From NCBI RefSeq assembly GCF_027625935.1, contig NZ_CP115300.1, forward strand, positions 3,472,001-3,536,000: 64,000 bases of DNA, in the 5' to 3' direction. The notes under the pieces were generated by a model. That model searched no databases. It was not told the DNA's origin and was given only the letters and a program-made list of their open reading frames with translations. This document shows, one piece after another, positions 1 through 64,000 of this stretch. Every line of letters begins with the position of its first letter. The stretch's first letter is position 1. Source of the stretch: Streptomyces camelliae (GTDB lineage Bacteria > Actinomycetota > Actinomycetes > Streptomycetales > Streptomycetaceae). Position numbers and translations under genes: made by a program.

Positions 1-418
1 CGGTCCAGTACTGCCAGCCGGCCGTCGTGTCGTGCCGGAACAGCGTGACGTTCGCGTCGGGGGTCGTGGTCTTGTACCAGAGGCCCAGGTCGTACTGCTT
101 GCCGACGGTCACGACCGGCGCGCAGTCGGTGGACTCGGTGATCATCGCCTTGCGGTCGCCGTCGACCCGGCGGGTCAGCGTGACCTTCATGGCCTTGGTC
201 CCGGAGTGCGCGTCCGAGGTCGTCTCGAAGGTGAAGTCGTTGTCGCCCCAGCCGGACTTCTCCCAGCAGTACGGCATGTCGTTCGTGCCGGCGGTCTCGA
301 AGCCGGGGTTCTTGATCAGGTTGGCGGCCTCGGCCGGCTGGGGTGCGGTCAGAAGCAGACCGGCGGTCAGGGCGCCCACCCCGGCCAGCGCGGTCCGTCT
401 GCGGTACTTACGGCTCAC
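1..418 (-). CDS. secreted protein with N-terminal carbohydrate-binding-like module (3' end outside window)
   Basis: The GTG start at 418 overlaps the stop of the upstream glycosyltransferase gene as GTGA, so translation is probably coupled. The N-terminus is a signal peptide: a basic MSRKYRRR, a hydrophobic core and a cleavage region near residues 30-33 (EAA|NL). The next ~100 residues begin NLIKNPGFE and contain a YDLGLWYKT stretch, the pattern of CBM4/9-like jelly-roll modules. About 139 residues are visible and any catalytic domain lies off the edge. As the last visible gene of a glycosyltransferase operon, it is probably exported to act on, or bind, the glycan made by its neighbours. That role is inferred from context. 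Confidence 0.75.
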   Translation of the reverse strand, partial: MSRKYRRRTALAGVGALTAGLLLTAPQPAEAANLIKNPGFETAGTNDMPYCWEKSGWGDNDFTFETTSDAHSGTKAMKVTLTRRVDGDRKAMITESTDCAPVVTVGKQYDLGLWYKTTTPDANVTLFRHDTTAGWQYWT

Positions 419-1584
419 ACGGCTCTCCTTGCTCGGCTCCCCCGGCGACGGGGGAGATAGACCAGCGCTTCGGTCCCGGCGAAGCGCAGGACGAACGTCA
501 TGACCAGCGCGAGCGCGGTCGCGGCCAGGGCGCCCATGCCGAACCGGTCGACGAGCAGCGCGATCAGCGGGATCCGCAGCACGAGGTCGGCGTTGGCGAG
601 CAGCGCGAACCGGCCGAGCCGGTCCCACCAGCGGCGGTGCGCGCGCCGGTCACGGAACAGCAGCTGCTCGATGAGCAGGAAGTTCCAGGCGACGCCCAGT
701 TGGTTGGCGAGGATCTCGGCGAGCACGTAGTGCAGGCCGAGCCCCGTCAGGGCGGCGAGGCCCACCAGATTGGGCACGAAGCCGCTCGCCCCGATCAGCC
801 CGAAGCCGATCATGCGGGCGACCGGGGACGCGGTGCGCAGGCCCGCCAGGTGGCGCAGGAAGCGGAAGCCTTCCCGCGCCGTGGACTTGGACTCGCCCGC
901 GTACCGGTCCTGGAAGACGAACGGCACCTCGGCGACCTGCCGGGGCCGGCTGCGCACGGCCAGCTCCAGCAGGATCTTGTAGCCGAGCGGCTTCAGCGCA
1001 TCGGCCGTGACCACGCTGCGCCGGATGGCGAAGAAGCCGCTCATCGGATCGCTGATGCCGTGCAGCCGGCGCGGGAAGAGGGCCTTGGCGAGCCAGGTCG
1101 CACCGCGCGAGACGGCGACCCGGTAGCCACCGGCGAGCCCGGCCCGGCTGCCGCCCGCGATGTACCGGGAGGCGACGACCAGTCCGGCGTTCGTACGCTC
1201 CCCGGTGGCGATCAACTCCGGTACCAGGGACGGCGGATGCTGGCAGTCGCCGTCCATGACGACGATCCACTCCGAGCCCGCCGCCTTCAGCCCCTCGACC
1301 ACCGCCCCGCCGAGCCCGCCGACGGGTTCCTCGCGGTGCAGTACGGCCACCGGGTACGGGCAGTCCTCGGCGGCCTCGCGGATGACCTCGGGTGTGTCGT
1401 CGGTGGAGTCGTCCACGAAGAGGACCTCGCACGGCATCCGCTCGGGCACCGACTCGGTGATGTGGTGCAGCAGTTGACGGATGTTCGCGGACTCGTTGAA
1501 GGTCGGTACGACGAGGGTGACGGCGCCGGGTTCAGGTATCTCGACGGCGTCGAGGCCGGGTACGGGCGCGGTGTACTCGCTCAT
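415..1584 (-). CDS. family 2 glycosyltransferase fused to a GtrA-like membrane domain
   Basis: This 389-residue protein starts at the ATG at 1584, which overlaps the upstream stop as ATGA. Residues ~20-240 are a GT-A fold of the dolichyl-phosphate mannose/glucose synthase type, with VPTFNES near the start, the nucleotide-binding FVDDSTDD and the metal-binding MDGDCQHP. Residues ~255-380 form four hydrophobic helices matching GtrA proteins, which move polyprenyl-linked sugars across the membrane. The predicted role is to make and possibly flip a polyprenyl-phosphate sugar used as donor by the membrane glycosyltransferase encoded next door. The sugar cannot be read from the sequence. Confidence 0.9.
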   Translation of the reverse strand: MSEYTAPVPGLDAVEIPEPGAVTLVVPTFNESANIRQLLHHITESVPERMPCEVLFVDDSTDDTPEVIREAAEDCPYPVAVLHREEPVGGLGGAVVEGLKAAGSEWIVVMDGDCQHPPSLVPELIATGERTNAGLVVASRYIAGGSRAGLAGGYRVAVSRGATWLAKALFPRRLHGISDPMSGFFAIRRSVVTADALKPLGYKILLELAVRSRPRQVAEVPFVFQDRYAGESKSTAREGFRFLRHLAGLRTASPVARMIGFGLIGASGFVPNLVGLAALTGLGLHYVLAEILANQLGVAWNFLLIEQLLFRDRRAHRRWWDRLGRFALLANADLVLRIPLIALLVDRFGMGALAATALALVMTFVLRFAGTEALVYLPRRRGSRARRAV

Positions 1585-3227
1585 CGGGCACTCCCGGTGG
1601 CCTGGATCTGCCGGATCTCGACGCGGTCCTCTCCGGTGCCGAAGGTGGCGACCGGCGCGGAGTGCTGGATGGCGGCCCTGACATTGGGCAGGTCCTTGGC
1701 GTCGCGGCGGACGGTCGGCGAGGCGACGACGTAGTCGATGTCCCGCCAGCCGTGCGGCATGGTCTTCGTGACGGCCGGGTCGAGGTCGGCCTTGTAGAAC
1801 CAGATGGCGCCGAGTCCGGGCCGGTATCCGGCGTGTACGAGGTCCAGCCAGAGGGCGTCGTCGACGAGGACGCGGGTGTCCTTCGGGTCCGCGACCTTCG
1901 TGCTGAGCCAGTGGGAGGCCTGCCGGTAGGGCTTGTTGGCGTCGGCGGTGACGGCGGTGCGGTCGCCGTCGTACCAGTGCGGTACGACGTAGGCGCCGGC
2001 GGCGAGCGCGAGCACGGCGGCGAGCGCGTACCGGCCGCCGGTGACGTACCGCTTCTCGCTCTCGGCCCGCCACCGGCGCAGCACCGCGTGCGCGACGGAG
2101 GCGGCGGCGCCGGCCAGTACCAGGGCGAGGAAGGGCAGGGCGCCGATGACGTACATGGCGGGCAGATAGCCGTTCGGCCTGAGGGCTACGACGGCCAGGA
2201 TGGCCACGGTCAAGGACGGTCCGGCGAGCGCGCGGGCGGTGACCGACCAGCGCCAGGTGACCAGCAGGAGCAGGGCGCCGACGAGGCCGCCGAGGGGCAG
2301 GACCCGGTCGTAGTAGAGCCAGGAGTGCAGCACGCCGTACGAGCCGGAGCCCTGGTCGAGGATGAAGCCGGACCCGGGCCGGGACATCTGGTAGGTGATG
2401 CCGTCCCACAGGGAGACGTGTCCGGCGCCCGGGAACAGCTCGCCCTTGAGCAGCGCGAACAGCGGGTACGAGAAGCCGATCAGGGCGCAGGCGGTGACGG
2501 CTCCGGTGAGGGCGAACTTGCGGGTGTCGCGGTGGCTGTGCCGCCACATGGTGACGAGCAGGGCGGGCAGGACGACGAGCATCGTCTCCTTGGTGAGCAC
2601 GCCCGCGGCGGCGGCGAGGCCCGCGCCGAAGTGGTGCCAGAGGTGGCGGCTGGGCGAGGCGGCGAGGCAGAACGCCAGCAGCAGCCACATCACGGCGATG
2701 TTGTCGAGGAAGATCTCCCGGCTGAGGACGACCGCGAGCGGGGACAGCCCGAACAGGGCCATGCCAAGTCCGGCGGCCCAGCGCGGCAGGGAGAGGCGGC
2801 GGCCGAGGACGTAGACGAGGACCGCGCTGACGCCGCTGATCAGCAGCATGGCGAGGCGCATGGTGCCGACGGTCATGGAGCCGGGGCTGAGCTTCGAGGG
2901 GAGCCAGCTGAGCAGGGCTATCTGGATCCAGCCGAGCGGCGGGTGGTCGTACCAGTAGGTGTAGTGGGCAAGTCCCCGGCCCTGCTGGACGGCCCAGGCC
3001 TGGGCGAGGTAGGTGCCCTCGTCGTCGCTGAGGGTCGGGTAGTCGGCGATGTTCCAGCCCTGGACGACGAGGATCGCCACGAGCAGCGCACCGCAGAGCA
3101 GCAGGTCGGGGCGGGAGGACCGGAGTCGTACCGGAGGCTGCGTTCGACCGGTCGAACGTGTCGTGGGCGCAGCCTGGCGCTGCGCGGGGACCGTCGCTGC
3201 GGTCACCGCGGGAAGGGTGGAGGTCAC
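1581..3227 (-). CDS. polytopic membrane glycosyltransferase, ArnT/PMT (GT39/GT83) type
   Basis: This 548-residue protein starts at the GTG at 3227, overlapping the preceding gene's stop as GTGA. About eleven hydrophobic segments follow a short cytoplasmic tail. The first extracytoplasmic loop carries LSDDEGTYLAQAWA, the acidic motif expected for GT-C enzymes that use polyprenyl-phosphate sugars. The C-terminal ~150 residues are soluble and probably extracytoplasmic. With the GT2-GtrA protein downstream it forms a donor-plus-transferase pair. A longer upstream start would bury the GTGA overlap in an Arg-rich, shadow-like leader and was not used. The acceptor is unknown. Confidence 0.88.
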   Translation of the reverse strand: MTSTLPAVTAATVPAQRQAAPTTRSTGRTQPPVRLRSSRPDLLLCGALLVAILVVQGWNIADYPTLSDDEGTYLAQAWAVQQGRGLAHYTYWYDHPPLGWIQIALLSWLPSKLSPGSMTVGTMRLAMLLISGVSAVLVYVLGRRLSLPRWAAGLGMALFGLSPLAVVLSREIFLDNIAVMWLLLAFCLAASPSRHLWHHFGAGLAAAAGVLTKETMLVVLPALLVTMWRHSHRDTRKFALTGAVTACALIGFSYPLFALLKGELFPGAGHVSLWDGITYQMSRPGSGFILDQGSGSYGVLHSWLYYDRVLPLGGLVGALLLLVTWRWSVTARALAGPSLTVAILAVVALRPNGYLPAMYVIGALPFLALVLAGAAASVAHAVLRRWRAESEKRYVTGGRYALAAVLALAAGAYVVPHWYDGDRTAVTADANKPYRQASHWLSTKVADPKDTRVLVDDALWLDLVHAGYRPGLGAIWFYKADLDPAVTKTMPHGWRDIDYVVASPTVRRDAKDLPNVRAAIQHSAPVATFGTGEDRVEIRQIQATGSAR

Positions 3228-4492
3228 GCAGGAACGTCCTCTCGGATCGTCTCGGCCGCGGTGAGGTGCGCGCCGACGTGCGAGGTCAACTCCCAGTCGT
3301 TGCGGCCGCGTTGCTCGCGCCACACGGCGCGGATCGCGGCACCGGCGAGGAGGACCTGATAGAAGGGGCCGCCCACGATGAGCTTGGCGTAGTGGGCGAA
3401 GCGGACCCTGAGTCCGTACTGGACGCCGAAGTCATGCAGCCCGACCACCTCGAAGACGAAGGTGACGACGGCGGTGACCAGCGGCAGGAAGGTGAGGAAG
3501 GCGACGCCGACGGGGACGTCGAGGAAGAGCGCGACGGCCGCGTTCAGCGGGATGATCACCCCGGAGAAGGCCTGCATGAACGGGGTCATCAGGGTGTACC
3601 GGGCGAGCAACCGCTGCCCGAATCCCGGCAGTTGGCGCCAGTCCTTCTTCCGGTAGACCTGGAGGAAGCCCTGGTTCCAGCGGGTGCGCTGCTTGAGCAG
3701 CGACATGAGCGAGCCCGGTGTCTCCTCGCGGGTGACCATGTCGGAGTCGTAGGCGACGACGACCTTCTTGCCGACGGACGACAGCCGGACACCCAGGTCG
3801 CAGTCCTCGGCGAGGCAGTCGGGGTCCCAGCCGTCGGCCGCCCGCAGCACGTCCGTCCGGACGAAGACGGTGTTGCCGCCGAGCGGGATGAACCCCTTCT
3901 GCGCGTGCAGATGCAGCCGGGAGCGGAACCAGAAGAAGTACTCCAGGCAGTTGCGCAGGCTGTACCAGCTGGAGTGGAAGTTGATGAGCTGGACGCCGCC
4001 CTGGACGACGTCCGCGTCGGTCGTGCGGAAGGCGTGGTCGACGTGCGCGAGCAGCTCCGGATGGACCTGGTCCTCGGCGTCGAAGACCCCGACGACGTCA
4101 CCGCGGCAGTGCGGCAGCGCCGTGTTCATGGCCTTGGGCTTGTTCTTCTTCTCGTGGGTGTCGACGACGACCCGGACGCGCTTGTCGCGCTCGGCGGCCG
4201 CGCGGGCCACCTCACTCGTCTCCGGGTCGTCGTGGCCGACGATCACGATGATCTCGAAGTCGGCGTGTGTGGACTCCAGCAGCCGCTGGATGGTGTGGTC
4301 GAGCACCGCCTGTTCATGGCGGGCCGGCACCAGCAGCGAGAACGACAGGTGTTCGGCGCCGTCCGGTCTGCCGAACCGGGTGGAGGCCAGCACCTCGGGC
4401 GTACGCCACGCGTGCATCTGCCACCACAGAGTGAAGGCCGCCATCCAGAAAAGGGCAAGCGAAACGGCAGCGATGAAGAAAGACGTCAGCAA
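3224..4492 (-). CDS. membrane-bound processive-type family 2 glycosyltransferase
   Basis: This 422-residue protein resembles cellulose, hyaluronan and poly-GlcNAc synthases. An N-terminal membrane helix is followed by the GT-A domain with VPARHEQ, FDAEDQ, an EDCD acid and QRTRW (the QxxRW motif of processive enzymes). Three further hydrophobic stretches follow in the C-terminal third. I chose the TTG at 4492 because a GGGGGG Shine-Dalgarno lies about 5 nt upstream. The GTG at 4531 has no ribosome site and adds a non-hydrophobic leader. As first gene of the operon it probably makes the main polymer. The donor sugar is not predictable here. Confidence 0.88.
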   Translation of the reverse strand: MLTSFFIAAVSLALFWMAAFTLWWQMHAWRTPEVLASTRFGRPDGAEHLSFSLLVPARHEQAVLDHTIQRLLESTHADFEIIVIVGHDDPETSEVARAAAERDKRVRVVVDTHEKKNKPKAMNTALPHCRGDVVGVFDAEDQVHPELLAHVDHAFRTTDADVVQGGVQLINFHSSWYSLRNCLEYFFWFRSRLHLHAQKGFIPLGGNTVFVRTDVLRAADGWDPDCLAEDCDLGVRLSSVGKKVVVAYDSDMVTREETPGSLMSLLKQRTRWNQGFLQVYRKKDWRQLPGFGQRLLARYTLMTPFMQAFSGVIIPLNAAVALFLDVPVGVAFLTFLPLVTAVVTFVFEVVGLHDFGVQYGLRVRFAHYAKLIVGGPFYQVLLAGAAIRAVWREQRGRNDWELTSHVGAHLTAAETIREDVPA

Positions 4493-4736
4493 AAGATCCC
4501 CCCAGATCCCCCTGAAACCCCCTGTGCACACAACGGTCGGTCATCACCGGTCACCCGTTGTGTCGATGTGGAGAGCGTAGGTGGGATCTGTGAAGTCTGG
4601 GAGGTCTTCCGATAAAGAGCTTGTTTCGGAATGGGGGGAGGGAAGCGGCGAGAAGGGGTGGGAAGCGGTATCTATCCGAACACCTGCTCACATCCGGACA
4701 CTTCGGCACAACCGCTTTCCACTGCGTTTCGGCTGA
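4493..4736. promoter_or_regulatory. spacer with inverted repeat upstream of the glycosyltransferase operon
   Basis: This 244-bp spacer must hold the promoter of the minus-strand glycosyltransferase operon. ACAACGG at 4530-4536 and CCGTTGT at 4555-4561 form 7-bp arms separated by 18 bp, about 40-70 bp upstream of the TTG start, a reasonable operator position. No convincing -10/-35 pair was assigned. Confidence 0.35.
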
Positions 4737-6770
4737 TCAGCGCCGGTTCAAGGCCGCCCGCAGCCGTTCCGGATCCGTCGTCGGGGCGTCGCACGTGAAG
4801 TTACGGCAGACGTAAACCGCAGGTTGACCGGCCACCAGCGAGCGGCCGGAAAGCAGCGGGAACTCATCGCTCTCCGGAGCCCCGACGGCCACGACGGCCC
4901 CGGGGGCCGTCCCCAGAAGTGCCGTGCGGTGCAGGGCGGTTGTCTCCTTGTCGGCCGGTGAGGTGCCGACGACGGCGATCTCCTTCGGTCCGTCGAGGAG
5001 GGCCTCGGCGACGGCGAGCCCCCAGCCGATGAACCGCGGTACGCGCGGCCCGAGCGTGGTGACGACACCCAGCGCCCGCTCGGCCGCCGTCCGGTGCGCC
5101 TCCGAACCGGTGTGCGCGGCATAGCCGAGCAGGGCACCGGCCGCCGCGGTCCATCCCGACGGGGTGGCGTTGTCGGTGGGGTCCTGCGGCCGGCGGATGA
5201 GCCGCTCGGCGTCGGCGGCGGTGTCGTAGAGCGCGCCACTCCCCGGGTCGGCGAACCGGGTGAGCACATGGTCGAGGAGCAGTCCGGCGAAGTCGAGCCA
5301 GACGCCCTCCCCCGTCACGGAGGCGAGCGCGAGGAAGCCCTCGGCGACGTCGCCGTAGTCCTCCAGCACCCCGGTGTTGGGGCCGACGCGGCCGTCCTTG
5401 CTGGTGCGGGCGAGCCGGGCGTGCTCGTCGAGGTGCACGCGCACGAGGAGGTCGGCGGCACCGAGGGCGGTCTCGATCAGGTCGGGACGGTCGAAGTAGG
5501 CGCCGGTCTCGGCGAGCGCGGCGATCGCGAGCCCGTTCCAGGCGGCGACGACCTTGTCGTCCCGGCCGGGGGCAGGGCGTCCGGCGCGCTCGGCGAGAAG
5601 CCGGGTGCGCATGGAGTCGACCTTCTCGGCGTCGAAGACACCTTCCGTCTGCGGCAGTTGGAGAACGGACTGCCCGTGCTCGAAGGTGCCCTCGTCGGTC
5701 ACCCCGAAGTACTGGGCGGCGAGGTCGCCGTCCGCGTCCCCGAGGGCGGCGCGCAGCTGCTCGGGCGTCCAGACGTAGTACGCCCCCTCGACGTGCCGCC
5801 CACTGCCGTCGTCACTGTCGGCATCGAGCGCGGAGGCGAACCCGCCCTCGTCCGTGCGCAGTTCACGGACCAGGAAGTCCGCGGTCTCCAGCGCGACGCG
5901 CCGGGCGAGGTCCGAGCCGGTGGCCCGCCAGAGATGGGCGTACACGCGGCACAGCAGCGCGTTGTCGTACAGCATCTTCTCGAAATGCGGCACGACCCAG
6001 TCACGGTCGACGGAGTAACGGGCGAACCCGCCGCCCAGCTGGTCGTAGATCCCGCCCCGGGCCATGCGCTCGCAGGTGTCCTGGGCCATCTGGAGGGCGC
6101 CCTCGGAGCCGGTGCGCGCGTGGTGGCGCAGCAGGAACTCCAGGACCATCGACGGCGGGAACTTCGGCGCCCCGCCGAATCCGCCGCGCTGCGGGTCGTA
6201 CTCCCGGGTGAGACCGAGCAGGGCCTGGGCGAGTTCCTCCTCGCCGGGCACGCGGTCGCCCTGGTGGCTGATCTCCCGCTGGGCGAGGTCGCGCACGATC
6301 TTCCCGGCGACCTCGCCGACCTCGTCGCGCCGGGTGTCCCAGGCCTGCCGGACACCCTCCAGCACCTGCCGGAAGGAGGGCATGCCGTGCCGGGGCGCGG
6401 GCGGGAAGTAGGTCCCGAAGTAGAAGGGTTCGGCGTCCGGGGTGAGGAACACGGTCATGGGCCAGCCGCCCTGGCCGGTGGCGGCCTGGACGGCCTCCAT
6501 GTAGACGGCGTCGACGTCGGGGCGCTCCTCGCGGTCGACCTTGACGCTGACGAAGTGCTCGTTGAGGTAGTCGGCGGTGGCCTGGTCCTCGAAGGACTCG
6601 TGAGCCATGACATGGCACCAGTGGCAGCTGGAGTACCCGACGCTCAGCAGGACGGGTTTGCCGGCCTCGCGGGCCTCGGCGAAGGCCTCGGCCGACCAGG
6701 GCCACCAGTCGACGGGGTTGTCGGCGTGCTGGAGGAGGTACGGGGACGTCTCATGCGCCAGTCGGTTCAC
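4737..6770 (-). CDS. thioredoxin-domain protein of the DUF255/YyaL (SPATA20-like) family
   Basis: This 677-residue protein has the GTG start at 6770 and reads [20 protein letters not shown], the usual opening of the family. Residues ~1-165 are the thioredoxin-like DUF255 domain with the redox pair in SSCHWCHVM. The remainder is an alpha/alpha-barrel like that of N-acylglucosamine epimerases, including [10 protein letters not shown] and [10 protein letters not shown]. Length matches the family. The physiological substrate is not established, and a cytoplasmic redox or carbohydrate-related role is only inferred. It appears monocistronic. Confidence 0.92.
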
Positions 6771-7021
6771 CGTTCCACTCTCCCACGGGCCCGGAGGCGG
6801 CGGAGAAACCGGTCATCACCGGGCGTGCCCGTCGCACACCTCCTCGCGCGCCTGCCCGCACCGGCCGGGCAGGGCGTGGTGGTCCCGCAGGAGCGCGAGC
6901 GGTTTCACCGGAGTGTTGGCACGAAATCCTCACCGGTCCGCTGATCGTCGCACCCTCGCCATCTGGTCCGGCTCGAAGGACACTCGTAAGCCAAGGACGT
7001 TGCCGCCGGAGGGGACTGGAC
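6771..7021. other. divergent spacer with a GC hairpin
   Basis: This 251-bp spacer separates the divergent DUF255 and STAND NTPase genes, so it must hold both promoters. CTGCCCG at 6852-6858 and CGGGCAG at 6866-6872 can form a hairpin with a 7-nt loop. The plus-strand gene has a clear GGAGGGG ribosome site before its ATG. No confident promoter boxes were seen. Confidence 0.35.
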
Positions 7022-10000
7022 ATGCGGGAGAGCCATCGGGCGGAGGCCGAGCGGCTGCTGGTGCGGGCCGTGGAGGAGGAGGTGCGCCGCTCGGGCGGAC
7101 GGGTCGACGGGCAGGTGCTGCTGTCGCGGGCGCGCGGTGAGCTGGACGCGATGGCCGGGTCGGCCGGCGAGGAGTACGAGGCGTACACCCGCGCACTGGA
7201 CGAGGCCGAGGCGGGCCGGCTGACCTTCGGGCAGCGCTACGCCCGCGACGGCGCCGGGACAGCCCTGCTGGCGGCGGCCGTCGCCGCGGTCGCCGCGGCG
7301 GTGGCCGACCTCTCCCTGGGCACCGGTACGGGTACGGCGGTCGGTGCGGGCGTGGCCGCCGGGGCGGTCGGGGCCGCCGCGACCGTGGTGAAGGTGGCCG
7401 GTACCCATCTGCCGGCCGCCCATCACCGGGCCGGCGCCGCGGGCCAGCCCGGCGGTGCGGAGCAGTTACGGCTGCAGTGGCTGACCGCGCTGGAGGTGCG
7501 GGGCATCCGCCCCTTCCTCGACCAGCAGCGGATGCTCAGCGCCTCCACGGGCCCGAAGAAGACCGCGAGCCCCACCCTGCGCGGCGCCGACAAGAGCGCG
7601 GCGGCCCGCAGACGCACGGTGCTGGAGCAGTCGTTCGGCCAGCTGCCCGAGCCGGACGGCCGGTTCTCGGGACGCCGGGCTGAGCTGGCCCGCATCAGAC
7701 AGTGGGCGCAGGCCGCGCGGGCGGCCACCGAGACCCGGCCGACGGTGGTCGTCCTGCACGGCGAACCCGGCTCCGGCCGGACCACGCTCGCGGTGCGCGC
7801 GGCACACGATCTGCGCGACCACTTCCGCGGCGCGGTGGTCGTGGACCTGCGCGGCGGCGGCCGGGAGGAGACCCCGCTGCCCACCCGCGACGCCCTGCTG
7901 CATCTGCTCAACCGGCTCGGCGCACCCCGCGAACAGCTGCTGTTCCGGGAGCGCTCCTCCCCCGACCAGCAGCTCAAGCGGCTCGCCGAGCTGTATCACC
8001 AGCAGCTGACCGGTCTGCCCGTGACGATCGTGCTGGACGACGCCTCGGACCCGGAACAGGTGCGGGCGCTGGTGCCCGAACGCTCCGACAGCCTGGTCCT
8101 GGTCACCGCCCGCACGGCCCTCGACCTGCCCGCGGACCTGCCGGCCTGGGTGCACCACCTGCCGGTCGAGGCACTGGACGCGGCGGGCGCCGAGGAACTG
8201 CTGAGCGCCGCCGCCGAAGACACGTCCGGCCCGTACGACGCCGAGTCCGCCGAACGGATCCGGGACCTGTGCGGCGGACTGCCGCTGGCCCTGCGGATCG
8301 CGGGCTCCGCACTCGGCCCCCGCTCACCCCGGCAACTGGCGGCGGACCTGAGCGCGTACGGCCCGGTGGAGCCGGTGGAGCGCGCCCTGTGGCTGCGCTA
8401 CACCGACCAGCCGGAGCTCTCCCGCCGGCTGCTGCGCAGGCTCGCGCTCGCCGGGCGGGCCTCCCTCGGCGCGGCGGCGGCCGCCGCCCTGCTCGGCACG
8501 GACGAGGCCGAGGCCACCCGGCACCTCGTCGCCCTCGCCCGCGCCGGACTGCTCGACCACGTCCGCGGCAACCGCTACCGGCTGCACAGCCTGGTGCGTG
8601 CCTTCGCCCAGGCCAGGCTGCTGGACGAGGAGGACCCGGCCGAGCGCACGGCGGCCCAGGAACGGCTGATCGTGAACTACGCGGACCTGGCCGACTCCGT
8701 ACTGCGCCTGGTCGACGGGAACATGTCGACGCGCTCGCACCAGTTCGGCCCGCACGGCTTCACCTCGCTCGACGAGGCGCTGCGGTGGCTGGACGACGAG
8801 TCCAGCTTCATCACGGCGACCCTGCGCCAGGCGGAAGGCGTGAACCAGGCGGCGGTGCTGAACCTGCTGGGCGCGCTGTGCGACTACTGCCTGCTGCGCG
8901 GCGACCTGTACCGGCTCGGCGAGATCAGCGAGCTGGCGCAGGCCGTGGACCAGGGGCTGCTGGTGCGCTCGGTGCAGTGGCGCACCGGTATCGCGGCCCG
9001 GCAGCTGGGCGAGCTGGACAAGGCACGCACCACGCTGGCCTCGGTGGTGGACCTGTACCGGGAGGCCCACCACGACGCCGGTGCGGCTCGCGCCCTGTGC
9101 TCGCTCGGCATCACCCTGCACCACCAGGGCCAGCTCACCGAGGCCGCCGCCAAACTCCAGGAGGCGCTGGATCTGCAGGCGGCACCGGAGCTGGCGACCG
9201 ACCGGGCCTGGACGATGCACGCTCTGGCGGCCGTCCAGCGCGACCGGGCCCGGCTGTCGGAGGCGCTGGAGCTGCTCACCCGCTCCCTGGTCCTGCACCA
9301 CGAGGGCGGCTCGGTGCACGGCGAGGCCTGGGCGCACTTCCAGCTCGGCCAGCTGGCGCTGCGGATGGGCGACGTACCGCGCGCGGAGACGGAGCTGCGG
9401 GCCGCCCTGGAGCGGTACGGCCGCACGCACGACGCGCGCGGCGAGGCGTGGGCGCTGACCCAGCTGGCCCGCGCCCGCCTGGTGGACGGCGACCCCGCGC
9501 CGGCCGTGGAGGGCCTCAGGCAGGCGGCCGCCCGGCACCGGGAGAACGAGGACGCGCGCGGCGAGGCCTGGACGCTGTACTACCTGGGCCAGGCGCTGGA
9601 GGAGTCCGGGGAGCTGGATCCGTCGGTCCGCGCCCTCGAACGGTCCCGCACGATGTTCTCCCGGATGCGCGACGTCTACGGCCTGGCCTGCGCCCGGCAC
9701 CACTCGGCCCGGGTCACCCGCGACCAGCGGGCCGCGCAGACCGGTTCGCTGCGCAACTCCGGCTTCGCCCGGCAGCTCCTCGTGGACGCCCGCGCCGACT
9801 TCCAGCGCATCGGCGTCGCCCACGGCGAGGCGTGGACCTGCCTGGAGCTGGCCGTGGTCGACGCGGGCAATGCGCGCACGCAAGCGGCGCTGGCCCTGTG
9901 CGACGAGGCACGCGATCTGTTCGCCTCCTACGGCGACCTGCGCGGCGAGGACTGGGCCCGCTTCCTGCGCTGCACCCTGCTGCCGTACGCGGCGCCGGGC

Positions 10001-10225
10001 GGCACAGAGGTCGGCACGGCCGTCGCCCAGGAGGAGCTGGCCCAGCTGGCCCGCGCCACGCATCCGCTGCGGGACGAGAAGCTGACCGAGGGCCTCACGG
10101 CGTACGCCCTGCTGCTGGAGCGGGGCGTCAGCCTGGAGGCCGGCTGGCAGGCCTGGCGGCTGCGCATGACACCGGACCGCCACGCCCAGGAGGTGATGGG
10201 AGTGGCGGTACCGGCGGCGCGCTGA
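7022..10225 (+). CDS. STAND-class NTPase: membrane-segment N-terminus, NB-ARC domain and TPR repeats, with a TTA codon
   Basis: This 1067-residue protein has an ATG preceded by GGAGGGG. Residues ~1-75 are charged and helical. Residues ~78-130 are Ala/Gly-rich and hydrophobic, probably one or two membrane segments. An NB-ARC-type NTPase follows, with P-loop GEPGSGRTTLA near 244-254, Walker B VTIVLDDASD near 333-342 and GGLPLALRIAG near 418. A winged-helix region comes next, then TPR-like repeats from ~640 to ~1000. STAND proteins are nucleotide switches in signalling, transcription or defence; here no partner gene is adjacent. Leu149 is encoded by TTA (7466-7468), the codon read by the bldA tRNA, suggesting developmental control. 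Function is otherwise unassigned. Confidence 0.88.
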   Translation: MRESHRAEAERLLVRAVEEEVRRSGGRVDGQVLLSRARGELDAMAGSAGEEYEAYTRALDEAEAGRLTFGQRYARDGAGTALLAAAVAAVAAAVADLSLGTGTGTAVGAGVAAGAVGAAATVVKVAGTHLPAAHHRAGAAGQPGGAEQLRLQWLTALEVRGIRPFLDQQRMLSASTGPKKTASPTLRGADKSAAARRRTVLEQSFGQLPEPDGRFSGRRAELARIRQWAQAARAATETRPTVVVLHGEPGSGRTTLAVRAAHDLRDHFRGAVVVDLRGGGREETPLPTRDALLHLLNRLGAPREQLLFRERSSPDQQLKRLAELYHQQLTGLPVTIVLDDASDPEQVRALVPERSDSLVLVTARTALDLPADLPAWVHHLPVEALDAAGAEELLSAAAEDTSGPYDAESAERIRDLCGGLPLALRIAGSALGPRSPRQLAADLSAYGPVEPVERALWLRYTDQPELSRRLLRRLALAGRASLGAAAAAALLGTDEAEATRHLVALARAGLLDHVRGNRYRLHSLVRAFAQARLLDEEDPAERTAAQERLIVNYADLADSVLRLVDGNMSTRSHQFGPHGFTSLDEALRWLDDESSFITATLRQAEGVNQAAVLNLLGALCDYCLLRGDLYRLGEISELAQAVDQGLLVRSVQWRTGIAARQLGELDKARTTLASVVDLYREAHHDAGAARALCSLGITLHHQGQLTEAAAKLQEALDLQAAPELATDRAWTMHALAAVQRDRARLSEALELLTRSLVLHHEGGSVHGEAWAHFQLGQLALRMGDVPRAETELRAALERYGRTHDARGEAWALTQLARARLVDGDPAPAVEGLRQAAARHRENEDARGEAWTLYYLGQALEESGELDPSVRALERSRTMFSRMRDVYGLACARHHSARVTRDQRAAQTGSLRNSGFARQLLVDARADFQRIGVAHGEAWTCLELAVVDAGNARTQAALALCDEARDLFASYGDLRGEDWARFLRCTLLPYAAPGGTEVGTAVAQEELAQLARATHPLRDEKLTEGLTAYALLLERGVSLEAGWQAWRLRMTPDRHAQEVMGVAVPAAR

Positions 10226-10234
10226 CGCCCGGTG

Positions 10235-10465
10235 TCAGCCCCGTCGCGGCGCGGAGTCGGCGCTCTGCTTCGCCTCGGGGTCCGGGGCTTCCTTGAAGTC
10301 GACCTTGTTCATGTGCCTGCTCATCGACTTCATCAGGCCCCACACGGCCAGGGCCATCACCGCGAAGACGATGAAGCCGAGGACACCGGGGGTGACCTTG
10401 TTCTGGTCGACCTCCTTGGCGAGGGGGACGAGGTGCGTCACTGCCAGGCTCACGCTTGCGCTCAT
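10235..10465 (-). CDS. small single-span membrane protein downstream of mca
   Basis: This ~76-residue protein has one central hydrophobic helix (VLGFIVFAVMALAVWGLM) followed by a basic then acidic C-terminal tail. The ATG at 10465 starts 1 nt after the mca stop. An alternative ATG at 10474 overlaps mca by 8 bp and adds three residues. Either way it is cotranscribed with mca. I do not recognise a named family. Association with the membrane is all the sequence supports. Confidence 0.8.
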   Translation of the reverse strand: MSASVSLAVTHLVPLAKEVDQNKVTPGVLGFIVFAVMALAVWGLMKSMSRHMNKVDFKEAPDPEAKQSADSAPRRG

Positions 10466-10466
10466 G

Positions 10467-11348
10467 TCAGGCATTGTCCCGGATGCCCGCGAAGAGGTCG
10501 TCCTCGGGGAGGGAGGTATCGACGAGCGACTTCGCGAGCTCGTACTCCTCCGTCGGCCAGACCTCCTTCTGGAGCTCCATCGGCACCTTGAACCAGCCGC
10601 CGTCCGGGTCGATCTGCGTGGCGTGCGCGATCAGCGCCTTGTCCCGGATCTCGAAGAAGTCCGCGCACGGAATGTGCGTGGTCAGCGTGCGCTCGACGCG
10701 CTCGAACTCCTTCCAGCGCTTGAGCCAGTCCCCGTACGGCGACTCCAGGCCGCGCTCCAGCATCGCGTGGTGCAGCGCCTCGGTGCGCGGGCGGTTGAAG
10801 CCCTGGTTGTAGTAGAGCTTCTGCGGCTGCCAGGCCGGGCCGAACTCGCCCTCCGGGTACTTCTCGGTGTCCGCCGCGCCCTCGAACGCCACCATGGAGA
10901 TCTTGTGGGTCATGATGTGGTCGGGGTGCGGGTAGCCGCCGTTCTCGTCGTAGGTGGTGATCACCTGCGGGCGGAAGGAGCGGATCTTGCGGACCAGCTC
11001 ACCGGCCGCCTTGTCGACGTCCTCCAGGGCGAAGCAGCCCTCGGGCAGCGGGGGCAGCGGGTCGCCCTCGGGCAGGCCGGAGTCGACGAAGCCGAGCCAC
11101 TCCTGCCCCACGCCGAGGATCTCGCGGGCCTCGTCCATCTCCTTCTTGCGTACCTCGTGGATGTGCTCCTCGATGTACTTGTCGCCCTGGAGCTTCGGAT
11201 TGAGGATGGACCCGCGCTCTCCGCCGGTGCAGGTCACCACCAGCACGTCCACCCCCTCGGACACGTACTTCGCCATCGTGGCCGCACCCTTGCTGGACTC
11301 GTCGTCGGGGTGCGCGTGTACGGCCATCAGTCGCAGCTGGTCAGTCAA
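10467..11348 (-). CDS. mca: mycothiol S-conjugate amidase
   Basis: This 293-residue LmbE-type metallohydrolase carries the zinc-binding HAHPDDE at the N-terminus, TCTGGERGS, and the later PHPDH motif. Mca cleaves the GlcN-Ins to cysteine amide bond of mycothiol S-conjugates, releasing a mercapturic acid for export, the detoxification route of mycothiol-making actinobacteria. The close paralogue MshB deacetylates GlcNAc-Ins; overall length and the GERGSILNP region favour Mca. It is divergent from the DUF4307 gene across ~110 bp and is followed by a small membrane-protein gene. Confidence 0.93.
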   Translation of the reverse strand: MTDQLRLMAVHAHPDDESSKGAATMAKYVSEGVDVLVVTCTGGERGSILNPKLQGDKYIEEHIHEVRKKEMDEAREILGVGQEWLGFVDSGLPEGDPLPPLPEGCFALEDVDKAAGELVRKIRSFRPQVITTYDENGGYPHPDHIMTHKISMVAFEGAADTEKYPEGEFGPAWQPQKLYYNQGFNRPRTEALHHAMLERGLESPYGDWLKRWKEFERVERTLTTHIPCADFFEIRDKALIAHATQIDPDGGWFKVPMELQKEVWPTEEYELAKSLVDTSLPEDDLFAGIRDNA

Positions 11349-11461
11349 GACTCAATCCTCGGTAACTCGGCGCCCCGTGTCTTCGGCGCGATCGGCGGCT
11401 TCTATAGTGACGGAATCGGGGGGCGAATAATTCCGGGTCCGGTTCTGCCGAGAGGAAGATC

Positions 11462-11860
11462 ATGAGCACGGCGAGCACGCGGCTGCCCGAGGGCCGCTAC
11501 GGCCGCTCCTCGGACGAGCGTGCCGACCGCAAGCTCAGGGTCGCCGCCGTGGTGCTGGGCACGCTCCTGCTCGCTCTCGTCGGCTACTTCGCCTACGACA
11601 AGGTCTTCGAGACCAGGATCAGCGCCCAGGTGATCACCTTCGTGGCCTCGGACAACGCGGTCAAGGTGCATCTGGAGGTCCACAAGGACTCCGGAACCGA
11701 CGGCTACTGCACCCTGCGCTCCCAGGCGGCGGACGGCTCCGAGGTGGGCCGCGCGGACTTCCGCTTCACCGGCAGTGCCACACGGATCGACCAGGTCGTC
11801 ACGCTCCGTACGACGGCGAAGGGCAGCACGGCCGAGCTGCTCGGCTGCCACACGGGCTGA
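11462..11860 (+). CDS. DUF4307 membrane-anchored protein
   Basis: This 132-residue protein has a charged cytoplasmic tail (~1-30), one membrane helix (VAAVVLGTLLLALVGYFAY) and an extracytoplasmic beta-rich domain with two cysteines (YCTLRS and LLGCHTG) that could pair. This is the pattern of the actinobacterial DUF4307 family, often found next to mca and greA. An AGAGGAAG ribosome site precedes the ATG. The family function is unknown. Confidence 0.88.
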   Translation: MSTASTRLPEGRYGRSSDERADRKLRVAAVVLGTLLLALVGYFAYDKVFETRISAQVITFVASDNAVKVHLEVHKDSGTDGYCTLRSQAADGSEVGRADFRFTGSATRIDQVVTLRTTAKGSTAELLGCHTG

Positions 11861-12049
11861 ACGGGCCGCTCGGGCTGATCCATCACCCGGAACACGTAGA
11901 CGCTGACCTGCGTCGATGTGATTCTGATGGCTTATGTCCTCCCCCTTTCGCCCTCGAATTGTTAGGCTCGTGGTTTCGCCCACCCAAGAAGGAACATTCT
12001 TCTGGGTAGGGCGATGCTTTGTATTCCCAGTACCGACGAGGAGCACCCT

Positions 12050-12550
12050 GTGACCCAGACCAGTGAGAACGTCACCTGGCTGACCCAGGAGGCGTACGAC
12101 AAGCTCAAGGCCGAGCTTGAGTACCTTTCTGGTCCTGCGCGCACGGATATCGCCGCCAAGATCGCGGCCGCGCGTGAGGAGGGCGACCTGCGTGAGAACG
12201 GCGGGTACCACGCGGCCAAGGAGGAGCAGGGCAAGCAGGAGCTGCGTGTCCGGCAGCTGACCCAGCTTCTCGAAAACGCCCAGGTGGGCGAGGCCCCGGC
12301 CTCCGCCGACGGCGCCGTCGCGCCCGGCATGGTCGTCACGATCGCCTTCGACGGTGACGAGGACGACACCCTTGAGTTCCTGCTCGCGTCCCGCGAGTAC
12401 GCGAGCTCCGAGATCGAGACGTACTCGCCGCAGTCCCCGCTGGGCGCCGGCGTCATCGGCCACAAGGTCGGCGAGGACGCGGAGTACGAACTGCCGAACG
12501 GCAAGAAGGCCTCGGTGCGGATCCTGAAGGCCGTGCCGTACTCGGGCTGA
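12050..12550 (+). CDS. greA: transcription elongation factor GreA
   Basis: This 166-residue protein starts at the GTG at 12050 with GACGAGGAG about 6 nt upstream. The in-frame ATG at 12014 has no ribosome site. Residues ~1-75 form the coiled-coil finger with the acidic tip GDLRENGGYHAAKE. The rest is the FKBP-like C-terminal domain. GreA inserts its coiled coil into the secondary channel of backtracked RNA polymerase and stimulates cleavage of the transcript 3' end. A strong palindromic terminator follows at 12600-12637. Just upstream, 11980-12008 contains an imperfect inverted repeat (CCCAAGAA...TTCTTCTGGG). Confidence 0.96.
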   Translation: MTQTSENVTWLTQEAYDKLKAELEYLSGPARTDIAAKIAAAREEGDLRENGGYHAAKEEQGKQELRVRQLTQLLENAQVGEAPASADGAVAPGMVVTIAFDGDEDDTLEFLLASREYASSEIETYSPQSPLGAGVIGHKVGEDAEYELPNGKKASVRILKAVPYSG

Positions 12551-12599
12551 CCCACCAGCCTCTGCCTCGCCTGGCAGCCCCTGCCTCGCCTGGCCTCGG

Positions 12600-12637
12600 G
12601 CCCCCGGTGTCCGCCGGATCGCGCGGACACCGGGGGC
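12600..12637. terminator. bidirectional hairpin terminator between greA and the ABC permease gene
   Basis: Arms at 12600-12614 (GCCCCCGGTGTCCGC) and 12623-12637 are a perfect 15-bp inverted repeat with an 8-nt loop. It sits between two convergent genes, the classic place for a shared terminator. Confidence 0.88.
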
Positions 12638-12656
12638 TTCGCCGTGTCCGGGGCCG

Positions 12657-13514
12657 TCAGGCGGTGGCCGAGCGGTACTTGCGCACCGCGAGGGTGCGGA
12701 AGACCGCGATGATCAGTATCGAGTAGATCAGCGAGGCCCAGACCGGGTGCTCCATCGGCCAGGCGTGCGAGGTGGACCGCCCGGGGTTGGCGAACAGCAC
12801 ACGGGCGGCCTGCGCGGTGGCGCTGAACGGGTTCCACTCGGCCACGTGCCGCAGCCACGGGGTCATGTGGGCCGGGTCCACGAAGGCGTTGGAGATGAAC
12901 GTGACCGGGAAGAGCCAGATCAGCCCGCTGGACGTGGCCGCCTCGGGGGTACGGACGGACATGCCGATCAGCGCGCCGATCCAGGTGAACGCGTAGCCGA
13001 GCAGGAGCAGCAGGCCGAAGGCCGCGAGCACTTTGCCGGCGTTCGTGGATCCGTCGGACCCGACCCGCCAGCCGACGACCACGGCGACCACGGCCAGCAC
13101 GACCAGCGTGACGGCCGTCTGCACCAGATCGGCGAGCGTACGCCCGGTCAGCACCGCGCCGCGGGCCATCGGCAGGGAACGGAACCGGTCGATGAGCCCC
13201 TTGTGCATGTCGTCGGCGATCCCGGCACCGGAGCTGGCGGTCGCGAACGTGACGGTCTGCGCGAAGATGCCGGCCATGAGGAAGTTCTTGTAGTCGACAG
13301 CGCTGCTGCTGCCACCGATCCGCATGGAACCGCCGAAGACGTAGGTGAACAGCACCACGAACATGATGGGCTGGATCAGCCCGTAGATGATCATCTCAGG
13401 GATCCTGGACATCCTGATCAGATTGCGTTGCGCGATGACCATCGAGTCGCGGACGGACCGGCTGACGGGGTTGCCCGGCGTGGTCACGCGCACGGGCTCG
13501 GTGAGGGTGCTCAT
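12657..13514 (-). CDS. ABC-2 type transporter permease (DrrB-like)
   Basis: This 285-residue protein has a cytoplasmic tail and six hydrophobic segments, ending in a short basic tail. The motif MSVRTPEAATSSG between segments is typical of the ABC2 membrane family of drug and lipid exporters. The ATG at 13514 overlaps the ATPase stop as ATGA, so the pair is coupled and forms one exporter. Substrate is unknown; homologous pairs give resistance to anthracycline-like compounds. A palindrome upstream of the operon suggests local repression. Confidence 0.92.
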   Translation of the reverse strand: MSTLTEPVRVTTPGNPVSRSVRDSMVIAQRNLIRMSRIPEMIIYGLIQPIMFVVLFTYVFGGSMRIGGSSSAVDYKNFLMAGIFAQTVTFATASSGAGIADDMHKGLIDRFRSLPMARGAVLTGRTLADLVQTAVTLVVLAVVAVVVGWRVGSDGSTNAGKVLAAFGLLLLLGYAFTWIGALIGMSVRTPEAATSSGLIWLFPVTFISNAFVDPAHMTPWLRHVAEWNPFSATAQAARVLFANPGRSTSHAWPMEHPVWASLIYSILIIAVFRTLAVRKYRSATA

Positions 13515-14512
13515 TTCACGGTCTCCTTGCCGTTCTCCGTGCGGGTCTTGTCCTGCTCGGCCGGCCCGACGGTCTCGGCCGTGTGGCCTGTCAGCGACAG
13601 GAAGACGTCGTCGAGGGTGGGGCGGCGCAGCCCGATGTCGTCTATCTCGATGCCCCGGGTGTCCAGCTCCCGGATGATCTCGGCGAGCAGCTTCGCGCCG
13701 CCGGTGACGGGGACCGTGAGCTTGCGGGTGTGCTCCTCGACGGTGGTGTCGCCCTTGCCGAAGCTCCCCAGGACCTGGGCGGCGGTCGCGATGTGGTCGC
13801 GCTCGTGCACCACGACCTCGACGCGCTCACCGCCGGTGCGGGCCTTGAGCTGGTCGGAGGTGCCCTGGGCGATGACCCGGCCGTGGTCGACCACCGCGAT
13901 GTCATGGGCGAGGTGGTCGGCCTCCTCCAGATACTGCGTGGTGAGCAGCAGGGTCGTACCACCGGAGACGAGCTGTTTGATGACCTCCCACAGCTGCTGG
14001 CGGTTGCGCGGGTCGAGGCCGGTCGTCGGCTCGTCCATGAACATCACCGGCGGCGAGACCACCAGGGCCGCGGCGAGGTCGAGCCGGCGGCGCATGCCTC
14101 CGGAGTAGGTCTTGGCGGGGCGGTCGGCGGCGTCCGTGAGGTGGAACTGCTCCAGCAGCTCCGCCGCGCGCGCCTTCGCCGGCTTCGCCCGCATCTGGTA
14201 CAGCCTGCCGACCATCTGCAGGTTCTCCCGGCCGGTCAGATACTCGTCGACCGCCGCGAACTGGCCGGACAGGCCGATGGAACGGCGCACGGCGTCGGGG
14301 TGCTTGAGCACGTCCACGCCCGCGACGACCGCCTTGCCGCTGTCGGGGCGCAGCAGGGTCGTCAGGCAGCGGACGGCCGTCGTCTTGCCGGCGCCGTTCG
14401 GCCCGAGCAGGCCGAGGACCGTGCCCTCGGGCACATCGAGGTCGACGCCGTCCAGAGCCCTTACGTCACCGAAGGTCTTCACCAGGCCTTCGGCATAGAT
14501 GGCGCCTGGCAT
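13511..14512 (-). CDS. ABC exporter ATP-binding protein (DrrA family)
   Basis: This 333-residue protein starts at the ATG at 14512, with GGAG 6 nt upstream. It carries Walker A GPNGAGKTT, the signature YSGGMRRRLDLA, Walker B VMFMDEPTTGLD, and an H-loop-like region TTQYLEEAD. The C-terminal ~90 residues, including RRPTLDDVFLSLTGH, are the regulatory extension of the daunorubicin-resistance ATPase family. It energises the permease whose gene overlaps by 4 bp. No dedicated regulator gene is adjacent. Confidence 0.93.
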   Translation of the reverse strand: MPGAIYAEGLVKTFGDVRALDGVDLDVPEGTVLGLLGPNGAGKTTAVRCLTTLLRPDSGKAVVAGVDVLKHPDAVRRSIGLSGQFAAVDEYLTGRENLQMVGRLYQMRAKPAKARAAELLEQFHLTDAADRPAKTYSGGMRRRLDLAAALVVSPPVMFMDEPTTGLDPRNRQQLWEVIKQLVSGGTTLLLTTQYLEEADHLAHDIAVVDHGRVIAQGTSDQLKARTGGERVEVVVHERDHIATAAQVLGSFGKGDTTVEEHTRKLTVPVTGGAKLLAEIIRELDTRGIEIDDIGLRRPTLDDVFLSLTGHTAETVGPAEQDKTRTENGKETVK

Positions 14513-14572
14513 GTCAGTCTCCACGTCGTCGGGGATTCGTCGCCCGGTTCTCCGGACATGCGACACACCATA

Positions 14573-14588
14573 ACGCGATGTATCGCGT
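14573..14588. promoter_or_regulatory. palindromic operator candidate upstream of the ABC exporter operon
   Basis: ACGCGAT (14573-14579) and ATCGCGT (14582-14588) are perfect 7-bp arms around GT, about 60 bp upstream of the ATPase start. Its shape suits a small dimeric repressor of the PadR or TetR type, families that often control DrrAB exporters. Assignment to a regulator is inference. Confidence 0.5.
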
Positions 14589-14657
14589 CTCTCAATGGGT
14601 TTGCCCGAACGAGTGACGGTGGTGCTTTTCCGGGCAGGCAGCGCCCCCGGCGCCGGG

Positions 14658-15887
14658 TCAGTCGATGACCGTGTAGCCCGCGTCCCGCAGAGCCTGGCCG
14701 ACCTCGGCGCAGTGCACCGGGCCCTTCGTCTCCAGGTGCAGCTCCACCTCCGCCTCGGTGAGCCCCAGCCGGGGATCGGTCCGCACGTGGCTCACGTCGA
14801 GGACATTGGCGTCGACCACTGACAAGACCCCGAGCAGCGTGGCGAGCGCGCCCGGCCGGTCCGTCAGCCGCAGCCGTACCGCCAGGTAGCGGCCCTGTGC
14901 GGCCATGCCGTGCCGCAGCACGCGCTGCAACAGCACCGGGTCGACGTTGCCGCCGGAGAGCACCGCGACGACCGGGCCCTCGAAGGCGTCCGGCGCGCCC
15001 AGCAGTGCCGCCACGGGGCTCGCCCCGGCCGGCTCCACGACCAGCTTGGCCCGCTCCAGGCACAGCAGCAGCGCCGCCGACAACTGATCCTCGGTGACCG
15101 TGCGCACCTCGTCGACCAGGTCCTTGACGATCCCGAACGGCACCACGCCCGGCCGCCCCACCTTGATGCCGTCGGCCATCGTCGCCGGGTTCCGCACCGA
15201 CACCGGGTGCCCGGCGGCCAGCGAGGGCGGATAGGCCGCCGCGCCCTGCGCCTGCACCCCGACGATCCTGACGTCCGGCCGGATCGCCTTCACCGCGACC
15301 GCGATACCGGCCGCGAGCCCGCCGCCGCCCATGCCCACGACGATCGTGCGCACCTCCGGGCACTGCTCCAGGATCTCCAGGCCCACCGTGCCCTGACCGG
15401 CGATCACGTCCGGGTGGTCGAAGGGGTGGATGAACACCGCGCCCGTCTCGGCCGCGTACTCCTCGGCGGCGGCCAGCGTCTCGTCGACCACCTGACCGTG
15501 CAGCCGCACCTCGGCGCCGTACTCGCGGGTCGCGCTGATCTTCGGCAGTGGCGCGCCCTTCGGCATGAACACCGTGGCGTGCACGCCCAGGAGCGCGGAG
15601 GCCAGGGCCACGCCCTGCGCATGGTTGCCCGCGCTCGCGGCCACCACCCCGGCCGCCCGCTCCTCCGGCAGCAGCCCGGCGATGCGCACGTAGGCGCCGC
15701 GCAGCTTGAACGAGCCGGTCCGCTGGAGGTTCTCGCACTTGAGCTGCACCGGCGCGCCGACCAGCTGGGACAGGTGCCGGCTGCCCTCCATCGCGGTCAC
15801 CCGTGCGACGCCCGAGAGCATCTTCTGGGCGCCGCGCACATCGTCGAGGGTGACGGAACGCAAGGAGTCAGCCGTGCCGTAGCTCAT
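14658..15887 (-). CDS. ilvA: threonine ammonia-lyase (threonine dehydratase) with C-terminal ACT domain
   Basis: This 409-residue PLP enzyme converts threonine to 2-oxobutyrate and ammonia, the first step towards isoleucine. The Schiff-base lysine is in GSFKLRGAY, the substrate loop is SAGNHAQG and the phosphate-binding loop is GGGGLAAG. Residues ~335-409 are an ACT domain (LTDRPGALATLLGVLS), a usual site for amino-acid regulation. The ATG at 15887 has GGAG just upstream; further upstream extension is Pro/Arg-rich shadow. It lacks the double regulatory domain of E. coli IlvA, so a catabolic role is possible. Confidence 0.93.
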   Translation of the reverse strand: MSYGTADSLRSVTLDDVRGAQKMLSGVARVTAMEGSRHLSQLVGAPVQLKCENLQRTGSFKLRGAYVRIAGLLPEERAAGVVAASAGNHAQGVALASALLGVHATVFMPKGAPLPKISATREYGAEVRLHGQVVDETLAAAEEYAAETGAVFIHPFDHPDVIAGQGTVGLEILEQCPEVRTIVVGMGGGGLAAGIAVAVKAIRPDVRIVGVQAQGAAAYPPSLAAGHPVSVRNPATMADGIKVGRPGVVPFGIVKDLVDEVRTVTEDQLSAALLLCLERAKLVVEPAGASPVAALLGAPDAFEGPVVAVLSGGNVDPVLLQRVLRHGMAAQGRYLAVRLRLTDRPGALATLLGVLSVVDANVLDVSHVRTDPRLGLTEAEVELHLETKGPVHCAEVGQALRDAGYTVID

Positions 15888-16031
15888 GACTCCAGCATCG
15901 CAGTTCACGCCCGCGCGCGGCGGGTGTGACCAAGCTCCGAGACCGGTTTGCGCAGCGCCGGTACGGTCCGCCCCCGGGCCGCGTACTCTGTCCCCCAACC
16001 CAGCAGCCCTTCATGAAGTGAGCCTCCGGCC

Positions 16032-16553
16032 ATGCCCACAACACCTGAAATGTCGATGGACATGACGACCGTCGGTGACACCGGTCTTCTCGACACCCTC
16101 CAGCACGAGGTGGCGGTGTTCGCCCGCCGTGCCGAACAGACCCGTCTCGGCGGTGTCGGGCAGGTGCGCAACTCCATGGACCGGGCGGCGTATCTGCTGC
16201 TCAACCGCCTTGACCGGGAAGGCCCGATGGGCGTCAAGGCGCTCGCCGCGAGCATGGGCATCGACTCCTCCACGGTCACCCGGCAGGTGGCCCCGCTGGT
16301 CGACACCGGGCTCGTCAAGCGCACCTCGCACCCCGAGGACGGGCGCGCCGTGGTGCTTCAGCTGTCCCCGCGCGGGTCCGCCCGGCTGGAGGAGGTGCGC
16401 TCCTCCCGGCGTCAGCTGATGGCCGAGCTGACCCACGACTGGGCACCGGAGGAGCGCGAGCAGTTCTGCTCGCTCCTGACCCGCTTCAACCGCGCCCTCT
16501 CCGCGCGGATGGCACCGGGCACCGCACAGGGGGAGCAGCCACCGGCCTCCTGA
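16032..16553 (+). CDS. MarR-family transcriptional regulator
   Basis: This 173-residue protein has the winged-helix fold: helices around LLNRLDREGPMGVKALAASMG, recognition helix SSTVTRQVAPLVDTGLV, and wing SHPEDGRAVVLQLSPRG. MarR proteins bind short palindromes as dimers and usually respond to small ligands. It is divergent from ilvA across ~145 bp, so autoregulation and control of ilvA are both possible. No other target can be named. Confidence 0.92.
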   Translation: MPTTPEMSMDMTTVGDTGLLDTLQHEVAVFARRAEQTRLGGVGQVRNSMDRAAYLLLNRLDREGPMGVKALAASMGIDSSTVTRQVAPLVDTGLVKRTSHPEDGRAVVLQLSPRGSARLEEVRSSRRQLMAELTHDWAPEEREQFCSLLTRFNRALSARMAPGTAQGEQPPAS

Positions 16554-16650
16554 ACGCGCCGGGCACTCACCGCCGACTCGCGCGCGGGACACGGTCGACA
16601 CCGGTCGGCACCGGTGGGCTCCGGACTCTTGACCCGGGGCCGCCGCTGGC

Positions 16651-16660
16651 CTCATATGAG
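16651..16660. promoter_or_regulatory. CTCATATGAG palindrome upstream of the sigma-like gene
   Basis: A perfect 10-bp palindrome, with TTGACC at 16629-16634 lying 17 bp before TCATAT. This could be a promoter with an overlapping operator about 80 bp upstream of the sigma-like gene. Evidence is only pattern and position. Confidence 0.3.
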
Positions 16661-16729
16661 ACCGGGTCCTGCGTCGTACGCGGTTCACCTGTCCCGTACC
16701 GGACAGGGCCCCCGTCGGGGGGAGGCGCG

Positions 16730-17233
16730 GTGCGCGATCGGCAGGTGGCCCGAAGTACCCGCCGGGCCCGGGAGTTCGAGGCATTCGTCGCGGGCGCGGG
16801 CGGGCGCCTGCTGCACGCCGCCACGCTGCTCACGGCGGAGGCGCCGGACGACAACCCACGCGCGCGGCGGCTGCTGACACTCGCGCTCGCCCACACGTAC
16901 GCGCGCTGGGACCGGCTGCGCGGCGAGGACCCGTACGACTGCGCCCGCCAGTACCTCGCCGGCCGCTTCGCGCGCGCGACCTGGCATCAGTACCGCGTGC
17001 TCGGCGGCGCCCGGCCGGATCCACGCAGTCCGCTCGCCGCCCTCGCCCCGCAGGAACGGCTGATCCTCGTACTGCGGCTCTACGAAGGCGTCGCCGAACA
17101 GCAGACCGCGGCCCTGCTGGGGCTGCCGGCCGAGCGCGTGCACACCCTCTGCGACCGCGCAACGGCCACCCTGCTGCACCCGGCCCGCCCGGCCGCCCCG
17201 CGCGCGGTGGGCACGAAGACGGCGCCGTCATGA
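16730..17233 (+). CDS. degenerate sigma factor-like protein (SigE/ECF type)
   Basis: This 167-residue protein starts at GTG with GGGGGGAGG 4 nt upstream. The C-terminal part (LAALAPQERLILVLRLYEGVAEQQTAALLGL, then a recognition helix around PAERVHTLCDRATATLL) fits sigma region 4. The N-terminal half has helices in the place of region 2, but without the usual -10 recognition and core-binding signatures. It may be a diverged sigma factor or a regulator built on the same fold. The next gene encodes a small membrane protein that could be its partner. Confidence 0.72.
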   Translation: MRDRQVARSTRRAREFEAFVAGAGGRLLHAATLLTAEAPDDNPRARRLLTLALAHTYARWDRLRGEDPYDCARQYLAGRFARATWHQYRVLGGARPDPRSPLAALAPQERLILVLRLYEGVAEQQTAALLGLPAERVHTLCDRATATLLHPARPAAPRAVGTKTAPS

Positions 17234-17278
17234 GGCGGTACGGCCGGCATGGCCGCCATGAATGGCCCGGCGTATGCG

Positions 17279-17299
17279 GTGCAGGCACGCGGCCTGCAC
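17279..17299. repeat. hairpin between sigma-like gene and small membrane-protein gene
   Basis: GTGCAGGC (17279-17286) and GCCTGCAC (17292-17299) form perfect arms around a 5-nt loop in the 136-bp spacer. Two related segments containing TGACTTC followed by GCGCGCG-rich DNA (about 17312-17331 and 17342-17361) follow it. It could be an attenuator or a regulator site. Confidence 0.35.
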
Positions 17300-17369
17300 G
17301 CGCGGGACTCGGTGACTTCTCTGCGCGCGCGAGGGACGTGATGACTTCCACGCGCGCGGGGAGGGTGCC

Positions 17370-17615
17370 GTGAAACGGCCCGAGCGGGAAGCCGCCGTAC
17401 GGCAGATCATGGAACGGGCACCGGCGCCGGTGCCGCCGGACCTGTGCGCGGAGGCGGTGCGCCGTGGCGAGCGCCTGCTGCGGCGCGGGCGGCTGGTCCG
17501 CCGGGTGCTGTGGCTGCTGGCGTGGGCCGCGGCCGTCGCATTCGGGGTGTGGGCGGCTCGCGTGCACCCGTGGACGCAGCCGCCCTCCCGGACGACGCCG
17601 CTCACGGGCTGGTGA
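17370..17615 (+). CDS. small single-span membrane protein next to the sigma-like gene
   Basis: This 81-residue protein starts at GTG with GGGGAGGG upstream. It has a basic, Ala/Pro-containing N-terminal half, one membrane helix (VLWLLAWAAAVAFGVWAA) and a short outside tail. It lies 136 bp behind the sigma-like gene on the same strand and is closed by a strong hairpin. That arrangement resembles sigma/anti-sigma pairs, but there is no zinc-binding HxxxCxxC motif. Family not recognised. Confidence 0.65.
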   Translation: MKRPEREAAVRQIMERAPAPVPPDLCAEAVRRGERLLRRGRLVRRVLWLLAWAAAVAFGVWAARVHPWTQPPSRTTPLTGW

Positions 17616-17620
17616 GCCCA

Positions 17621-17654
17621 CGGCCCGGCGCGCGTACATGGGCGCGCCGGGCCG
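17621..17654. terminator. hairpin terminator between convergent genes
   Basis: Arms 17621-17633 (CGGCCCGGCGCGC) and 17642-17654 are a perfect 13-bp inverted repeat with an 8-nt loop. It lies between the small membrane-protein gene and the 3' end of metB and probably serves both. Confidence 0.85.
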
Positions 17655-17670
17655 ATGGAGCGGATGCCGG

Positions 17671-18825
17671 CTAGCCCAGGGCCTGCTGAAGGTCCTGGAG
17701 CAGGTCGTCGACGTTCTCGATGCCGACCGACAGGCGCACGAGGTCGCCGGGGACCTCCAGCGCGGAGCCCGCCGCGGAGGCATGCGTCATCCGGCCGGGG
17801 TGCTCGATCAGGGACTCCACACCACCGAGGGACTCACCGAGGGTGAACACCTTGGCGCGGTTGCAGACCTCGACGGCCGCCTCCTCGCCGCCCTCGACGC
17901 GGAAGGACACCATGCCGCCGAACGCCCGCATCTGCTTGGCGGCGACCTCGTGCCCCGGGTGCTCGGGCAGGCCCGGGTAGAGCACCTGCGTCACGCGCGC
18001 GTGCCGGGTCAGCATGTCGGCGATCTTCGTGGCGTTCTCGCTGTGCCGGTCCATGCGCACCGCGAGGGTCTTGGTGCCGCGCAGCACCAGCCAGGAGTCG
18101 AAGGGGCCGGCGACGGCGCCCATCGCGTTCTGGTGGTAGGCCAGCTCCTCGCCGAGCGCCTGGTCGGAGACGATCAGCGCGCCGCCGACCACGTCGGAGT
18201 GACCGCCCATGTACTTGGTCAGGGAGTGCACGACGACGTCCGCCCCGAGCGCCAGCGGCTGCTGGAGGTAGGGCGTGGCGAAGGTGTTGTCGACGACGAG
18301 CCTGGCGCCCGCGTCGTGGGCGACCTGGGCGACGGCGGCGATGTCGGTGATGCCGAGCAGCGGGTTGGAGGGGGTCTCCACCCAGACGGCCTTGGTCTTC
18401 GGGGTGATCGCGGCCCGCACGGCGGCCGGGTCGCTGGTGTCGGCGACGGACCACTCCACGCCCCAGCGGGTGGCGACCTTGGCGAACAGGCGGAAGGTGC
18501 CGCCGTAGGCGTCGTTGGGGATGACGACGTGGTCGCCCGGGGTGAGCAGCGTGCGCAGCAGGGTGTCCTCGGCCGCGAGACCGGACGCGAACGCGAGGCC
18601 GCGACGGCCGCCCTCCAGCGCGGCGAGGTTCTCCTCCAGGGCGGTACGGGTGGGGTTGGCGCTGCGGCTGTACTCGTAACCGCCACGCAGCCCGCCGACG
18701 CCGTCCTGCTTGTAGGTCGAGACCTGGTAGATGGGCGGGACGACCGCGCCGGTGAGGGGATCCGCGGTGTTGCCCGCATGGATCGCGAGGGTCTCGAAGT
18801 GCTGACTGATGTGCCTGTCGCTCAT
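17671..18825 (-). CDS. metB: cystathionine gamma-synthase (trans-sulfuration PLP enzyme)
   Basis: This 384-residue protein belongs to the Cys/Met metabolism PLP family. It has FETLAIHAGNTADPLTGA, the substrate-binding YEYSRSANPTR, and the PLP lysine in HSLTKYMGGH. MetB condenses cysteine with O-succinyl- or O-acetylhomoserine; the actinobacterial enzyme often also has gamma-lyase activity, so the precise reaction is family-based. The ATG at 18825 lacks a strong ribosome site. The next gene upstream (18955) is divergent. Confidence 0.9.
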   Translation of the reverse strand: MSDRHISQHFETLAIHAGNTADPLTGAVVPPIYQVSTYKQDGVGGLRGGYEYSRSANPTRTALEENLAALEGGRRGLAFASGLAAEDTLLRTLLTPGDHVVIPNDAYGGTFRLFAKVATRWGVEWSVADTSDPAAVRAAITPKTKAVWVETPSNPLLGITDIAAVAQVAHDAGARLVVDNTFATPYLQQPLALGADVVVHSLTKYMGGHSDVVGGALIVSDQALGEELAYHQNAMGAVAGPFDSWLVLRGTKTLAVRMDRHSENATKIADMLTRHARVTQVLYPGLPEHPGHEVAAKQMRAFGGMVSFRVEGGEEAAVEVCNRAKVFTLGESLGGVESLIEHPGRMTHASAAGSALEVPGDLVRLSVGIENVDDLLQDLQQALG

Positions 18826-18954
18826 GAGCACCGAGCGTAGTCCGCCCGGCCGGATGCCGTCGCCCGCAGGCGTGTCATGACCAGGACGGGAGTTTTCCAC
18901 AGCCTCGCGGCGGGGGGTTGGCGATGTGACCGCGCGGTCTGGTTCGCTTGAGGC

Positions 18955-20073
18955 ATGGCGATTCTCTGGCTTCTGATGGCGCTGCTCATGCTGAGCTTCG
19001 TCCTGCTCCCGTTCCTGCGGCGCAGGCGCGGGGTGATCGAGCAGGTTCCTCCGGAACACCCGGACGCCGCCGACCCGGCGGACTACGGCTTCGTGCGCCA
19101 GGAGGAGCTGGACATACGGATGCCCGGCCCGGACCAGGACCTGCTGGACGTGCTGGAGCTCGTGCAGCGCACGCAGGACTATCGCGCGGCCGCCCAGCTG
19201 CTGGCCGGCACCGAGAAGGAGGGCGAACGGCGCTGGCAGCGGGTGCAGGCCTTCGCGGGTGCCGCCGCACTGGAGCTGCAGCAGCGCCCCGGCGGGGTGC
19301 ACGAGACGCCGGGCGGCCAGTGGCTGCGGGTGTGGCGGGCCGAGCAGCCCAAGGACGCGGGCGGCGCCGCCGTGCACGCGGAGTTCCTGGTGCAGCAGGC
19401 ATGGCGTACGTCGACGCCGGGCACGGACGACTTCCGGATCATCATGGAGGAGGCCCGGGAGGCGTGCGGGCAGGCGGCGCTGCTGGCGCCCGGCGACCCG
19501 GTGCCGTACATCGTCGAGCTGTCCATCGCCCGTGGACTGTCGTATCCGCAGGCCGAGTTCGAGCAGCTGTGGCTGAAGATCCTCGACCGCGCGCCGCATC
19601 ACATGGGTGCGCATCTGGCCGCGCTGCACTACTGGTGCGAGAAGTGGCACGGCTCGCGCGCGCTGGCGTACGCCTTCGCCGAGGCCGCCGCGGCCCGCGC
19701 CCCGCAGGGCTCGCTGCTCGCGGCGCTGCCGCTGTTCGCGGTCTTCGAGCACCTGCCCGAGGTCAACCTGGTGTCGGGCTTCTACCAGAGCGAGGTCGTC
19801 ACCAAGGCGATGCACGGCGCCCTGCACGCGGTGCACTCGGCCCACCCGGACGATCCGACGCTGGCACACGTCCGCCATCTGCTGGTCTTCTTCCTGGTCC
19901 GCGCCGAACGCTGGGCGGAGGCCATGCAGCAGCTGATACACGTCGACGGGCACGTAGGCGCCCTGCCCTGGACCCTGTCCGCCGACCCGGCGGCCGAGTT
20001 CGCCGTCTACCGCGCCCTGGCGGTGGCCGGCTACGAGGCCAACGGCGGCAGCCCGGCGAGCCTGCCGGGCTGA
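18955..20073 (+). CDS. uncharacterised membrane-anchored TPR-like protein
   Basis: This 372-residue protein has an N-terminal membrane helix ([21 protein letters not shown]) followed by RRRR, so the rest is cytoplasmic. The remainder is helical and Ala/Leu-rich with repeated LxxAxxY-like spacing, consistent with a TPR or alpha-solenoid; no catalytic motif is visible. It is divergent from metB. Homologues are conserved in Streptomyces as hypothetical proteins, as far as I recall. A protein-interaction scaffold at the membrane is the most that can be inferred. Confidence 0.82.
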
Positions 20074-20134
20074 GCCGGCCCGAACCCCGGGCGGTGGCCG
20101 GAGAGTCGAAGGAGATCGGAGGGAACACAACGGC

Positions 20135-20162
20135 GATGACACGACGGTGATGACACGACGGT
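20135..20162. repeat. two perfect 14-bp tandem repeats upstream of msrA
   Basis: GATGACACGACGGT occurs at 20135-20148 and again at 20149-20162, followed by GACGGCG. It sits in the 199-bp spacer before msrA and could be a binding site or a slippage product. Confidence 0.5.
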
Positions 20163-20272
20163 GACGGCGAGGACGTGACCGGAATTCGGCCCCCCACCCG
20201 GACGTTCTCCCCGCGTGCCGACCGCCCTGACCGGCACCGCCCGCCCTCCCCCGGACCGACAGGGAGACCCGC

Positions 20273-20986
20273 ATGTTCTTCGGCCGCACCCCGCAACTGC
20301 CCACCCCCGAACAGGCGCTCACGGGCCGCCCCTCCCTCGCCTACGAGGTCCCCGACCGCCACACCGTCCTCGGCACCCCTCTTCTCGGCCCGTACCCCGA
20401 GGGGCTGGAGATCGCCGACTTCGGCCTGGGCTGTTTCTGGGGTGCCGAGCGCACGTTCTGGCGGCTCCCGGCTGGCGTGTACACGACCCTGGTGGGCTAC
20501 CAGGGCGGATACACGGAGTACCCCACCTACGAGGAGGTCTGCTCGGGCCTGACGGGCCACATGGAGGTGGTCCGCGTGGTCTACGACCCGGAGGTGATCA
20601 CCTACGACCGCCTGCTGAAGACCTTCTGGGAGTCCCACGACCCGACCCAGGGCTTCCGCCAGGGCAACGACGTGGGCACGCAGTACCGTTCGGCGATCCA
20701 CACCCACACCCCCGAACAGGCCACGACGGCGGAAACCTCCCGCACGGCGTATCAGAAGGTCCTGACCTCCTCCGGCTACGGCACGATCACCACGGAGATC
20801 CTCCCGGCCACCGACCGCCCCTTCTACCCGGCGGAGGCGTATCACCAGCAGTACCTGGACAAGAACCCGGCCGGTTACTGCGGGTTGGGTGGGACGGGGG
20901 TCAAGCTGAGTGCCCCGTTCGAGACGAACTGGGGCGCGTCGTGCCCGACGGGCATCGCGTCGGCGCCGGAGGTTTCGGAGAAGTAG
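20273..20986 (+). CDS. msrA: peptide methionine (S)-S-oxide reductase
   Basis: This 237-residue protein has the catalytic motif [13 protein letters not shown] near residues 50-62. It also has [38 protein letters not shown] and the downstream YHQQYL. MsrA reduces methionine-S-sulfoxide in damaged proteins using thioredoxin. Cysteines near the C-terminus (GYCGLGG and ASCPTG) could act in resolving the disulfide. An AGGGAGA ribosome site precedes the ATG. It appears monocistronic. Confidence 0.95.
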
Positions 20987-21110
20987 CCGAACCAGCTTGC
21001 GTCCGGCTCGGCTGGCCAGGGCACTCCTGCCGAAGGTCCGGGCCGAGAGGAACGTGAGAGTCGCGGACGGAGACCACGGGGAGGAACATCGGAGGCACGG
21101 AGGCAAGGTG

Positions 21111-23552
21111 GTGGCTATGGGGACATCGTCGATGCATTTCAGCGAGAGTCCTGAGGATCCATTCGCCCTCGGGCGTGGGGCCTCGGCTGTGCTTGACGAT
21201 CAAGGCACCGTGGTCGGCTGGAGCCCACGCGCACAGGAGTTGCTGGGCTATCCGGCCGAGGAAGTGATCGGACGGGCGTGGCAGGACCTCCTCGTCGACG
21301 CCTGTGACCTGCCGGTCGCGCGCTCCGTGGTCGTAGACGCTTTGAAGGCAGGGGGCTGGTTCGGCGTCCTGCCCGTCCGGCACCGCGACGGGCGCCGTAT
21401 GGAGATGGGATTCCGTGCCCGCGCGATCAGCCGGGAGGGGGGCAGGCAGGAGTGGCTCCTGGTCGGTGCTCCTGCCGCGGAGGTCATCGCCTGGCAGCGG
21501 GACCGCGCGCTGCTGGACGGCCTGTACCACCGGTCCCCGATCGGTCTGGTCATCCACGGCCCGGACAGGAGAGTGATCCGGGTCAACCGTGCGGTCGAGA
21601 AGGCGAGCGGCGTCCCGGCCTCGGCGCCGGTGGGCCGTCACCCCCGCGAATTCATGGTCGACGAGGACGCCGGTCCGGCAGAGGAACGGGTACGGCATGT
21701 TCTGGAGACCGGCGAGCCGTTGATCTTCACAGAGCAGTCCGCCCGGGCACGCCACAATCCAGGTCGGGAGCGGATCGTGTCGGTCTCGGCGTTCCGGATG
21801 GAGGACCCCTCGGGCCGGGTCCTCGGCGTGGCCGAGACGATCGAGGACGTGACCGACCGCCACCGGGCGCAACGCAGGCTCGCCCTGCTGAACGAGGCGA
21901 GCGCCCAGATCGGAACCTCGCTGGACGTGACTCAGACTGCTCGGGAACTGGCCGAGGTGGCCGTCCACGGCCTGGCCGACTACTGCTCGGTGGACCTCCT
22001 CAAGCCCGTGACACTTGGTGACGAACCAGTTCCCGGTACGGCAGGTCCGCTGCTCCGGGCCGCACTCTCACCACCGGAACAACGCGTCCCGTTCCGGGAA
22101 GGCGACGTGGTTCCGCTGCTTCCGGAATCTCCGCAGGCGCGGTGCCTGGCCGAGCGTCGCCCGATTCTCGAAGGGCTGCTGTCCCTCCGCCCCGAGTGGT
22201 ACGCCATGGACCGGCGGCGGGTCGAGATCGCCTTGGGGCTCGGCGTTCATTCGCTGATCGCGGTGCCCCTGATTGCGCGCGGCCTGGTACTGGGCCTGGT
22301 GAGCCTGTGGCGGTCGCGCAATTCGCAGCCTTTCGAGAATGATGATGCTGCGGTGGCCCAGGAGCTTTCCTCGCGTGCGGCCGTCTGCATCGACAACGCG
22401 CGCCGCTTCACCCAGCAGCAGAGCGCCGCTCTGACTCTTCAGCGCAGTCTGCTGCCGAGCACCGCGTCCGACCTGCCGGCCGTGGAGGTGGCTTGCCGGT
22501 ACCTCCCGGCCAGCGGTGAACCGGGCATCGGCGGTGACTGGTTCGACGTGATCCCGTTGTCAGGGGCCCGGGTCGCCCTCGTTGTCGGAGACGTGGTCGG
22601 CCACGGGATCCACGCTGCGGCCTCGATGGGCCGTCTACGCGCCGCCGCGCGCACCCTGGCCAGCCTCGACCTGGAACCGGACGAGGTGGTGGCACGGCTG
22701 GACGATCTGGTCAGTCTGCTGGCCACCGAGCTGGAGGCGAACGCTGACGGCAACCAGTCGGCGATCGAGCAGACGCTCGGGGCCACCTGCCTCTACGCGG
22801 TCTACGATCCGGTCTCCCAGCACTGTTCCCTGGCACGCGCCGGCCACCCGGCGCCCATGGTGTCCACCCCGGACGGCGAAGTGACCGTGCTCGATCTGCC
22901 CGCGGGGCCACCACTGGGCCTGGGCGGACTGCCTTTCGAAACGTACGATCTCGACCTCCCCGAGGGCAGCCTGCTCACGCTCTACACCAACGGCCTCCTG
23001 GAGGCACGCAACGGCGACATAGACGCCGCGCTGGAAGACCTGCGCACATGTCTCGCCCACGCCACCGAGCCTCTGGACCTCACCTGCCACGCCGTGGTCG
23101 AAGCGCTGCTGCCCAAGGACCACCTGCCCACCGACGACATCGCGCTGCTCATCGCCCGTACCCGGGTGCTGCGGCCACAGAATGTCGCCTCATGGCAGCT
23201 TCCCCTGGAGGCGACCGCCGCCGCCCGTGCCAGAGAGCTGACCACGTCGAAACTGACCGAATGGGGGCTGGCCGAACTGGTCTTCACCACCGAGCTGGTC
23301 GCCAGCGAGCTCGTCACCAACACCTACCGGTACGCAGCCGGTCCCGTCACCCTGCGCCTCATCCGTACGCACTGCCTGATCTGCGAAGTGTCCGACACCA
23401 GCCACACGTCCCCCCACCTCCGGCGGGCCCTCAGCACGGACGAGGGCGGACGCGGGCTCTTCCTGGTCGCGCAGCTCACAGAGCGGTGGGGTACCCGCTA
23501 CAGCCACGACGGCAAGACCGTCTGGACTGAGCAGCTTCTGCCGCCCGCATGA
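21111..23552 (+). CDS. PAS-PAS-GAF-PP2C phosphatase with C-terminal anti-sigma-type HATPase
   Basis: This ~813-residue signalling protein has domains in order: PAS (~18-115), PAS (~130-255), GAF (~265-430), SpoIIE/RsbU-type PP2C (~440-675) and HATPase_c (~695-810). The PP2C metal residues look intact ([22 protein letters not shown]). The kinase-like domain has an N-box ([12 protein letters not shown]) and a G-box ([12 protein letters not shown]). Such fusions can both phosphorylate and dephosphorylate anti-anti-sigma factors in response to the sensor domains. I chose GTG 21111, 7 nt after GGAGG (21099-21103); ATG 21117 is possible. The next gene overlaps its stop by 4 bp. Less extreme codon use suggests an accessory gene. 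Confidence 0.9.
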
Positions 23553-24235
23553 CTGGTGGAGTCCCCGTCCTCGGGCTCACCGGAGCGCGTCTGGTCGAAA
23601 ATCAGTGGCCGCCCGAACCGGCCGACTTCACGCTGTACGCCATGGCACAACCCCAACGCGAGATCCGTGCGGCCTACGCGGACTCCACGATCACCGTCTA
23701 CCAGGCGTACGCCCCGGAAATCGGCCTGCCCGCCGTCCAGGAGGGCCGTTTCCCCGCCGTGTGGAAGCGCGACAGGATGACGTGGATCAAGCCGTCGTTC
23801 CTGTGGATGATGTACCGATGCGGCTGGGGCGCCAAGGAGGGGCAGGAGACCGTTCTCGCGGTCGAGATCAGCCGTGCCGGCTTCGAGTGGGCGCTGCGTC
23901 ACGCGTGCCTGTCGAGCTACGTCCGCGGCGTACATCCAGACCGGGCCGCCTGGCAGTGTCAGTTGAAGCGCGCACCCGCTCGCGTGCAGTGGGACCCCGA
24001 GCGGGATCTGCACCTGCAACCCCTGCCGTACCGGTCTCTGCAACTCGGCCTCTGCGGTGAGGCCGCACGACGCTACGCGGACGAGTGGACAGTCGCCATC
24101 CGCGACGTGACCCCCCTCGCCCACGAGATCCACGCCCTGGTCAACAGTGGCGATCTGGGCGCCGCCGCCCGGCTGCTGCCCCAGGAACGCTCCTATCCCA
24201 TTGGAGACGAGCTTCTTGCCCACCTACGCGGATGA
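23549..24235 (+). CDS. DUF4291 family protein
   Basis: This 228-residue protein overlaps the phosphatase stop as ATGA, so it is translationally coupled. It has the family landmarks REIRAAYADSTITVYQAY, WKRDRMTWIKPSFLWMMYR and a central WDPERDLH. The conserved tyrosines, arginines and lysine look like an enzyme active site, but I know of no established reaction. Coupling to a multi-sensor phosphatase suggests a role in the same stress response. That is inference from gene order. Confidence 0.85.
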   Translation: MTGGVPVLGLTGARLVENQWPPEPADFTLYAMAQPQREIRAAYADSTITVYQAYAPEIGLPAVQEGRFPAVWKRDRMTWIKPSFLWMMYRCGWGAKEGQETVLAVEISRAGFEWALRHACLSSYVRGVHPDRAAWQCQLKRAPARVQWDPERDLHLQPLPYRSLQLGLCGEAARRYADEWTVAIRDVTPLAHEIHALVNSGDLGAAARLLPQERSYPIGDELLAHLRG

Positions 24236-24340
24236 CAGGCAGCTCCAGCCGACAGCCGGCTCCGGCCCATGGGTCACACGGCAGCACAGGCTCTCCGGTA
24301 CCGGCGTCTCCTGCCCGGTCGGCGTGGTCGGGGCGGAGGG

Positions 24341-24943
24341 GTGAGTACGGAGGCGGAGGCGGCAGCGTCATCGCTCGCCGCGCTGTGGCGGGAACGACGG
24401 CCGGCGGGGCCGCCCGTCGCCCACACCTTCCGCGGCACGTACGCGGACCGCTGGGTGCGCTTCCACAGCCTCCCCGGGTCGAAGCGCTACCCGGAGTCCG
24501 ATGCCGAGTACGCGATCGCGCTGGACCGGTACAACACGATCCTCGACACGTTGTTCACGGAGCGGGACGTGTTCGTGGTGACCATGGACTGGTCGTACAC
24601 ACCGACGGGTCCGGCCGGCTGGCCGACACCACGGCCCGAACTGCACCCCGGCGGCCTCCGCTGGTGGACCGAGGCGGCACTGGACGACCCCGATCCGGAG
24701 TTCCACGCCTACACCCGGCTGTACGCGGACCGGCGCCCGTGGCGGTACGGCTGCCTCGACGACCTGCTGCGCGCCGTCGCCGACGAGACGCTCGTCGAGG
24801 TGTTCATCACCGACACGGAACTGCGACGGATCCACCATCCCTACGACGGTGGCGCGGACGTCATCCTCGCCACCCCCGCCGAGCGGGACCGGCTCCGCGA
24901 ACGCCACACCGACTGGCTCCCCTCCGATCCGGCCGGCCTGTGA
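24341..24943 (+). CDS. DUF3885-like protein
   Basis: This ~200-residue protein from the GTG at 24341 resembles the DUF3885 family: HTFRGTYADRWVRFHSLPGSKRY, YNTILDTLF and a C-terminal LVEVFITDTELRRIHHPYDGG. It follows the DUF4291 gene by 105 bp on the same strand and may be cotranscribed. The ATG at 24269 would add 24 mostly Arg/Gly residues without a good ribosome site. Function unknown. Its 3' end is 18 bp from the convergent hydrolase gene. Confidence 0.78.
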   Translation: MSTEAEAAASSLAALWRERRPAGPPVAHTFRGTYADRWVRFHSLPGSKRYPESDAEYAIALDRYNTILDTLFTERDVFVVTMDWSYTPTGPAGWPTPRPELHPGGLRWWTEAALDDPDPEFHAYTRLYADRRPWRYGCLDDLLRAVADETLVEVFITDTELRRIHHPYDGGADVILATPAERDRLRERHTDWLPSDPAGL

Positions 24944-24961
24944 TGCCTCGGCGCTCGTCGG

Positions 24962-26176
24962 TCACGGTGCGTGGAAGCCGACCTCCGGGTAGGCCGAGGT
25001 GGGGCCGTTCAGGATGGGTTCGGGGATGCCCCTCAGGTGGAGGTCGAAGAAGGCCGCCACGTAGGTGCGGGTGAGCTGGACGGCGCGCTGGGGGGAGAGT
25101 GTCGTGCCGGGGGGTTCGGGGATGCCGAGTTTCGCGGCGAGGACGGGGACGTCGGTGAAGCTGCCGTGGTTGGAGCCGGTGACGGTCAGCCATCGTTTCC
25201 AGCCCTTGAGGCGGCCCCAGGCGTCCGTCCAGGTGGGGTCCTCGTCGGTGCCCGTGCTGTGGCCGATCATCATGAACGGGCGGCCGCCCAGGCCGTCGTC
25301 GGGGACGGGCACGAACATGGTGCCGTCGAGGTTGACACCGGCCAGGACCCGCTTGTCGTGGGCCATGGTGGGGACGGCGGAGGCGCCGCCGATGGAGTGC
25401 CCCGCCACACCGATCCGCCTGCCGTCGATCATGTGGGCGTAGCGCCAGGCAGGGTGACGGTGGCGGGTCAGCTCGTCGATGACGAACGAGAGGTCCTTCG
25501 CGCGGCTTTCCTCGATGGCCGCGGGCGGGTACGCGTCCGGGTCGTCGCAGATGGTGCAGGTGAGGGTCTTCCCGTCGGGGAACGTGGTGCCGGAGTTCTC
25601 GTAGGTGTGGTCGACCAGGGCGACGACGTAACCCCGGCCGGCGAGATCCTCGGCGAGGCTGGTGATCTCCGTGCGGGGCATGGTGAAGCCGGGAGAGAGC
25701 AGGAGCAGCGGGAAGCGGCCGTGGCGCGGCACCGCGTCGGTGTGCGACCAGGTACGGGTCTCGCTGACCGCCTCGGGCGGGATCGTGGTGCCCGGGACCT
25801 TCAGCTGGAGCATGTCCCGGGCGGCCTCGACGGTCATGTAGGGGGCGGGGCCGCCGGTGCCGGGCCGGGCGGGGTAGTACATCGACACCATGAGCTGCCG
25901 GTGCCCCGCCGAGGGGACCCACGGGTCCTGGCGGTGCTCGTCGACAAGGTGCAGGATGTCCCGGCCGACGGCGTACGGCCCGGTCGGGGCGGGCAGTTCG
26001 GCCGGGGAGAGAGCCGCATCGGTGGCGGCGGCGGAGACGTCGGTGCCGGTGGCCGCGAGGGTGCGGTGCACACCGGTGGGGGCGGCTGACGCGGGGGCCG
26101 TGGCAGCCGCGACGACGGGCAGCGGAAGGACGAGGGCCAGCACGACAGCGGTCGCTGTGCGACGGGTTCTTGTCAT
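24962..26176 (-). CDS. secreted alpha/beta hydrolase, PAF-acetylhydrolase-like
   Basis: This 404-residue protein has a signal peptide (MTRTRRTATAVVLALVLPLP, cleavage near ASA-AP). The mature part is an alpha/beta hydrolase with the nucleophile elbow GVAGHSIGGASA, the oxyanion region LLLLSPGFT, and a C-terminal histidine in GSNHGSFTD. The nearest recognisable group is platelet-activating factor acetylhydrolase / dienelactone-type esterases, also seen in Streptomyces as secreted lipases. A pair of 23-bp tandem repeats sits just upstream of the start, a likely control site. Confidence 0.88.
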   Translation of the reverse strand: MTRTRRTATAVVLALVLPLPVVAAATAPASAAPTGVHRTLAATGTDVSAAATDAALSPAELPAPTGPYAVGRDILHLVDEHRQDPWVPSAGHRQLMVSMYYPARPGTGGPAPYMTVEAARDMLQLKVPGTTIPPEAVSETRTWSHTDAVPRHGRFPLLLLSPGFTMPRTEITSLAEDLAGRGYVVALVDHTYENSGTTFPDGKTLTCTICDDPDAYPPAAIEESRAKDLSFVIDELTRHRHPAWRYAHMIDGRRIGVAGHSIGGASAVPTMAHDKRVLAGVNLDGTMFVPVPDDGLGGRPFMMIGHSTGTDEDPTWTDAWGRLKGWKRWLTVTGSNHGSFTDVPVLAAKLGIPEPPGTTLSPQRAVQLTRTYVAAFFDLHLRGIPEPILNGPTSAYPEVGFHAP

Positions 26177-26204
26177 GGTGGTGACGCTAGAGCGGGGACG
26201 CCGG

Positions 26205-26250
26205 AGTGACGTCCGCTCAGGGATGTAAGTGACGTCCCCTCAGAGATGTA
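26205..26250. promoter_or_regulatory. two abutting 23-bp direct repeats upstream of the secreted hydrolase gene
   Basis: 26205-26227 and 26228-26250 are head-to-tail copies of AGTGACGTCCGCTCAGGGATGTA with two differences. They lie 29-74 bp upstream of the hydrolase ATG (26176, minus strand), where a promoter and operators are expected. Each unit contains GACGTC, a self-complementary core. Confidence 0.6.
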
Positions 26251-26324
26251 TCTCCACTGCCGCCGCACCACCTGCAGACGTACGGGACGCAGGGCGAACC
26301 ACGATCACAAGTCCCCCTCGTTTC

Positions 26325-26338
26325 GGCATAGGAATGCC
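26325..26338. promoter_or_regulatory. short inverted repeat upstream of the lipoprotein gene
   Basis: GGCAT (26325-26329) and ATGCC (26334-26338) frame AGGA about 100 bp before the lipoprotein start. The surrounding DNA (26251-26439) is noticeably less GC-rich. Operator status is tentative. Confidence 0.3.
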
Positions 26339-26439
26339 ATAAGAGTCGACTGCCGCCCTCTCGGCCATCATGATCTGTGACCTGAACAGTTTTTCGAACG
26401 GGTCGCATGAGAGACGAACGAGAGGCAACGGGGGGCGTC

Positions 26440-27306
26440 ATGCGTGGTCGGCGGTTCCGTACGGCTGCGGCGGTCGTGGCCGTCGCGGCGGTCCTGGGCC
26501 CGGTCTCGGGCTGTGGTGGGAGCGGCGCGGGGCACACGCCCTCGGCGCGAGGACAGACGCGGGCCGCCCTCGCGCTGACGGCCGACCTGGTCAAGGTCGA
26601 GGACGCCAGCGCCAAGGAGCACTCGGCCCGGGTGGAGGAGATCCACACGGTCGGCGGTGCGCTGCGGGCGCGGATGACCGGGGAGCTGGACTGGGCCGAC
26701 GGCCAGCAGGGTGACTTCACGCTGACGATGCCGTCGCTCCCGCAGATCCCGAGCGCGCGGTTCGAGTTCCGCAAGGACGCCATCTACATGAGCACGCCGG
26801 CGAAGTTCCTGAAGCTGATGGGCGGCAAGCACTGGCTGCGGACCCCCCTCGGCATGCTCGCCGCGCAGAACGCCACGCAGAAGGCCAGGGTGGACATGAT
26901 CCGGCAGGCCAATCCGACCCTGTCGGTGCGGATGCTGATCGCGAGCGGTGATGTGCACCGGGTCGGCCGGGAAACCGTCCGCGGGGTGGCCGCCACCCAC
27001 TACGCGGGCACGCTGGACGCGTCCCGGCTGGCGACCCTCCGCGGCCGGGGCCTGACGCCCGGCGACGTGAAGTCCCTCAGGGCGGAGCTCGCGGCGAAGG
27101 GCATCAAGGAGGAGCACGTCGACGTCTGGGTCGACAGCCGCGATCTGCTGGTGGAGAAGCGGACCCGGGTGCGGACCACCGCCGGGGAGGAGATGTCGAC
27201 CGCCTACTACTCCGACTACGGTGTCGCGGTCGACGTCTCGGTCCCCGCCCTCTCCGACACCACGCTGCTGCCTCCGAGGACACCGAAGCCGTCCGGGACG
27301 GCCTGA
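26440..27306 (+). CDS. lipoprotein, LppX/LprG-like fold candidate
   Basis: This 288-residue protein starts at the ATG at 26440 with GGGGGG nearby; the earlier ATG at 26407 lacks a ribosome site. The signal peptide ends in a lipobox (GPVSGC, Cys ~24). The mature protein has two-domain beta-rich features such as VGGALRARMTGELDWADG and DVWVDSRDLLVEKRTRV, resembling the actinobacterial LppX_LprAFG lipoprotein family. Those proteins carry hydrophobic or lipid cargo. The cargo here is unknown. Confidence 0.85.
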   Translation: MRGRRFRTAAAVVAVAAVLGPVSGCGGSGAGHTPSARGQTRAALALTADLVKVEDASAKEHSARVEEIHTVGGALRARMTGELDWADGQQGDFTLTMPSLPQIPSARFEFRKDAIYMSTPAKFLKLMGGKHWLRTPLGMLAAQNATQKARVDMIRQANPTLSVRMLIASGDVHRVGRETVRGVAATHYAGTLDASRLATLRGRGLTPGDVKSLRAELAAKGIKEEHVDVWVDSRDLLVEKRTRVRTTAGEEMSTAYYSDYGVAVDVSVPALSDTTLLPPRTPKPSGTA

Positions 27307-27339
27307 CCAGCCACCCGATCACCCGAGTACCCGACCACT

Positions 27340-27363
27340 CGGTCACCCGGTCACCCGGTCACC
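27340..27363. repeat. three 8-bp tandem repeats (CGGTCACC)
   Basis: CGGTCACC repeats at 27340-27347, 27348-27355 and 27356-27363, with weaker relatives just upstream (CGATCACC, CGAGTACC). It lies 34 bp after the lipoprotein stop. Confidence 0.5.
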
Positions 27364-27542
27364 CCAACTGGCCCAGCCGCTGCCGCGGTTCCGTCCGCTC
27401 GGTCTGTTCGCGAGTGCGTCCTCGGGGCAACGCGGCCGAGCTGCCGGGGCCGGCCGGACCGGTCGGGCGGGCCGGGTAATTCAGGCGACGGTGTCGCCCG
27501 CCTCCTCGTACATTCCCCGGGGAATACCGGGAGGGATTCGGG

Positions 27543-28274
27543 TTGAGCACATTTCTGATCGGCGGTGGGTGGGACGCGCCCGAGGTGTACGCGCCGTTCC
27601 TGCGGGCGGCGGGCACGGGGGACGGGCCGCCGCCGCGCATCGGCTGTCTGATCGTCGACGAGGGGGACGGGCCGGACCAGTTCGAGCGGTACGCGGCGGC
27701 GCTGCGCACGGCGGGCCCGTGCGCGCCGCTGCCGCTGCTGGTGCCGCTCGGCGGCCGGCTGGAGCCGGAGTCCGCGCTGGCGGGGATCGACGGGCTGCTG
27801 GTCTGCGGCGGCCTGACGCCCGCGTACCAGGAGGCGCTCACCGCGAGCCGGGAGGGGCTGCCGCGGCTGCTCGCCGCGCGCGGTGTGCCGTACGCGGGGT
27901 TCTCCGCCGGTGCGGCCGTCGCCGGGCGCCGGGCGGTGGTCGGCGGCTGGCTGGTGGACGGGGTGCCGGTGTGCCCGGAGGAGACCGGGGAGGACCTGAC
28001 GGAGGTCGAGGTGCGGGACGGCCTGGGGCTGGTGCCGTTCGCGGTGGACGTCCATGCGGCGCAGTGGGGGACGCTGGCCCGGCTGGTCACGGCGGTCGGG
28101 CGGGGATGGGTGCCGTTCGGGGTCGCCGTGGACGAGAACACCCTGCTGACGGTGGAGCACGGGGAGGTGCGGGTCACGGGACGCGGGCGAGTCCACGTGG
28201 TGCGACCCGCGGAGGGTATCGGGGCTGCGGTCGTCCGGTCCTACGGCGCCGGGGAGGGCTTCTCCGTCGAGTAG
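27543..28274 (+). CDS. peptidase S51-like (dipeptidase E/cyanophycinase) protein
   Basis: This 243-residue protein starts at TTG with GGGAGGG about 7 nt upstream. It has the class I amidotransferase-like fold of S51 peptidases, with the nucleophile serine in YAGFSAGAAVAGRR and a preceding GLLVCGG loop. S51 enzymes are serine exopeptidases acting on Asp dipeptides or cyanophycin; the substrate here is not predictable. It stands alone between a lipoprotein gene and a repeat-bearing spacer. Confidence 0.82.
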   Translation: MSTFLIGGGWDAPEVYAPFLRAAGTGDGPPPRIGCLIVDEGDGPDQFERYAAALRTAGPCAPLPLLVPLGGRLEPESALAGIDGLLVCGGLTPAYQEALTASREGLPRLLAARGVPYAGFSAGAAVAGRRAVVGGWLVDGVPVCPEETGEDLTEVEVRDGLGLVPFAVDVHAAQWGTLARLVTAVGRGWVPFGVAVDENTLLTVEHGEVRVTGRGRVHVVRPAEGIGAAVVRSYGAGEGFSVE

Positions 28275-28685
28275 CCCGGGACCCGGGACAGCACACCGAT
28301 CAGGCGCAGGCAGCACTCGAAGATCGCCCCGACCGTCGTCACCGCGGGCAACGGCATCACCTGGAAGCGGCACCTGCGCAGACCGGTGCGGTGGTGCTGA
28401 CGGCCGCCGACCCCGCCGCGCGGACGCTGCTGCCGCCGCTGGAGATCCCGGTCGGCGCCCTCACCACACCGGCCGGCGGGCCGTATCTGCTGTGGCTGCC
28501 GGGGCGGACCGTGCCGTGTCTGCTGTGGCTGGCGGGGCGGCCATAGCTGCTGTGGCTTTCGGGGCAGCCGTATCTGTTGTGGCTGTCGGGAGCGATTCGC
28601 GTCTGCTGTGGCTGCCGGGGCGGCGCACGGCGACACGCTGAGGGGCCCCGGCCTCACCTTCCGCCGGGGCCCCTCCTCACGTGGG
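28275..28685. other. 411-bp spacer with possible gene remnant and tandem repeats
   Basis: No intact gene is supported here. 28387-28546 stays open on the plus strand and reads like protein (VVLTAADPAARTLLPPLE, then VGALTTPAGGPYLLWLPG), which may be a decayed gene end. It runs into the tandem repeats listed separately. The minus strand is open with PRQPQQ-like repeats, but the frame has no start context and is not called. Confidence 0.4.
28481..28626. repeat. five imperfect 27-33 bp tandem repeats with core CTGCTGTGGCT
   Basis: Core CTGYTGTGGCT starts at 28487, 28520, 28547, 28574 and 28603, giving spacings of 33, 27, 27 and 29 bp. Flanks share a TCGGGGC/CCGGGGCGG element. In one frame the unit reads YLLWLPGR. 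This pattern indicates repeated duplication inside what may once have been coding DNA. Confidence 0.75.
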
Positions 28686-29729
28686 TCAGATGGTGGCCGT
28701 GTCGATCACGAAGCGGTAGCGGACGTCGCTCGCCAGCACTCGCTCGTACGCCTCGTTGACCTCCTCCGCGCGGATCAGCTCGATCTCCGCGCCGATACCG
28801 TGCTCGGCGCAGAAGTCCAGCATCTCCTGGGTCTCGGCGATGCCGCCGATCATCGATCCGGCGAGGGTCTTGCGGCCGCCGATCACCGAGAACAGGTTGA
28901 GGGAGATGGGCTCCTCGGGCGCGCCCACGTTGACCAGCGCGCCGTCCACCTTCAGCAGCGACAGCAGCGCGCCGAAGTCCATCGGCGCCGACACCGTCGA
29001 GACGATGAGGTCGAACGTGCCGGCCAGCTCCTCGAAGGTCTTCGGGTCGCTGGTGGCGTGGTAGTGGTCGGCGCCCAGCTTCAGGCCGTCGTCCTTCTTG
29101 CGCAGGGACTGCGAGAGCACGGTCACCTCGGCGCCCATGGCGTGCGCGATCTTGACGGCCATGTGACCGAGACCGCCCAGGCCGACGACGGCGACCTTCT
29201 TGCCGGGGCCGGCGTTCCAGTGGCGGAGCGGGGAGTAGGTGGTGATGCCGGCGCAGAGCAGCGGGGCGGCCACGTCCAGGGAGAGGCCGTCCGGGATACG
29301 GACGGCGAAGTTCTCGTCGACGACGATCTTCTCGGAGTAGCCGCCGTAGGTGGGCTCGCCGTCCTTGCCGATGGCGTTGTACGTGCCGACCATGCCCTTG
29401 AGGCAGTACTGCTCATTGCCGGCCAGGCAGTTCTCGCACTCACGGCAGGAGTCGACCATGCAGCCGACGCCCACCCGGTCGCCGACGGCGAACTTCGTCA
29501 CGCCGGAGCCGACCTCGGAGACGACGCCGGCGATCTCGTGGCCGGGCACCATCGGGAAGATGGCCTCGCCCCAGCCCTCGCGGACCTGGTGGATGTCGGA
29601 GTGGCAGATACCGGCGAACTTGATGTCGATCAGGACGTCGAACTCGCCGACCGCGCGTCGCTCGATGGTCGTCCGCTCCAGCGGGGCCTTCGCGGCGGGC
29701 GCGGCGTACGCGGCAACAACAGTGGTCAT
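28686..29729 (-). CDS. zinc-dependent NAD(P) alcohol dehydrogenase (CAD-like)
   Basis: This 347-residue medium-chain dehydrogenase has catalytic zinc ligands in GICHSD and VPGHEIAG. The structural-zinc lobe is [15 protein letters not shown], and the Rossmann motif is GLGGLGHMA. This arrangement, with YGGYSEKIV, matches cinnamyl-alcohol or formaldehyde-type aldehyde reductases. It is divergent from a MmyB-type regulator gene that probably controls it, a common pairing in Streptomyces. The spacer holds CGTAC-rich repeats that could be the operator. Confidence 0.93.
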
Positions 29730-29830
29730 GCCGGGGTTCTCCTAGCAAGGGGGTGTCGTGTCCGGCTGCCTTCCGCCGGACACGATCACCAGCCTGCCGC
29801 ACGTCCCTCGATCCGCCCAGATCACGGCCT

Positions 29831-29860
29831 TGCGTACGACTGCCGTGCGTACTACTGGCG
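29831..29860. promoter_or_regulatory. 15-bp tandem repeat in the dehydrogenase/regulator divergent promoter
   Basis: TGCGTACGACTGCCG (29831-29845) is followed directly by TGCGTACTACTGGCG (29846-29860), 13 of 15 identical. More CGTAC boxes follow (TGTACGTACGACC near 29874 and AACGTACGG near 29905, past the regulator start). This is a good candidate binding region for the divergent regulator. Confidence 0.55.
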
Positions 29861-29900
29861 GGGTCAGGATGCTGTACGTACGACCAGGAATACTGGACGT

Positions 29901-30824
29901 ATGGAACGTACGGGCGAACAGGGTGATCAGCCGGGACAGGCGGCCGGAGCCGGGCGTGCCCTGGACCGGCGGGCCGAGCTGAGCGAGTTCCTGCGCACCC
30001 GGCGGGCCCGGCTGAAGCCGGAGGAAGTGGGGCTGCCGGACTTCGGCCGGCACCGGCGGGTGCCGGGGCTGCGCCGCGAGGAGCTGGCGCAGCTGGCCGG
30101 GGTGTCGGTGGCGTACTACACGCGCCTGGAGCAGGGCAACGGCCGCAATGTCTCGGCGGAGGTGCTGGACGCGATCGCGCGGGCCCTGCGGCTGACGGAC
30201 GCCGAGCACGCCCACCTCACGCATCTGGCCAAGCCGAAGTCGCACAAGAAGAAGCCGGCGGCCCGGCAGCAGCACGTGCGCCCGGCGCTGCGGCAGCTGC
30301 TGGACACGATGGACGGCGTGCCGGCGTACATCGTGGGGCGCCGCTCGGAGATCCTGGCGTGGAACCGGATGGCGTCGGCGGTCTTCGGTGACTGGGCGGA
30401 GCTCGCGCCGGGCGAGCGGAACTGGGCGCGGCTGGTGTTCCTGCGGCCCGAGTACCGCGAGCTCTTCGTCGACTGGGAGCAGAAGGCGATCGACATCGTC
30501 TGCGCGCTGCGCATGGACGCCGGCTGCTACCCCGACGACCCGCGGCTGTCGGCCCTGGTGGGCGAGCTGTCGGTGAAGAGCGAGGAGTTCCGGCGGCTGT
30601 GGGCGACGCATGACGTCAAGGAGAAGAACCACGGCGTCAAGCACCTGCACCACCCGCTGGTCGGTGATCTCTCCTTGAACTTCGAGTCCTTCCGCCTGAC
30701 GGGCGACGCGGACCAGTCCCTCATCACCTACCACGCCGAACCGGACTCCCCGTCCGCCGACTCCCTGCGCCTGCTGGCCAGTTGGGGCACGGACGCGACG
30801 CGCCCGGCCCCGACTGTCCAGTGA
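29901..30824 (+). CDS. XRE-type regulator with MmyB-like ligand-binding domain
   Basis: This 307-residue protein starts at the ATG at 29901. Residues ~25-95 are a helix-turn-helix with VPGLRREELAQLAGVSVAYYTRLEQG. Residues ~125-290 are the PAS-like MmyB domain (PAYIVGRRSEILAWNRMA, then RNWARLVFLRPEYRELF), which binds fatty-acid-like ligands in characterised members. The family usually regulates a divergent oxidoreductase gene, as here. Its 3' end is 2 bp from the convergent subtilase gene. Confidence 0.92.
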   Translation: MERTGEQGDQPGQAAGAGRALDRRAELSEFLRTRRARLKPEEVGLPDFGRHRRVPGLRREELAQLAGVSVAYYTRLEQGNGRNVSAEVLDAIARALRLTDAEHAHLTHLAKPKSHKKKPAARQQHVRPALRQLLDTMDGVPAYIVGRRSEILAWNRMASAVFGDWAELAPGERNWARLVFLRPEYRELFVDWEQKAIDIVCALRMDAGCYPDDPRLSALVGELSVKSEEFRRLWATHDVKEKNHGVKHLHHPLVGDLSLNFESFRLTGDADQSLITYHAEPDSPSADSLRLLASWGTDATRPAPTVQ

Positions 30825-30826
30825 CG

Positions 30827-33800
30827 TCACGTGCCGAAGTACGCGTCCCAGATCGTGATCTCCGACGTGTTGCCCTGCTTGTCGGTGATCGTGGAGCGGA
30901 GGCTGAGGGACGTGCCCTTCGCCGGGTTCTTCAGGGTGATCCTGCCGCCCTTGACGTCGACCTTCTTGAAGGTCTTGCCGTCGTAGGAGACGTAGACCGC
31001 CAGGGACTTGAGGTTCCTGCCCGCGGCCGAGCCCTCCACGGTGACCGGGAAGGTGACCGTCTTGCCGGCGGCGACGCGGCTGTCCAGGCCGGTCTCGATG
31101 CCGTAGCGCAGGGCGGAGGACGGTAGCTCGGCGAAGTCGCCCGACGGCTTCTTGGAGCGGAAGGTCCAGGTCGCGTCGATGCGGGACGAGGCCGCCGCGA
31201 CCTTGGCCGACCGCTTGACCGACGTGGTCAGCCGGTACGCGGCCTCACCGGCGGGCACCTTGAAGACCTGGCCGGACAGCGGGTCGTCGTTGGAGCCGAT
31301 CTTGGTGCCGTCGCGGTACAGGGTCGTCGTCACCGAGGTGAAGTCGGAGGATCCGGCGTGCTTGGCGGAGTCGGCGAACAGCGGCAGCGAGCCGTAGATC
31401 TCGTCCCCGTCCCGGAACAGGCCGAAGCCGCCGCCGACGTGCGGGCCGAAGACCGCGGTGTTGACCGTCTTGGTGTACGTACGGCCGGCCCTGAAGGTGA
31501 ACTCGCCGAGCTGGTAGCCCGCGTCGGCGAGCGCGGAGCCGTCCTTGTCCTTCCCGCCGTACTGGGTGAACCCCAGCTGCCAGTTCACCCCGCCGGTGGC
31601 GGACAGGTGCAGGGTCCGGGTGCCGGGCAGCTTCTGCGGGAGGTCGACCGAGGAGGCGCCGGAGCTTCCGGGCAGCCAGCCGGTGGCGCTGATCGAGCCG
31701 GTCTTGCCGCTCGCGGCGGCACCGAGCCGGACCTTGACCGTGGCCATCTCGCTCGCCTTGAAGTGCTTGGTGTAGCCGGTGGCGAGCTGCTTGACCGGGC
31801 CGCCGGCGGTGACGTCGTACTCCTCGCTCGCGCCCTTGGACCAGTGGGCGTCCCACTGCTGGTACAGCGACCCGGCGGGCAACTGCGGGCCCAGGTGGGC
31901 GGTGCGGAAGTTCTTGTACGAGTCCAGCAGGAAACCGTAGCCGTAGTCGCCGTCGCCGGCCTTGACGTCGAAGCCGGGGTTGGCGAACTGCGAGGTGACG
32001 CCCTTGGCCGGGACGGTGATGTCGACCGGCTTGGCCTGACGCGCGTCGATCGTGATCGTCTGCTTCTTGCCGACGGTCAGCTTCGGCTGGGCGATCCAGT
32101 CGACGCCCTTGCCGAAGTCCTCGGGGTCCGCGAACACGGAGGTGTTGAGGATGTACGTGCCCTTGGGCGCGCGTACCTTCACCGTGCCGGACGGGTCGTA
32201 CGGGCTCAGGTCCGTGCCGCCCGCGAGACCGGCGACACCGGTGAGGCCGGCGCTGTAGTTCTTGGTCGGCTTGCCGTCGCGGCCGATGAACTTCACCGTG
32301 ACGTCGTACGACTCCACCTCGCGCGTCACCGCTGCCGCCGTGCGGACGCTCTGGCCGGTGCCGGTCGCGGTCACGTACGCCGAGTAGGCGCCGTCGAGGG
32401 TGCCGCCCAGCTTGGTGTTGACGGTGAGGTCGACGGAGGCCGTGCCGTGCGCCGGGACCGTCACCTGGCGCGCGCCGAGTGTGAAGAAGCCCGCCGGGGC
32501 CGCCTTGCCCTTGGGGTCGAGGGCGGTGCTGCTCAGGGTGAGGGTGGCGGCCTGGTCGCCGAGGTTGCGGTACGTCACCTTCTTGGTGACCGGCTTGTCG
32601 TCGGTGTGCGGCCACTGCTGGACGCCGAAGCTCACCGAGACCGGCTCGGCGATCACGGACTGCCTGATGGCCTTGTCGACCGCGATACGGCCCGAGCCCT
32701 GCTGGAACGGCGTGTAGGCGCCGCCCTTCGCGGAGCCGGTCAGCGCGCCCTTGAGCTCGGCGTAGCCCCAGTCGGGGTGCTCCTGCTTGAGGATCGCGGC
32801 GGCGCCCGCGACGTGCGGGGTCGCCATCGAGGTGCCGGAGATCGTCAGATAGCCCTCGGGCTTCTCGCCGACCTCCTGGTCGATGACGCTGCCCTTGGCC
32901 GCGGCGGCGGTGATGTCCACGCCGGGTGCGGTGACGTCCGGCTTGATCGCGCCGTCACCGACGCGCGGGCCGGTGGAGGAGAAGTCGGCGAGCTTGTCCT
33001 TCTTGTCGACGGCGCCGACGGTGAGCGCGGCGTCCGCGCTGCCCGGTGAACCGAGCGAGTGGGGGCCGTCGTTGCCCGCGGCGATGGCGAACAGGATGCC
33101 CTTGGTCTCGGACAGCTTGTTCACCTCGGCTTCGAGCGGGTCGATGCCGGGGCTGTCGTAGCCGCCGAGGCTGAGGTTGACGACGGAGGCGCCCTGGGAG
33201 GCGGCCCATTCCATGCCGGCGAGGATGCCGGAGTCGTCGCCGGAGCCGGTGTCGTCCAGGACCTTGCCGTTGAGGATCTCGGCGCCCGGCGCCACACCCG
33301 TGTACCTCCCGGCGGACTCGGCGCCGGTGCCCGCGACGATGGAGGCGACGTGGGTGCCGTGCCCGAAGTGGTCGGTGGCGTCCTTGGCGGCGGTGAAGTT
33401 CCTGGACGCGATCACCTGGTCCTTGAGGTCCGCGTGGCTGGTGTCCACGCCGGTGTCGAGGACGGCGACCTTCACGCCCTTGCCGGTGTAGCCGGCCTTC
33501 CACGCGGTCGGCGCGCCGATCTGCGGCACGGACGTGTCGAGGGAGGCCGTGCGGACGCCGTCGAGCCAGACGTGCGCGATGCCGGAGGCGGTCCTGGCGT
33601 CGGCGGTGACGGCGTGCCACAGCGCGGTGGTGTCCTGCACCGGGGTCTGTACGGCGTCGGCGTCGAGCGTGGTCAGGGTGCGGCGCAGACGGCCCGCGTC
33701 CCGGACGCCGGCCTTGGCGGCCGCGGCGCCGCCGCGGTAGCCGACGATCACCTTCAGGCCGTTCTTCTGGGCCTTGCGGGTGGCGGCCTTGTTCAGCTCG

Positions 33801-34138
33801 GTGACGTCGAACAGCCGCTGGTCCAGCGTGCCGGAGGCCAGCAGGCGGGCCGCGTCGGCGGGGACGACCAGCGTGTGTCCCTCGGTCCGCCGGACCTGGA
33901 AGGGTATGTGCTCGCGGCCCTTGGCCCGCTCCAGGCCGACGATGCGGCCCTTGGCGTCGAGGGCGACCCGGTCACCGGTGATGAGGGTGACATGGGTCCT
34001 TGCGGTGAGCGCGGAGCCGCCGGTCGCGGTGGGCTCCGCGGGCCTCGCGGACGCCGGGCTGGTCATACCCGCTGCGAGGGCGACGGCCGCTGCCATGGCC
34101 ACGGTGGCCGCGGCAGCGCTCTTCACTTGTCTGCGCAA
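30827..34138 (-). CDS. large secreted S8 family serine protease (subtilase)
   Basis: This ~1103-residue protein starts at TTG 34138, just after GGGGGAG. A signal peptide (~1-33, ending near ASA-RP) and an inhibitor/chaperone propeptide (~40-190) come first. The S8 catalytic domain follows with Asp in VAVLDTGVD (~224), His in HFGHGTHVAS (~262), Asn in AAGNDGP (~353) and Ser in GTSMATPHVAG (~436). The last ~600 residues are beta-sandwich modules typical of large actinobacterial subtilases. It is probably an extracellular nutritional or maturation protease. The GTG 15 bp further in is an alternative start. Confidence 0.92.
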   Translation of the reverse strand: MRRQVKSAAAATVAMAAAVALAAGMTSPASARPAEPTATGGSALTARTHVTLITGDRVALDAKGRIVGLERAKGREHIPFQVRRTEGHTLVVPADAARLLASGTLDQRLFDVTELNKAATRKAQKNGLKVIVGYRGGAAAAKAGVRDAGRLRRTLTTLDADAVQTPVQDTTALWHAVTADARTASGIAHVWLDGVRTASLDTSVPQIGAPTAWKAGYTGKGVKVAVLDTGVDTSHADLKDQVIASRNFTAAKDATDHFGHGTHVASIVAGTGAESAGRYTGVAPGAEILNGKVLDDTGSGDDSGILAGMEWAASQGASVVNLSLGGYDSPGIDPLEAEVNKLSETKGILFAIAAGNDGPHSLGSPGSADAALTVGAVDKKDKLADFSSTGPRVGDGAIKPDVTAPGVDITAAAAKGSVIDQEVGEKPEGYLTISGTSMATPHVAGAAAILKQEHPDWGYAELKGALTGSAKGGAYTPFQQGSGRIAVDKAIRQSVIAEPVSVSFGVQQWPHTDDKPVTKKVTYRNLGDQAATLTLSSTALDPKGKAAPAGFFTLGARQVTVPAHGTASVDLTVNTKLGGTLDGAYSAYVTATGTGQSVRTAAAVTREVESYDVTVKFIGRDGKPTKNYSAGLTGVAGLAGGTDLSPYDPSGTVKVRAPKGTYILNTSVFADPEDFGKGVDWIAQPKLTVGKKQTITIDARQAKPVDITVPAKGVTSQFANPGFDVKAGDGDYGYGFLLDSYKNFRTAHLGPQLPAGSLYQQWDAHWSKGASEEYDVTAGGPVKQLATGYTKHFKASEMATVKVRLGAAASGKTGSISATGWLPGSSGASSVDLPQKLPGTRTLHLSATGGVNWQLGFTQYGGKDKDGSALADAGYQLGEFTFRAGRTYTKTVNTAVFGPHVGGGFGLFRDGDEIYGSLPLFADSAKHAGSSDFTSVTTTLYRDGTKIGSNDDPLSGQVFKVPAGEAAYRLTTSVKRSAKVAAASSRIDATWTFRSKKPSGDFAELPSSALRYGIETGLDSRVAAGKTVTFPVTVEGSAAGRNLKSLAVYVSYDGKTFKKVDVKGGRITLKNPAKGTSLSLRSTITDKQGNTSEITIWDAYFGT

Positions 34139-34214
34139 GATCTCCCCCTGGAGATGGAGTACCGGGCGAATTCCCCGTTCACCCGGCCGGGGGTGGTCTC
34201 GTACGCATGAACGT

Positions 34215-34248
34215 CGCCCCCCGGACAAGCGCAGTATGCCGGGGGGCG
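34215..34248 (-). terminator. hairpin terminator after the MacB-like ABC operon
   Basis: CGCCCCCCGG (34215-34224) and CCGGGGGGCG (34239-34248) are perfect 10-bp arms with a 14-nt loop. It lies ~120 bp after the ATPase stop and upstream of the subtilase gene on the same strand. Confidence 0.7.
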
Positions 34249-34367
34249 ATCAAACGTCTCAACGAATGAAAGGACGGTAAGAGAAAGGTCGGGAAACTGT
34301 TACCCGGCGGACGGGGCACCGTTACAGAATCGCTAAGTGACCTATGGGAAAGCGGAGTTGCCGGCCG

Positions 34368-35051
34368 TCAGGCCCCGGCGTTCTCCCTTACCGTGATCTT
34401 TCCCTTGCGGATGGTGGCCAGCCGCGGCGCCTTCTTCGCGATGGCGGAGTCGTGGGTGACCATGACGAAGGTCAACCCGTGCTCCTTCCACAGGCGTTCG
34501 AGTACGTCCATGATCTCGTCGCGCATGCCCTCGTCGAGGTTGCCGGTCGGCTCGTCGGCCAGCAGCACCTTGGGCTTCTTCACCAGGGCGCGGGCGATGG
34601 CGACGCGCTGCTGCTGTCCGCCGGACATCTCGCCGGGCAGGTGTCCGAGGCGTTCGCCGAGGCCGACGGAGTGCAGGGCCTCGGCGGCGAGTTCGCGGCG
34701 CTCCTTGGCCTTGATACCGAGGGGGACGAGGGCCGTCTCCACGTTCTCCTGGGCGGTGAGGGTGGGGATGAGGTTGAAGGACTGGAAGACGAAGCCGATG
34801 TTCTCACTGCGGACCCTGGTCAGCCGGGCCTCGCTGAGCTTGGCCAGGTCGATGCCGTCCAGGACGACTTCGCCGGACGTGGGGCGGTCCAGGCCGCCGA
34901 GCATCTGCAGGAGGGTGGACTTGCCGCCGCCGGTGGGGCCCTGGATGACGAGCCGGTCTCCGTCACCGATGGTCAGGTCCACGCCGTCGAGGGCGTGGAC
35001 GGTGTCTTTGCCCCGGGTGTAGCGCTTGGTCACGTTCTTGAGTTCGTACAT
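34368..35051 (-). CDS. ABC transporter ATP-binding protein, MacB/LolD type
   Basis: This 227-residue protein starts at the ATG at 35051 with AGGAG 8 nt upstream. It has Walker A GPTGGGKST, signature EMSGGQQQRVAIARAL, Walker B VLLADEPTGNLDE and the H-loop in VMVTHDSAIA. It powers the FtsX-type permease encoded 77 bp upstream. MacB/LolD-type complexes work as mechanotransducers on extracytoplasmic substrates rather than as channels. In Gram-positives they often deal with antimicrobial peptides or lipoproteins. Substrate unknown. Confidence 0.93.
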   Translation of the reverse strand: MYELKNVTKRYTRGKDTVHALDGVDLTIGDGDRLVIQGPTGGGKSTLLQMLGGLDRPTSGEVVLDGIDLAKLSEARLTRVRSENIGFVFQSFNLIPTLTAQENVETALVPLGIKAKERRELAAEALHSVGLGERLGHLPGEMSGGQQQRVAIARALVKKPKVLLADEPTGNLDEGMRDEIMDVLERLWKEHGLTFVMVTHDSAIAKKAPRLATIRKGKITVRENAGA

Positions 35052-35128
35052 CTGAATGGCTCCTGGAGGATTCGGGATGCTGCGCTGACGGACAAGTGGC
35101 CCTTGCCAAGAGGCCTCACCAAGGGCCC

Positions 35129-36598
35129 TTACTCCACCCGCCGCAGCGCATCCGCCGGCCGCAGCCGGCTCGCCCGCCACCCGCCGAACGCCCCCGCGAT
35201 CAGCCCGCCCGCCACGGCCAGGGCCACCGCCAGGGCGATCGTCGTCAGGCTCACCGGTGCCGTGAGGGCCACCTCCAGGGTCTTCGCGGCCTGGCGACCG
35301 GGGCCGCCGAAGCCACCGCCGCCGAAGCCACCGCCGCCACCGGACCCGCCCCCGAAGCCGCCGCCGGTGCCGCCGCCCAACTGCGCCTGCAGGCTGGGGC
35401 TGATGGCCGTGACGGCATAGGCGCCCGCCAGGCCGAGGGCGATGCCGAGGGCGCCGCCGACCAGGCCGTTGACGACGGCCTCGCCGACCACCTGCCGGGT
35501 CACCCGGCCCGACTTCCAGCCCAGCGCCTTCAGCGTGCCGAACTCGCGGACGCGCCGGGAGACCGCGGCCGACGTCAGCAGGCCCGCGACCAGGAACGCG
35601 GCCACCAGCACGGCGATGGACAGCCACTTGCCGACGTTGGTGGCGAGGGAGGAGGCCGTGGACAGGGAGCCCGAGACCGTCTTGGCGAGGTCGGCGGAGG
35701 TGGTGACCGTCGTACCCGAGACGTTCTTCTGGATCGCGCTCTTGACGGAGTCGATCCGCTGGGAGTCGGTAGCCTTGACGTAGATCGTGGTGACCTTGTT
35801 CGCGTTGTCGCTCAGGGTCTGCGCCTGCTTGAGCGGGATGTACAGGTTGGCCGCCGCGTCGCCGCTGTCGGCCGTCGCGATGCCGACGACCGCGTACTTC
35901 ACGTTCTTGATGGTGACCGTGGAACCGACCTTGAGGCTCTTCTCCTTGGCGTACGACGCGTCGACGACGGCGACCTTCGCGTCCGTCTCGGTCGTCCGGA
36001 ACGTACGGCCGCTGGTGATCTTCGAAGAGGTCAGCGGACCGGCCTCCGGCTTGGTCACGTCGGTGCCGAAGACCGAGTACTGGTTGACGTCGAAGTTGGC
36101 GCCGCCGCCCTTGACCTCACCCTGCGGCCGGCCGGAGCCTTCGCCCCGTTGGAAGCCGCCCCCGCTTCCGTTCTGCTGGAACTGGCCGCGGGTGAACTGC
36201 CCGCTGACCTTGAGCACCCTGAGGCTCAGCCCGCCCACCGCGGACGAGACGCCCTGCTGGTCACCGACCTTGGTGACGGTGGAGGAGGCGAGGGTGGTGA
36301 AGCCCTGCACCATGACCCGGTCGCTGCTCTGCGTCGAGCTGTCGCCGTTGTCCTTGGCGTCGAACTGGAAGCGCGGCCGCTGCGAGCCGCCGGCGTCGGC
36401 GCTCGCGGCCTTGGTGACCGTCATGTCCGTGCCCAGGCCGTACAGCGACTGGAGGACCTTGTCCTGGGCCTTGCCCATGCCGTTCGACACGGAGTTGACC
36501 ACGATGACCAGCGCGATGCCCAGCGCGAGGCCGGAGGCGACGACGAGAGCCGCCTTTCTGCGGCGGCGCAGCTCGCGCCTCAGGTAGGTGAAGAACAT
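35129..36598 (-). CDS. FtsX/MacB-type ABC permease with a glycine-rich external insert
   Basis: This 489-residue protein starts at the ATG at 36598. It has one N-terminal membrane helix, a large extracytoplasmic MacB_PCD domain (~45-310) and three C-terminal helices, the standard MacB topology. Between the last two helices, residues ~400-435 form a Gly/Phe repeat tract (GGGTGGGFGGGSGGGG-like), which is not part of the usual fold and should lie outside the cell. It pairs with the ATPase encoded immediately downstream. No regulator is adjacent. Confidence 0.9.
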   Translation of the reverse strand: MFFTYLRRELRRRRKAALVVASGLALGIALVIVVNSVSNGMGKAQDKVLQSLYGLGTDMTVTKAASADAGGSQRPRFQFDAKDNGDSSTQSSDRVMVQGFTTLASSTVTKVGDQQGVSSAVGGLSLRVLKVSGQFTRGQFQQNGSGGGFQRGEGSGRPQGEVKGGGANFDVNQYSVFGTDVTKPEAGPLTSSKITSGRTFRTTETDAKVAVVDASYAKEKSLKVGSTVTIKNVKYAVVGIATADSGDAAANLYIPLKQAQTLSDNANKVTTIYVKATDSQRIDSVKSAIQKNVSGTTVTTSADLAKTVSGSLSTASSLATNVGKWLSIAVLVAAFLVAGLLTSAAVSRRVREFGTLKALGWKSGRVTRQVVGEAVVNGLVGGALGIALGLAGAYAVTAISPSLQAQLGGGTGGGFGGGSGGGGGFGGGGFGGPGRQAAKTLEVALTAPVSLTTIALAVALAVAGGLIAGAFGGWRASRLRPADALRRVE

Positions 36599-36716
36599 GG
36601 CCCGCAAGTTAGGGACGGACCGTGATGACACCATAAGGCCGACATAAAAGAAACATGAGAAGGCTGTGGCCCCGCCCACGACCGCCCCGGTCAGCCCATG
36701 ACCGGCCCGGAAACAC

Positions 36717-36742
36717 TGATGCCGCCCCTGGGGGCGGCATCA
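36717..36742 (-). terminator. hairpin terminator after the L,D-transpeptidase gene
   Basis: TGATGCCGCCCC (36717-36728) and GGGGCGGCATCA (36731-36742) are perfect 12-bp arms. It lies just beyond the 3' end of the minus-strand transpeptidase gene. Confidence 0.82.
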
Positions 36743-36764
36743 GAAAGCTGTGGAGAACGGGACG

Positions 36765-38012
36765 TCAGATGGCCGAACCGGCCTTCCACTGCGCCCAGTC
36801 CATGTTCCAGCCGTTGAGGCCGTTGTCCGGCTGGACCGTCTTGTCGCCGGTGTTCTGGACGACCACGACGTCACCGATCAGCGAGTTGTTGTAGAACCAC
36901 GCGGCCGGCATGTTCTTGTCGCCCGCGCCCTTGACGTCCTGCAGGCCGACGCAGCCGTGGCTGGTGTTGACGTTGCCGAAGACCGACGGGGCGCCCCAGT
37001 AGTTGCCGTGGATGAACGTGCCGGAGCTGGTCAGGCGCATGGCGTGGGGCACGTCCTTGATGTCGTACTCGCCCTTGCCGTCGGAGTCCTTGAAGCCGAC
37101 CGTCGCGCCGTTCATCCGGGTCTGGGTGAACTTCTCCGAGATCACCATCTGGCCCTCGTACGTGGTGTGCTCGGGCGAACCCGCGGAGATCGGGATGGTC
37201 TTGACGACCTTGCCGTCCTGCGTGACCTTCATCTGCTTGGACTTCGCGTCGACGTACGACACCTGGTTGCGGCCGATGTGGAAGGTGACCGTCTTCTGCT
37301 GGATGCCGTGGATGCCGGGCGCGCCCTCGACGCCGTCGAGCGCGAGCTTCAGCGTGACGGTGGAGCCCTCCTTCCAGTACTGCTCGGGCCGGAAGTCCAG
37401 GCGGTTGGCGTTGAACCAGTGGCCGACGACCTCCTGACCGCTGCTGGAGGAGACCGTGATGCCCTTCTGGACGGCCGCCTTGTTGGTGATCGCCTTGTCG
37501 AAGTTGATCGACACGGGCATACCGACGCCGACGGTGGAGCCGTCGTCCGGGGTGTAGGTGCCTATGAAGCTGTTGGCCGGGGAGACCGTGGTGAAGGACG
37601 CGTTCTCGTGCGCCACACGGCCCTCGGAGTCCTTGGCCTCGGCGGAGACCTTGTAGGTGGTCGAGCGCTGCAGCTGGACGGTGGGCTTCCAGCTGTGCTG
37701 GTCGGCGGAGAGCTGACCGGCGACGGCCGTGCCGTCCTGCGTGGTCATCTGCACACCCGTGAGGGTGCCCTTGCTGACCGTGACGGCGGCGGAGTTGTTG
37801 ATGGACGCGTTGTCGGAGCCGTCCTTCGGGGTGATCGTGATCTGCGCTTCGGACGACTTCTTCGCAGCGGCCGCGTCGGCCTTGGCCTGCGAGTTGTCCG
37901 CGCTGCCGGTGGCGGAGGCCTTGCCACCGCCGGAACACGCCGAGAGCATCAGCACACTGCCGAGCAGAGCGGACGCGGCCATCAGACCCCTGCGCCGCCT
38001 ACTGTCCGTCAT
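36765..38012 (-). CDS. L,D-transpeptidase lipoprotein (YkuD domain)
   Basis: This ~415-residue protein has a lipobox signal peptide (MLMLSAC). Two Ig-like/BIg modules (~50-250) lead to a YkuD domain with the catalytic signature HGNYWG...SHGCVGL (Cys ~354). It makes 3-3 cross-links in peptidoglycan, or attaches proteins to it, on the outer membrane face. The layout matches mycobacterial LdtMt2-like enzymes. The ATG at 38012 has GGAG 9 nt upstream; the ATG at 38027 has none. A hairpin terminator follows. Confidence 0.93.
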   Translation of the reverse strand: MTDSRRRRGLMAASALLGSVLMLSACSGGGKASATGSADNSQAKADAAAAKKSSEAQITITPKDGSDNASINNSAAVTVSKGTLTGVQMTTQDGTAVAGQLSADQHSWKPTVQLQRSTTYKVSAEAKDSEGRVAHENASFTTVSPANSFIGTYTPDDGSTVGVGMPVSINFDKAITNKAAVQKGITVSSSSGQEVVGHWFNANRLDFRPEQYWKEGSTVTLKLALDGVEGAPGIHGIQQKTVTFHIGRNQVSYVDAKSKQMKVTQDGKVVKTIPISAGSPEHTTYEGQMVISEKFTQTRMNGATVGFKDSDGKGEYDIKDVPHAMRLTSSGTFIHGNYWGAPSVFGNVNTSHGCVGLQDVKGAGDKNMPAAWFYNNSLIGDVVVVQNTGDKTVQPDNGLNGWNMDWAQWKAGSAI

Positions 38013-38189
38013 CACAAGTTTCTCCATCGTTGCCGAGTCGCGATCCCCGAGAATCCCCGTAAGAACCTTTAACCTTCAACGCTACGGCCGCACCGTCCCG
38101 TTCCCCGTCCAGTGGATCTGTGGGACACACCACGTCCGCCACGGCGCGGGTGGTGCGGGAGTCGACCGTGCGCCCCCTGAGACGACAAA

Positions 38190-38217
38190 ACCCCGGACGG
38201 CGGTTGCCGTCCGGGGT
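38190..38217 (-). terminator. hairpin terminator with T-run after the acidic protein gene
   Basis: ACCCCGGACGGC (38190-38201) and GCCGTCCGGGGT (38206-38217) form 12-bp arms with a 4-nt loop. On the minus strand the stem is followed by TTTTG, so it resembles a canonical intrinsic terminator. Confidence 0.88.
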
Positions 38218-38234
38218 CAACTGCCCCGGGACGC

Positions 38235-38579
38235 TCAGCCCATGCCGTCCACTTCGTCGTCGTCCTCCACATCATCCTCGTCGAGGTCCCAGTCCGGCGA
38301 GTCAGGGTCGTATTCGATCCGCTCACTCGACCAGGACGCCTGCTGGAGCTCCACCCCGGGGACCTCGCTGACCAGGTCGAACGGGTCCACGAGATAGGCG
38401 AGGGCCTCCGCGGTGTCTTCCGTCACAGCACCCTCGGCATGCATCCGCTCGTCCTCCGGCAGCTCCGGATCCTGCGCGAGCCGGCGCAGCGCGGCCTTGG
38501 TCACCTGATCCTCGTCCTGCACCTCAAGGACCAGCTCCACCCGAAGCCGCACAAAACGTGATGTCTCTTCGTCACTCAT
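38235..38579 (-). CDS. small acidic conserved protein
   Basis: This 114-residue protein starts at the ATG at 38579. An alpha/beta N-terminal part (FVRLRVELVLEVQDEDQVTK) precedes a strongly acidic C-terminal tail (DWDLDEDDVEDDDEVDG). There is no signal peptide or membrane segment. It is conserved in Streptomyces as far as I recall, with no function assigned. The divergent neighbour is the LAxTG protein gene. Confidence 0.8.
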   Translation of the reverse strand: MSDEETSRFVRLRVELVLEVQDEDQVTKAALRRLAQDPELPEDERMHAEGAVTEDTAEALAYLVDPFDLVSEVPGVELQQASWSSERIEYDPDSPDWDLDEDDVEDDDEVDGMG

Positions 38580-38688
38580 GGCGCGAGCGTACGACTGAAA
38601 CCTCCCGTGACTTTCCTGTGACCCGCGCCTTTCACTAACATCGCCCCACACGGCCAATTCGCCAGCGTCACAAGGGGATCGATATTCC

Positions 38689-38994
38689 GTGCCATCCGCT
38701 CGCCGTCCGCTGCTGACCGCCACCGCCGCGGGCACCCTGCTGTGCGCGCTGTGGTTCGTCCCGTCCGCGCACGCCTCGCAGGACTCCCCGGCCAGAGCGA
38801 CCGTGGAGACCTCCACCACGCAGGTGACCCAGCAGGCCAGGGCGATGTCGGCGGCGGCCGCCGAGGAGGGCACCGAACTCGCCGACACCGGAAGCCCGGA
38901 CACCACGCCGTACGTCGTCGGCGGCACGGCCTTCCTCGCGGTGGGCGCCGGATTCGTGGTGTATTCGGTGCGCCGCGAGCGCCTGGGCTTTTGA
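38689..38994 (+). CDS. LAxTG cell-surface protein (sortase E substrate candidate)
   Basis: This 101-residue protein starts at GTG. An N-terminal signal peptide ends near AHA-SQ. The short mature region is followed by a sorting signal: LADTG, a hydrophobic helix (PYVVGGTAFLAVGAGFVVY) and a basic tail RRER. LAxTG is the motif used by class E sortases in Streptomyces, so the product should be attached to the cell wall. The mature chain is only ~50 residues, too short for an enzyme. No sortase gene is nearby. Confidence 0.85.
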   Translation: MPSARRPLLTATAAGTLLCALWFVPSAHASQDSPARATVETSTTQVTQQARAMSAAAAEEGTELADTGSPDTTPYVVGGTAFLAVGAGFVVYSVRRERLGF

Positions 38995-39046
38995 TGCCCC
39001 TTAATTTCCGTTGACGATCTCTTGGCAGCTCCCGCATAGTGCGCCC

Positions 39047-39823
39047 ATGAAGAGATCATCGGGCGTGCGTCTGTGCGCCGGCGCAGCCGTGGGTGCACTG
39101 TCGCTCGCCCTTGTCACGGGGTGTTCCGGCGGGGATGCGAAGAACACCGAAGATGCCGCGAAGCCGGCCGCGAAGGCGCTGAGCGCCGCCGAGTTGAAGA
39201 AGCTGATCATCGCCGAGGGCGAGGTGCCCGGCTACAAGGTGACACCGGTTCCCGCGAGCCGCGCCAAGCCGATCACGACCGACAGCGCGCTGTGCCGGCC
39301 GCTGGCCCGCGTGATGAGCGGGCTCCCGCCGGTCGAGGCGGCGGCGCAGACCGACCGTCTGGCCATGGAGAACCAGACGAAGGACCCCACGGACAAGGCG
39401 ACTTCCATGAAGGACCTGGCCAGCGGGAAGTTCGAGGAGTCGATCCACAAGTCCCTGGACCGGGACGTCACCACGGTCACCCTGGCCTCGTACGACGGGA
39501 ACGGCGCCGACAAGGCACTCGGCACGGTCCGCACCGCCGTGCCCGGCTGTGCGAACGGCTTCCCCGCCGCGCAGGCGGGCACGAAGACGAGGTTCACCAA
39601 GGTCACCGAGGAGAAGGCCACGGCCGCCGGGGACGGGCTGGTGGCGTTCACCGCGACCATGGACACCGGTGACGGGAACCCGGCTCCCGTCCACGCCGAG
39701 GTCGTGCGGACCGGGACCACCTTGTCGGTCTACTTCACGTCGAACCTGGGCGCGATGATGGACAAGAAGGCGTACGCGGTGTCGCCGGAGGTCGTCAAGG
39801 CCCAGCAGGCCAAGCTGAAGTGA
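39047..39823 (+). CDS. secreted lipoprotein of unknown function
   Basis: This 258-residue protein starts at the ATG at 39047; upstream in-frame residues are not signal-like. The signal peptide ends in the lipobox LVTGC. The mature part has an early Ala/Lys linker and a mixed alpha/beta domain with one pair of cysteines (LCRPLAR and PGCANGF). It resembles actinobacterial PknH-sensor-like or DUF-type lipoproteins, but I cannot place it firmly. It is convergent with hutH. Confidence 0.82.
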   Translation: MKRSSGVRLCAGAAVGALSLALVTGCSGGDAKNTEDAAKPAAKALSAAELKKLIIAEGEVPGYKVTPVPASRAKPITTDSALCRPLARVMSGLPPVEAAAQTDRLAMENQTKDPTDKATSMKDLASGKFEESIHKSLDRDVTTVTLASYDGNGADKALGTVRTAVPGCANGFPAAQAGTKTRFTKVTEEKATAAGDGLVAFTATMDTGDGNPAPVHAEVVRTGTTLSVYFTSNLGAMMDKKAYAVSPEVVKAQQAKLK

Positions 39824-39873
39824 CGTAGCAGCAGGGCCCCCGCGCACGGCAGGGACCCCTCTCCTTTCGGTCC

Positions 39874-41418
39874 TTACCGCAGCGGGCCGGTGACCGACTC
39901 CGCCGCGGTGACCAGGTGGCCGCCGCGCACGAAGGCGTCGGCCGCGGCCAGGTCGGGCGCGAGGAACCGGTCCGGGCCCGGCCCCTGCACCCCGGCGGCG
40001 CGCACGGCGTCGATGACGGCCTGCGAGGCGGGTGCCGGGGCGAGGCCCTCGCGCAGCTGTATGGCGCGGGTGGCGGCGTACAGCTCGATGGCGATGATCC
40101 GGGTGAGGTTGTCGACGGCGGTGCGCAGCTTGCGCGCGGCCGACCAGCCCATGGAGACGTGGTCCTCCTGCATGGCGGAGGACGGGATGGAGTCCGCCGA
40201 GGCCGGTACGGCGAGCCGCTTCATCTCGCTCACGAGCGCGGCCTGCGTGTACTGGGCGATCATGAGCCCGGAATCGACACCGGCGTCGTCAGCGAGGAAC
40301 GGCGGCAGCCCGTGGCTGCGGTTCTTGTCGAGCAGCCGGTCGGTACGGCGCTCGGCGATGGAGCCGAGGTCGGCGGCGGCGATGGCGAGGAAGTCCAGGA
40401 CGTAGGCGACGGGCGCGCCATGGAAGTTGCCGTTGGACTCCACGCGGCCGTCGGGCAGCACGACCGGGTTGTCGACGGCGGAGGCCAGCTCACGCTCGGC
40501 GACCAGCCGGGCGTGCGCCATCGTGTCCCGGCCGGCACCGGCGACCTGCGGGGCACAGCGCACCGAGTAGGCGTCCTGGACACGCGGGGCGTCGTCCTGG
40601 TGGTGCCCGGTGAGCTGGGAGCCCTTCAGCACGGCGAGCATGTTGGCGGCGGAGGCACCCTGCCCCGGATGCGGCCGGATGGCGTGCAGTTCGGGCGCGA
40701 GCACCTTGTCCGTCCCGAGCAGCGCCTCCAGGCTGAGGGCGGCGGTGACGTCGGCGGACTTGTAGAGGGTGTCGAGGTCGGCGAGGGCCATGACCAGCAT
40801 GCCGAGCATGCCGTCGGTGCCGTTGAGCAGGGCCAGGCCCTCCTTCTCGCGCAGCTCGACGGGCTTGATCCCGTGCTCGGCGAGCAGCTCGCCCGCCGGC
40901 CGCACCACCCCGTCCGGCCCCTCGGCGTCCCCTTCCCCCATGAGGGCGAGGGCGCAGTGGGACAGCGGGGCGAGGTCGCCGGAGCAGCCGAGGGAGCCGT
41001 ACTCGTGCACGACCGGGGTGATCCCGGCGTTCAGCACGTCGGCCATGGTCTGCGCGACCTCGGGCCGCACACCGGTGTGCCCGGAGCAGACGGTCTTGAG
41101 CCGCAGGAACATCAGGGCTCGTACGACCTCCCGCTCGACCCGCGGCCCCATGCCGGCGGCGTGCGAGCGGACGATGTTGCGCTGCAGCTGGGCGCGCAGT
41201 TCATGGCTGATGTGCCGGGTCGCCAGGGCGCCGAAGCCGGTGGAGACGCCGTAGACCGGGTCCGGCTTCGCGGCCAGCGCGTCCACGATCTCCCGGGCCG
41301 CGGCCAGGGCCGCCACCGCCTCCGCCGACAGCTCGATGCGGGCACCGCCGCGCGCCACGGCGAGAACGTCGGACGCCGTGACACCGGACGTCCCCACCAC
41401 CACAGTGTGCATATCCAT
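39874..41418 (-). CDS. hutH: histidine ammonia-lyase
   Basis: This 514-residue enzyme converts histidine to urocanate and ammonia, opening the Hut pathway. The MIO cofactor forms autocatalytically from the Cys-Ser-Gly triad in GSLGCSGDLAPLSH; many enzymes of the family have Ala-Ser-Gly, and I recall Cys-Ser-Gly in S. griseus HutH. Other landmarks are YGVSTGFGALA and the substrate-binding QDAYSVRCAPQ. The start MDMHTVVVGTSG and length fit the S. griseus enzyme. No other hut gene is adjacent, consistent with a scattered hut regulon. Confidence 0.96.
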   Translation of the reverse strand: MDMHTVVVGTSGVTASDVLAVARGGARIELSAEAVAALAAAREIVDALAAKPDPVYGVSTGFGALATRHISHELRAQLQRNIVRSHAAGMGPRVEREVVRALMFLRLKTVCSGHTGVRPEVAQTMADVLNAGITPVVHEYGSLGCSGDLAPLSHCALALMGEGDAEGPDGVVRPAGELLAEHGIKPVELREKEGLALLNGTDGMLGMLVMALADLDTLYKSADVTAALSLEALLGTDKVLAPELHAIRPHPGQGASAANMLAVLKGSQLTGHHQDDAPRVQDAYSVRCAPQVAGAGRDTMAHARLVAERELASAVDNPVVLPDGRVESNGNFHGAPVAYVLDFLAIAAADLGSIAERRTDRLLDKNRSHGLPPFLADDAGVDSGLMIAQYTQAALVSEMKRLAVPASADSIPSSAMQEDHVSMGWSAARKLRTAVDNLTRIIAIELYAATRAIQLREGLAPAPASQAVIDAVRAAGVQGPGPDRFLAPDLAAADAFVRGGHLVTAAESVTGPLR

Positions 41419-41499
41419 ATTCAGGAGCGTACGCATTGAATGCGGGGATGTCACTAGTGGGGTCCGGCGGCACCCCTTACTTATTCTGTGGCCTTCACC

Positions 41500-42645
41500 T
41501 CACGACCGACGCCCCCGGAACCGCCGCCGCTCGGCGGGCGCGAGATGCGGCGGCTCGTCCGCCAGCCGTACGACCGGATCCTCCGGCCCCTCCCGCCCCG
41601 CCACCACCGGCCGGTCCGCACGCAGGGCCTTGGCCCGGTACTGGGCGGCGTCGGCGAGCCGGAAGAGCCGCCGGGCGTCCAGCACCGGCCCGATCGGGTC
41701 CTCGGTCGAGGCGACCCCGCACGCCACCCCCTCCCCCAGCTCCAACTCCCCTGCCCGACGGCACAGTTCATCGGCGGCCTTGACCACCTCATCGGCGGCC
41801 GGCCCGACCGTCAGCAGACAGAACTCGTCCCCGCCGAGCCGCGCGGCCAGCGCCCCCGGCACCATGGCCCCGCACAGCGACAGCACCGAGCCGAAACGCT
41901 CCAGCAGCCGGTCGCCGACGGCATGCCCGAGGGTGTCGTTGACCCGCTTGAGCCCGTTGAGATCGCACACGACCAGGCTGACGACCACACCCTCGGCGCA
42001 GTGCCGTTCGACGGCCTCCTCCAGACGGACGTCCACAGCACGGCGGTTGGCGAGTCCGGTCAGGGCATCGGTGAACGCGAGCCGACGTGCCTCCTCCAGC
42101 CGCTCGGACTGCGCGAGTCCGGCGGCGACGACGGCGGCCAGGACGGTGGCGAACTCGGCGTCGGCAGGCCCGAACACGGGCACATCGACCGGACGGGCGA
42201 CGTACAACTCACCCCAGGCCCGCCCATGCAGCAGTACGGGGGCGACGACACAGCACCCGCGCCCCCGGCGGCGCAGGGCGGCGACCCGCTGATGGAAGTA
42301 CCCGGGCGTCCCGGCGGCGGTCCCCTCGGCGGTCTCCACCCAGGCGTTGGGCCCGCCCCCGCCGGCCCACCGCTCGTGCAGGAACTCGGTGATCTCCGGG
42401 AACTGGTGCACCGGATAGGTCTCGGCCGCCGGGAACTCCTCCTCGTCGGGCCGCCGGTCCCCGACGTTCACCAGGACCCGCAGCCGCCCCAGCTCCCGCT
42501 CCCACACCGACAGCGCGGCGAAGCTGCCGTCCAGCGCACGGCAGGCCCCGAGCGCGGCGGCCTGCCATGACCCCGGCGGGGTGTGCGCCGCCGCCATCCC
42601 CTGAGCCAGTGCCACGACTGCGGTCAGCCGCTTGTCCTCACCCAT
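41500..42645 (-). CDS. GAF-GGDEF diguanylate cyclase (CdgE-like)
   Basis: This 381-residue protein has an N-terminal GAF-like domain (~15-180) and a C-terminal GGDEF domain (~185-350). It has the DALTGLANRRAVD opening, the metal site VVCDLNGLKRVNDTLGHAVGD, and an intact catalytic RLGGDEF, so it should make c-di-GMP from two GTP. The inhibitory RxxD site that normally lies five residues before the motif is absent. c-di-GMP controls BldD and sporulation in Streptomyces. The order and domain structure suggest CdgE, but that name is from memory. Confidence 0.9.
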   Translation of the reverse strand: MGEDKRLTAVVALAQGMAAAHTPPGSWQAAALGACRALDGSFAALSVWERELGRLRVLVNVGDRRPDEEEFPAAETYPVHQFPEITEFLHERWAGGGGPNAWVETAEGTAAGTPGYFHQRVAALRRRGRGCCVVAPVLLHGRAWGELYVARPVDVPVFGPADAEFATVLAAVVAAGLAQSERLEEARRLAFTDALTGLANRRAVDVRLEEAVERHCAEGVVVSLVVCDLNGLKRVNDTLGHAVGDRLLERFGSVLSLCGAMVPGALAARLGGDEFCLLTVGPAADEVVKAADELCRRAGELELGEGVACGVASTEDPIGPVLDARRLFRLADAAQYRAKALRADRPVVAGREGPEDPVVRLADEPPHLAPAERRRFRGRRS

Positions 42646-42707
42646 TACTCCAGGTTAGGGATGGTTTGCGGTAATCGGGACATTCATCTGTCCTTCGGGG
42701 TGCCGCT

Positions 42708-43502
42708 TCACTCCCCGGGCCACTCCGGCTTGCGCTTCTCGTTGAAGGCCGCCACTCCCTCCGCCCGGTCCGCCGAGAAGGCGACCGTGCGCCAGGCCGC
42801 GTCCTCGACCTCCAGCCCGGCCCGCAGATCCAGCCCCTGGCCGAGCCGCAGCGCCCGCTTGGCGGCACGCAGCCCGACCGGCGAGTTCCCGGCGATCCGC
42901 GCGGCCAGCGCCAACGCCTCCTCCCGAGCACGCCCCTCATCCACCAACTGGTCCACCAGCCCCAGCTCGGCCGCCTCCGCCGCCTCCACCCGCCGCGCCG
43001 AGAAGATCAGCTCGGCCGCGCGCGCCGCCCCGACCCGCCGCGGCAGCAACTGCGTACCGCCACCGCCCGGAATCACGCCCACGGACACCTCGGGCAGCCC
43101 CACCACCGCCGTACGGTCGGCCACGATCAGGTCGCAGGACAGGGCCAGTTCGAAACCACCGCCCAGCGCGAACCCGTGCACCGCCGCGATCGTCGGCATC
43201 GGCAGCTCCAGCACCCCGGTGTACGCCCCGCGCGTCACCGGCCGCTGCCGCCGCAGATCCGCGTCACTGAACGAATTCCGCTCCTTCAGATCGGCCCCGA
43301 CGCAGAACGCCCGCTCATGCGAGGAGGCCAGCACGACCACCTGGACATCCGGGTCCCCGGAGAGCGCCGTACACGCGGCGGAGAGCGATCGGGCCATCTC
43401 CGTCGAGACGGCGTTCATGGCCTTGGGCCGGTCCATGACCAGCTCCGCGACCTGCCCATGCCGCCGCACCAGCACGAACTCCCCGAACCGCTCCTCGCCC
43501 AT
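42708..43502 (-). CDS. enoyl-CoA hydratase/isomerase family protein
   Basis: This 264-residue crotonase-fold protein has the CoA-binding AFCVGADLKER, the oxyanion hole HGFALGGGFELALSCDL, and the catalytic acid region LPEVSVGVIPGGGGTQLL. It probably hydrates trans-2-enoyl-CoA in fatty- or branched-acid breakdown. A clean palindrome (43521-43538) 19 bp upstream of the ATG suggests specific repression. No other beta-oxidation gene is adjacent. Confidence 0.92.
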   Translation of the reverse strand: MGEERFGEFVLVRRHGQVAELVMDRPKAMNAVSTEMARSLSAACTALSGDPDVQVVVLASSHERAFCVGADLKERNSFSDADLRRQRPVTRGAYTGVLELPMPTIAAVHGFALGGGFELALSCDLIVADRTAVVGLPEVSVGVIPGGGGTQLLPRRVGAARAAELIFSARRVEAAEAAELGLVDQLVDEGRAREEALALAARIAGNSPVGLRAAKRALRLGQGLDLRAGLEVEDAAWRTVAFSADRAEGVAAFNEKRKPEWPGE

Positions 43503-43520
43503 GACACCCTCCGACTCACC

Positions 43521-43538
43521 AGTTAACGCGGGTTAACT
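43521..43538. promoter_or_regulatory. AGTTAAC-N4-GTTAACT palindrome upstream of the enoyl-CoA hydratase gene
   Basis: Perfect 7-bp arms at 43521-43527 and 43532-43538 separated by GCGG. It lies 19-36 bp upstream of the start and is AT-rich in a GC-rich background. This is the layout of a TetR- or GntR-type repressor site for lipid catabolism. Confidence 0.6.
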
Positions 43539-43700
43539 CACTGTCGGCCCGATCATCGCAGCCGCACCAGCCCCCGGGAAACCCCAGGGGGCTACACCCG
43601 TTCGAGTGACATCCCGCCCGTCTCCCCCCACATCACCCACAGGACCGCATAGCGTGCGTCCGCCACGGCGCACCGGGGGCGCACGGCGGGGAGGGAAGCC

Positions 43701-44288
43701 ATGACACCGATACGCGCACAGGATCAGGCGGAGCCGGACGAGAGTCCCGCACCGGGCGCCGTACGACGCGGCCGCCACCGCAAGCCACGCCCCCGCAAGG
43801 TGCTGCTCGCGGCGGGCGGTCTCGCCCTGGCCGCGGGCGCCCTCAGCCTGGTCCGAGTCGCCGCCCCGCACCCGGGGGTCGGCTCCCCCGGCACGGCGGA
43901 GGCCGAGCCCCGCCTCGGCACCGGCGGCCCCACCACGGACCCCGCGGCGAACACAGCCGCCACGGTCGCCGCGTCCCCCACCGCACTGCCCTCGGCGACC
44001 TCCGCCATGGGCGGCAGAAACCTCGCCCCGACGACCACCGCCCAGCCGAAACCCGGTACGACCCCGCCCGCCAGCACGACAGCACCGTCCGCCACCACAC
44101 CCCAGCCCACGACGCCGCCTGCCACCCCCCAGCCGTCGACGACACCGACGACCCCGCCGACTCCACGCCCCACCTCCACCCGCACCACCCCGGCGCCCAC
44201 GCACAGCACGACGGACCCGGATCCGGGCGGGCTGTGCGTGCCGGTGATCGGCCTGTGCGTGGACCTGCCGGGACCGGGAGGGAAGTGA
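43701..44288 (+). CDS. membrane-anchored Pro/Thr-rich protein
   Basis: This 195-residue protein has GGGGAGGG before the ATG. A basic cytoplasmic segment (~1-33) leads to one membrane helix (VLLAAGGLALAAGALSLV). About 120 Pro/Thr/Ser-rich residues follow, probably extended and outside the cell. It ends with LCVPVIGLCVDLPGPGGK, whose two cysteines could form a disulfide. Such low-complexity tails are common in actinobacterial wall-spanning proteins. Function unknown. Its stop is 2 bp from the convergent cyclase gene. Confidence 0.78.
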   Translation: MTPIRAQDQAEPDESPAPGAVRRGRHRKPRPRKVLLAAGGLALAAGALSLVRVAAPHPGVGSPGTAEAEPRLGTGGPTTDPAANTAATVAASPTALPSATSAMGGRNLAPTTTAQPKPGTTPPASTTAPSATTPQPTTPPATPQPSTTPTTPPTPRPTSTRTTPAPTHSTTDPDPGGLCVPVIGLCVDLPGPGGK

Positions 44289-44290
44289 CG

Positions 44291-45397
44291 TCAGGGGCGT
44301 CCGTCGCGGCGGGTGAGCAGCCACGGCTCGACCACACCGAGCCCGCGCACCGGCCGCTGCCACATCGGCTGGAGCGCGAAGCGGTACACCGGCGGCTCCT
44401 CGCCCTCCTTCTCGGCGGCCGCCGCGGCCTCGGCCGCCTCCGCCTCCGAGGCGGGCGCCTCACCGGTGCGGATCAGCTCCTCGGCGAAGGCACTGTCCAC
44501 CAGCACGGCGTCGCGCGGCGCTATCGAGGTAAGCCGCGAGGCCAGGTTCACCGTCGTACCGAACACATCGCCCATACGAGTGGTGACCGTGCCGAACGCC
44601 ATGCCGACGCGCAGCTCGGGCATCGTCTCGTCGTTCGCCATCGTCTCGACCAGCCGCAGCGCGATGTCGGCGGACGTACCCGCATCGTCAGCCGCGTACA
44701 GCACCTCGTCACCGAGGGTCTTGATGAGCCGTCCGCCCCGCGCGGCGACGAGATCGGCGGCGGTGGTCTCGAAGGCCTCGACGAGCTCCCCCAGCTCCTC
44801 CTCCTCCATCCGCCGGGTGAGCCGCGTAAAGCCCACCAGATCGGCGAAGCCGACGGCGAGCCGCCGGTCGACCATCTCCTCGTCGTCACCGGTCTGCACC
44901 ACACGCCCGGCGGAGGCGGCGAGCTGCCGCCGCCACACATAGACCAGGAACTCCTCCAGCTCGGGCAGGAGCAGCTCGACGATCGGGTACGTCACCTCGG
45001 TGCGGGTCATACCGGGCTCCGGAGGCTCGGTCAGACCCTCCAGGAAGGAATCGATCTGCCATTCCGCCAACCGGGCGGTGGTCTGCCCCGTGGACCGGGC
45101 CACCTGCACCGCCATGGCCTCGCTCAGCAGCCCCGCCTCGACCAGACCGGCGAGCCGGCGCAGAGCCAGCACATCGGCCTCGGTGAGCGCCTTGGCCTGC
45201 CCGATGTCGGCGAACCCCATCGCCCGCCAGAACCGCGACGCCAGCTCCATGGAGACACCGGCACTGCGAGCCGCCTGGAACGGGGTGTAGCGGCGCTCGG
45301 CGCCCAGGATGAGCTGCTCCAGGCGCAGGGCCAGCGGGTCCTCGCCGGTGTCGGCGGCGTCCGCGCCCGCGCCGGAGCCCGTGTCGTCGACGGTCAC
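44291..45397 (-). CDS. cya: class III adenylate cyclase
   Basis: This 368-residue protein makes cAMP from ATP. The N-terminal ~150 residues are helical, with a regulatory region around YTPFQAARSAGVSMELASRFWRA. Residues ~170-310 are the class III cyclase domain with VGFADLVGFTRLTRRM, IKTLGDEVLYAADD and VFGTTVNLASRL (metal, base and transition-state residues). There are no membrane helices, so it is cytoplasmic. S. coelicolor has a single such Cya needed for normal germination and development. GTG start with GGAAGGG upstream. Confidence 0.93.
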   Translation of the reverse strand: MTVDDTGSGAGADAADTGEDPLALRLEQLILGAERRYTPFQAARSAGVSMELASRFWRAMGFADIGQAKALTEADVLALRRLAGLVEAGLLSEAMAVQVARSTGQTTARLAEWQIDSFLEGLTEPPEPGMTRTEVTYPIVELLLPELEEFLVYVWRRQLAASAGRVVQTGDDEEMVDRRLAVGFADLVGFTRLTRRMEEEELGELVEAFETTAADLVAARGGRLIKTLGDEVLYAADDAGTSADIALRLVETMANDETMPELRVGMAFGTVTTRMGDVFGTTVNLASRLTSIAPRDAVLVDSAFAEELIRTGEAPASEAEAAEAAAAAEKEGEEPPVYRFALQPMWQRPVRGLGVVEPWLLTRRDGRP

Positions 45398-45623
45398 GCC
45401 TGCTGCCCTTCCGATCTCCCGCGGTCAGGTAACGACCGGCCTCAACTCTACGGCAGGTGTGCGCCAGCTCACTCCGTTGGGTTTGGCGGGCGGGTTCGTG
45501 TTCGACCCCACCCAGCTGATCGACATCGGCCACAGCGGTACACCGACAGGCAGGAAACCCACCCCGACGAGACAGGAACACGCCGGACAGACGGCCACCC
45601 ACGCCGGACAGGCAGCCGCACAC

Positions 45624-45750
45624 CACGGGAAGACGACGCATTGGGCGACAGCCGGCGGCCGCGCCACGGCGGGAAGACGACGCATCGGGCGACGGCCCAC
45701 GACGGACCGGCAGCCGCACACGGCGGGATGGCGACGCATCGGGCGACGGC
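45624..45750. repeat. three imperfect ~30-bp repeats (GACGCATCGGGCGACGGC core)
   Basis: Copies at 45624-45652, 45665-45696 and 45719-45750 share CACGGCGGGAAGACGACGCA followed by TCGGGCGACGGC, separated by related GGCGGCCGC-type segments. A fourth partial copy starts near 45770. No spacer uniformity or adjacent cas gene exists. Confidence 0.7.
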
Positions 45751-45783
45751 CGGCGGCCGCCCACGGCGGGAAGGGGACGTGTC

Positions 45784-45873
45784 GGGGGGTGTCCGCCCGC
45801 AGCGGTTGGCGCGTCAACGCCGGAACCTGGACGGCCGACCGATTCCGCGCCGTTCCGAGGACGGACACCCCCC
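45784..45873. repeat. 90-bp element bounded by perfect 12-bp inverted repeats
   Basis: GGGGGGTGTCCG at 45784-45795 is repeated inverted at 45862-45873. Inside, GGCGCG (45808-45813) and CGCGCC (45846-45851) can extend the fold. It may be a structured RNA, a terminator-like hairpin or a miniature mobile remnant. Confidence 0.55.
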
Positions 45874-45966
45874 GGCGCGGCCCCGACCCCCCACCACACT
45901 GGGCGCTGCACCAGCCCCCACCCACCCGCACAGGCGCCGCAGGCACCCCGCCACACGAGCCGCAGA

Positions 45967-46024
45967 CACACGACGCCCCACCGCACACGACGCCCCACCG
46001 CACACGACGTCCCACCGCACACGC
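45967..46024. repeat. 17-bp tandem repeat, 3.4 copies
   Basis: CACACGACGCCCCACCG occurs at 45967-45983 and 45984-46000, then with one change at 46001-46017, then a partial copy. It ends 21 bp from the birA stop, i.e. just downstream of birA on the minus strand. Confidence 0.8.
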
Positions 46025-46045
46025 GCCGCAGGCAACCGGCATCCG

Positions 46046-46912
46046 TCACGCGGGCCGCAGATGCACGATGTCCCCCGCCCCCACCGGCTCCTGCACACCC
46101 TCCCCCGTGGCGATGACCAGCCGACCGTCCCCGTCGACCGCGACCGCCTCGCCCACGATCGACCGATCCCCCGGCAACTCCGCCCGCACGGTGCGGCCGA
46201 GCGTGGCGCAGCCCGCCGCGTAGGTCTCCTGCAGACCACTCACCGCAGGATCCCCCCCGGCCGCACGCCACCGCTCGTACCATTCCTCCAACCCCCGCAG
46301 CACGGCCCGCAGCAGCGGATCCCGATCCGTGCTCACGGCCCCGGCCAGCCCCAGCGACCCCGCCTGCGGCACCGGCAGCTCGTCCGCCCGCAGCGAGACA
46401 TTGATGCCGACGCCGATGACGACACTGTCCTCACCGGCCCGCTCGGCGAGAATGCCCCCCGCCTTGCGCTCCTCGCCCCCCACGGTCACCAGCAGATCGT
46501 TCGGCCACTTCAGCGCCGTATCGACACCCGCCGCCCGGGACAGCCCGGTCGCCACGGCGACACCGGTGAGCAGCGGCAGCCAGCCCCAGCGCGCCACCGG
46601 CACCTCGGCCGGCCGCAGCAGAACGGAGAAGAACAGACCCGAGCGCGGCGGCGCCGACCACCGCCGGTCCAGGCGCCCCTTGCCCGCCGTCTGCTCCTCC
46701 GCGACCAGCACCGCGCCCTCCGCCACCTCCCCGGCGGCGGCCCGTGCCACGAGGTCGCTGTTGGTCGAGCCGGTCCGCGGGACCACGTCGAGGTGGGACC
46801 ACAGGCTCCCCTCCCGCACCAGAGCACGCCGCAGTGCCGCGGCGTTGAGAGGGGGGCGTTCCAGGTCGGACCAGCGGCTGCCGTTGTCGTCTGCTGCATT
46901 GTGCGGCGTCAT
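46046..46912 (-). CDS. birA: biotin-[acetyl-CoA-carboxylase] ligase
   Basis: This 288-residue enzyme adenylates biotin and transfers it to the carrier lysine of biotin enzymes. It has RTGSTNSDL, the biotinyl-AMP loop TAGKGRLDRRW, the KWPNDLLV substrate site and a C-terminal SH3-like domain (VAVDGDGRLVIATGEG). There is no N-terminal helix-turn-helix, so it is a ligase without the repressor function of E. coli BirA. It is divergent from pccB and ~4 kb from the biotin-carrying AccA-type subunit. The ATG at 46912 has an AGGGTGG ribosome site. Confidence 0.94.
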   Translation of the reverse strand: MTPHNAADDNGSRWSDLERPPLNAAALRRALVREGSLWSHLDVVPRTGSTNSDLVARAAAGEVAEGAVLVAEEQTAGKGRLDRRWSAPPRSGLFFSVLLRPAEVPVARWGWLPLLTGVAVATGLSRAAGVDTALKWPNDLLVTVGGEERKAGGILAERAGEDSVVIGVGINVSLRADELPVPQAGSLGLAGAVSTDRDPLLRAVLRGLEEWYERWRAAGGDPAVSGLQETYAAGCATLGRTVRAELPGDRSIVGEAVAVDGDGRLVIATGEGVQEPVGAGDIVHLRPA

Positions 46913-47022
46913 GCAAGCCACCCTAGGTGTGGTAAACGACGCAGTGCTGACCGGTAGGGCCGCCACTACTCTACGGATGAGTAACCGTCCCCCCTTTTGA
47001 GCAGGCAGGGAGCCGCATCCCG

Positions 47023-48615
47023 ATGTCCGAGCCGGAAGAGATCGACATTCACACAACCGCGGGCAAACTCGCGGATCTGCAGCGCCGTATCCACGAGGCG
47101 ACGCACGCCGGCTCTGAGCGCGCCGTCGAAAAGCAGCACTCCAAGGGCAAACTGACGGCCCGTGAGCGCATCGGCCTCCTCCTCGACGAAGACTCCTTCG
47201 TCGAGTTGGACGAGTTCGCCCGCCACCGCTCCACCAACTTCGGGCTGGAGAAGAACCGCCCGTACGGTGACGGCGTGGTCACCGGCTACGGCACGGTCGA
47301 CGGCCGCCCGGTCGCCGTCTTCTCCCAGGATTTCACCGTCTTCGGCGGCGCGCTGGGCAAGGTCTACGGCCAGAAGATCGTCAAGGTCATGGACTTCGCG
47401 CTGAAGACCGGCTGCCCGGTCATCGGCATCAACGACTCCGGCGGCGCCCGCATCCAGGAAGGCGTGGCCTCCCTCGGCGCGTACGGCGAGATCTTCCGCC
47501 GCAACACCCACGCCTCCGGCGTGATCCCGCAGATCAGCCTGGTCGTCGGCCCCTGCGCGGGCGGCGCCGTCTACTCCCCGGCGATCACGGACTTCACGGT
47601 CATGGTCGACCAGACGTCCCACATGTTCATCACCGGTCCGGACGTCATCAAGACCGTCACCGGCGAGGACGTGGGCTTCGAGGAGCTGGGCGGCGCCCGC
47701 ACCCACAACACCGCCTCCGGCGTGGCCCACCACATGGCGGGTGACGAGAAGGACGCGATCGAGTACGTCAAGCAGCTCCTGTCGTACCTGCCGTCCAACA
47801 ACCTCTCCGAGCCCCCGGTCTTCCCGGAGGAGGCGGACCTCGCGGTCAGCGACGAGGACCGCGAGCTGGACACGGTCGTCCCCGACAGCGCGAACCAGCC
47901 GTACGACATGCACACGGTGATCGAACACATCGTGGACGACGGCGAGTTCTTCGAGACCCAGGCGCTCTTCGCCCCCAACATCCTCACCGGCTTCGGCCGG
48001 GTCGAGGGCCACCCGGTGGGCGTGGTCGCCAACCAGCCGATGCAGTTCGCGGGCTGCCTGGACATCGCCGCATCGGAGAAGGCCGCCCGCTTCGTCCGCA
48101 CCTGCGACGCCTTCAACATCCCGGTGCTGACCTTCGTGGACGTCCCCGGCTTCCTCCCGGGCGTCGGCCAGGAGCACGAGGGCATCATCCGCCGCGGCGC
48201 GAAGCTGATCTACGCCTACGCGGAGGCCACCGTCCCCCTCATCACGGTGATCACCCGCAAGGCCTTCGGCGGCGCCTACGACGTCATGGGCTCCAAGCAC
48301 CTCGGCGCCGACCTCAACCTGGCCTGGCCCACCGCCCAGATCGCGGTCATGGGCGCCCAGGGCGCGGTCAACATCCTGCACCGCCGCACGATCGCCGAGG
48401 CCGAGGACTCGGGAGAGGGTGACGCGACCCGGGCCCGGCTGATCCAGGAGTACGAGGACACCCTCCTCAACCCCTACATCGCGGCCGAGCGGGGCTACAT
48501 CGACGCGGTGATCATGCCGTCCGACACCCGCGCCCACATCGTCCGCGGCCTGCGTCAGCTGCGCACGAAGCGGGAATCCCTGCCTCCGAAGAAGCACGGC
48601 AACATCCCCCTGTAA
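47023..48615 (+). CDS. pccB: propionyl-CoA carboxylase carboxyltransferase (beta) subunit
   Basis: This 530-residue protein has two crotonase-fold halves. The N-terminal half binds the acyl-CoA ([13 protein letters not shown]) and the C-terminal half binds carboxybiotin ([20 protein letters not shown]). It transfers CO2 to propionyl-CoA, giving methylmalonyl-CoA for polyketides and odd-chain metabolism. Asp420 in GGAYDVMG aligns with Asp422 of S. coelicolor PccB, reported to favour propionyl- over acetyl-CoA. It is followed 10 bp later by the epsilon subunit gene. AGGGAG ribosome site. Confidence 0.96.
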
Positions 48616-48625
48616 AGGAGCCGCT

Positions 48626-48835
48626 GTGACGATCAGAGTCGTACGGGGCAACCCGACCCCGGAGGAGCTGGCCGCCGCCCTGGCGGTGGTCCGCGCCCGC
48701 GCCGCGGCGGCAGCGGCCCAGCCGTCCGGCGCGCAGGGCCCCAGGGACGCGTGGTCCGACCCGAACAGAATCACGTCCGCCCGGCTCCCCAAGCCGGGCC
48801 CGGCGTCCTGGACGCGCACTTTTTGGCCGAGCTGA
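48626..48835 (+). CDS. pccE: acyl-CoA carboxylase epsilon subunit
   Basis: This 69-residue protein starts at GTG with AGGAG upstream, 10 bp after pccB. It begins IRVVRGNPTPEELAAALAVV and ends with a Trp-rich tail (ARLPKPGPASWTRTFWPS), both typical of actinobacterial epsilon subunits. These small proteins tighten the alpha-beta complex and raise its activity. The gene is often missed because of its size. Confidence 0.93.
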   Translation: MTIRVVRGNPTPEELAAALAVVRARAAAAAAQPSGAQGPRDAWSDPNRITSARLPKPGPASWTRTFWPS

Positions 48836-48844
48836 GGCCGAACT

Positions 48845-48870
48845 CCCCAGGGGCGCGGGGAACCGCGCAC
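48845..48870. repeat. dispersed Streptomyces GGGGCGCGGGG intergenic motif
   Basis: CCAGGGGCGCGGGGAACCGC (48848-48867) is a form of a GC motif I recall as common between Streptomyces genes. Related sequences occur here at 52510-52520 and 62675-62684. It lies in the 111-bp pccE to small-ORF gap. Confidence 0.5.
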
Positions 48871-48946
48871 AGCAGTGCAACACCGGGCACCAATTTGAGT
48901 AGCAATACTCAGGCACCCTCACCCGGCCCAGCCCCACGCTGGTGGC

Positions 48947-49075
48947 ATGCTGTGGTCAGACCCGAAAGACGAGCCGCCGGAGGACCTGCGCGAAGCGCAG
49001 GACATGCTTCGGCGGCTCGGCCTTTTCATGGCCGTGGCGATGATCCTGGCGATGCTCGTCATCGGCCTGAGATGA
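48947..49075 (+). CDS. 42-residue single-span membrane protein between pccE and maf
   Basis: ATG at 48947 to TGA at 49073-49075 encodes 42 residues: a charged start (MLWSDPKDEPPEDLREAQDM), then one membrane helix (FMAVAMILAMLVIGL) and a final Arg. The gene sits 18 bp before maf on the same strand in a tight carboxylase/maf block. Hydrophobic segment and third-position G/C preference support real coding. I believe a similar small ORF occupies this place in other Streptomyces. Function unknown. Confidence 0.68.
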   Translation: MLWSDPKDEPPEDLREAQDMLRRLGLFMAVAMILAMLVIGLR

Positions 49076-49093
49076 GCCGACTAACCTGACCCC

Positions 49094-49714
49094 ATGACCG
49101 CAACGCGCCGCAGGCGACTCATCCTCGCCTCGAAGTCCCCCGCCCGCCTGGGCCTCCTGAGGCAGGCCGGTCTCGCCCCGGAGGTGATCGTCAGCGGGGT
49201 CGACGAGGACGCCGTCACCGCCCCCACCCCCGCGGAGCTGGCCCTTGCCCTGGCCGAGGCGAAGGCCTCGGTCGTGGCGGCGAAGCCGGAGGTGCACGGC
49301 GCCCTGGTGATCGGCTGCGACTCGGTGCTGGAGCTGGACGGCCAGGCCCTCGGCAAGCCGGCCGACGCCGAGGAGGCGACGGCCCGCTGGAAGTCGATGC
49401 GCGGCCGGGCCGGCACCCTCCAGACGGGTCACTGCATCTGGGACACCGCGACCAATCGATACGTGGCCGGGGTCGCCTCCACCGTCGTCCACTTCGGTGA
49501 GCCGAGCGACGAGGAGATCGCCGCGTACGTCGCCTCCGGCGAGCCTCTCTACGTCGCCGGGGCCTTCACCCTCGACGGCCGTTCGGCGCCGTTCATCGAG
49601 GGCATCGACGGCGACCACGGCAACGTCATCGGCATCAGCCTGCCCCTGGTGCGCAAACTGCTGGCCGAACTGGGCGTCGGCATCACAGAGTTGTGGACAC
49701 CGCCGGCCGAGTGA
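49094..49714 (+). CDS. maf: Maf-family nucleoside triphosphate pyrophosphatase
   Basis: This 206-residue protein has the N-terminal [16 protein letters not shown] substrate loop, the basic acid pair [10 protein letters not shown] and the later [19 protein letters not shown]. Maf proteins hydrolyse non-canonical or methylated NTPs, and some influence septation. In Streptomyces maf is embedded between the carboxylase genes, as here, and may share their transcription. Its last 32 bp overlap the convergent membrane-protein gene. Confidence 0.93.
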
Positions 49715-50297
49715 CGACCTGGGCGGGTACGGAGTCCTGAGGGTCCTCGTCCCCGTCCTGCGGCTCGTCCGTACGGGGGGCCGGTACGACGGCCGCCGTA
49801 CCCGGGGCGGTGCCCGATCCGGTTTCGGCGACGGCCTCGGGACCCCCGCCCTCCCCCGCCCCACCGCCGGAGGCGCTCTGCTGCGGGCCGGCGTCACGGT
49901 CGTACGTCATCAGGAGCAGCACGACGAGGCCGAGCACGGCCACCATGAACAGGAACGCCGTCCAGCCGACCAGACCCCAGGCGAAGGCGCCCAGCAGGCC
50001 GTGTACGACCGCCACGCTGATCAGCAGGACACGGCCGAAGCCCGCGGGTGCGCGGTCGCGTATCGCGACCAGGACGGCCACCAGGGCGCACAGGACGAAG
50101 TAGAGACCGAAGACGATGCCGCCGATCTTCGAGGACGTCGCCATCGCGGACGGGTCGAGGCCCGCCAGAGACATGTCCTGCCGCTCGACGACCACTCCGA
50201 GGAACCAGTTCAGCGCCGCGACGAAGACCCCCTCCGCGAGGAGGACGACCGCCACGACCCACGCCACAGGCCTGCGCACCACCGTGGATCCACCCAC
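49683..50297 (-). CDS. four-span integral membrane protein with acidic C-tail
   Basis: This 204-residue protein has four hydrophobic helices (~8-150: [22 protein letters not shown], then three more) followed by a disordered Gly/Pro/Asp-rich tail of ~55 residues ([14 protein letters not shown]). GTG start at 50297; a second GTG a few codons later has a slightly better ribosome site. The 3' end overlaps maf by 32 bp tail-to-tail. The family is not recognised and no motif suggests transport. Confidence 0.83.
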
Positions 50298-50648
50298 TTC
50301 CCAGCCAGTGTTCTCGTTACCCCAGGTACGTTCGAGCCAGCCCGAACGCTACTAACGGGTAAACCCGGGGACAAGGGTTCGCGTGGCAGCAAAGAATCAT
50401 TGGGCCATTCGTAGGGACTCGACAAAGAATCCGAGTGGGCCGCAGCACGCTCTCACAGAGACCTTGACCACACGAGAGGGCTAGGGTTTCCGGGAGGAGC
50501 CCTGCGTGCTGAGGTGCGACAAGGGCTTTCGCGGGTCGAGCGGGCCTCGAATCACGCTCCGTGTGGGCAAGCTCACCATTGGGGACGGGTCGAAGTGCCG
50601 TGTCGGCAGTCCCTAAACTCGGCTTGTTTCAAGGAGGGAGCCTCAATC
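50298..50648. promoter_or_regulatory. 351-bp divergent control region upstream of the biotin-carrying subunit gene
   Basis: It must carry the promoters of the membrane-protein gene (minus) and of accA2 (plus). CGGGT-AA-ACCCG at 50356-50367 is a short palindrome near the minus-strand gene. TAAACT at 50614-50619 is a possible -10 for accA2, 35 bp before its GTG, with no matching -35 box. No riboswitch-like fold was recognised. Confidence 0.4.
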
Positions 50649-52421
50649 GTGCGCAAGGTGCTCATCGCCAACCGTGGCGAAATCGCTGTCCGCGTGGCCC
50701 GGGCCTGCCGGGACGCCGGGATCGCGAGCGTGGCCGTATACGCCGACCCGGACCGGGACGCGCTGCACGTCCGCGCGGCCGACGAGGCGTTCGCCCTGGG
50801 CGGTGACACACCGGCGACCAGCTACCTGGACATCGAGAAGGTCCTGAACGCTGCGCGTGAGTCCGGTGCGGACGCGATCCACCCCGGCTACGGCTTCCTG
50901 TCGGAGAATGCCGACTTCGCGCAGGCGGTGCTGGACGCGGGTCTGGTCTGGATCGGTCCGCCGCCGCAGGCGATCCGTGACCTGGGTGACAAGGTCGCCG
51001 CCCGGCACATCGCCCAGCGTGCCGGCGCCCCGCTGGTGGCCGGTACCCCGGACCCCGTCTCGGGTGCCGAGGAGGTCGTGGCGTTCGCCGAGCAGCACGG
51101 CCTGCCGATCGCGATCAAGGCGGCCTTCGGTGGTGGCGGGCGGGGCCTGAAGGTCGCCCGCACCCTGGAGGAGGTCCCGGAGCTGTACGAGTCGGCGGTC
51201 CGCGAGGCCGTGGCGGCCTTCGGCCGGGGCGAGTGCTTCGTGGAGCGCTACCTGGACCGTCCCCGGCACGTGGAGACCCAGTGCCTGGCGGACAAGCACG
51301 GCAACGTGGTCGTCGTATCGACGCGTGACTGCTCGCTGCAGCGCCGCCACCAGAAGCTGGTCGAGGAGGCCCCGGCGCCGTTCCTGTCCGAGGAGCAGGT
51401 CGCCGAGCTGTACCGCGCCTCGAAGGCCATCCTGCGGGAGGCCGGCTACGAGGGTGCGGGCACCTGTGAGTTCCTGGTCGGGCAGGACGGCACGATCTCC
51501 TTCCTGGAGGTCAACACCCGCCTGCAGGTGGAGCACCCGGTGACCGAGGAGGTCGCGGGCATCGACCTGGTCCGCGAGATGTTCCGCATCGCCGACGGCG
51601 AGGAACTGGGCTACGACGACCCGCCCTTGCGCGGCCACTCCTTCGAGTTCCGCATCAACGGCGAGGACCCGGGCCGCAACTTCCTCCCCGCCCCCGGCAC
51701 GGTGACGAGGTTCGACGCCCCCTCGGGCCCCGGTGTCCGCCTGGACGCGGGCGTGGAGTCCGGCAGCGTGATCGGCCCGGCGTGGGACTCCCTGCTGGCC
51801 AAGCTGATCGTGACCGGCCGTACCCGCGAGGAGGCCCTTCAGCGGGCCGCCCGCGCCCTGGACGAGTTCCAGGTCGAGGGCATGGCCACCGCCATCCCCT
51901 TCCACCGCGCGGTCGTCAAGGACCCGGCGTTCGCCCCCGAACTCACCGGCTCGGACGGCCCCTTCACGGTCCACACCCGCTGGATCGAGACCGAGTTCGT
52001 CAACGAGATCAAGCCCTTCGCCGCCCCCGCCGACACCGAGGCGGAGGAGGAGACCGGCCGTGAGACGGTCGTCGTCGAGGTGGGCGGCAAGCGCCTGGAG
52101 GTCTCCCTCCCCTCGTCCCTCGGCATGTCCCTGGCCCGCACCGGCCTCGCGGCGGGCGCCAAGCCCAAGCGCCGCGCGGCCAAGAAGTCCGGCCCGGTGG
52201 CCTCCGGCGACACCCTCGCCTCCCCGATGCAGGGCACGATCGTCAAGATCGCGGTCGAGGAGGGCCAGGAGGTCAACGAGGGCGACCTGATCGTCGTCCT
52301 GGAGGCCATGAAGATGGAACAGCCCCTGAACGCCCACAAGGCGGGCACCATCAAGGGCCTGACCGCCGAGGTCGGCGCCTCCATCACGTCGGGCGCGGCG
52401 ATCTGCGAGATCAAGGACTGA
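50649..52421 (+). CDS. accA2: biotin carboxylase/biotin carrier (alpha) subunit of acyl-CoA carboxylase
   Basis: This 590-residue protein starts at GTG with AAGGAGGGAG upstream. Residues ~1-450 are the ATP-grasp biotin carboxylase ([16 protein letters not shown], the glycine loop [23 protein letters not shown]). An Ala/Lys linker (~505-525) leads to the biotinyl domain with the modified lysine in EAMKMEQ (~554). It carboxylates its own biotin, which PccB uses; in S. coelicolor the same alpha subunit also serves acetyl-CoA carboxylase. The gene is separated from pccB by maf and the divergent membrane gene. A terminator follows. Confidence 0.96.
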
Positions 52422-52440
52422 CGGCAAGAGTCTGAGCGAC

Positions 52441-52473
52441 GCCCGGTGGACCGACTGCTTCGGTCTGCCGGGC
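52441..52473 (+). terminator. hairpin terminator after accA2
   Basis: GCCCGGTGGACCG (52441-52453) pairs with CGGTCTGCCGGGC (52461-52473), with two G-U type pairs in the middle, around a 7-nt loop. It is followed by ATCAGCTTTTC, giving a short T-run. Confidence 0.78.
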
Positions 52474-52509
52474 ATCAGCTTTTCAAGCTCGTCCGGGGCA
52501 GCGAACTCA

Positions 52510-52570
52510 GGGGCGCGGGGCTGGGTCTGCTATGCGGCTACGCCGCGTGGGTGCGACCAGCCACATAGCA
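52510..52570. repeat. copy of a dispersed Streptomyces palindromic intergenic element
   Basis: GGGGCGCGGGG (52510-52520) leads into nested pairs: GGCTGGGTC/GACCAGCC (52519-52527 with 52555-52562) and GCGGC-TAC-GCCGC (52534-52546). An alternative pairing is TGCTATG/CATAGCA. I recall this GGGGCTG...GACCAGCC layout as recurrent in Streptomyces spacers. Confidence 0.55.
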
Positions 52571-52622
52571 CCCGCACCCGCACCCGCACCCGCACCCGCA
52601 CCCGCACCCGCACCCGCACCCG
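52569..52622. repeat. hexanucleotide microsatellite, nine perfect CACCCG units
   Basis: Fifty-four bases of uninterrupted CACCCG directly follow the palindromic element. Its length makes replication slippage likely and copy number probably varies between strains. It lies downstream of both accA2 and the DeoR-type gene. Confidence 0.9.
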
Positions 52623-52658
52623 CCCAACGACCCCAAGCCCTATGGCGAATAGGCACTC

Positions 52659-53594
52659 TCAACGCCGCCGCAGATCAGCGACGCGCCCCCGCTCCGTCCC
52701 CGCCGGCTGCTCCCCCAGCACCCCGCGCAACCCGCCTCCAGGAACCCCGCGCCTAGGCCCCGGCAGGGACGCGCGCCGCGCCGGGGCCTGCTCACCCCCC
52801 GGAGGGGCCCCGTTCGCCCCGGCCACAGCGATCTGCACCCCTTGGTCGGCAAGGGCCTGCAACTCCGTGCCGGCGCGGTCGTCATGGGCCGGAGGCTCGT
52901 CGGTGACCAGCCGGGTGATGAGATCCGTCGGCACGGTCTGGAACATCGTGTCCGTGCCGAGCTTGGAGTGGTCGGCGAGGACCACGACCTCCGCGGCGGC
53001 CTGCACGAGCGCCCGGTCGACGGACGCCGAGAGCATGTTGGACGTGGAGAGCCCCCGCTCGGCGGTGAGCCCGCTCCCGGACAGGAAGGCCTTGGACACG
53101 CGCAGCCCCTGCAGGGACTGCTCCGCGCCGGAGCCGACGAGGGCGTAGTTGGAGCCGCGCAGGGTGCCGCCGGTCATCACGACCTCGACCCGGTTGGCAT
53201 GGGCCAACGCCTGTGCGACCAGCAGGGAGTTGGTGACGACCGTCAGGCCGGGCACCCGCGCGAGCCGACGGGCCAGCTCCTGCGTGGTGGTACCCGCCCC
53301 GACGACGATGGCCTCGCCCTCTTCGACGAATCCCGCCGCGAGGTCGGCGATGGCCGTCTTCTCGGCAGTCGCGAGATGGGACTTCTGCGGGAAGCCGGAC
53401 TCTCGCGTGAACCCGCCCGGCAGTACCGCACCGCCATGCCGGCGGTCGAGGAGTCCTTCGGCCTCCAGTGCCCGCACGTCCCGCCGTACGGTCACTTCGG
53501 AGGTCTGGACGACGCGGGCGAGCTCACGGAGCGACACGGCACCGTTCGCTCGCACCATTTCGAGGATCAATTGGCGACGTTCAGCAGCGAACAC
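52659..53594 (-). CDS. DeoR-family transcriptional regulator
   Basis: This 311-residue protein starts at GTG. Residues ~1-60 are the DeoR helix-turn-helix (RRQLILEMVRANGAVSLREL, VQTSEVTVRRDVRALEAEG). Residues ~75-235 are the sugar-phosphate sensor with VGAGTTTQELARRL and the SADHSK-equivalent LADHSKLGTDT. The last ~60 residues are Gly/Pro/Arg-rich and unlike the family. It lies beside the nucleoside-catabolism block and is a candidate regulator of it, responding to a sugar phosphate. No autoregulatory site was assigned. Confidence 0.9.
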   Translation of the reverse strand: MFAAERRQLILEMVRANGAVSLRELARVVQTSEVTVRRDVRALEAEGLLDRRHGGAVLPGGFTRESGFPQKSHLATAEKTAIADLAAGFVEEGEAIVVGAGTTTQELARRLARVPGLTVVTNSLLVAQALAHANRVEVVMTGGTLRGSNYALVGSGAEQSLQGLRVSKAFLSGSGLTAERGLSTSNMLSASVDRALVQAAAEVVVLADHSKLGTDTMFQTVPTDLITRLVTDEPPAHDDRAGTELQALADQGVQIAVAGANGAPPGGEQAPARRASLPGPRRGVPGGGLRGVLGEQPAGTERGRVADLRRR

Positions 53595-53760
53595 GAAACT
53601 GACAGTAACCCCAGCGACCGTCTGCTTTCAGCAGTTTGCGCCGAATAACAGAAGTTGTTCGCATGGCGGGGCGGGAAGTGGTATAGGACCTATCCGCCCC
53701 GACTATGCCGTACGCACAGGCGACAACTCCCCGTGACCAGCGGGAAGTCGGAACCGGCCG

Positions 53761-55209
53761 TCAGGCCTCCGCGCTCGCCTTGCGCGTGTGGAGCTGCCTG
53801 GCCACCTCCGCGATCGACCCCGAAAGGGAGGGGTACACGGTGAACGCGTTCGCGATCTGTTCGACCGTCAGATTGTTGTCGACGGCGATCGAGATGGGGT
53901 GAATCAGTTCCGAGGCGCGGGGCGCCACGACCACGCCGCCGACGACGATGCCCGTACCCGGCCGGCAGAAGATCTTGACGAAGCCGTCGCGGATGCCCTG
54001 CATCTTGGCGCGCGGGTTGCGCAGCAGCGGGAGCTTGACGACCCTCGCGTCGATCTTGCCCGCGTCCACGTCCGCCTGCGTGTAGCCGACGGTCGCGATC
54101 TCGGGGTCGGTGAAGACGTTGGAGGAGACCGTCTTCAGGTTCAGCGGGGCCACCGCGTCGCCGAGGAAGTGGTACATGGCGATGCGTCCCTGCATGGCGG
54201 CGACGGACGCGAGCGCGAAGACACCGGTCACGTCACCGGCCGCGTAGACGCCGGGGGCGGTGGTCCTGGAGACCTTGTCGGTCCAGATGTGCCCGGACTC
54301 GCGCACCTTGACGCCGGCCTCCTCCAGCCCCAGCCCGGCGCTGTTCGGAATGGCGCCGACCGCCATCAGGCAGTGCGAGCCGCTGATGACCCGGCCGTCG
54401 GCCAGCGTCACCTCGACCCGGTCGCCGACGCGCTTGGCGGACTGGGCGCGGGAGCGGGCCATGACGTTCATGCCACGGCGCCGGAAGACGTCTTCGAGGA
54501 CGGCGGCGGCATCCGGGTCCTCACCCGGCAGCACGCGGTCCCGGGACGAGACGAGCGTGACCTTGGATCCCAGCGCCTGATACGCGCCGGCGAACTCGGC
54601 GCCGGTCACACCGGAGCCGACCACGATGAGCTCCTCGGGCAGCTCGGTGAGGTCGTAGACCTGGGTCCAGTTCAGGATGCGCTCGCCGTCGGGCTGGGCG
54701 TCGGGCAGCTCGCGGGGGTGACCACCGGTCGCGATGAGGACGGCGTCGGCGGTGAGGGTCTCCTCGGTGCCGTCGGCGGCGGTGACGACGACCTTCCGGG
54801 ACCCGTCGAGGGCCTGCATGCCCTCCAGCCGGCCACGCCCCCGCATGACCCGGGCGCCGGCGCGTGTGACGGAGGCGGTGATGTCGTGCGATTGGGCGAG
54901 GGCCAGCCGCTTCACCCGGCGGTTGACCTTCCCCAGGTCCACGCCGACCACCCGGGCCGCCTGCTCCAGCGGCGGGGTGTCGTCGGCGACGATGATGCCG
55001 AGCTCTTCGTACGACGAGTCGAAGGTCGTCATGACCTCGGCCGTAGCGATTAGGGTCTTCGACGGCACGCAGTCGGTCAGCACCGACGCTCCGCCCAGAC
55101 CGTCGCAGTCGACGACGGTCACCTCCGCGCCGAGCTGAGCGGCCACCAGCGCCGCTTCATATCCGCCGGGTCCGCCACCGATGATCACGATCCGAGTCAC
55201 GTACTCCAT
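53761..55209 (-). CDS. LpdA-like flavoprotein (NAD(P)H-quinone reductase type) lacking the redox disulfide
   Basis: This 482-residue protein of the pyridine nucleotide-disulfide reductase fold has FAD motif IIGGGPGGYEAALVA, NAD(P) motif VVGSGVTGAEFAGAY and FAD motif TTAPGVYAAGDVTG. The usual CxxxxC is GGASVLTDC here, so the first cysteine is Ser. The C-terminal HPTxSE is HPISIAV, so the Glu is lost. This matches mycobacterial LpdA (Rv3303c), a quinone reductase and not a lipoamide dehydrogenase. It is divergent from the cyclotransferase gene. A GTG four codons in is an alternative start. Confidence 0.9.
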   Translation of the reverse strand: MEYVTRIVIIGGGPGGYEAALVAAQLGAEVTVVDCDGLGGASVLTDCVPSKTLIATAEVMTTFDSSYEELGIIVADDTPPLEQAARVVGVDLGKVNRRVKRLALAQSHDITASVTRAGARVMRGRGRLEGMQALDGSRKVVVTAADGTEETLTADAVLIATGGHPRELPDAQPDGERILNWTQVYDLTELPEELIVVGSGVTGAEFAGAYQALGSKVTLVSSRDRVLPGEDPDAAAVLEDVFRRRGMNVMARSRAQSAKRVGDRVEVTLADGRVISGSHCLMAVGAIPNSAGLGLEEAGVKVRESGHIWTDKVSRTTAPGVYAAGDVTGVFALASVAAMQGRIAMYHFLGDAVAPLNLKTVSSNVFTDPEIATVGYTQADVDAGKIDARVVKLPLLRNPRAKMQGIRDGFVKIFCRPGTGIVVGGVVVAPRASELIHPISIAVDNNLTVEQIANAFTVYPSLSGSIAEVARQLHTRKASAEA

Positions 55210-55313
55210 TGTCCCGCACGCTTCAAGGTGCTACTGCCCCGGGGGCGCACGGGAGTGTCCGCGGAGCTTCCTGGGGCATGAGTGACGGACGTTCCTCCCG
55301 CCGCGCCCTGCCG

Positions 55314-55319
55314 TACCCT
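55314..55319 (+). promoter_or_regulatory. -10 box for a leaderless transcript of the cyclotransferase gene
   Basis: TACCCT ends 6 nt before the ATG at 55326, and there is no ribosome site. This is the actinobacterial TANNNT spacing that puts the transcription start on the start codon. Confidence 0.6.
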
Positions 55320-55325
55320 CTCTCC

Positions 55326-55763
55326 ATGTCGCTCTATGCCGCGTACGCAGGCAACCTCGACGCCCGGCTGATGTCCCGCCGCGCCCCGCACTCCCCGCTG
55401 CGCGCCACGGGCTGGCTGAACGGCTGGCGGCTGACGTTCGGCGGTGAGCAACTGGGCTGGGAGGGCGCGCTGGCGACCCTCGTCGAGGAGCCGCTCGCGC
55501 AGGTCTTCGTCGCCCTGTACGACATCGCACCCATGGACGAGGAGTCGCTGGACCGGTGGGTGGGCGTGGGCCTCGGCATCTACCGGCGCGCACGCGTGCG
55601 CGTGCACACCCTGGACGGCGAGGAGCCGGCCTGGGCGTACGTCCTCGACGGCTACGAGGGCGGCCTCCCCTCGGCGCGCTATCTGGGCGAGATCGCGGAC
55701 GCGGCGGAGTCGGCGGGCGCACCGCACGACTACGTGATGGAACTCCGCAAGCGCCCCTGCTGA
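55326..55763 (+). CDS. gamma-glutamylcyclotransferase family protein
   Basis: This 145-residue protein starts SLYAAYAGNLDARLM, the substrate loop of the GGCT fold. A central WEGALATLVEE and a C-terminal PSARYLGEIADAAE fit the same domain. GGCT proteins turn gamma-glutamyl amines into 5-oxoproline and a free amine; the substrate in mycothiol-using bacteria is uncertain. I chose the ATG at 55326 because the motif starts there and a -10 box is 6 nt upstream; an ATG at 55278 would add 16 residues. It is divergent from the LpdA-like gene. Confidence 0.87.
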   Translation: MSLYAAYAGNLDARLMSRRAPHSPLRATGWLNGWRLTFGGEQLGWEGALATLVEEPLAQVFVALYDIAPMDEESLDRWVGVGLGIYRRARVRVHTLDGEEPAWAYVLDGYEGGLPSARYLGEIADAAESAGAPHDYVMELRKRPC

Positions 55764-55903
55764 GCATGAGGGGGTGCGCCCCTGCCGGCCACAGGGGACT
55801 CACAGCCGCCGCCTATAACCCCAGCTGCTCCCAGCCGTCCCTCGTGTCGCTGCTTTCGTCGGAAACGACAAGACAACGATCGCCATCCCGTGACGTCTGT
55901 CAT

Positions 55904-55933
55904 CTACGCGCGTAGGCGAAGAGGAGCTACCCT
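55904..55933 (+). promoter_or_regulatory. nucleoside operator (CTACGCGCGTAG) and -10 box of the PNP gene
   Basis: CTACGCGCGTAG at 55904-55915 is a perfect 12-bp palindrome located where the -35 box should be. TACCCT at 55928-55933 is 7 nt before the GTG. The same palindrome occurs before deoC at 59360-59371. A bound repressor would exclude polymerase. Central CG symmetry fits LacI-type sites, but the regulator could be the DeoR-family protein nearby. Confidence 0.75.
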
Positions 55934-55940
55934 CGTCGGC

Positions 55941-56765
55941 GTGAACGCATCTCTTCTTCCGGACGACATCCAGGGCGACCCGTACGCCGCCGCCGACGCC
56001 GCCGCCGCGCGCCTGCGCGAACTCACCGGCGCCGAGACCCACGACGTCGCCCTCGTGATGGGCTCCGGCTGGGCTCCGGCCGTCGACGCCCTGGGCACCC
56101 CCGACGCCGAGTTCCAGGTCACCGAGCTGCCCGGCTTCCCGCCGCCGGCCGTCGAGGGGCACGGCGGCAAGATCCGCTCGTACTCCTTCGGTGACAAGCG
56201 CGCCCTGGTCTTCCTGGGCCGCACGCACTACTACGAGGGCCGTGGCGTGGCGGCCGTCGCCCACGGCGTCCGTACCGCCGTGGCGGCCGGCTGCAAGACG
56301 GTGGTCCTCACCAACGGCTGCGGCGGCCTGCGCGAGGGCATGCGCCCCGGCCAGCCGGTCCTGATCAGCGACCACATCAACCTGACGGCGACCTCCCCGA
56401 TCGTCGGCGCGAACTTCGTCGACCTGACGGACCTCTACTCCCCCCGCCTGCGCGCCCTGTGCAAGGAGATCGACCCGACGCTGGAGGAGGGCGTGTACGC
56501 CCAGTTCCCCGGCCCGCACTACGAGACCCCGGCCGAGATCCGCATGGCCCGCGTCATCGGCGCGGACCTGGTCGGCATGTCCACGGTCCTGGAGGCCATC
56601 GCCGCCCGCGAGGCCGGCGCCGAGGTCCTCGGCATCTCCCTGGTCACCAACCTGGCCGCCGGCATGACCGGCGAACCCCTCAACCACGAGGAGGTCCTCC
56701 AGGCGGGCCGCGACTCCGCCGCACGGATGGGGGAGCTCCTGGGACGGGTGCTGGGCAAGCTGTAA
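55941..56765 (+). CDS. purine nucleoside phosphorylase
   Basis: This 274-residue trimeric-type phosphorylase cleaves purine (deoxy)ribonucleosides with phosphate to base and (deoxy)ribose-1-phosphate. Landmarks are [45 protein letters not shown] and the purine-site [14 protein letters not shown]. The GTG at 55941 is 7 nt after TACCCT without a ribosome site, so the message is probably leaderless; the upstream in-frame ATG at 55890 would span the operator. MTA phosphorylase is less likely given this motif set. First gene of the nucleoside block. Confidence 0.94.
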
Positions 56766-56779
56766 ACGGGTGGGCAGAC

Positions 56780-56801
56780 GGGGGTCCGGGGCGGAGCCCC
56801 C
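56780..56801. repeat. small GC hairpin in the PNP-mutase gap
   Basis: GGGGTCC...GGAGCCCC with GGGGC between can fold with one bulge in the 65-bp gap. Similar GGGTCCGGGGCGGAGCCCC elements are common in Streptomyces spacers as I recall. It could reduce read-through into the mutase gene. Confidence 0.4.
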
Positions 56802-56830
56802 AGCAATGACGAGGAGAGGTTGATCCCAAG

Positions 56831-58462
56831 GTGCACGACGATCTCATCAGCAAGGCCAAGGCCTGGCTCGCCGAGGACCCCGACCAGGAGACCCGCGACG
56901 AACTGGCCAAGCTGATCGACGCCGGTGACGTGAACGAACTGTCGGCCCGGTTCTCCGGCACCCTCCAGTTCGGCACCGCCGGCCTGCGAGGCGAACTCGG
57001 CGCGGGCCCGATGCGCATGAACCGCAGCGTCGTCATCCGCGCCGCCGCCGGCCTCGCCGCGTACCTGAAGGCGGAGGGCCACACCGGCGGGCTGGTCGTC
57101 ATCGGCTACGACGCCCGCCACAAGTCCGCCGACTTCGCCCGGGACACCGCCGCCGTGATGACCGGCGCCGGGCTGCGCGCGGCGGTCCTCCCCCGCCCCC
57201 TCCCCACCCCCGTCCTCGCCTTCGCCATACCGCATCTCGGCGCGGTCGCGGGCGTGGAGGTCACCGCCAGCCACAACCCGCCCCGGGACAACGGCTACAA
57301 GGTCTACCTCGGCGACGGCTCCCAGATCGTGCCGCCCGCCGACGCGGAGATCGCCGCCGAGATCGACGCGATCGCGAGCCTGAACGACGTACCGCGCCCG
57401 GAGTCCGGCTGGGAAACCCTGGACGAGTCGGTCCTGAACGCCTACCTGGCCCGTACGGACGCCGTACTGGCCCCCGGCTCCCCGCGCACCGCCCGCACGG
57501 TCTACACGGCGATGCACGGCGTCGGCAAGGACGTCCTGCTGGCCGCGTTCGCCCGGGCCGGCTTCCCGGAGCCGGTGCTGGTGGCCGAGCAGGCCGACCC
57601 CGACCCGGACTTCCCGACGGTCGCCTTCCCGAACCCGGAGGAGCCGGGCGCGATGGACCTGGCGTTCGCCCGGGCCCGCGCCACGGACCCGGACCTGGTC
57701 ATCGCCAACGACCCCGACGCCGACCGCTGCGCGGTGGCCGTCAAGGACGGCGCCGACTGGCGGATGCTGCGCGGCGACGAGGTCGGCGCGCTGCTCGCCG
57801 CGCACCTGGTCCGCCGGGGCGCGACCGGCGTGTTCGCCGAGTCGATCGTCTCCTCCTCCCTCCTCGGCCGCATCGCCGAGAAGGCGGGCCTCCCTTACGA
57901 GGAGACCCTGACCGGCTTCAAGTGGATCGCCCGCGTGGACGGCCTGCGCTACGGCTACGAGGAGGCCCTCGGCTACTGCGTGGACCCCGAGGGCGTGCGC
58001 GACAAGGACGGCATCACGGCGGCGCTCCTGATCACGGAACTGGCTTCGCGGCTGAAGTCGGAGAACCGCACTCTCCTGGACCTCCTCGACGACCTCGCCG
58101 TGGAGCACGGCCTGCACGCCACGGACCAGCTCTCGGTCCGCGTCCAGGACCTGTCCCTGATCGCCGACGCCATGCGCCGCCTGCGCGAACAGCCGCCGAC
58201 GGAGCTGGCCGGCCTGCCGATCACCCGGTCCGAGGACCTGACCCGGGGCACGGAGCAGCTGCCCCCCACGGACGGCCTGCGTTACACGCTGGACGGCGCC
58301 CGGGTGATCGTCCGCCCGAGCGGCACCGAGCCCAAGCTGAAGTGCTACCTGGAGGTCGTCGTACCGGTCGCCGGCCACGCCGGCCTCCCGGCCGCCCACG
58401 CCCGCGCGACGGAGCTCCTCGCCGCGATCAAGCGGGACCTGTCGGCGGCCGCCGGCATCTGA
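56831..58462 (+). CDS. phosphohexomutase-superfamily enzyme, probable phosphopentomutase
   Basis: This 543-residue four-domain mutase starts at GTG with AGGAGAGG upstream. The phospho-serine loop is VTASHNPPRDNGYKVY, the metal loop is NDPDADRCAV, the sugar loop is GFKWIARVDG and the phosphate loop is RPSGTEPKLKCY. Such genes are often named phosphomannomutase. Length and sequence resemble the PGM2 branch, which includes phosphopentomutases. Its position between a nucleoside phosphorylase gene and deoC, where a ribose-1-P to ribose-5-P step is needed, supports phosphopentomutase. A very strong terminator follows. Confidence 0.9.
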   Translation: MHDDLISKAKAWLAEDPDQETRDELAKLIDAGDVNELSARFSGTLQFGTAGLRGELGAGPMRMNRSVVIRAAAGLAAYLKAEGHTGGLVVIGYDARHKSADFARDTAAVMTGAGLRAAVLPRPLPTPVLAFAIPHLGAVAGVEVTASHNPPRDNGYKVYLGDGSQIVPPADAEIAAEIDAIASLNDVPRPESGWETLDESVLNAYLARTDAVLAPGSPRTARTVYTAMHGVGKDVLLAAFARAGFPEPVLVAEQADPDPDFPTVAFPNPEEPGAMDLAFARARATDPDLVIANDPDADRCAVAVKDGADWRMLRGDEVGALLAAHLVRRGATGVFAESIVSSSLLGRIAEKAGLPYEETLTGFKWIARVDGLRYGYEEALGYCVDPEGVRDKDGITAALLITELASRLKSENRTLLDLLDDLAVEHGLHATDQLSVRVQDLSLIADAMRRLREQPPTELAGLPITRSEDLTRGTEQLPPTDGLRYTLDGARVIVRPSGTEPKLKCYLEVVVPVAGHAGLPAAHARATELLAAIKRDLSAAAGI

Positions 58463-58472
58463 TCCGTACGAC

Positions 58473-58509
58473 GAGAGGGGGTGCCCCGACGTCCGGGGCA
58501 CCCCCTCTC
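58473..58509. terminator. strong hairpin terminator after the mutase gene
   Basis: GAGAGGGGGTGCCCC (58473-58487) and GGGGCACCCCCTCTC (58495-58509) are perfect 15-bp arms with a 7-nt loop. It lies between the mutase gene and the convergent PH-domain gene. Confidence 0.92.
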
Positions 58510-58532
58510 ACACATACGGGCACCGGCCTCAG

Positions 58533-58572
58533 CCCACAGCGACCCGACTCACCCCACGGCGACCCGACTCAC
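58533..58572. repeat. 20-bp tandem duplication spanning the stop codon of the PH-domain gene
   Basis: CCCACAGCGACCCGACTCAC (58533-58552) and CCCACGGCGACCCGACTCAC (58553-58572) differ at one base. The second copy contains the stop codon (58569-58571, minus strand). Confidence 0.75.
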
Positions 58573-59243
58573 CCCGTGACGTACAGAATCGCCAGCAGCA
58601 CCGCACCCGCCACCGCCGGTGCGAGCACCTCGTACGCCCAGCGCACGCTGATCTCTCCCTGCGCCGACTCCGCTTCCCCGCGCCGCTCCAGCAGCTCGCG
58701 CAGGTCGTCCATGGCCTGGTCGGTCTCCGCGCGGGTCGGGCCGGTCGAGAGGGCGGAGCCGGTGCCGAGGCCGCCCAGGCCGCCGAGGCCGTGCCCCCCG
58801 GGGCGGCTGCCACGGGCCGCGTCCGCAGCCGCGCGTGCCCTGCGCGTCTGGGCCTTCTTGCGGGCCCGCAGCGAGACCGGCAGGGCCCACAGCTGGTACT
58901 TGCCGCCCGCCTTGACGACGACCTCGTTGGAGTAGCCGGAGCGCAGCGAGGCGATCTCGCCCCAGGGCAGGCTGATCACGCGGAAGGGGTTGCGGATCCG
59001 CAGCCGGTCCTCACCGGCGAAGACCGCCGGGCGCAGGGTGAAGGCGACCACCAGCGGCACGGCCAGGATCATCCCGGCGAGCGCCAGCCACGGCGTACGA
59101 CCGTGTCCCCTGAACAGGGCGTCGAAGCCCAGCCAGGCCATGACGGCGAGCAGCAGCACGCCGCCCACGAGCGCCATGGGCGAGCGGTAGATCCGGTCCT
59201 TCGCGACGGGCGACGCGGGTGACTGGTGGTCCGGGGTCGTCAT
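58569..59243 (-). CDS. PH-domain-like membrane protein
   Basis: This 224-residue protein starts at the ATG at 59243. Two membrane helices (~28-70: MALVGGVLLLAVMAWLGF and LALAGMILAVPLVVAFTL) precede a bacterial PH-like segment (LRIRNPFRVISLPWGEIASLRSG). A Gly-rich linker (GLGGLGGLGTGS) and a final membrane helix near the C-terminus (VAGAVLLAILYV) follow. This fits the actinobacterial bPH_6 family, whose role is unknown. It is divergent from deoC. Confidence 0.85.
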   Translation of the reverse strand: MTTPDHQSPASPVAKDRIYRSPMALVGGVLLLAVMAWLGFDALFRGHGRTPWLALAGMILAVPLVVAFTLRPAVFAGEDRLRIRNPFRVISLPWGEIASLRSGYSNEVVVKAGGKYQLWALPVSLRARKKAQTRRARAAADAARGSRPGGHGLGGLGGLGTGSALSTGPTRAETDQAMDDLRELLERRGEAESAQGEISVRWAYEVLAPAVAGAVLLAILYVTG

Positions 59244-59359
59244 GGCCCCGATTCTGCACGACACCACCACCAGTGGCTCACGTGCCCCGACAGCCGGTGC
59301 TCATCCGTGACCCCGGGGTGAGAGATGAGCAGCTGGAGAGACCCAGGGGTATACATCCG

Positions 59360-59378
59360 CTACGCGCGTAGATATGCT
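59360..59378 (+). promoter_or_regulatory. nucleoside operator (CTACGCGCGTAG) and -10 box of deoC
   Basis: The same 12-bp palindrome as before the PNP gene lies at 59360-59371, immediately followed by TATGCT (59373-59378), 6 nt before GTG 59385. The operator thus occupies the -10/-35 spacer. Two identical copies only 3.5 kb apart support a shared regulon. Confidence 0.75.
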
Positions 59379-59384
59379 CGTCTG

Positions 59385-60350
59385 GTGACCATGCCCTCTA
59401 CCGCACCCACAGCACACGCGCTCGCCGACGTCACCGCGTCCGACAGCACGCTGCGCCGCTTCCTGCACGGGCTGCCCGGCGTCGACGCGGTCGGCCTGGA
59501 GGCGCGGGCCGCGTCTCTCGGCACCCGTTCCATCAAGACCACCGCGAAGGCGTACGCCATCGACCTCGCCATCTCGATGGTCGATCTGACGACGCTGGAA
59601 GGCGCGGACACCCCGGGCAAGGTCCGGGCGCTCGGCGCCAAGGCGGTCCATCCCGACCCGACGGACCGGACGACCCCGACCACGGCGGCCGTCTGCGTCT
59701 ATCCCGACATGGTGGCCGTCGCCAAGGAGGCCGTCGCCGGCTCGGGCGTCAAGGTCGCCTCCGTCGCCACCGCCTTCCCGGCCGGCCGTGCCGCCCTCGA
59801 CGTGAAGCTGGCCGACGTCCACGAGGCCGTCGCCGCCGGCGCCGACGAGATCGACATGGTCATCGACCGGGGCGCGTTCCTCGCCGGCAAGTACCTGAAG
59901 GTGTACGACGAGATCGTCGCCGTGAAGCAGGCCTGCGGCGACACCGCCCGGCTGAAGGTCATCTTCGAGACCGGCGAGCTGTCCACGTACGACAACATCC
60001 GCCGCGCCTCCTGGCTCGGCATGCTCGCGGGCACCGACTTCATCAAGACCTCCACCGGCAAGGTCGCCGTCAACGCGACCCCCGCCAACACCCTCCTGAT
60101 GCTGGAGGCCGTACGGGACTTCCGCGCCCAGACCGGCGTCCAGGTCGGCGTGAAGCCGGCCGGCGGCATCCGGACCAGCAAGGACGCGATCAAGTTCCTG
60201 GTCCTGGTCAACGAGACCGCGGGCGAGGACTGGCTGGACAACCACTGGTTCCGCTTCGGCGCCTCCTCGCTCCTGAACGACCTGCTGATGCAGCGTCAGA
60301 AGCTGGCCACCGGCCGCTACTCCGGCCCCGACTACGTGACGGTGGACTGA
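59385..60350 (+). CDS. deoC: deoxyribose-phosphate aldolase
   Basis: This 321-residue class I aldolase cleaves 2-deoxyribose-5-phosphate to glyceraldehyde-3-phosphate and acetaldehyde. The Schiff-base lysine is in VGVKPAGGIRT and an acid-lysine pair lies in the DEIDMVIDRGAFLAGKY and TSTGKVAVNATP strands. It belongs to the longer, eukaryote-like DERA branch (~320 residues) rather than the ~250-residue E. coli type. GTG 59385 is favoured by the leaderless promoter; ATG 59391 is alternative. It starts an operon with two aldehyde dehydrogenase genes (5-bp gap). Confidence 0.95.
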   Translation: MTMPSTAPTAHALADVTASDSTLRRFLHGLPGVDAVGLEARAASLGTRSIKTTAKAYAIDLAISMVDLTTLEGADTPGKVRALGAKAVHPDPTDRTTPTTAAVCVYPDMVAVAKEAVAGSGVKVASVATAFPAGRAALDVKLADVHEAVAAGADEIDMVIDRGAFLAGKYLKVYDEIVAVKQACGDTARLKVIFETGELSTYDNIRRASWLGMLAGTDFIKTSTGKVAVNATPANTLLMLEAVRDFRAQTGVQVGVKPAGGIRTSKDAIKFLVLVNETAGEDWLDNHWFRFGASSLLNDLLMQRQKLATGRYSGPDYVTVD

Positions 60351-60355
60351 TCACC

Positions 60356-61792
60356 ATGGCATCCGCATTCGAGTACGCACCCGCGCCCGAGTCCCGCTCG
60401 GTCGTCGACATCGCCCCCTCCTACGGCCTGTTCATCGACGGCGAGTTCGCGGAGGCCGCCGACGGCAAGGTCTTCAAGACCGTCAGCCCGTCGACCGAAG
60501 AGGTCCTCTCCGAGGTCGCCCAGGCCGGTGAGGCGGACGTGGACCGCGCCGTCAAGGCCGCCCGCAAGGCGTTCGAGAAGTGGTCCGCGCTGCCGGGCTC
60601 CGAGCGTGCCAAGTACCTGTTCCGCATCGCCCGGATCATCCAGGAGCGCAGCCGTGAGCTGGCCGTCCTGGAGACGCTGGACAACGGCAAGCCGATCAAG
60701 GAGACCCGGGACGCCGACCTGCCCCTGGTGGCGGCCCACTTCTTCTACTACGCGGGCTGGGCCGACAAGCTCGACCACGCCGGCTTCGGCGCGAACCCGC
60801 GGCCGCTGGGCGTGGCGGGCCAGGTCATCCCCTGGAACTTCCCCCTCCTGATGCTGGCGTGGAAGATCGCCCCGGCGCTGGCGACGGGCAACACGGTCGT
60901 CCTGAAGCCGGCCGAGACGACCCCCCTGTCGGCGTTGTTCTTCGCGGACATCTGCCGCCAGGCGGGCCTGCCCAAGGGGGTCGTCAACATCCTTCCGGGT
61001 TACGGCGACGCGGGCGCGGCCCTCGTGGCGCACCCGGACGTGAACAAGGTCGCCTTCACCGGCTCCACGGCCGTCGGCAAGGAGATCGCCCGCACGGTCG
61101 CGGGCACGCGGAAGAAGCTCACCCTCGAACTGGGCGGCAAGGGCGCCAACATCGTCTTCGACGACGCCCCCATCGACCAGGCCGTCGAGGGCATCGTCAC
61201 CGGCATCTTCTTCAACCAGGGCCAGGTCTGCTGCGCGGGCAGCCGTCTGCTGGTCCAGGAGTCGATCCAGGACGAGCTGCTCGACGCTCTGAAGCGCAGG
61301 CTCTCCACCCTCCGTCTCGGCGACCCGCTGGACAAGAACACCGACATCGGCGCGATCAACTCCGCCGAGCAGCTGGCCCGGATCACCGCACTGGCCGAGC
61401 AGGGCGAGGCGGAGGGCGCCGAGCGCTGGTCCCCTGCGTGCGAACTTCCGGAGAGCGGCTACTGGTTCGCCCCGACGCTCTTCACGAACGTCACCCAGGC
61501 GCACACCATCGCCCGCGACGAGATCTTCGGCCCGGTGCTGTCCGTCCTCTCCTTCCGCACCCCGGACGAGGCGGTCGCCAAGGCGAACAACACGCAGTAC
61601 GGCCTGTCCGCGGGCATCTGGACCGAGAAGGGCTCACGGATCCTGGCGGTGGCGAGCAAGCTCCGCGCGGGTGTGATCTGGTCCAACACGTTCAACAAGT
61701 TCGACCCGACCTCGCCGTTCGGCGGTTACAAGGAGTCGGGCTTCGGCCGCGAGGGCGGCCGCCACGGCCTGGAGGCGTACCTCGATGTCTGA
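60356..61792 (+). CDS. NAD(P)-dependent aldehyde dehydrogenase
   Basis: This 478-residue protein has the general-base Glu in TLELGGKGANIV, the catalytic cysteine in FFNQGQVCCAGSR and the C-terminal SPFGGYKESGFGRE. VIPWNFPLLMLAWKIAPAL lines the cofactor site. It lies 5 bp after deoC, so the likely substrate is the acetaldehyde DeoC releases, oxidised to acetate. Substrate assignment is from context. Its last 8 bp overlap the truncated paralogue gene. Confidence 0.95.
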   Translation: MASAFEYAPAPESRSVVDIAPSYGLFIDGEFAEAADGKVFKTVSPSTEEVLSEVAQAGEADVDRAVKAARKAFEKWSALPGSERAKYLFRIARIIQERSRELAVLETLDNGKPIKETRDADLPLVAAHFFYYAGWADKLDHAGFGANPRPLGVAGQVIPWNFPLLMLAWKIAPALATGNTVVLKPAETTPLSALFFADICRQAGLPKGVVNILPGYGDAGAALVAHPDVNKVAFTGSTAVGKEIARTVAGTRKKLTLELGGKGANIVFDDAPIDQAVEGIVTGIFFNQGQVCCAGSRLLVQESIQDELLDALKRRLSTLRLGDPLDKNTDIGAINSAEQLARITALAEQGEAEGAERWSPACELPESGYWFAPTLFTNVTQAHTIARDEIFGPVLSVLSFRTPDEAVAKANNTQYGLSAGIWTEKGSRILAVASKLRAGVIWSNTFNKFDPTSPFGGYKESGFGREGGRHGLEAYLDV

Positions 61793-62669
61793 CCGTTTGA
61801 GCGTCTTCAAGACCTACAAGCTGTACGTCGGCGGGAAGTTCCCGCGTTCCGAGAGCGGCCGGGTGTACGAGGTGACGGACTCCAAGGGCAACTGGCTGGC
61901 CAACGCTCCGCAGTCCTCCCGCAAGGACGCCCGGGACGCGGTCGTGGCCGCGCGCAAGGCGTTCGGCGGCTGGTCCGGCGCGACCGCCTACAACCGGGGC
62001 CAGGTCCTCTACCGCGTCGCGGAGATGCTGGAGGGCCGCAAGGACCAGTTCGTGCGCGAGGTCGCCGACGCCGAGGGTCTGTCCAAGTCGAAGGCGGCGG
62101 CGGTCGTGGACGCGACCATCGACCGCTGGGTCTGGTACGCCGGCTGGACCGACAAGATCGCCCAGGTGATCGGCGGCGCCAACCCGGTCGCGGGTCCGTT
62201 CTTCAACCTCTCCTCGCCGGAGCCGACGGGTGTGGTGGCTGTCGTGGCCCCGCAGGAGTCGTCGTTCCTGGGCCTGGTCTCGGTTGTCGCCCCGGTGATC
62301 GCCACCGGCAACACGGCGGTCGTGATCGCGAGCGAGGAGTCCCCGCTCCCCGCCCTCTCCCTGGGAGAGGTCCTGGCCACCTCCGACGTCCCCGGCGGTG
62401 TCGTCAACGTCCTGTCCGGCCGTACGGCGGAGCTCGCCGCCCCGCTGGCCGCACACCAGGACGTCAACGCCATCGACCTCGCGGGCGCGGACGAGGCGCT
62501 CGCGAAGGAGCTGGAGGTCGCCGCGGCCGACAATCTCAAGCGCGTTCTGCGTCCACAGGCTGTGGATTACTTCGAGACGCCCGGGATCGAGCGGATGACG
62601 GCGTTCCTGGAGACGAAGACCGTGTGGCATCCGACGGGGTCGTTGGGCGCGTCCGGGTCGTCGTACTGA
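61785..62669 (+). CDS. half-length aldehyde dehydrogenase paralogue lacking the catalytic domain
   Basis: This 294-residue protein overlaps the preceding gene by 8 bp. Residues 1-~235 follow an ALDH cofactor domain (LYVGGKFPRSESGRVYEV, then GVVAVVAPQESSFLGLVSVVAPVIATGN). There is no GQxCxA cysteine, no LGGK glutamate and no C-terminal FGGxKxSG. The chain ends with an unrelated tail (VLRPQAVDYFE...). The reading frame is clean, so this is probably a retained pseudoenzyme rather than a recent break. It may regulate or stabilise the full-length enzyme; this is inferred from the coupled genes. Confidence 0.9.
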   Translation: MSDRLSVFKTYKLYVGGKFPRSESGRVYEVTDSKGNWLANAPQSSRKDARDAVVAARKAFGGWSGATAYNRGQVLYRVAEMLEGRKDQFVREVADAEGLSKSKAAAVVDATIDRWVWYAGWTDKIAQVIGGANPVAGPFFNLSSPEPTGVVAVVAPQESSFLGLVSVVAPVIATGNTAVVIASEESPLPALSLGEVLATSDVPGGVVNVLSGRTAELAAPLAAHQDVNAIDLAGADEALAKELEVAAADNLKRVLRPQAVDYFETPGIERMTAFLETKTVWHPTGSLGASGSSY

Positions 62670-62674
62670 CGGAG

Positions 62675-62710
62675 GGGGCGCGGGAGCCGCACAACGCAGC
62701 CCCGCGCCCC
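62675..62710 (+). terminator. hairpin terminator after the deoC operon
   Basis: GGGGCGCGGG (62675-62684) and CCCGCGCCCC (62701-62710) are perfect 10-bp arms with a 16-nt loop, followed by TTTC. It closes the deoC-ALDH operon and faces the convergent secreted-protein gene. Confidence 0.75.
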
Positions 62711-62723
62711 TTTCGGGGGCGCT

Positions 62724-63128
62724 TCAGCGACCCAGAACCCCGAGAACCTGCCCCACCCCCGGCACCGCACCCAGCGACCGCGCCCCCGTCACCGGTGCCG
62801 TCAGCATCTGCGAAGCGACCGGCTTGAAGTCGGCGAACTGTGTGCCCACGCCGTTGTCCAGCGGGTCAACGCCCGTGCCCGCCAGGGGGTTCGGCTTCAG
62901 ACCGGCCACGGGGCCGGTGACGTAGCCGACCGTTCCCGTCAGGACCGTCAGGCCTGCCTCCGGGTCGATCTTGCCGAGTGAGGTCGGGCGCCACGGCACC
63001 TCCACCAACTGGGCTGCGGATTCCGCGTGGGCCGTCGCCGCGCCCGCTCCCAGGGCCGCTCCGGCGGTCGCGAGGGCGATCAGGGCGCGCTGCGCGACGG
63101 GGTGCTGAGGGGTGGTCTGTCGGGCCAT
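62724..63128 (-). CDS. small secreted protein
   Basis: This 134-residue protein has a signal peptide (~1-35, hydrophobic ALIALATAGAALGAGAATAHA, cleavage after AHA). The mature ~99 residues are Gly/Pro/Leu/Val-rich with no cysteine and no catalytic motif (LVEVPWRPTSLGKIDPEAG, then GVGQVLGVLG). Similar short secreted proteins are common in Streptomyces. I do not recognise a family. Confidence 0.8.
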   Translation of the reverse strand: MARQTTPQHPVAQRALIALATAGAALGAGAATAHAESAAQLVEVPWRPTSLGKIDPEAGLTVLTGTVGYVTGPVAGLKPNPLAGTGVDPLDNGVGTQFADFKPVASQMLTAPVTGARSLGAVPGVGQVLGVLGR

Positions 63129-63255
63129 CGCTGGTGCCGCCTTCTGGTGCGCAGGGTAATGCTGTCGACACGAAGGGTAGTTGAGGCGGGGGTCACGCTC
63201 AAAAGCCGACCCGCGGGGTCGGCAGGGCGCCCCCCATGCGTCAAACTGGTGTTCC

Positions 63256-63888
63256 GTGAGCCTTCATCCTCCGTCCCCCGCCCGTGTCGTGCTGCTGTGC
63301 GGTCCCTCGGGTTCGGGCAAGTCACTCGTCGCCGCCCGTTCCGGGCTTCCCGTGCTGCGCCTCGACGACTTCTACAAGGAGGGTGACGACCCGACCCTGC
63401 CGCTGGTGGCGGGCAGTTCGGACATCGACTGGGACCATCCGGAGTCGTGGGACGCGGACGTCGCGATCGAGGCCATAGCCCGGCTGTGCGCCACGGGCTC
63501 GACGCCGGTGCCGGTGTACGACATCGCGCTGAGCGCCCGTACCGGCGAGGACACGCTCGACATCGGCCGTACCCCGCTGTTCATCGCCGAGGGCATCTTC
63601 GCGGCGGAGATCGTCGAGCGCGTCCGCGAACGGGGCCTGCTCGCGGACGCGCTGTGCCTGAGCCGTGGCCCGCTCACCACCTTCCGGCGCCGCTTCACGC
63701 GGGACCTGAAGGAGGGCCGCAAGTCGGTGCCGTTCCTGCTGCGCCGCGGCTGGCGGCTGATGCGGGCGGAGCGGTCGATCGTCGCCCGCCAGGTCGCGCT
63801 GGGTGCGCATGCGTGCGATCGCGACGAGGCACTGGGCCGGCTCGCGACAGCGGCGACGGGGCAGGCGCGGCAGCAGACCCCGGCCTGA
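63256..63888 (+). CDS. udk: uridine kinase-like P-loop kinase
   Basis: This 210-residue protein starts at GTG 63256. The P-loop LLCGPSGSGKSLVAARSG is at residues ~12-29 and the substrate loop LRLDDFYKEGDDPTL follows, as in uridine/cytidine kinases. Then come IDWDHPESWDAD and PLFIAEGIFAAEIV. It would phosphorylate uridine or cytidine to the monophosphate for pyrimidine salvage, fitting the adjacent nucleoside-catabolism genes. The ATG-side extension upstream is Arg/Ser-rich and lacks family motifs. No clear ribosome site. Confidence 0.87.
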   Translation: MSLHPPSPARVVLLCGPSGSGKSLVAARSGLPVLRLDDFYKEGDDPTLPLVAGSSDIDWDHPESWDADVAIEAIARLCATGSTPVPVYDIALSARTGEDTLDIGRTPLFIAEGIFAAEIVERVRERGLLADALCLSRGPLTTFRRRFTRDLKEGRKSVPFLLRRGWRLMRAERSIVARQVALGAHACDRDEALGRLATAATGQARQQTPA

Positions 63889-63915
63889 GCACCGCAGGCG
63901 TCGTACACACGCAAA

Positions 63916-63954
63916 AGCGGGACTGGACAGGCCCCCCGGCCCTCCAGCCCCGCT
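63916..63954 (+). terminator. imperfect hairpin terminator after the uridine kinase gene
   Basis: AGCGGGACTGG pairs with CCAGCCCCGCT with one mismatch, then GGCC with GGCC, 28 bp after the kinase stop. It probably ends that transcript. Confidence 0.6.
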
Positions 63955-64000
63955 CTTGGTGCTCCCCCGTGTCCCTCCCCGTTTCCCCCGTGGGCCGCCC

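Follow-up and report, generated by a model that had tools for sequence, protein, structure and literature searches.

A palindrome conserved upstream of nucleoside and purine genes in Streptomycetaceae is the probable operator of a common regulon

Introduction

Why should one short palindrome stand before two separate genes of nucleoside breakdown in Streptomyces camelliae? In a 64-kb stretch of its genome (the whole stretch analysed, hereafter the window), the exact 12-bp palindrome CTACGCGCGTAG occurs upstream of the purine nucleoside phosphorylase (PNP) gene and again upstream of deoC, at precisely the positions reported in a preliminary description of this DNA (Table 1). That description read the two copies as the common operator of a single nucleoside regulon, placed them across core promoters, and named as possible regulators either a DeoR-family protein encoded nearby or an unlinked LacI-family protein. 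Here we ask whether the palindrome is an operator, which genes it would govern and which protein might bind it.

Table 1. Positions in the window of the palindrome copies, predicted promoter elements and neighbouring genes.
Feature	Position	Strand	Remarks
DeoR-family regulator gene	52659..53594	-	PF00455, PF08220; weak candidate
Operator copy 1, CTACGCGCGTAG	55904..55915	.	Over predicted PNP -35 region
PNP predicted -10 element TACCCT	55928..55933	+	Sequence reading; partly conserved in PNP consensus
Purine nucleoside phosphorylase (PNP)	55941..56765	+	TIGR01698, 339.7 bits (cutoff 302.6); PF01048
Phosphomannomutase/phosphoglucomutase-family enzyme	56831..58462	+	PF02878, PF02879, PF02880, PF00408
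deoC predicted -35 element TATACA	59350..59355	+	Sequence reading
Operator copy 2, CTACGCGCGTAG	59360..59371	.	Inside 17-bp spacer of predicted deoC promoter
deoC predicted -10 element TATGCT	59373..59378	+	Sequence reading
deoC, deoxyribose-phosphate aldolase	59385..60350	+	TIGR00126, 177 bits (cutoff 117.3); PF01791
Aldehyde dehydrogenase, directly 3' of deoC	60356..61792	+	PF00171, 554.8 bits
Second, shorter aldehyde-dehydrogenase-family protein	61785..62669	+	PF00171, 135.5 bits

Results

Copies of the palindrome in the window and the genome

Both copies overlie predicted core promoters, as had been described. The predicted -10 element of PNP lies 7 bp before its GTG start codon, and the PNP transcript is probably leaderless. 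For deoC, the heptamer ATATGCT is conserved in the consensus of 18 sites, and translation starts at GTG 59385 or at ATG 59391. The mutase-family enzyme encoded downstream of PNP may act as a phosphopentomutase, to judge from the position of its gene.

When the window was simulated 400 times with a first-order Markov model, no run gave two copies of the palindrome (mean 0.0). However, three other perfect 12-bp palindromes are also present at least twice in the window, so that repetition alone is not decisive, and a search allowing up to two mismatches found no enrichment there (2 matches versus 4.06 expected). Within the whole genome of 9.6 Mb, CTACGCGCGTAG occurs exactly three times, compared with once for the reversed control. 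The third copy lies just upstream of the adenosine deaminase gene (add), 11 kb further on; all three are thus contained within 15 kb and each is found at a nucleoside gene. A copy with one mismatch precedes a nucleoside-type (Bmp-type) ABC operon, and the same site therefore stands upstream of several functionally linked genes within one genome. The genome-wide search with one mismatch that the preliminary description had proposed gave a divided answer: the exact copies are at nucleoside genes, whereas matches with up to one mismatch are scattered at background level (29 versus 28 for the reversed control).

The motif itself has a sharply bounded 14-bp symmetry, its information falling to near zero beyond position 7 on either side in a profile for which the core, but not the flanks, was preselected. 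The relaxed pattern CTACnCGnGTAG matches 8 places in this genome (6 for the reversed control); five of them are accounted for, four by the sites at PNP, deoC, add and the ABC operon and a fifth by one upstream of purS. In genomes G000, G147, G259 and G297 its counts were 8, 3, 5 and 7, against 6, 6, 8 and 2 for the reversed control; for CTAYNCGNRTAG they were 9, 3 and 6 in the first three genomes, against 6, 6 and 14. Relaxed matches are thus not enriched over the control; their counts show nothing by themselves, and only the place of a match is informative. Two further matches in this genome (L011 and L190) are without explanation.

Conservation across the family

Exact copies, 2 to 6 per genome, are present in all 61 Streptomyces genomes, whereas the reversed control has 1 to 3 copies in 29 of them and none in the remainder. 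At least one exact copy was also detected in 50 of 51 other Streptomycetaceae, covering 15 of 16 genera (reversed control, 21 of 51), which brings the family as a whole to 111 of 112 genomes. Elsewhere in the same class the exact site is found in only 7 of 181 genomes, with no recognised regulon gene nearby under crude gene calling (at L085 and L086 no gene was called at all).

The site was found at 0–1 mismatch in 39/39 distinct PNP upstream regions and 14/14 distinct deoC upstream regions examined, counts that are biased because most of these loci were fetched for their exact site. Duplicates were removed from these counts, rows with the gene signature at most 350 bp from the locus end were dropped, and the add row mixes both adenosine deaminases. 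Loci fetched by position from 12 genomes of other genera (L332–L351), in which upstream regions were found by gene signature and counted after duplicate removal, provided 8 PNP, 4 deoC and 2 add regions, all with the site at 0–1 mismatch. Among 11 Streptomyces loci away from the main stretch, chosen for carrying the exact site, nine are at nucleoside or purine genes.

The phylogenetic footprinting that the preliminary description had named as a check thus found the site conserved upstream of PNP, deoC and purS orthologues. A chance repeat of a GC-rich palindrome would agree with the background number of genome matches at up to one mismatch. We nevertheless regard this explanation as practically negligible, since 111 of the 112 Streptomycetaceae contain exact copies, since the loci read have them before the same genes, and since the test on purS described below also speaks against it.

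Purine synthesis and other members

A variant site lies upstream of purS in all 30 Streptomyces loci fetched by protein, 29 with one mismatch and one with two. Shuffled sequences reach one mismatch in 0.07% of cases and two in 0.9%, and the best match of the reversed pattern had four mismatches in 30/30 loci. The site at purS is also found in another genus, and in one clade purN-purH is preceded by a site. Most purS sites are asymmetric, CTAC[C/T]CGCGTAG, which might reflect weaker binding or a second protein. We rejected purA as an upstream target: the match CTACCCGCGTAG lies 177 bp past its stop codon, outside its promoter, and no match at 0–1 mismatch (ten fixed positions) was present in the 500 bp upstream of purA in 12/12 records (L352–L363).

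In five Streptomyces, the site lies inside codons 3–7 of a second adenosine deaminase gene, in most of them behind a ribosome-binding-site-like AAGGAA. These five loci were found via the exact site and give no independent count; the NCBIfam check covers L070 only. Occurrence inside coding regions is among the findings that the preliminary description would have taken as refuting its regulon, and it is seen at these five genes.

A variant site was also observed at the same place by the gene of a secreted HNH-like protein in two genera (seen in two genomes). This protein has no Pfam or NCBIfam family and a poor structure model (mean pLDDT 59.9); among 120 homologues listed, six are named HNH endonuclease by UniRef.

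Discussion

A probable operator of one regulon

Our analysis strongly supports, at the level of sequence, the single nucleoside regulon with a common operator that had been proposed, through conservation at orthologues and the placing of exact copies. The regulon appears real but wider than first thought, as it adds add, the Bmp-type ABC operon, purS and, in one clade, purN-purH. Across Streptomyces and its relatives, it is very probable that a single regulator switches genes of nucleoside uptake and breakdown, and some of purine synthesis, in concert.

We consider it probable that a dimeric transcription factor uses the palindrome as its operator and governs one regulon in Streptomycetaceae; repression is its most likely mode of action. 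The observations behind this reading are the placing of the exact copies, their conservation, their position over predicted core promoters and the 14-bp symmetry; repression, the ligand and the reading of all sites by one protein are inferences. The repressor would be released by a purine nucleoside, or by a deoxyribose or purine metabolite. Its regulon would comprise nucleoside uptake (the ABC operon with thymidine phosphorylase), adenosine deaminase, PNP and deoC with the aldehyde dehydrogenases, and would also take in the de novo purine operon beginning at purS.

MerR-type activators bind inside the promoter spacer, as the site does at deoC, and the palindrome could in principle be a promoter or activator element instead of a repressor operator. 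This seems unlikely, because the distance from the palindrome to the predicted -10 element varies from 1 bp at deoC to 4 at add, 12 at PNP and 14 at purS, for which steric repression is the better fit.

Candidate regulators

If the palindrome is an operator, DeoR-family, LacI-family and other proteins are alternatives for the protein that binds it. E. coli DeoR senses deoxyribose-5-phosphate, and the DeoR-family protein of the window could do likewise: it has a DeoR sensor domain, 2.3 kb separate its gene from the PNP site, and close homologues are present in 61/61 Streptomycetaceae searched. However, the best match in the 300 bp upstream of its gene has at least three mismatches in 20/20 loci, and this region carries another conserved block. 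Two genomes outside the family, G113 and G145, have no exact palindrome but encode homologues that are 66–68% identical and whose recognition helix is almost unchanged; in G113 the gene lies beside a sugar-type ABC system. Co-occurrence of protein and site fails more generally, as homologues at 57–68% identity are present in G113, G145, G104 and G087, all with zero exact sites. With no site before its own gene and orthologues in genomes free of exact sites, this first candidate of the preliminary description is disfavoured, and we hold it to be quite improbable.

The second candidate, an unlinked LacI-family protein, is a possibility that we rate higher, yet still as doubtful. This genome has 39 LacI-family matches, but in none of the 39 do the 450 bp preceding the helix-turn-helix contain the site at 0–1 mismatch; the closest case has two mismatches (L261). 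LacI motifs typically have A at position -3, where the motif here has C. The palindrome is even and centred on CG, which is also the most frequent centre among LacI motifs, and LacI-type nucleoside regulators (AdeR, HpxR and UriR) are named in other bacteria (PMC4052901). The LacI-like symmetry that had been noted thus holds for the CG centre, although the width of 14 bp falls below the 16–22 nt stated for LacI motifs (PMC4052901).

An unlinked protein of another family (XRE, TetR, GntR or other) seems to us about evenly poised between right and wrong. Neither of the two linked regulators inspected in this genome, DeoR and a LysR gene near add, has the site, which a distant regulator would fit, but no single protein stands out. 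The half-site of the palindrome resembles the BldD-like half-site, nACnC. In G297, deoC shares its site with a divergently oriented TetR gene; this gene is nevertheless found in no other deoC locus that was read, nor in any other locus compared, and its homologues (best 120 of 876) belong mainly to Kitasatospora and Streptacidiphilus. Another TetR gene, by CTACGCGCGTAA (L181), was rejected: the site lies 21 bp past its stop codon, not upstream, and the gene is not conserved (a homologue of at least 63% identity in 7 of 31 genomes, S. camelliae among them).

Significance and relation to known systems

A literature search, with most subscription journals outside its reach, found no description of the motif or regulon; the literal 12-mer occurs in PMC8063756 and PMC8510090. 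We tentatively suggest, with rather less than even confidence, that the purine and nucleoside economy of Streptomycetaceae is under a single, so far undescribed master regulator. Acting via one 14-bp operator, it would join extracellular nucleic-acid scavenging, represented by the secreted HNH-like protein with its variant site, to the uptake of nucleosides, their breakdown to C2 units and the synthesis of purines de novo. If so, one protein would do the work of DeoR/CytR and PurR. Purine supply feeds ppGpp and c-di-GMP, signals steering antibiotic production and development in Streptomyces (PMC6627660). A family-wide operator would offer a direct handle, with ready-made promoters, on the regulator setting purine and nucleoside flow.

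The proposed regulon is reminiscent of that of E. coli DeoR/CytR, in which PNP, deoC, phosphopentomutase, thymidine phosphorylase and nucleoside uptake are under common control. It differs by its operator sequence and by the inclusion of adenosine deaminase and the de novo purine operon. E. coli PurR likewise regulates de novo purine genes, and LacI-type motifs are mostly CG-centred (PMC4052901); in contrast, the motif described here has another sequence and also marks nucleoside breakdown and uptake, and no orthologue of PurR was identified. XdhR of S. coelicolor is a Streptomyces regulator of purine salvage, but its described target is xdhABC and its ligand ppGpp, and the accessible text of that report gives no link to the promoters studied here (PMC6627660). 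Finally, AdeR, HpxR and UriR control nucleoside utilisation in other bacteria, but their regulons are local (PMC4052901).

Results

An exact copy of the 12-bp palindrome CTACGCGCGTAG is present at both places where identical palindromes had been claimed, ahead of the genes for purine nucleoside phosphorylase (PNP) and deoxyribose-phosphate aldolase (deoC). No further copy was found in the window with up to two mismatches allowed, and two copies arose in none of 400 Markov simulations of it. Since three other 12-bp palindromes occur at least twice in this GC-rich window, such repeats are not rare there and the weight of the argument falls on position and conservation.

The 9.6 Mb genome contains three exact copies, against one of the reversed pattern used as control. 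The third copy lies 11 kb from deoC, its last base 16 bp ahead of the start codon of add, an adenosine deaminase gene assigned from family matches. The genome search with one mismatch proposed in the preliminary description gave 29 matches versus 28 for the control, so that loose matches are background; what stands from it are the exact copies at PNP, deoC and add. With an inner position left free (CTACnCGnGTAG), eight matches were obtained (control, six). One of them lies between genes for a Bmp-type binding protein and an ABC ATPase; two permease genes and one for thymidine phosphorylase come after the ATPase gene in the same orientation.

Exact copies, two to six each, occur in all 61 Streptomyces searched (control: one to three copies in 29, none in 32), and at least one copy was found in 50 of 51 genomes and 15 of 16 genera of other Streptomycetaceae (control in 21 of 51). 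The single exception, G263, carries the two-mismatch form CTACGCGCGTTA directly upstream of PNP. Of 181 Actinomycetes genomes from outside the family, 7 contain the exact palindrome. In many genomes outside Streptomycetaceae it is rarer than the reversed control (0 versus up to 9), a scarcity that may reflect avoidance of the word.

Conservation upstream of orthologues, the check suggested for the palindrome, was borne out: a site with at most one mismatch is kept in the distinct regions upstream of PNP (39/39), deoC (14/14), add (23/23) and the ABC ATPase (33/33), counts that are biased because most loci were fetched for carrying an exact site. The purS loci were fetched by protein (31 genomes including this one, giving 30 loci), and all 30 have the site ahead of purS, with one mismatch in 29 and two in one. 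Shuffled sequences reach one mismatch in 0.07% and two in 0.9% of cases, and the best match of the reversed pattern at purS has four mismatches in 30/30. CTATGCGCGTAG stands at the same place by purS in a genome of another genus. At one locus (L192), purS and a gene for the nucleoid protein Lsr2 point away from each other, so the site sits in the intergenic region common to both. Seven genomes read from genera g103 and g104 have the site ahead of purN-purH; Pfam was run on three of them.

Of 11 Streptomyces loci chosen from among the exact sites listed, themselves a sample, five place the palindrome at the beginning of a second adenosine deaminase gene, within the coding sequence, which is an unusual position for an operator. 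Three more show the ABC operon, PNP and deoC, each on a separate contig; in one the site lies ahead of purS, and two were assigned to no gene. The exact palindrome is also found upstream of a secreted protein without known function in four g103 genomes. A variant of the site lies roughly 70 bp ahead of the gene for a secreted HNH-like protein, for which no Pfam family was found, both in this genome and in a second genus. The PurA of locus L420, titled Vibrio cholerae strain 35D, is 67% identical to the Streptomyces protein, and this title may be wrong.

Features and loci discussed in the text
Feature	Location	Strand	Remarks
CTACGCGCGTAG ahead of PNP	window 55904-55915		exact
CTACGCGCGTAG ahead of deoC	window 59360-59371		exact
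CTACnCGnGTAG matches	this genome		PNP, deoC, add, ABC operon, purS
CTACnCGnGTAG match	this genome		beyond end of purA
CTACnCGnGTAG matches	this genome		upstream of peptide-type permease; upstream of solute-binding protein
Second adenosine deaminase	L070, L071, L073, L074, L075		exact palindrome in codons 3-7
Related secreted proteins, g103	L159, L160, L163, L166		Ig-like domain by Pfam in L163, the one run
Secreted HNH-like protein	L433:1823-2353; L203:901-1428	-; -	conserved EEDH and NLWPEP
DeoR-type gene	window 52659-53594	-
Conserved leader of DeoR-type gene	upstream of window 53594; L106-L125		around CTGCTGAAAGCAGAC and GTTACTGTCAGTTTCGTG
Hexamer repeat	window 52569-52624		head-to-tail GCACCC/ACCCGC, between biotin-carboxylase and DeoR-type genes
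LysR-family gene	L016:13955-14968		also L091, L095, L136, L335, L343, L346
TetR gene	L197:799-1473	-	in G297; PF00440, PF17920

Discussion

Over five promoter classes the motif reads (T/G/C)CTACGCGCGTAG(A/C/G), with almost no information past position 7; its core was preselected by the pattern, and the sharp edge is the actual result. As described previously, the PNP site covers the predicted −35 region. The deoC site also falls on the predicted promoter, within its 17-bp spacer, and the site ends 4 bp before the predicted −10 at add and 14 bp before it at purS. Such variable spacing speaks against an activator site at a fixed position, and placement over predicted core promoters fits steric repression. 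Start codons follow closely after the predicted −10 at PNP, deoC and add, whose transcripts may be leaderless.

Which protein would bind the site? The DeoR-type protein encoded in the window, one of two candidates put forward initially, has a close homologue in 61/61 Streptomycetaceae searched. However, the best match in its own upstream region has at least three mismatches in 20/20 loci, and outside the family, genomes that lack an exact site have homologues whose recognition helix is almost identical. Both observations speak against it. A different conserved block lies upstream of its gene, in a long leader that is possibly its own operator. We take SCO4920 to be its S. coelicolor counterpart. 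In the portion of the literature available, SCO4920 is listed among DeoR-family regulators. As for the other candidate, a LacI-type protein, the site is present at 0–1 mismatch upstream of none of the 39 LacI-family matches in this genome.

Of the 11 add loci that span at least 14 kb, 9 carry a LysR gene upstream of add, but no relaxed-motif match was found at this gene in the present genome. It is on the same strand as add in many loci, directly adjoining it in genus g94, and in this genome is divergent from an MFS transporter gene. In G297, deoC and a divergently transcribed TetR gene share an exact site. This TetR gene was found in none of the other loci examined, and its homologues, among the best 120 of 876, are mainly from Kitasatospora and Streptacidiphilus.

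The palindrome is very probably a real, family-wide operator of a nucleoside regulon that extends into purine synthesis. Corrections at purA, the TetR gene at L181 and the second adenosine deaminase affect side evidence only and leave this likelihood unchanged. No account of the motif was found in the available portions of the literature searched (including PMC4052901, PMC6627660, PMC4848846, PMC9739823, PMC5839063 and PMC12838073). Such a nucleoside regulon would be a known kind of system.
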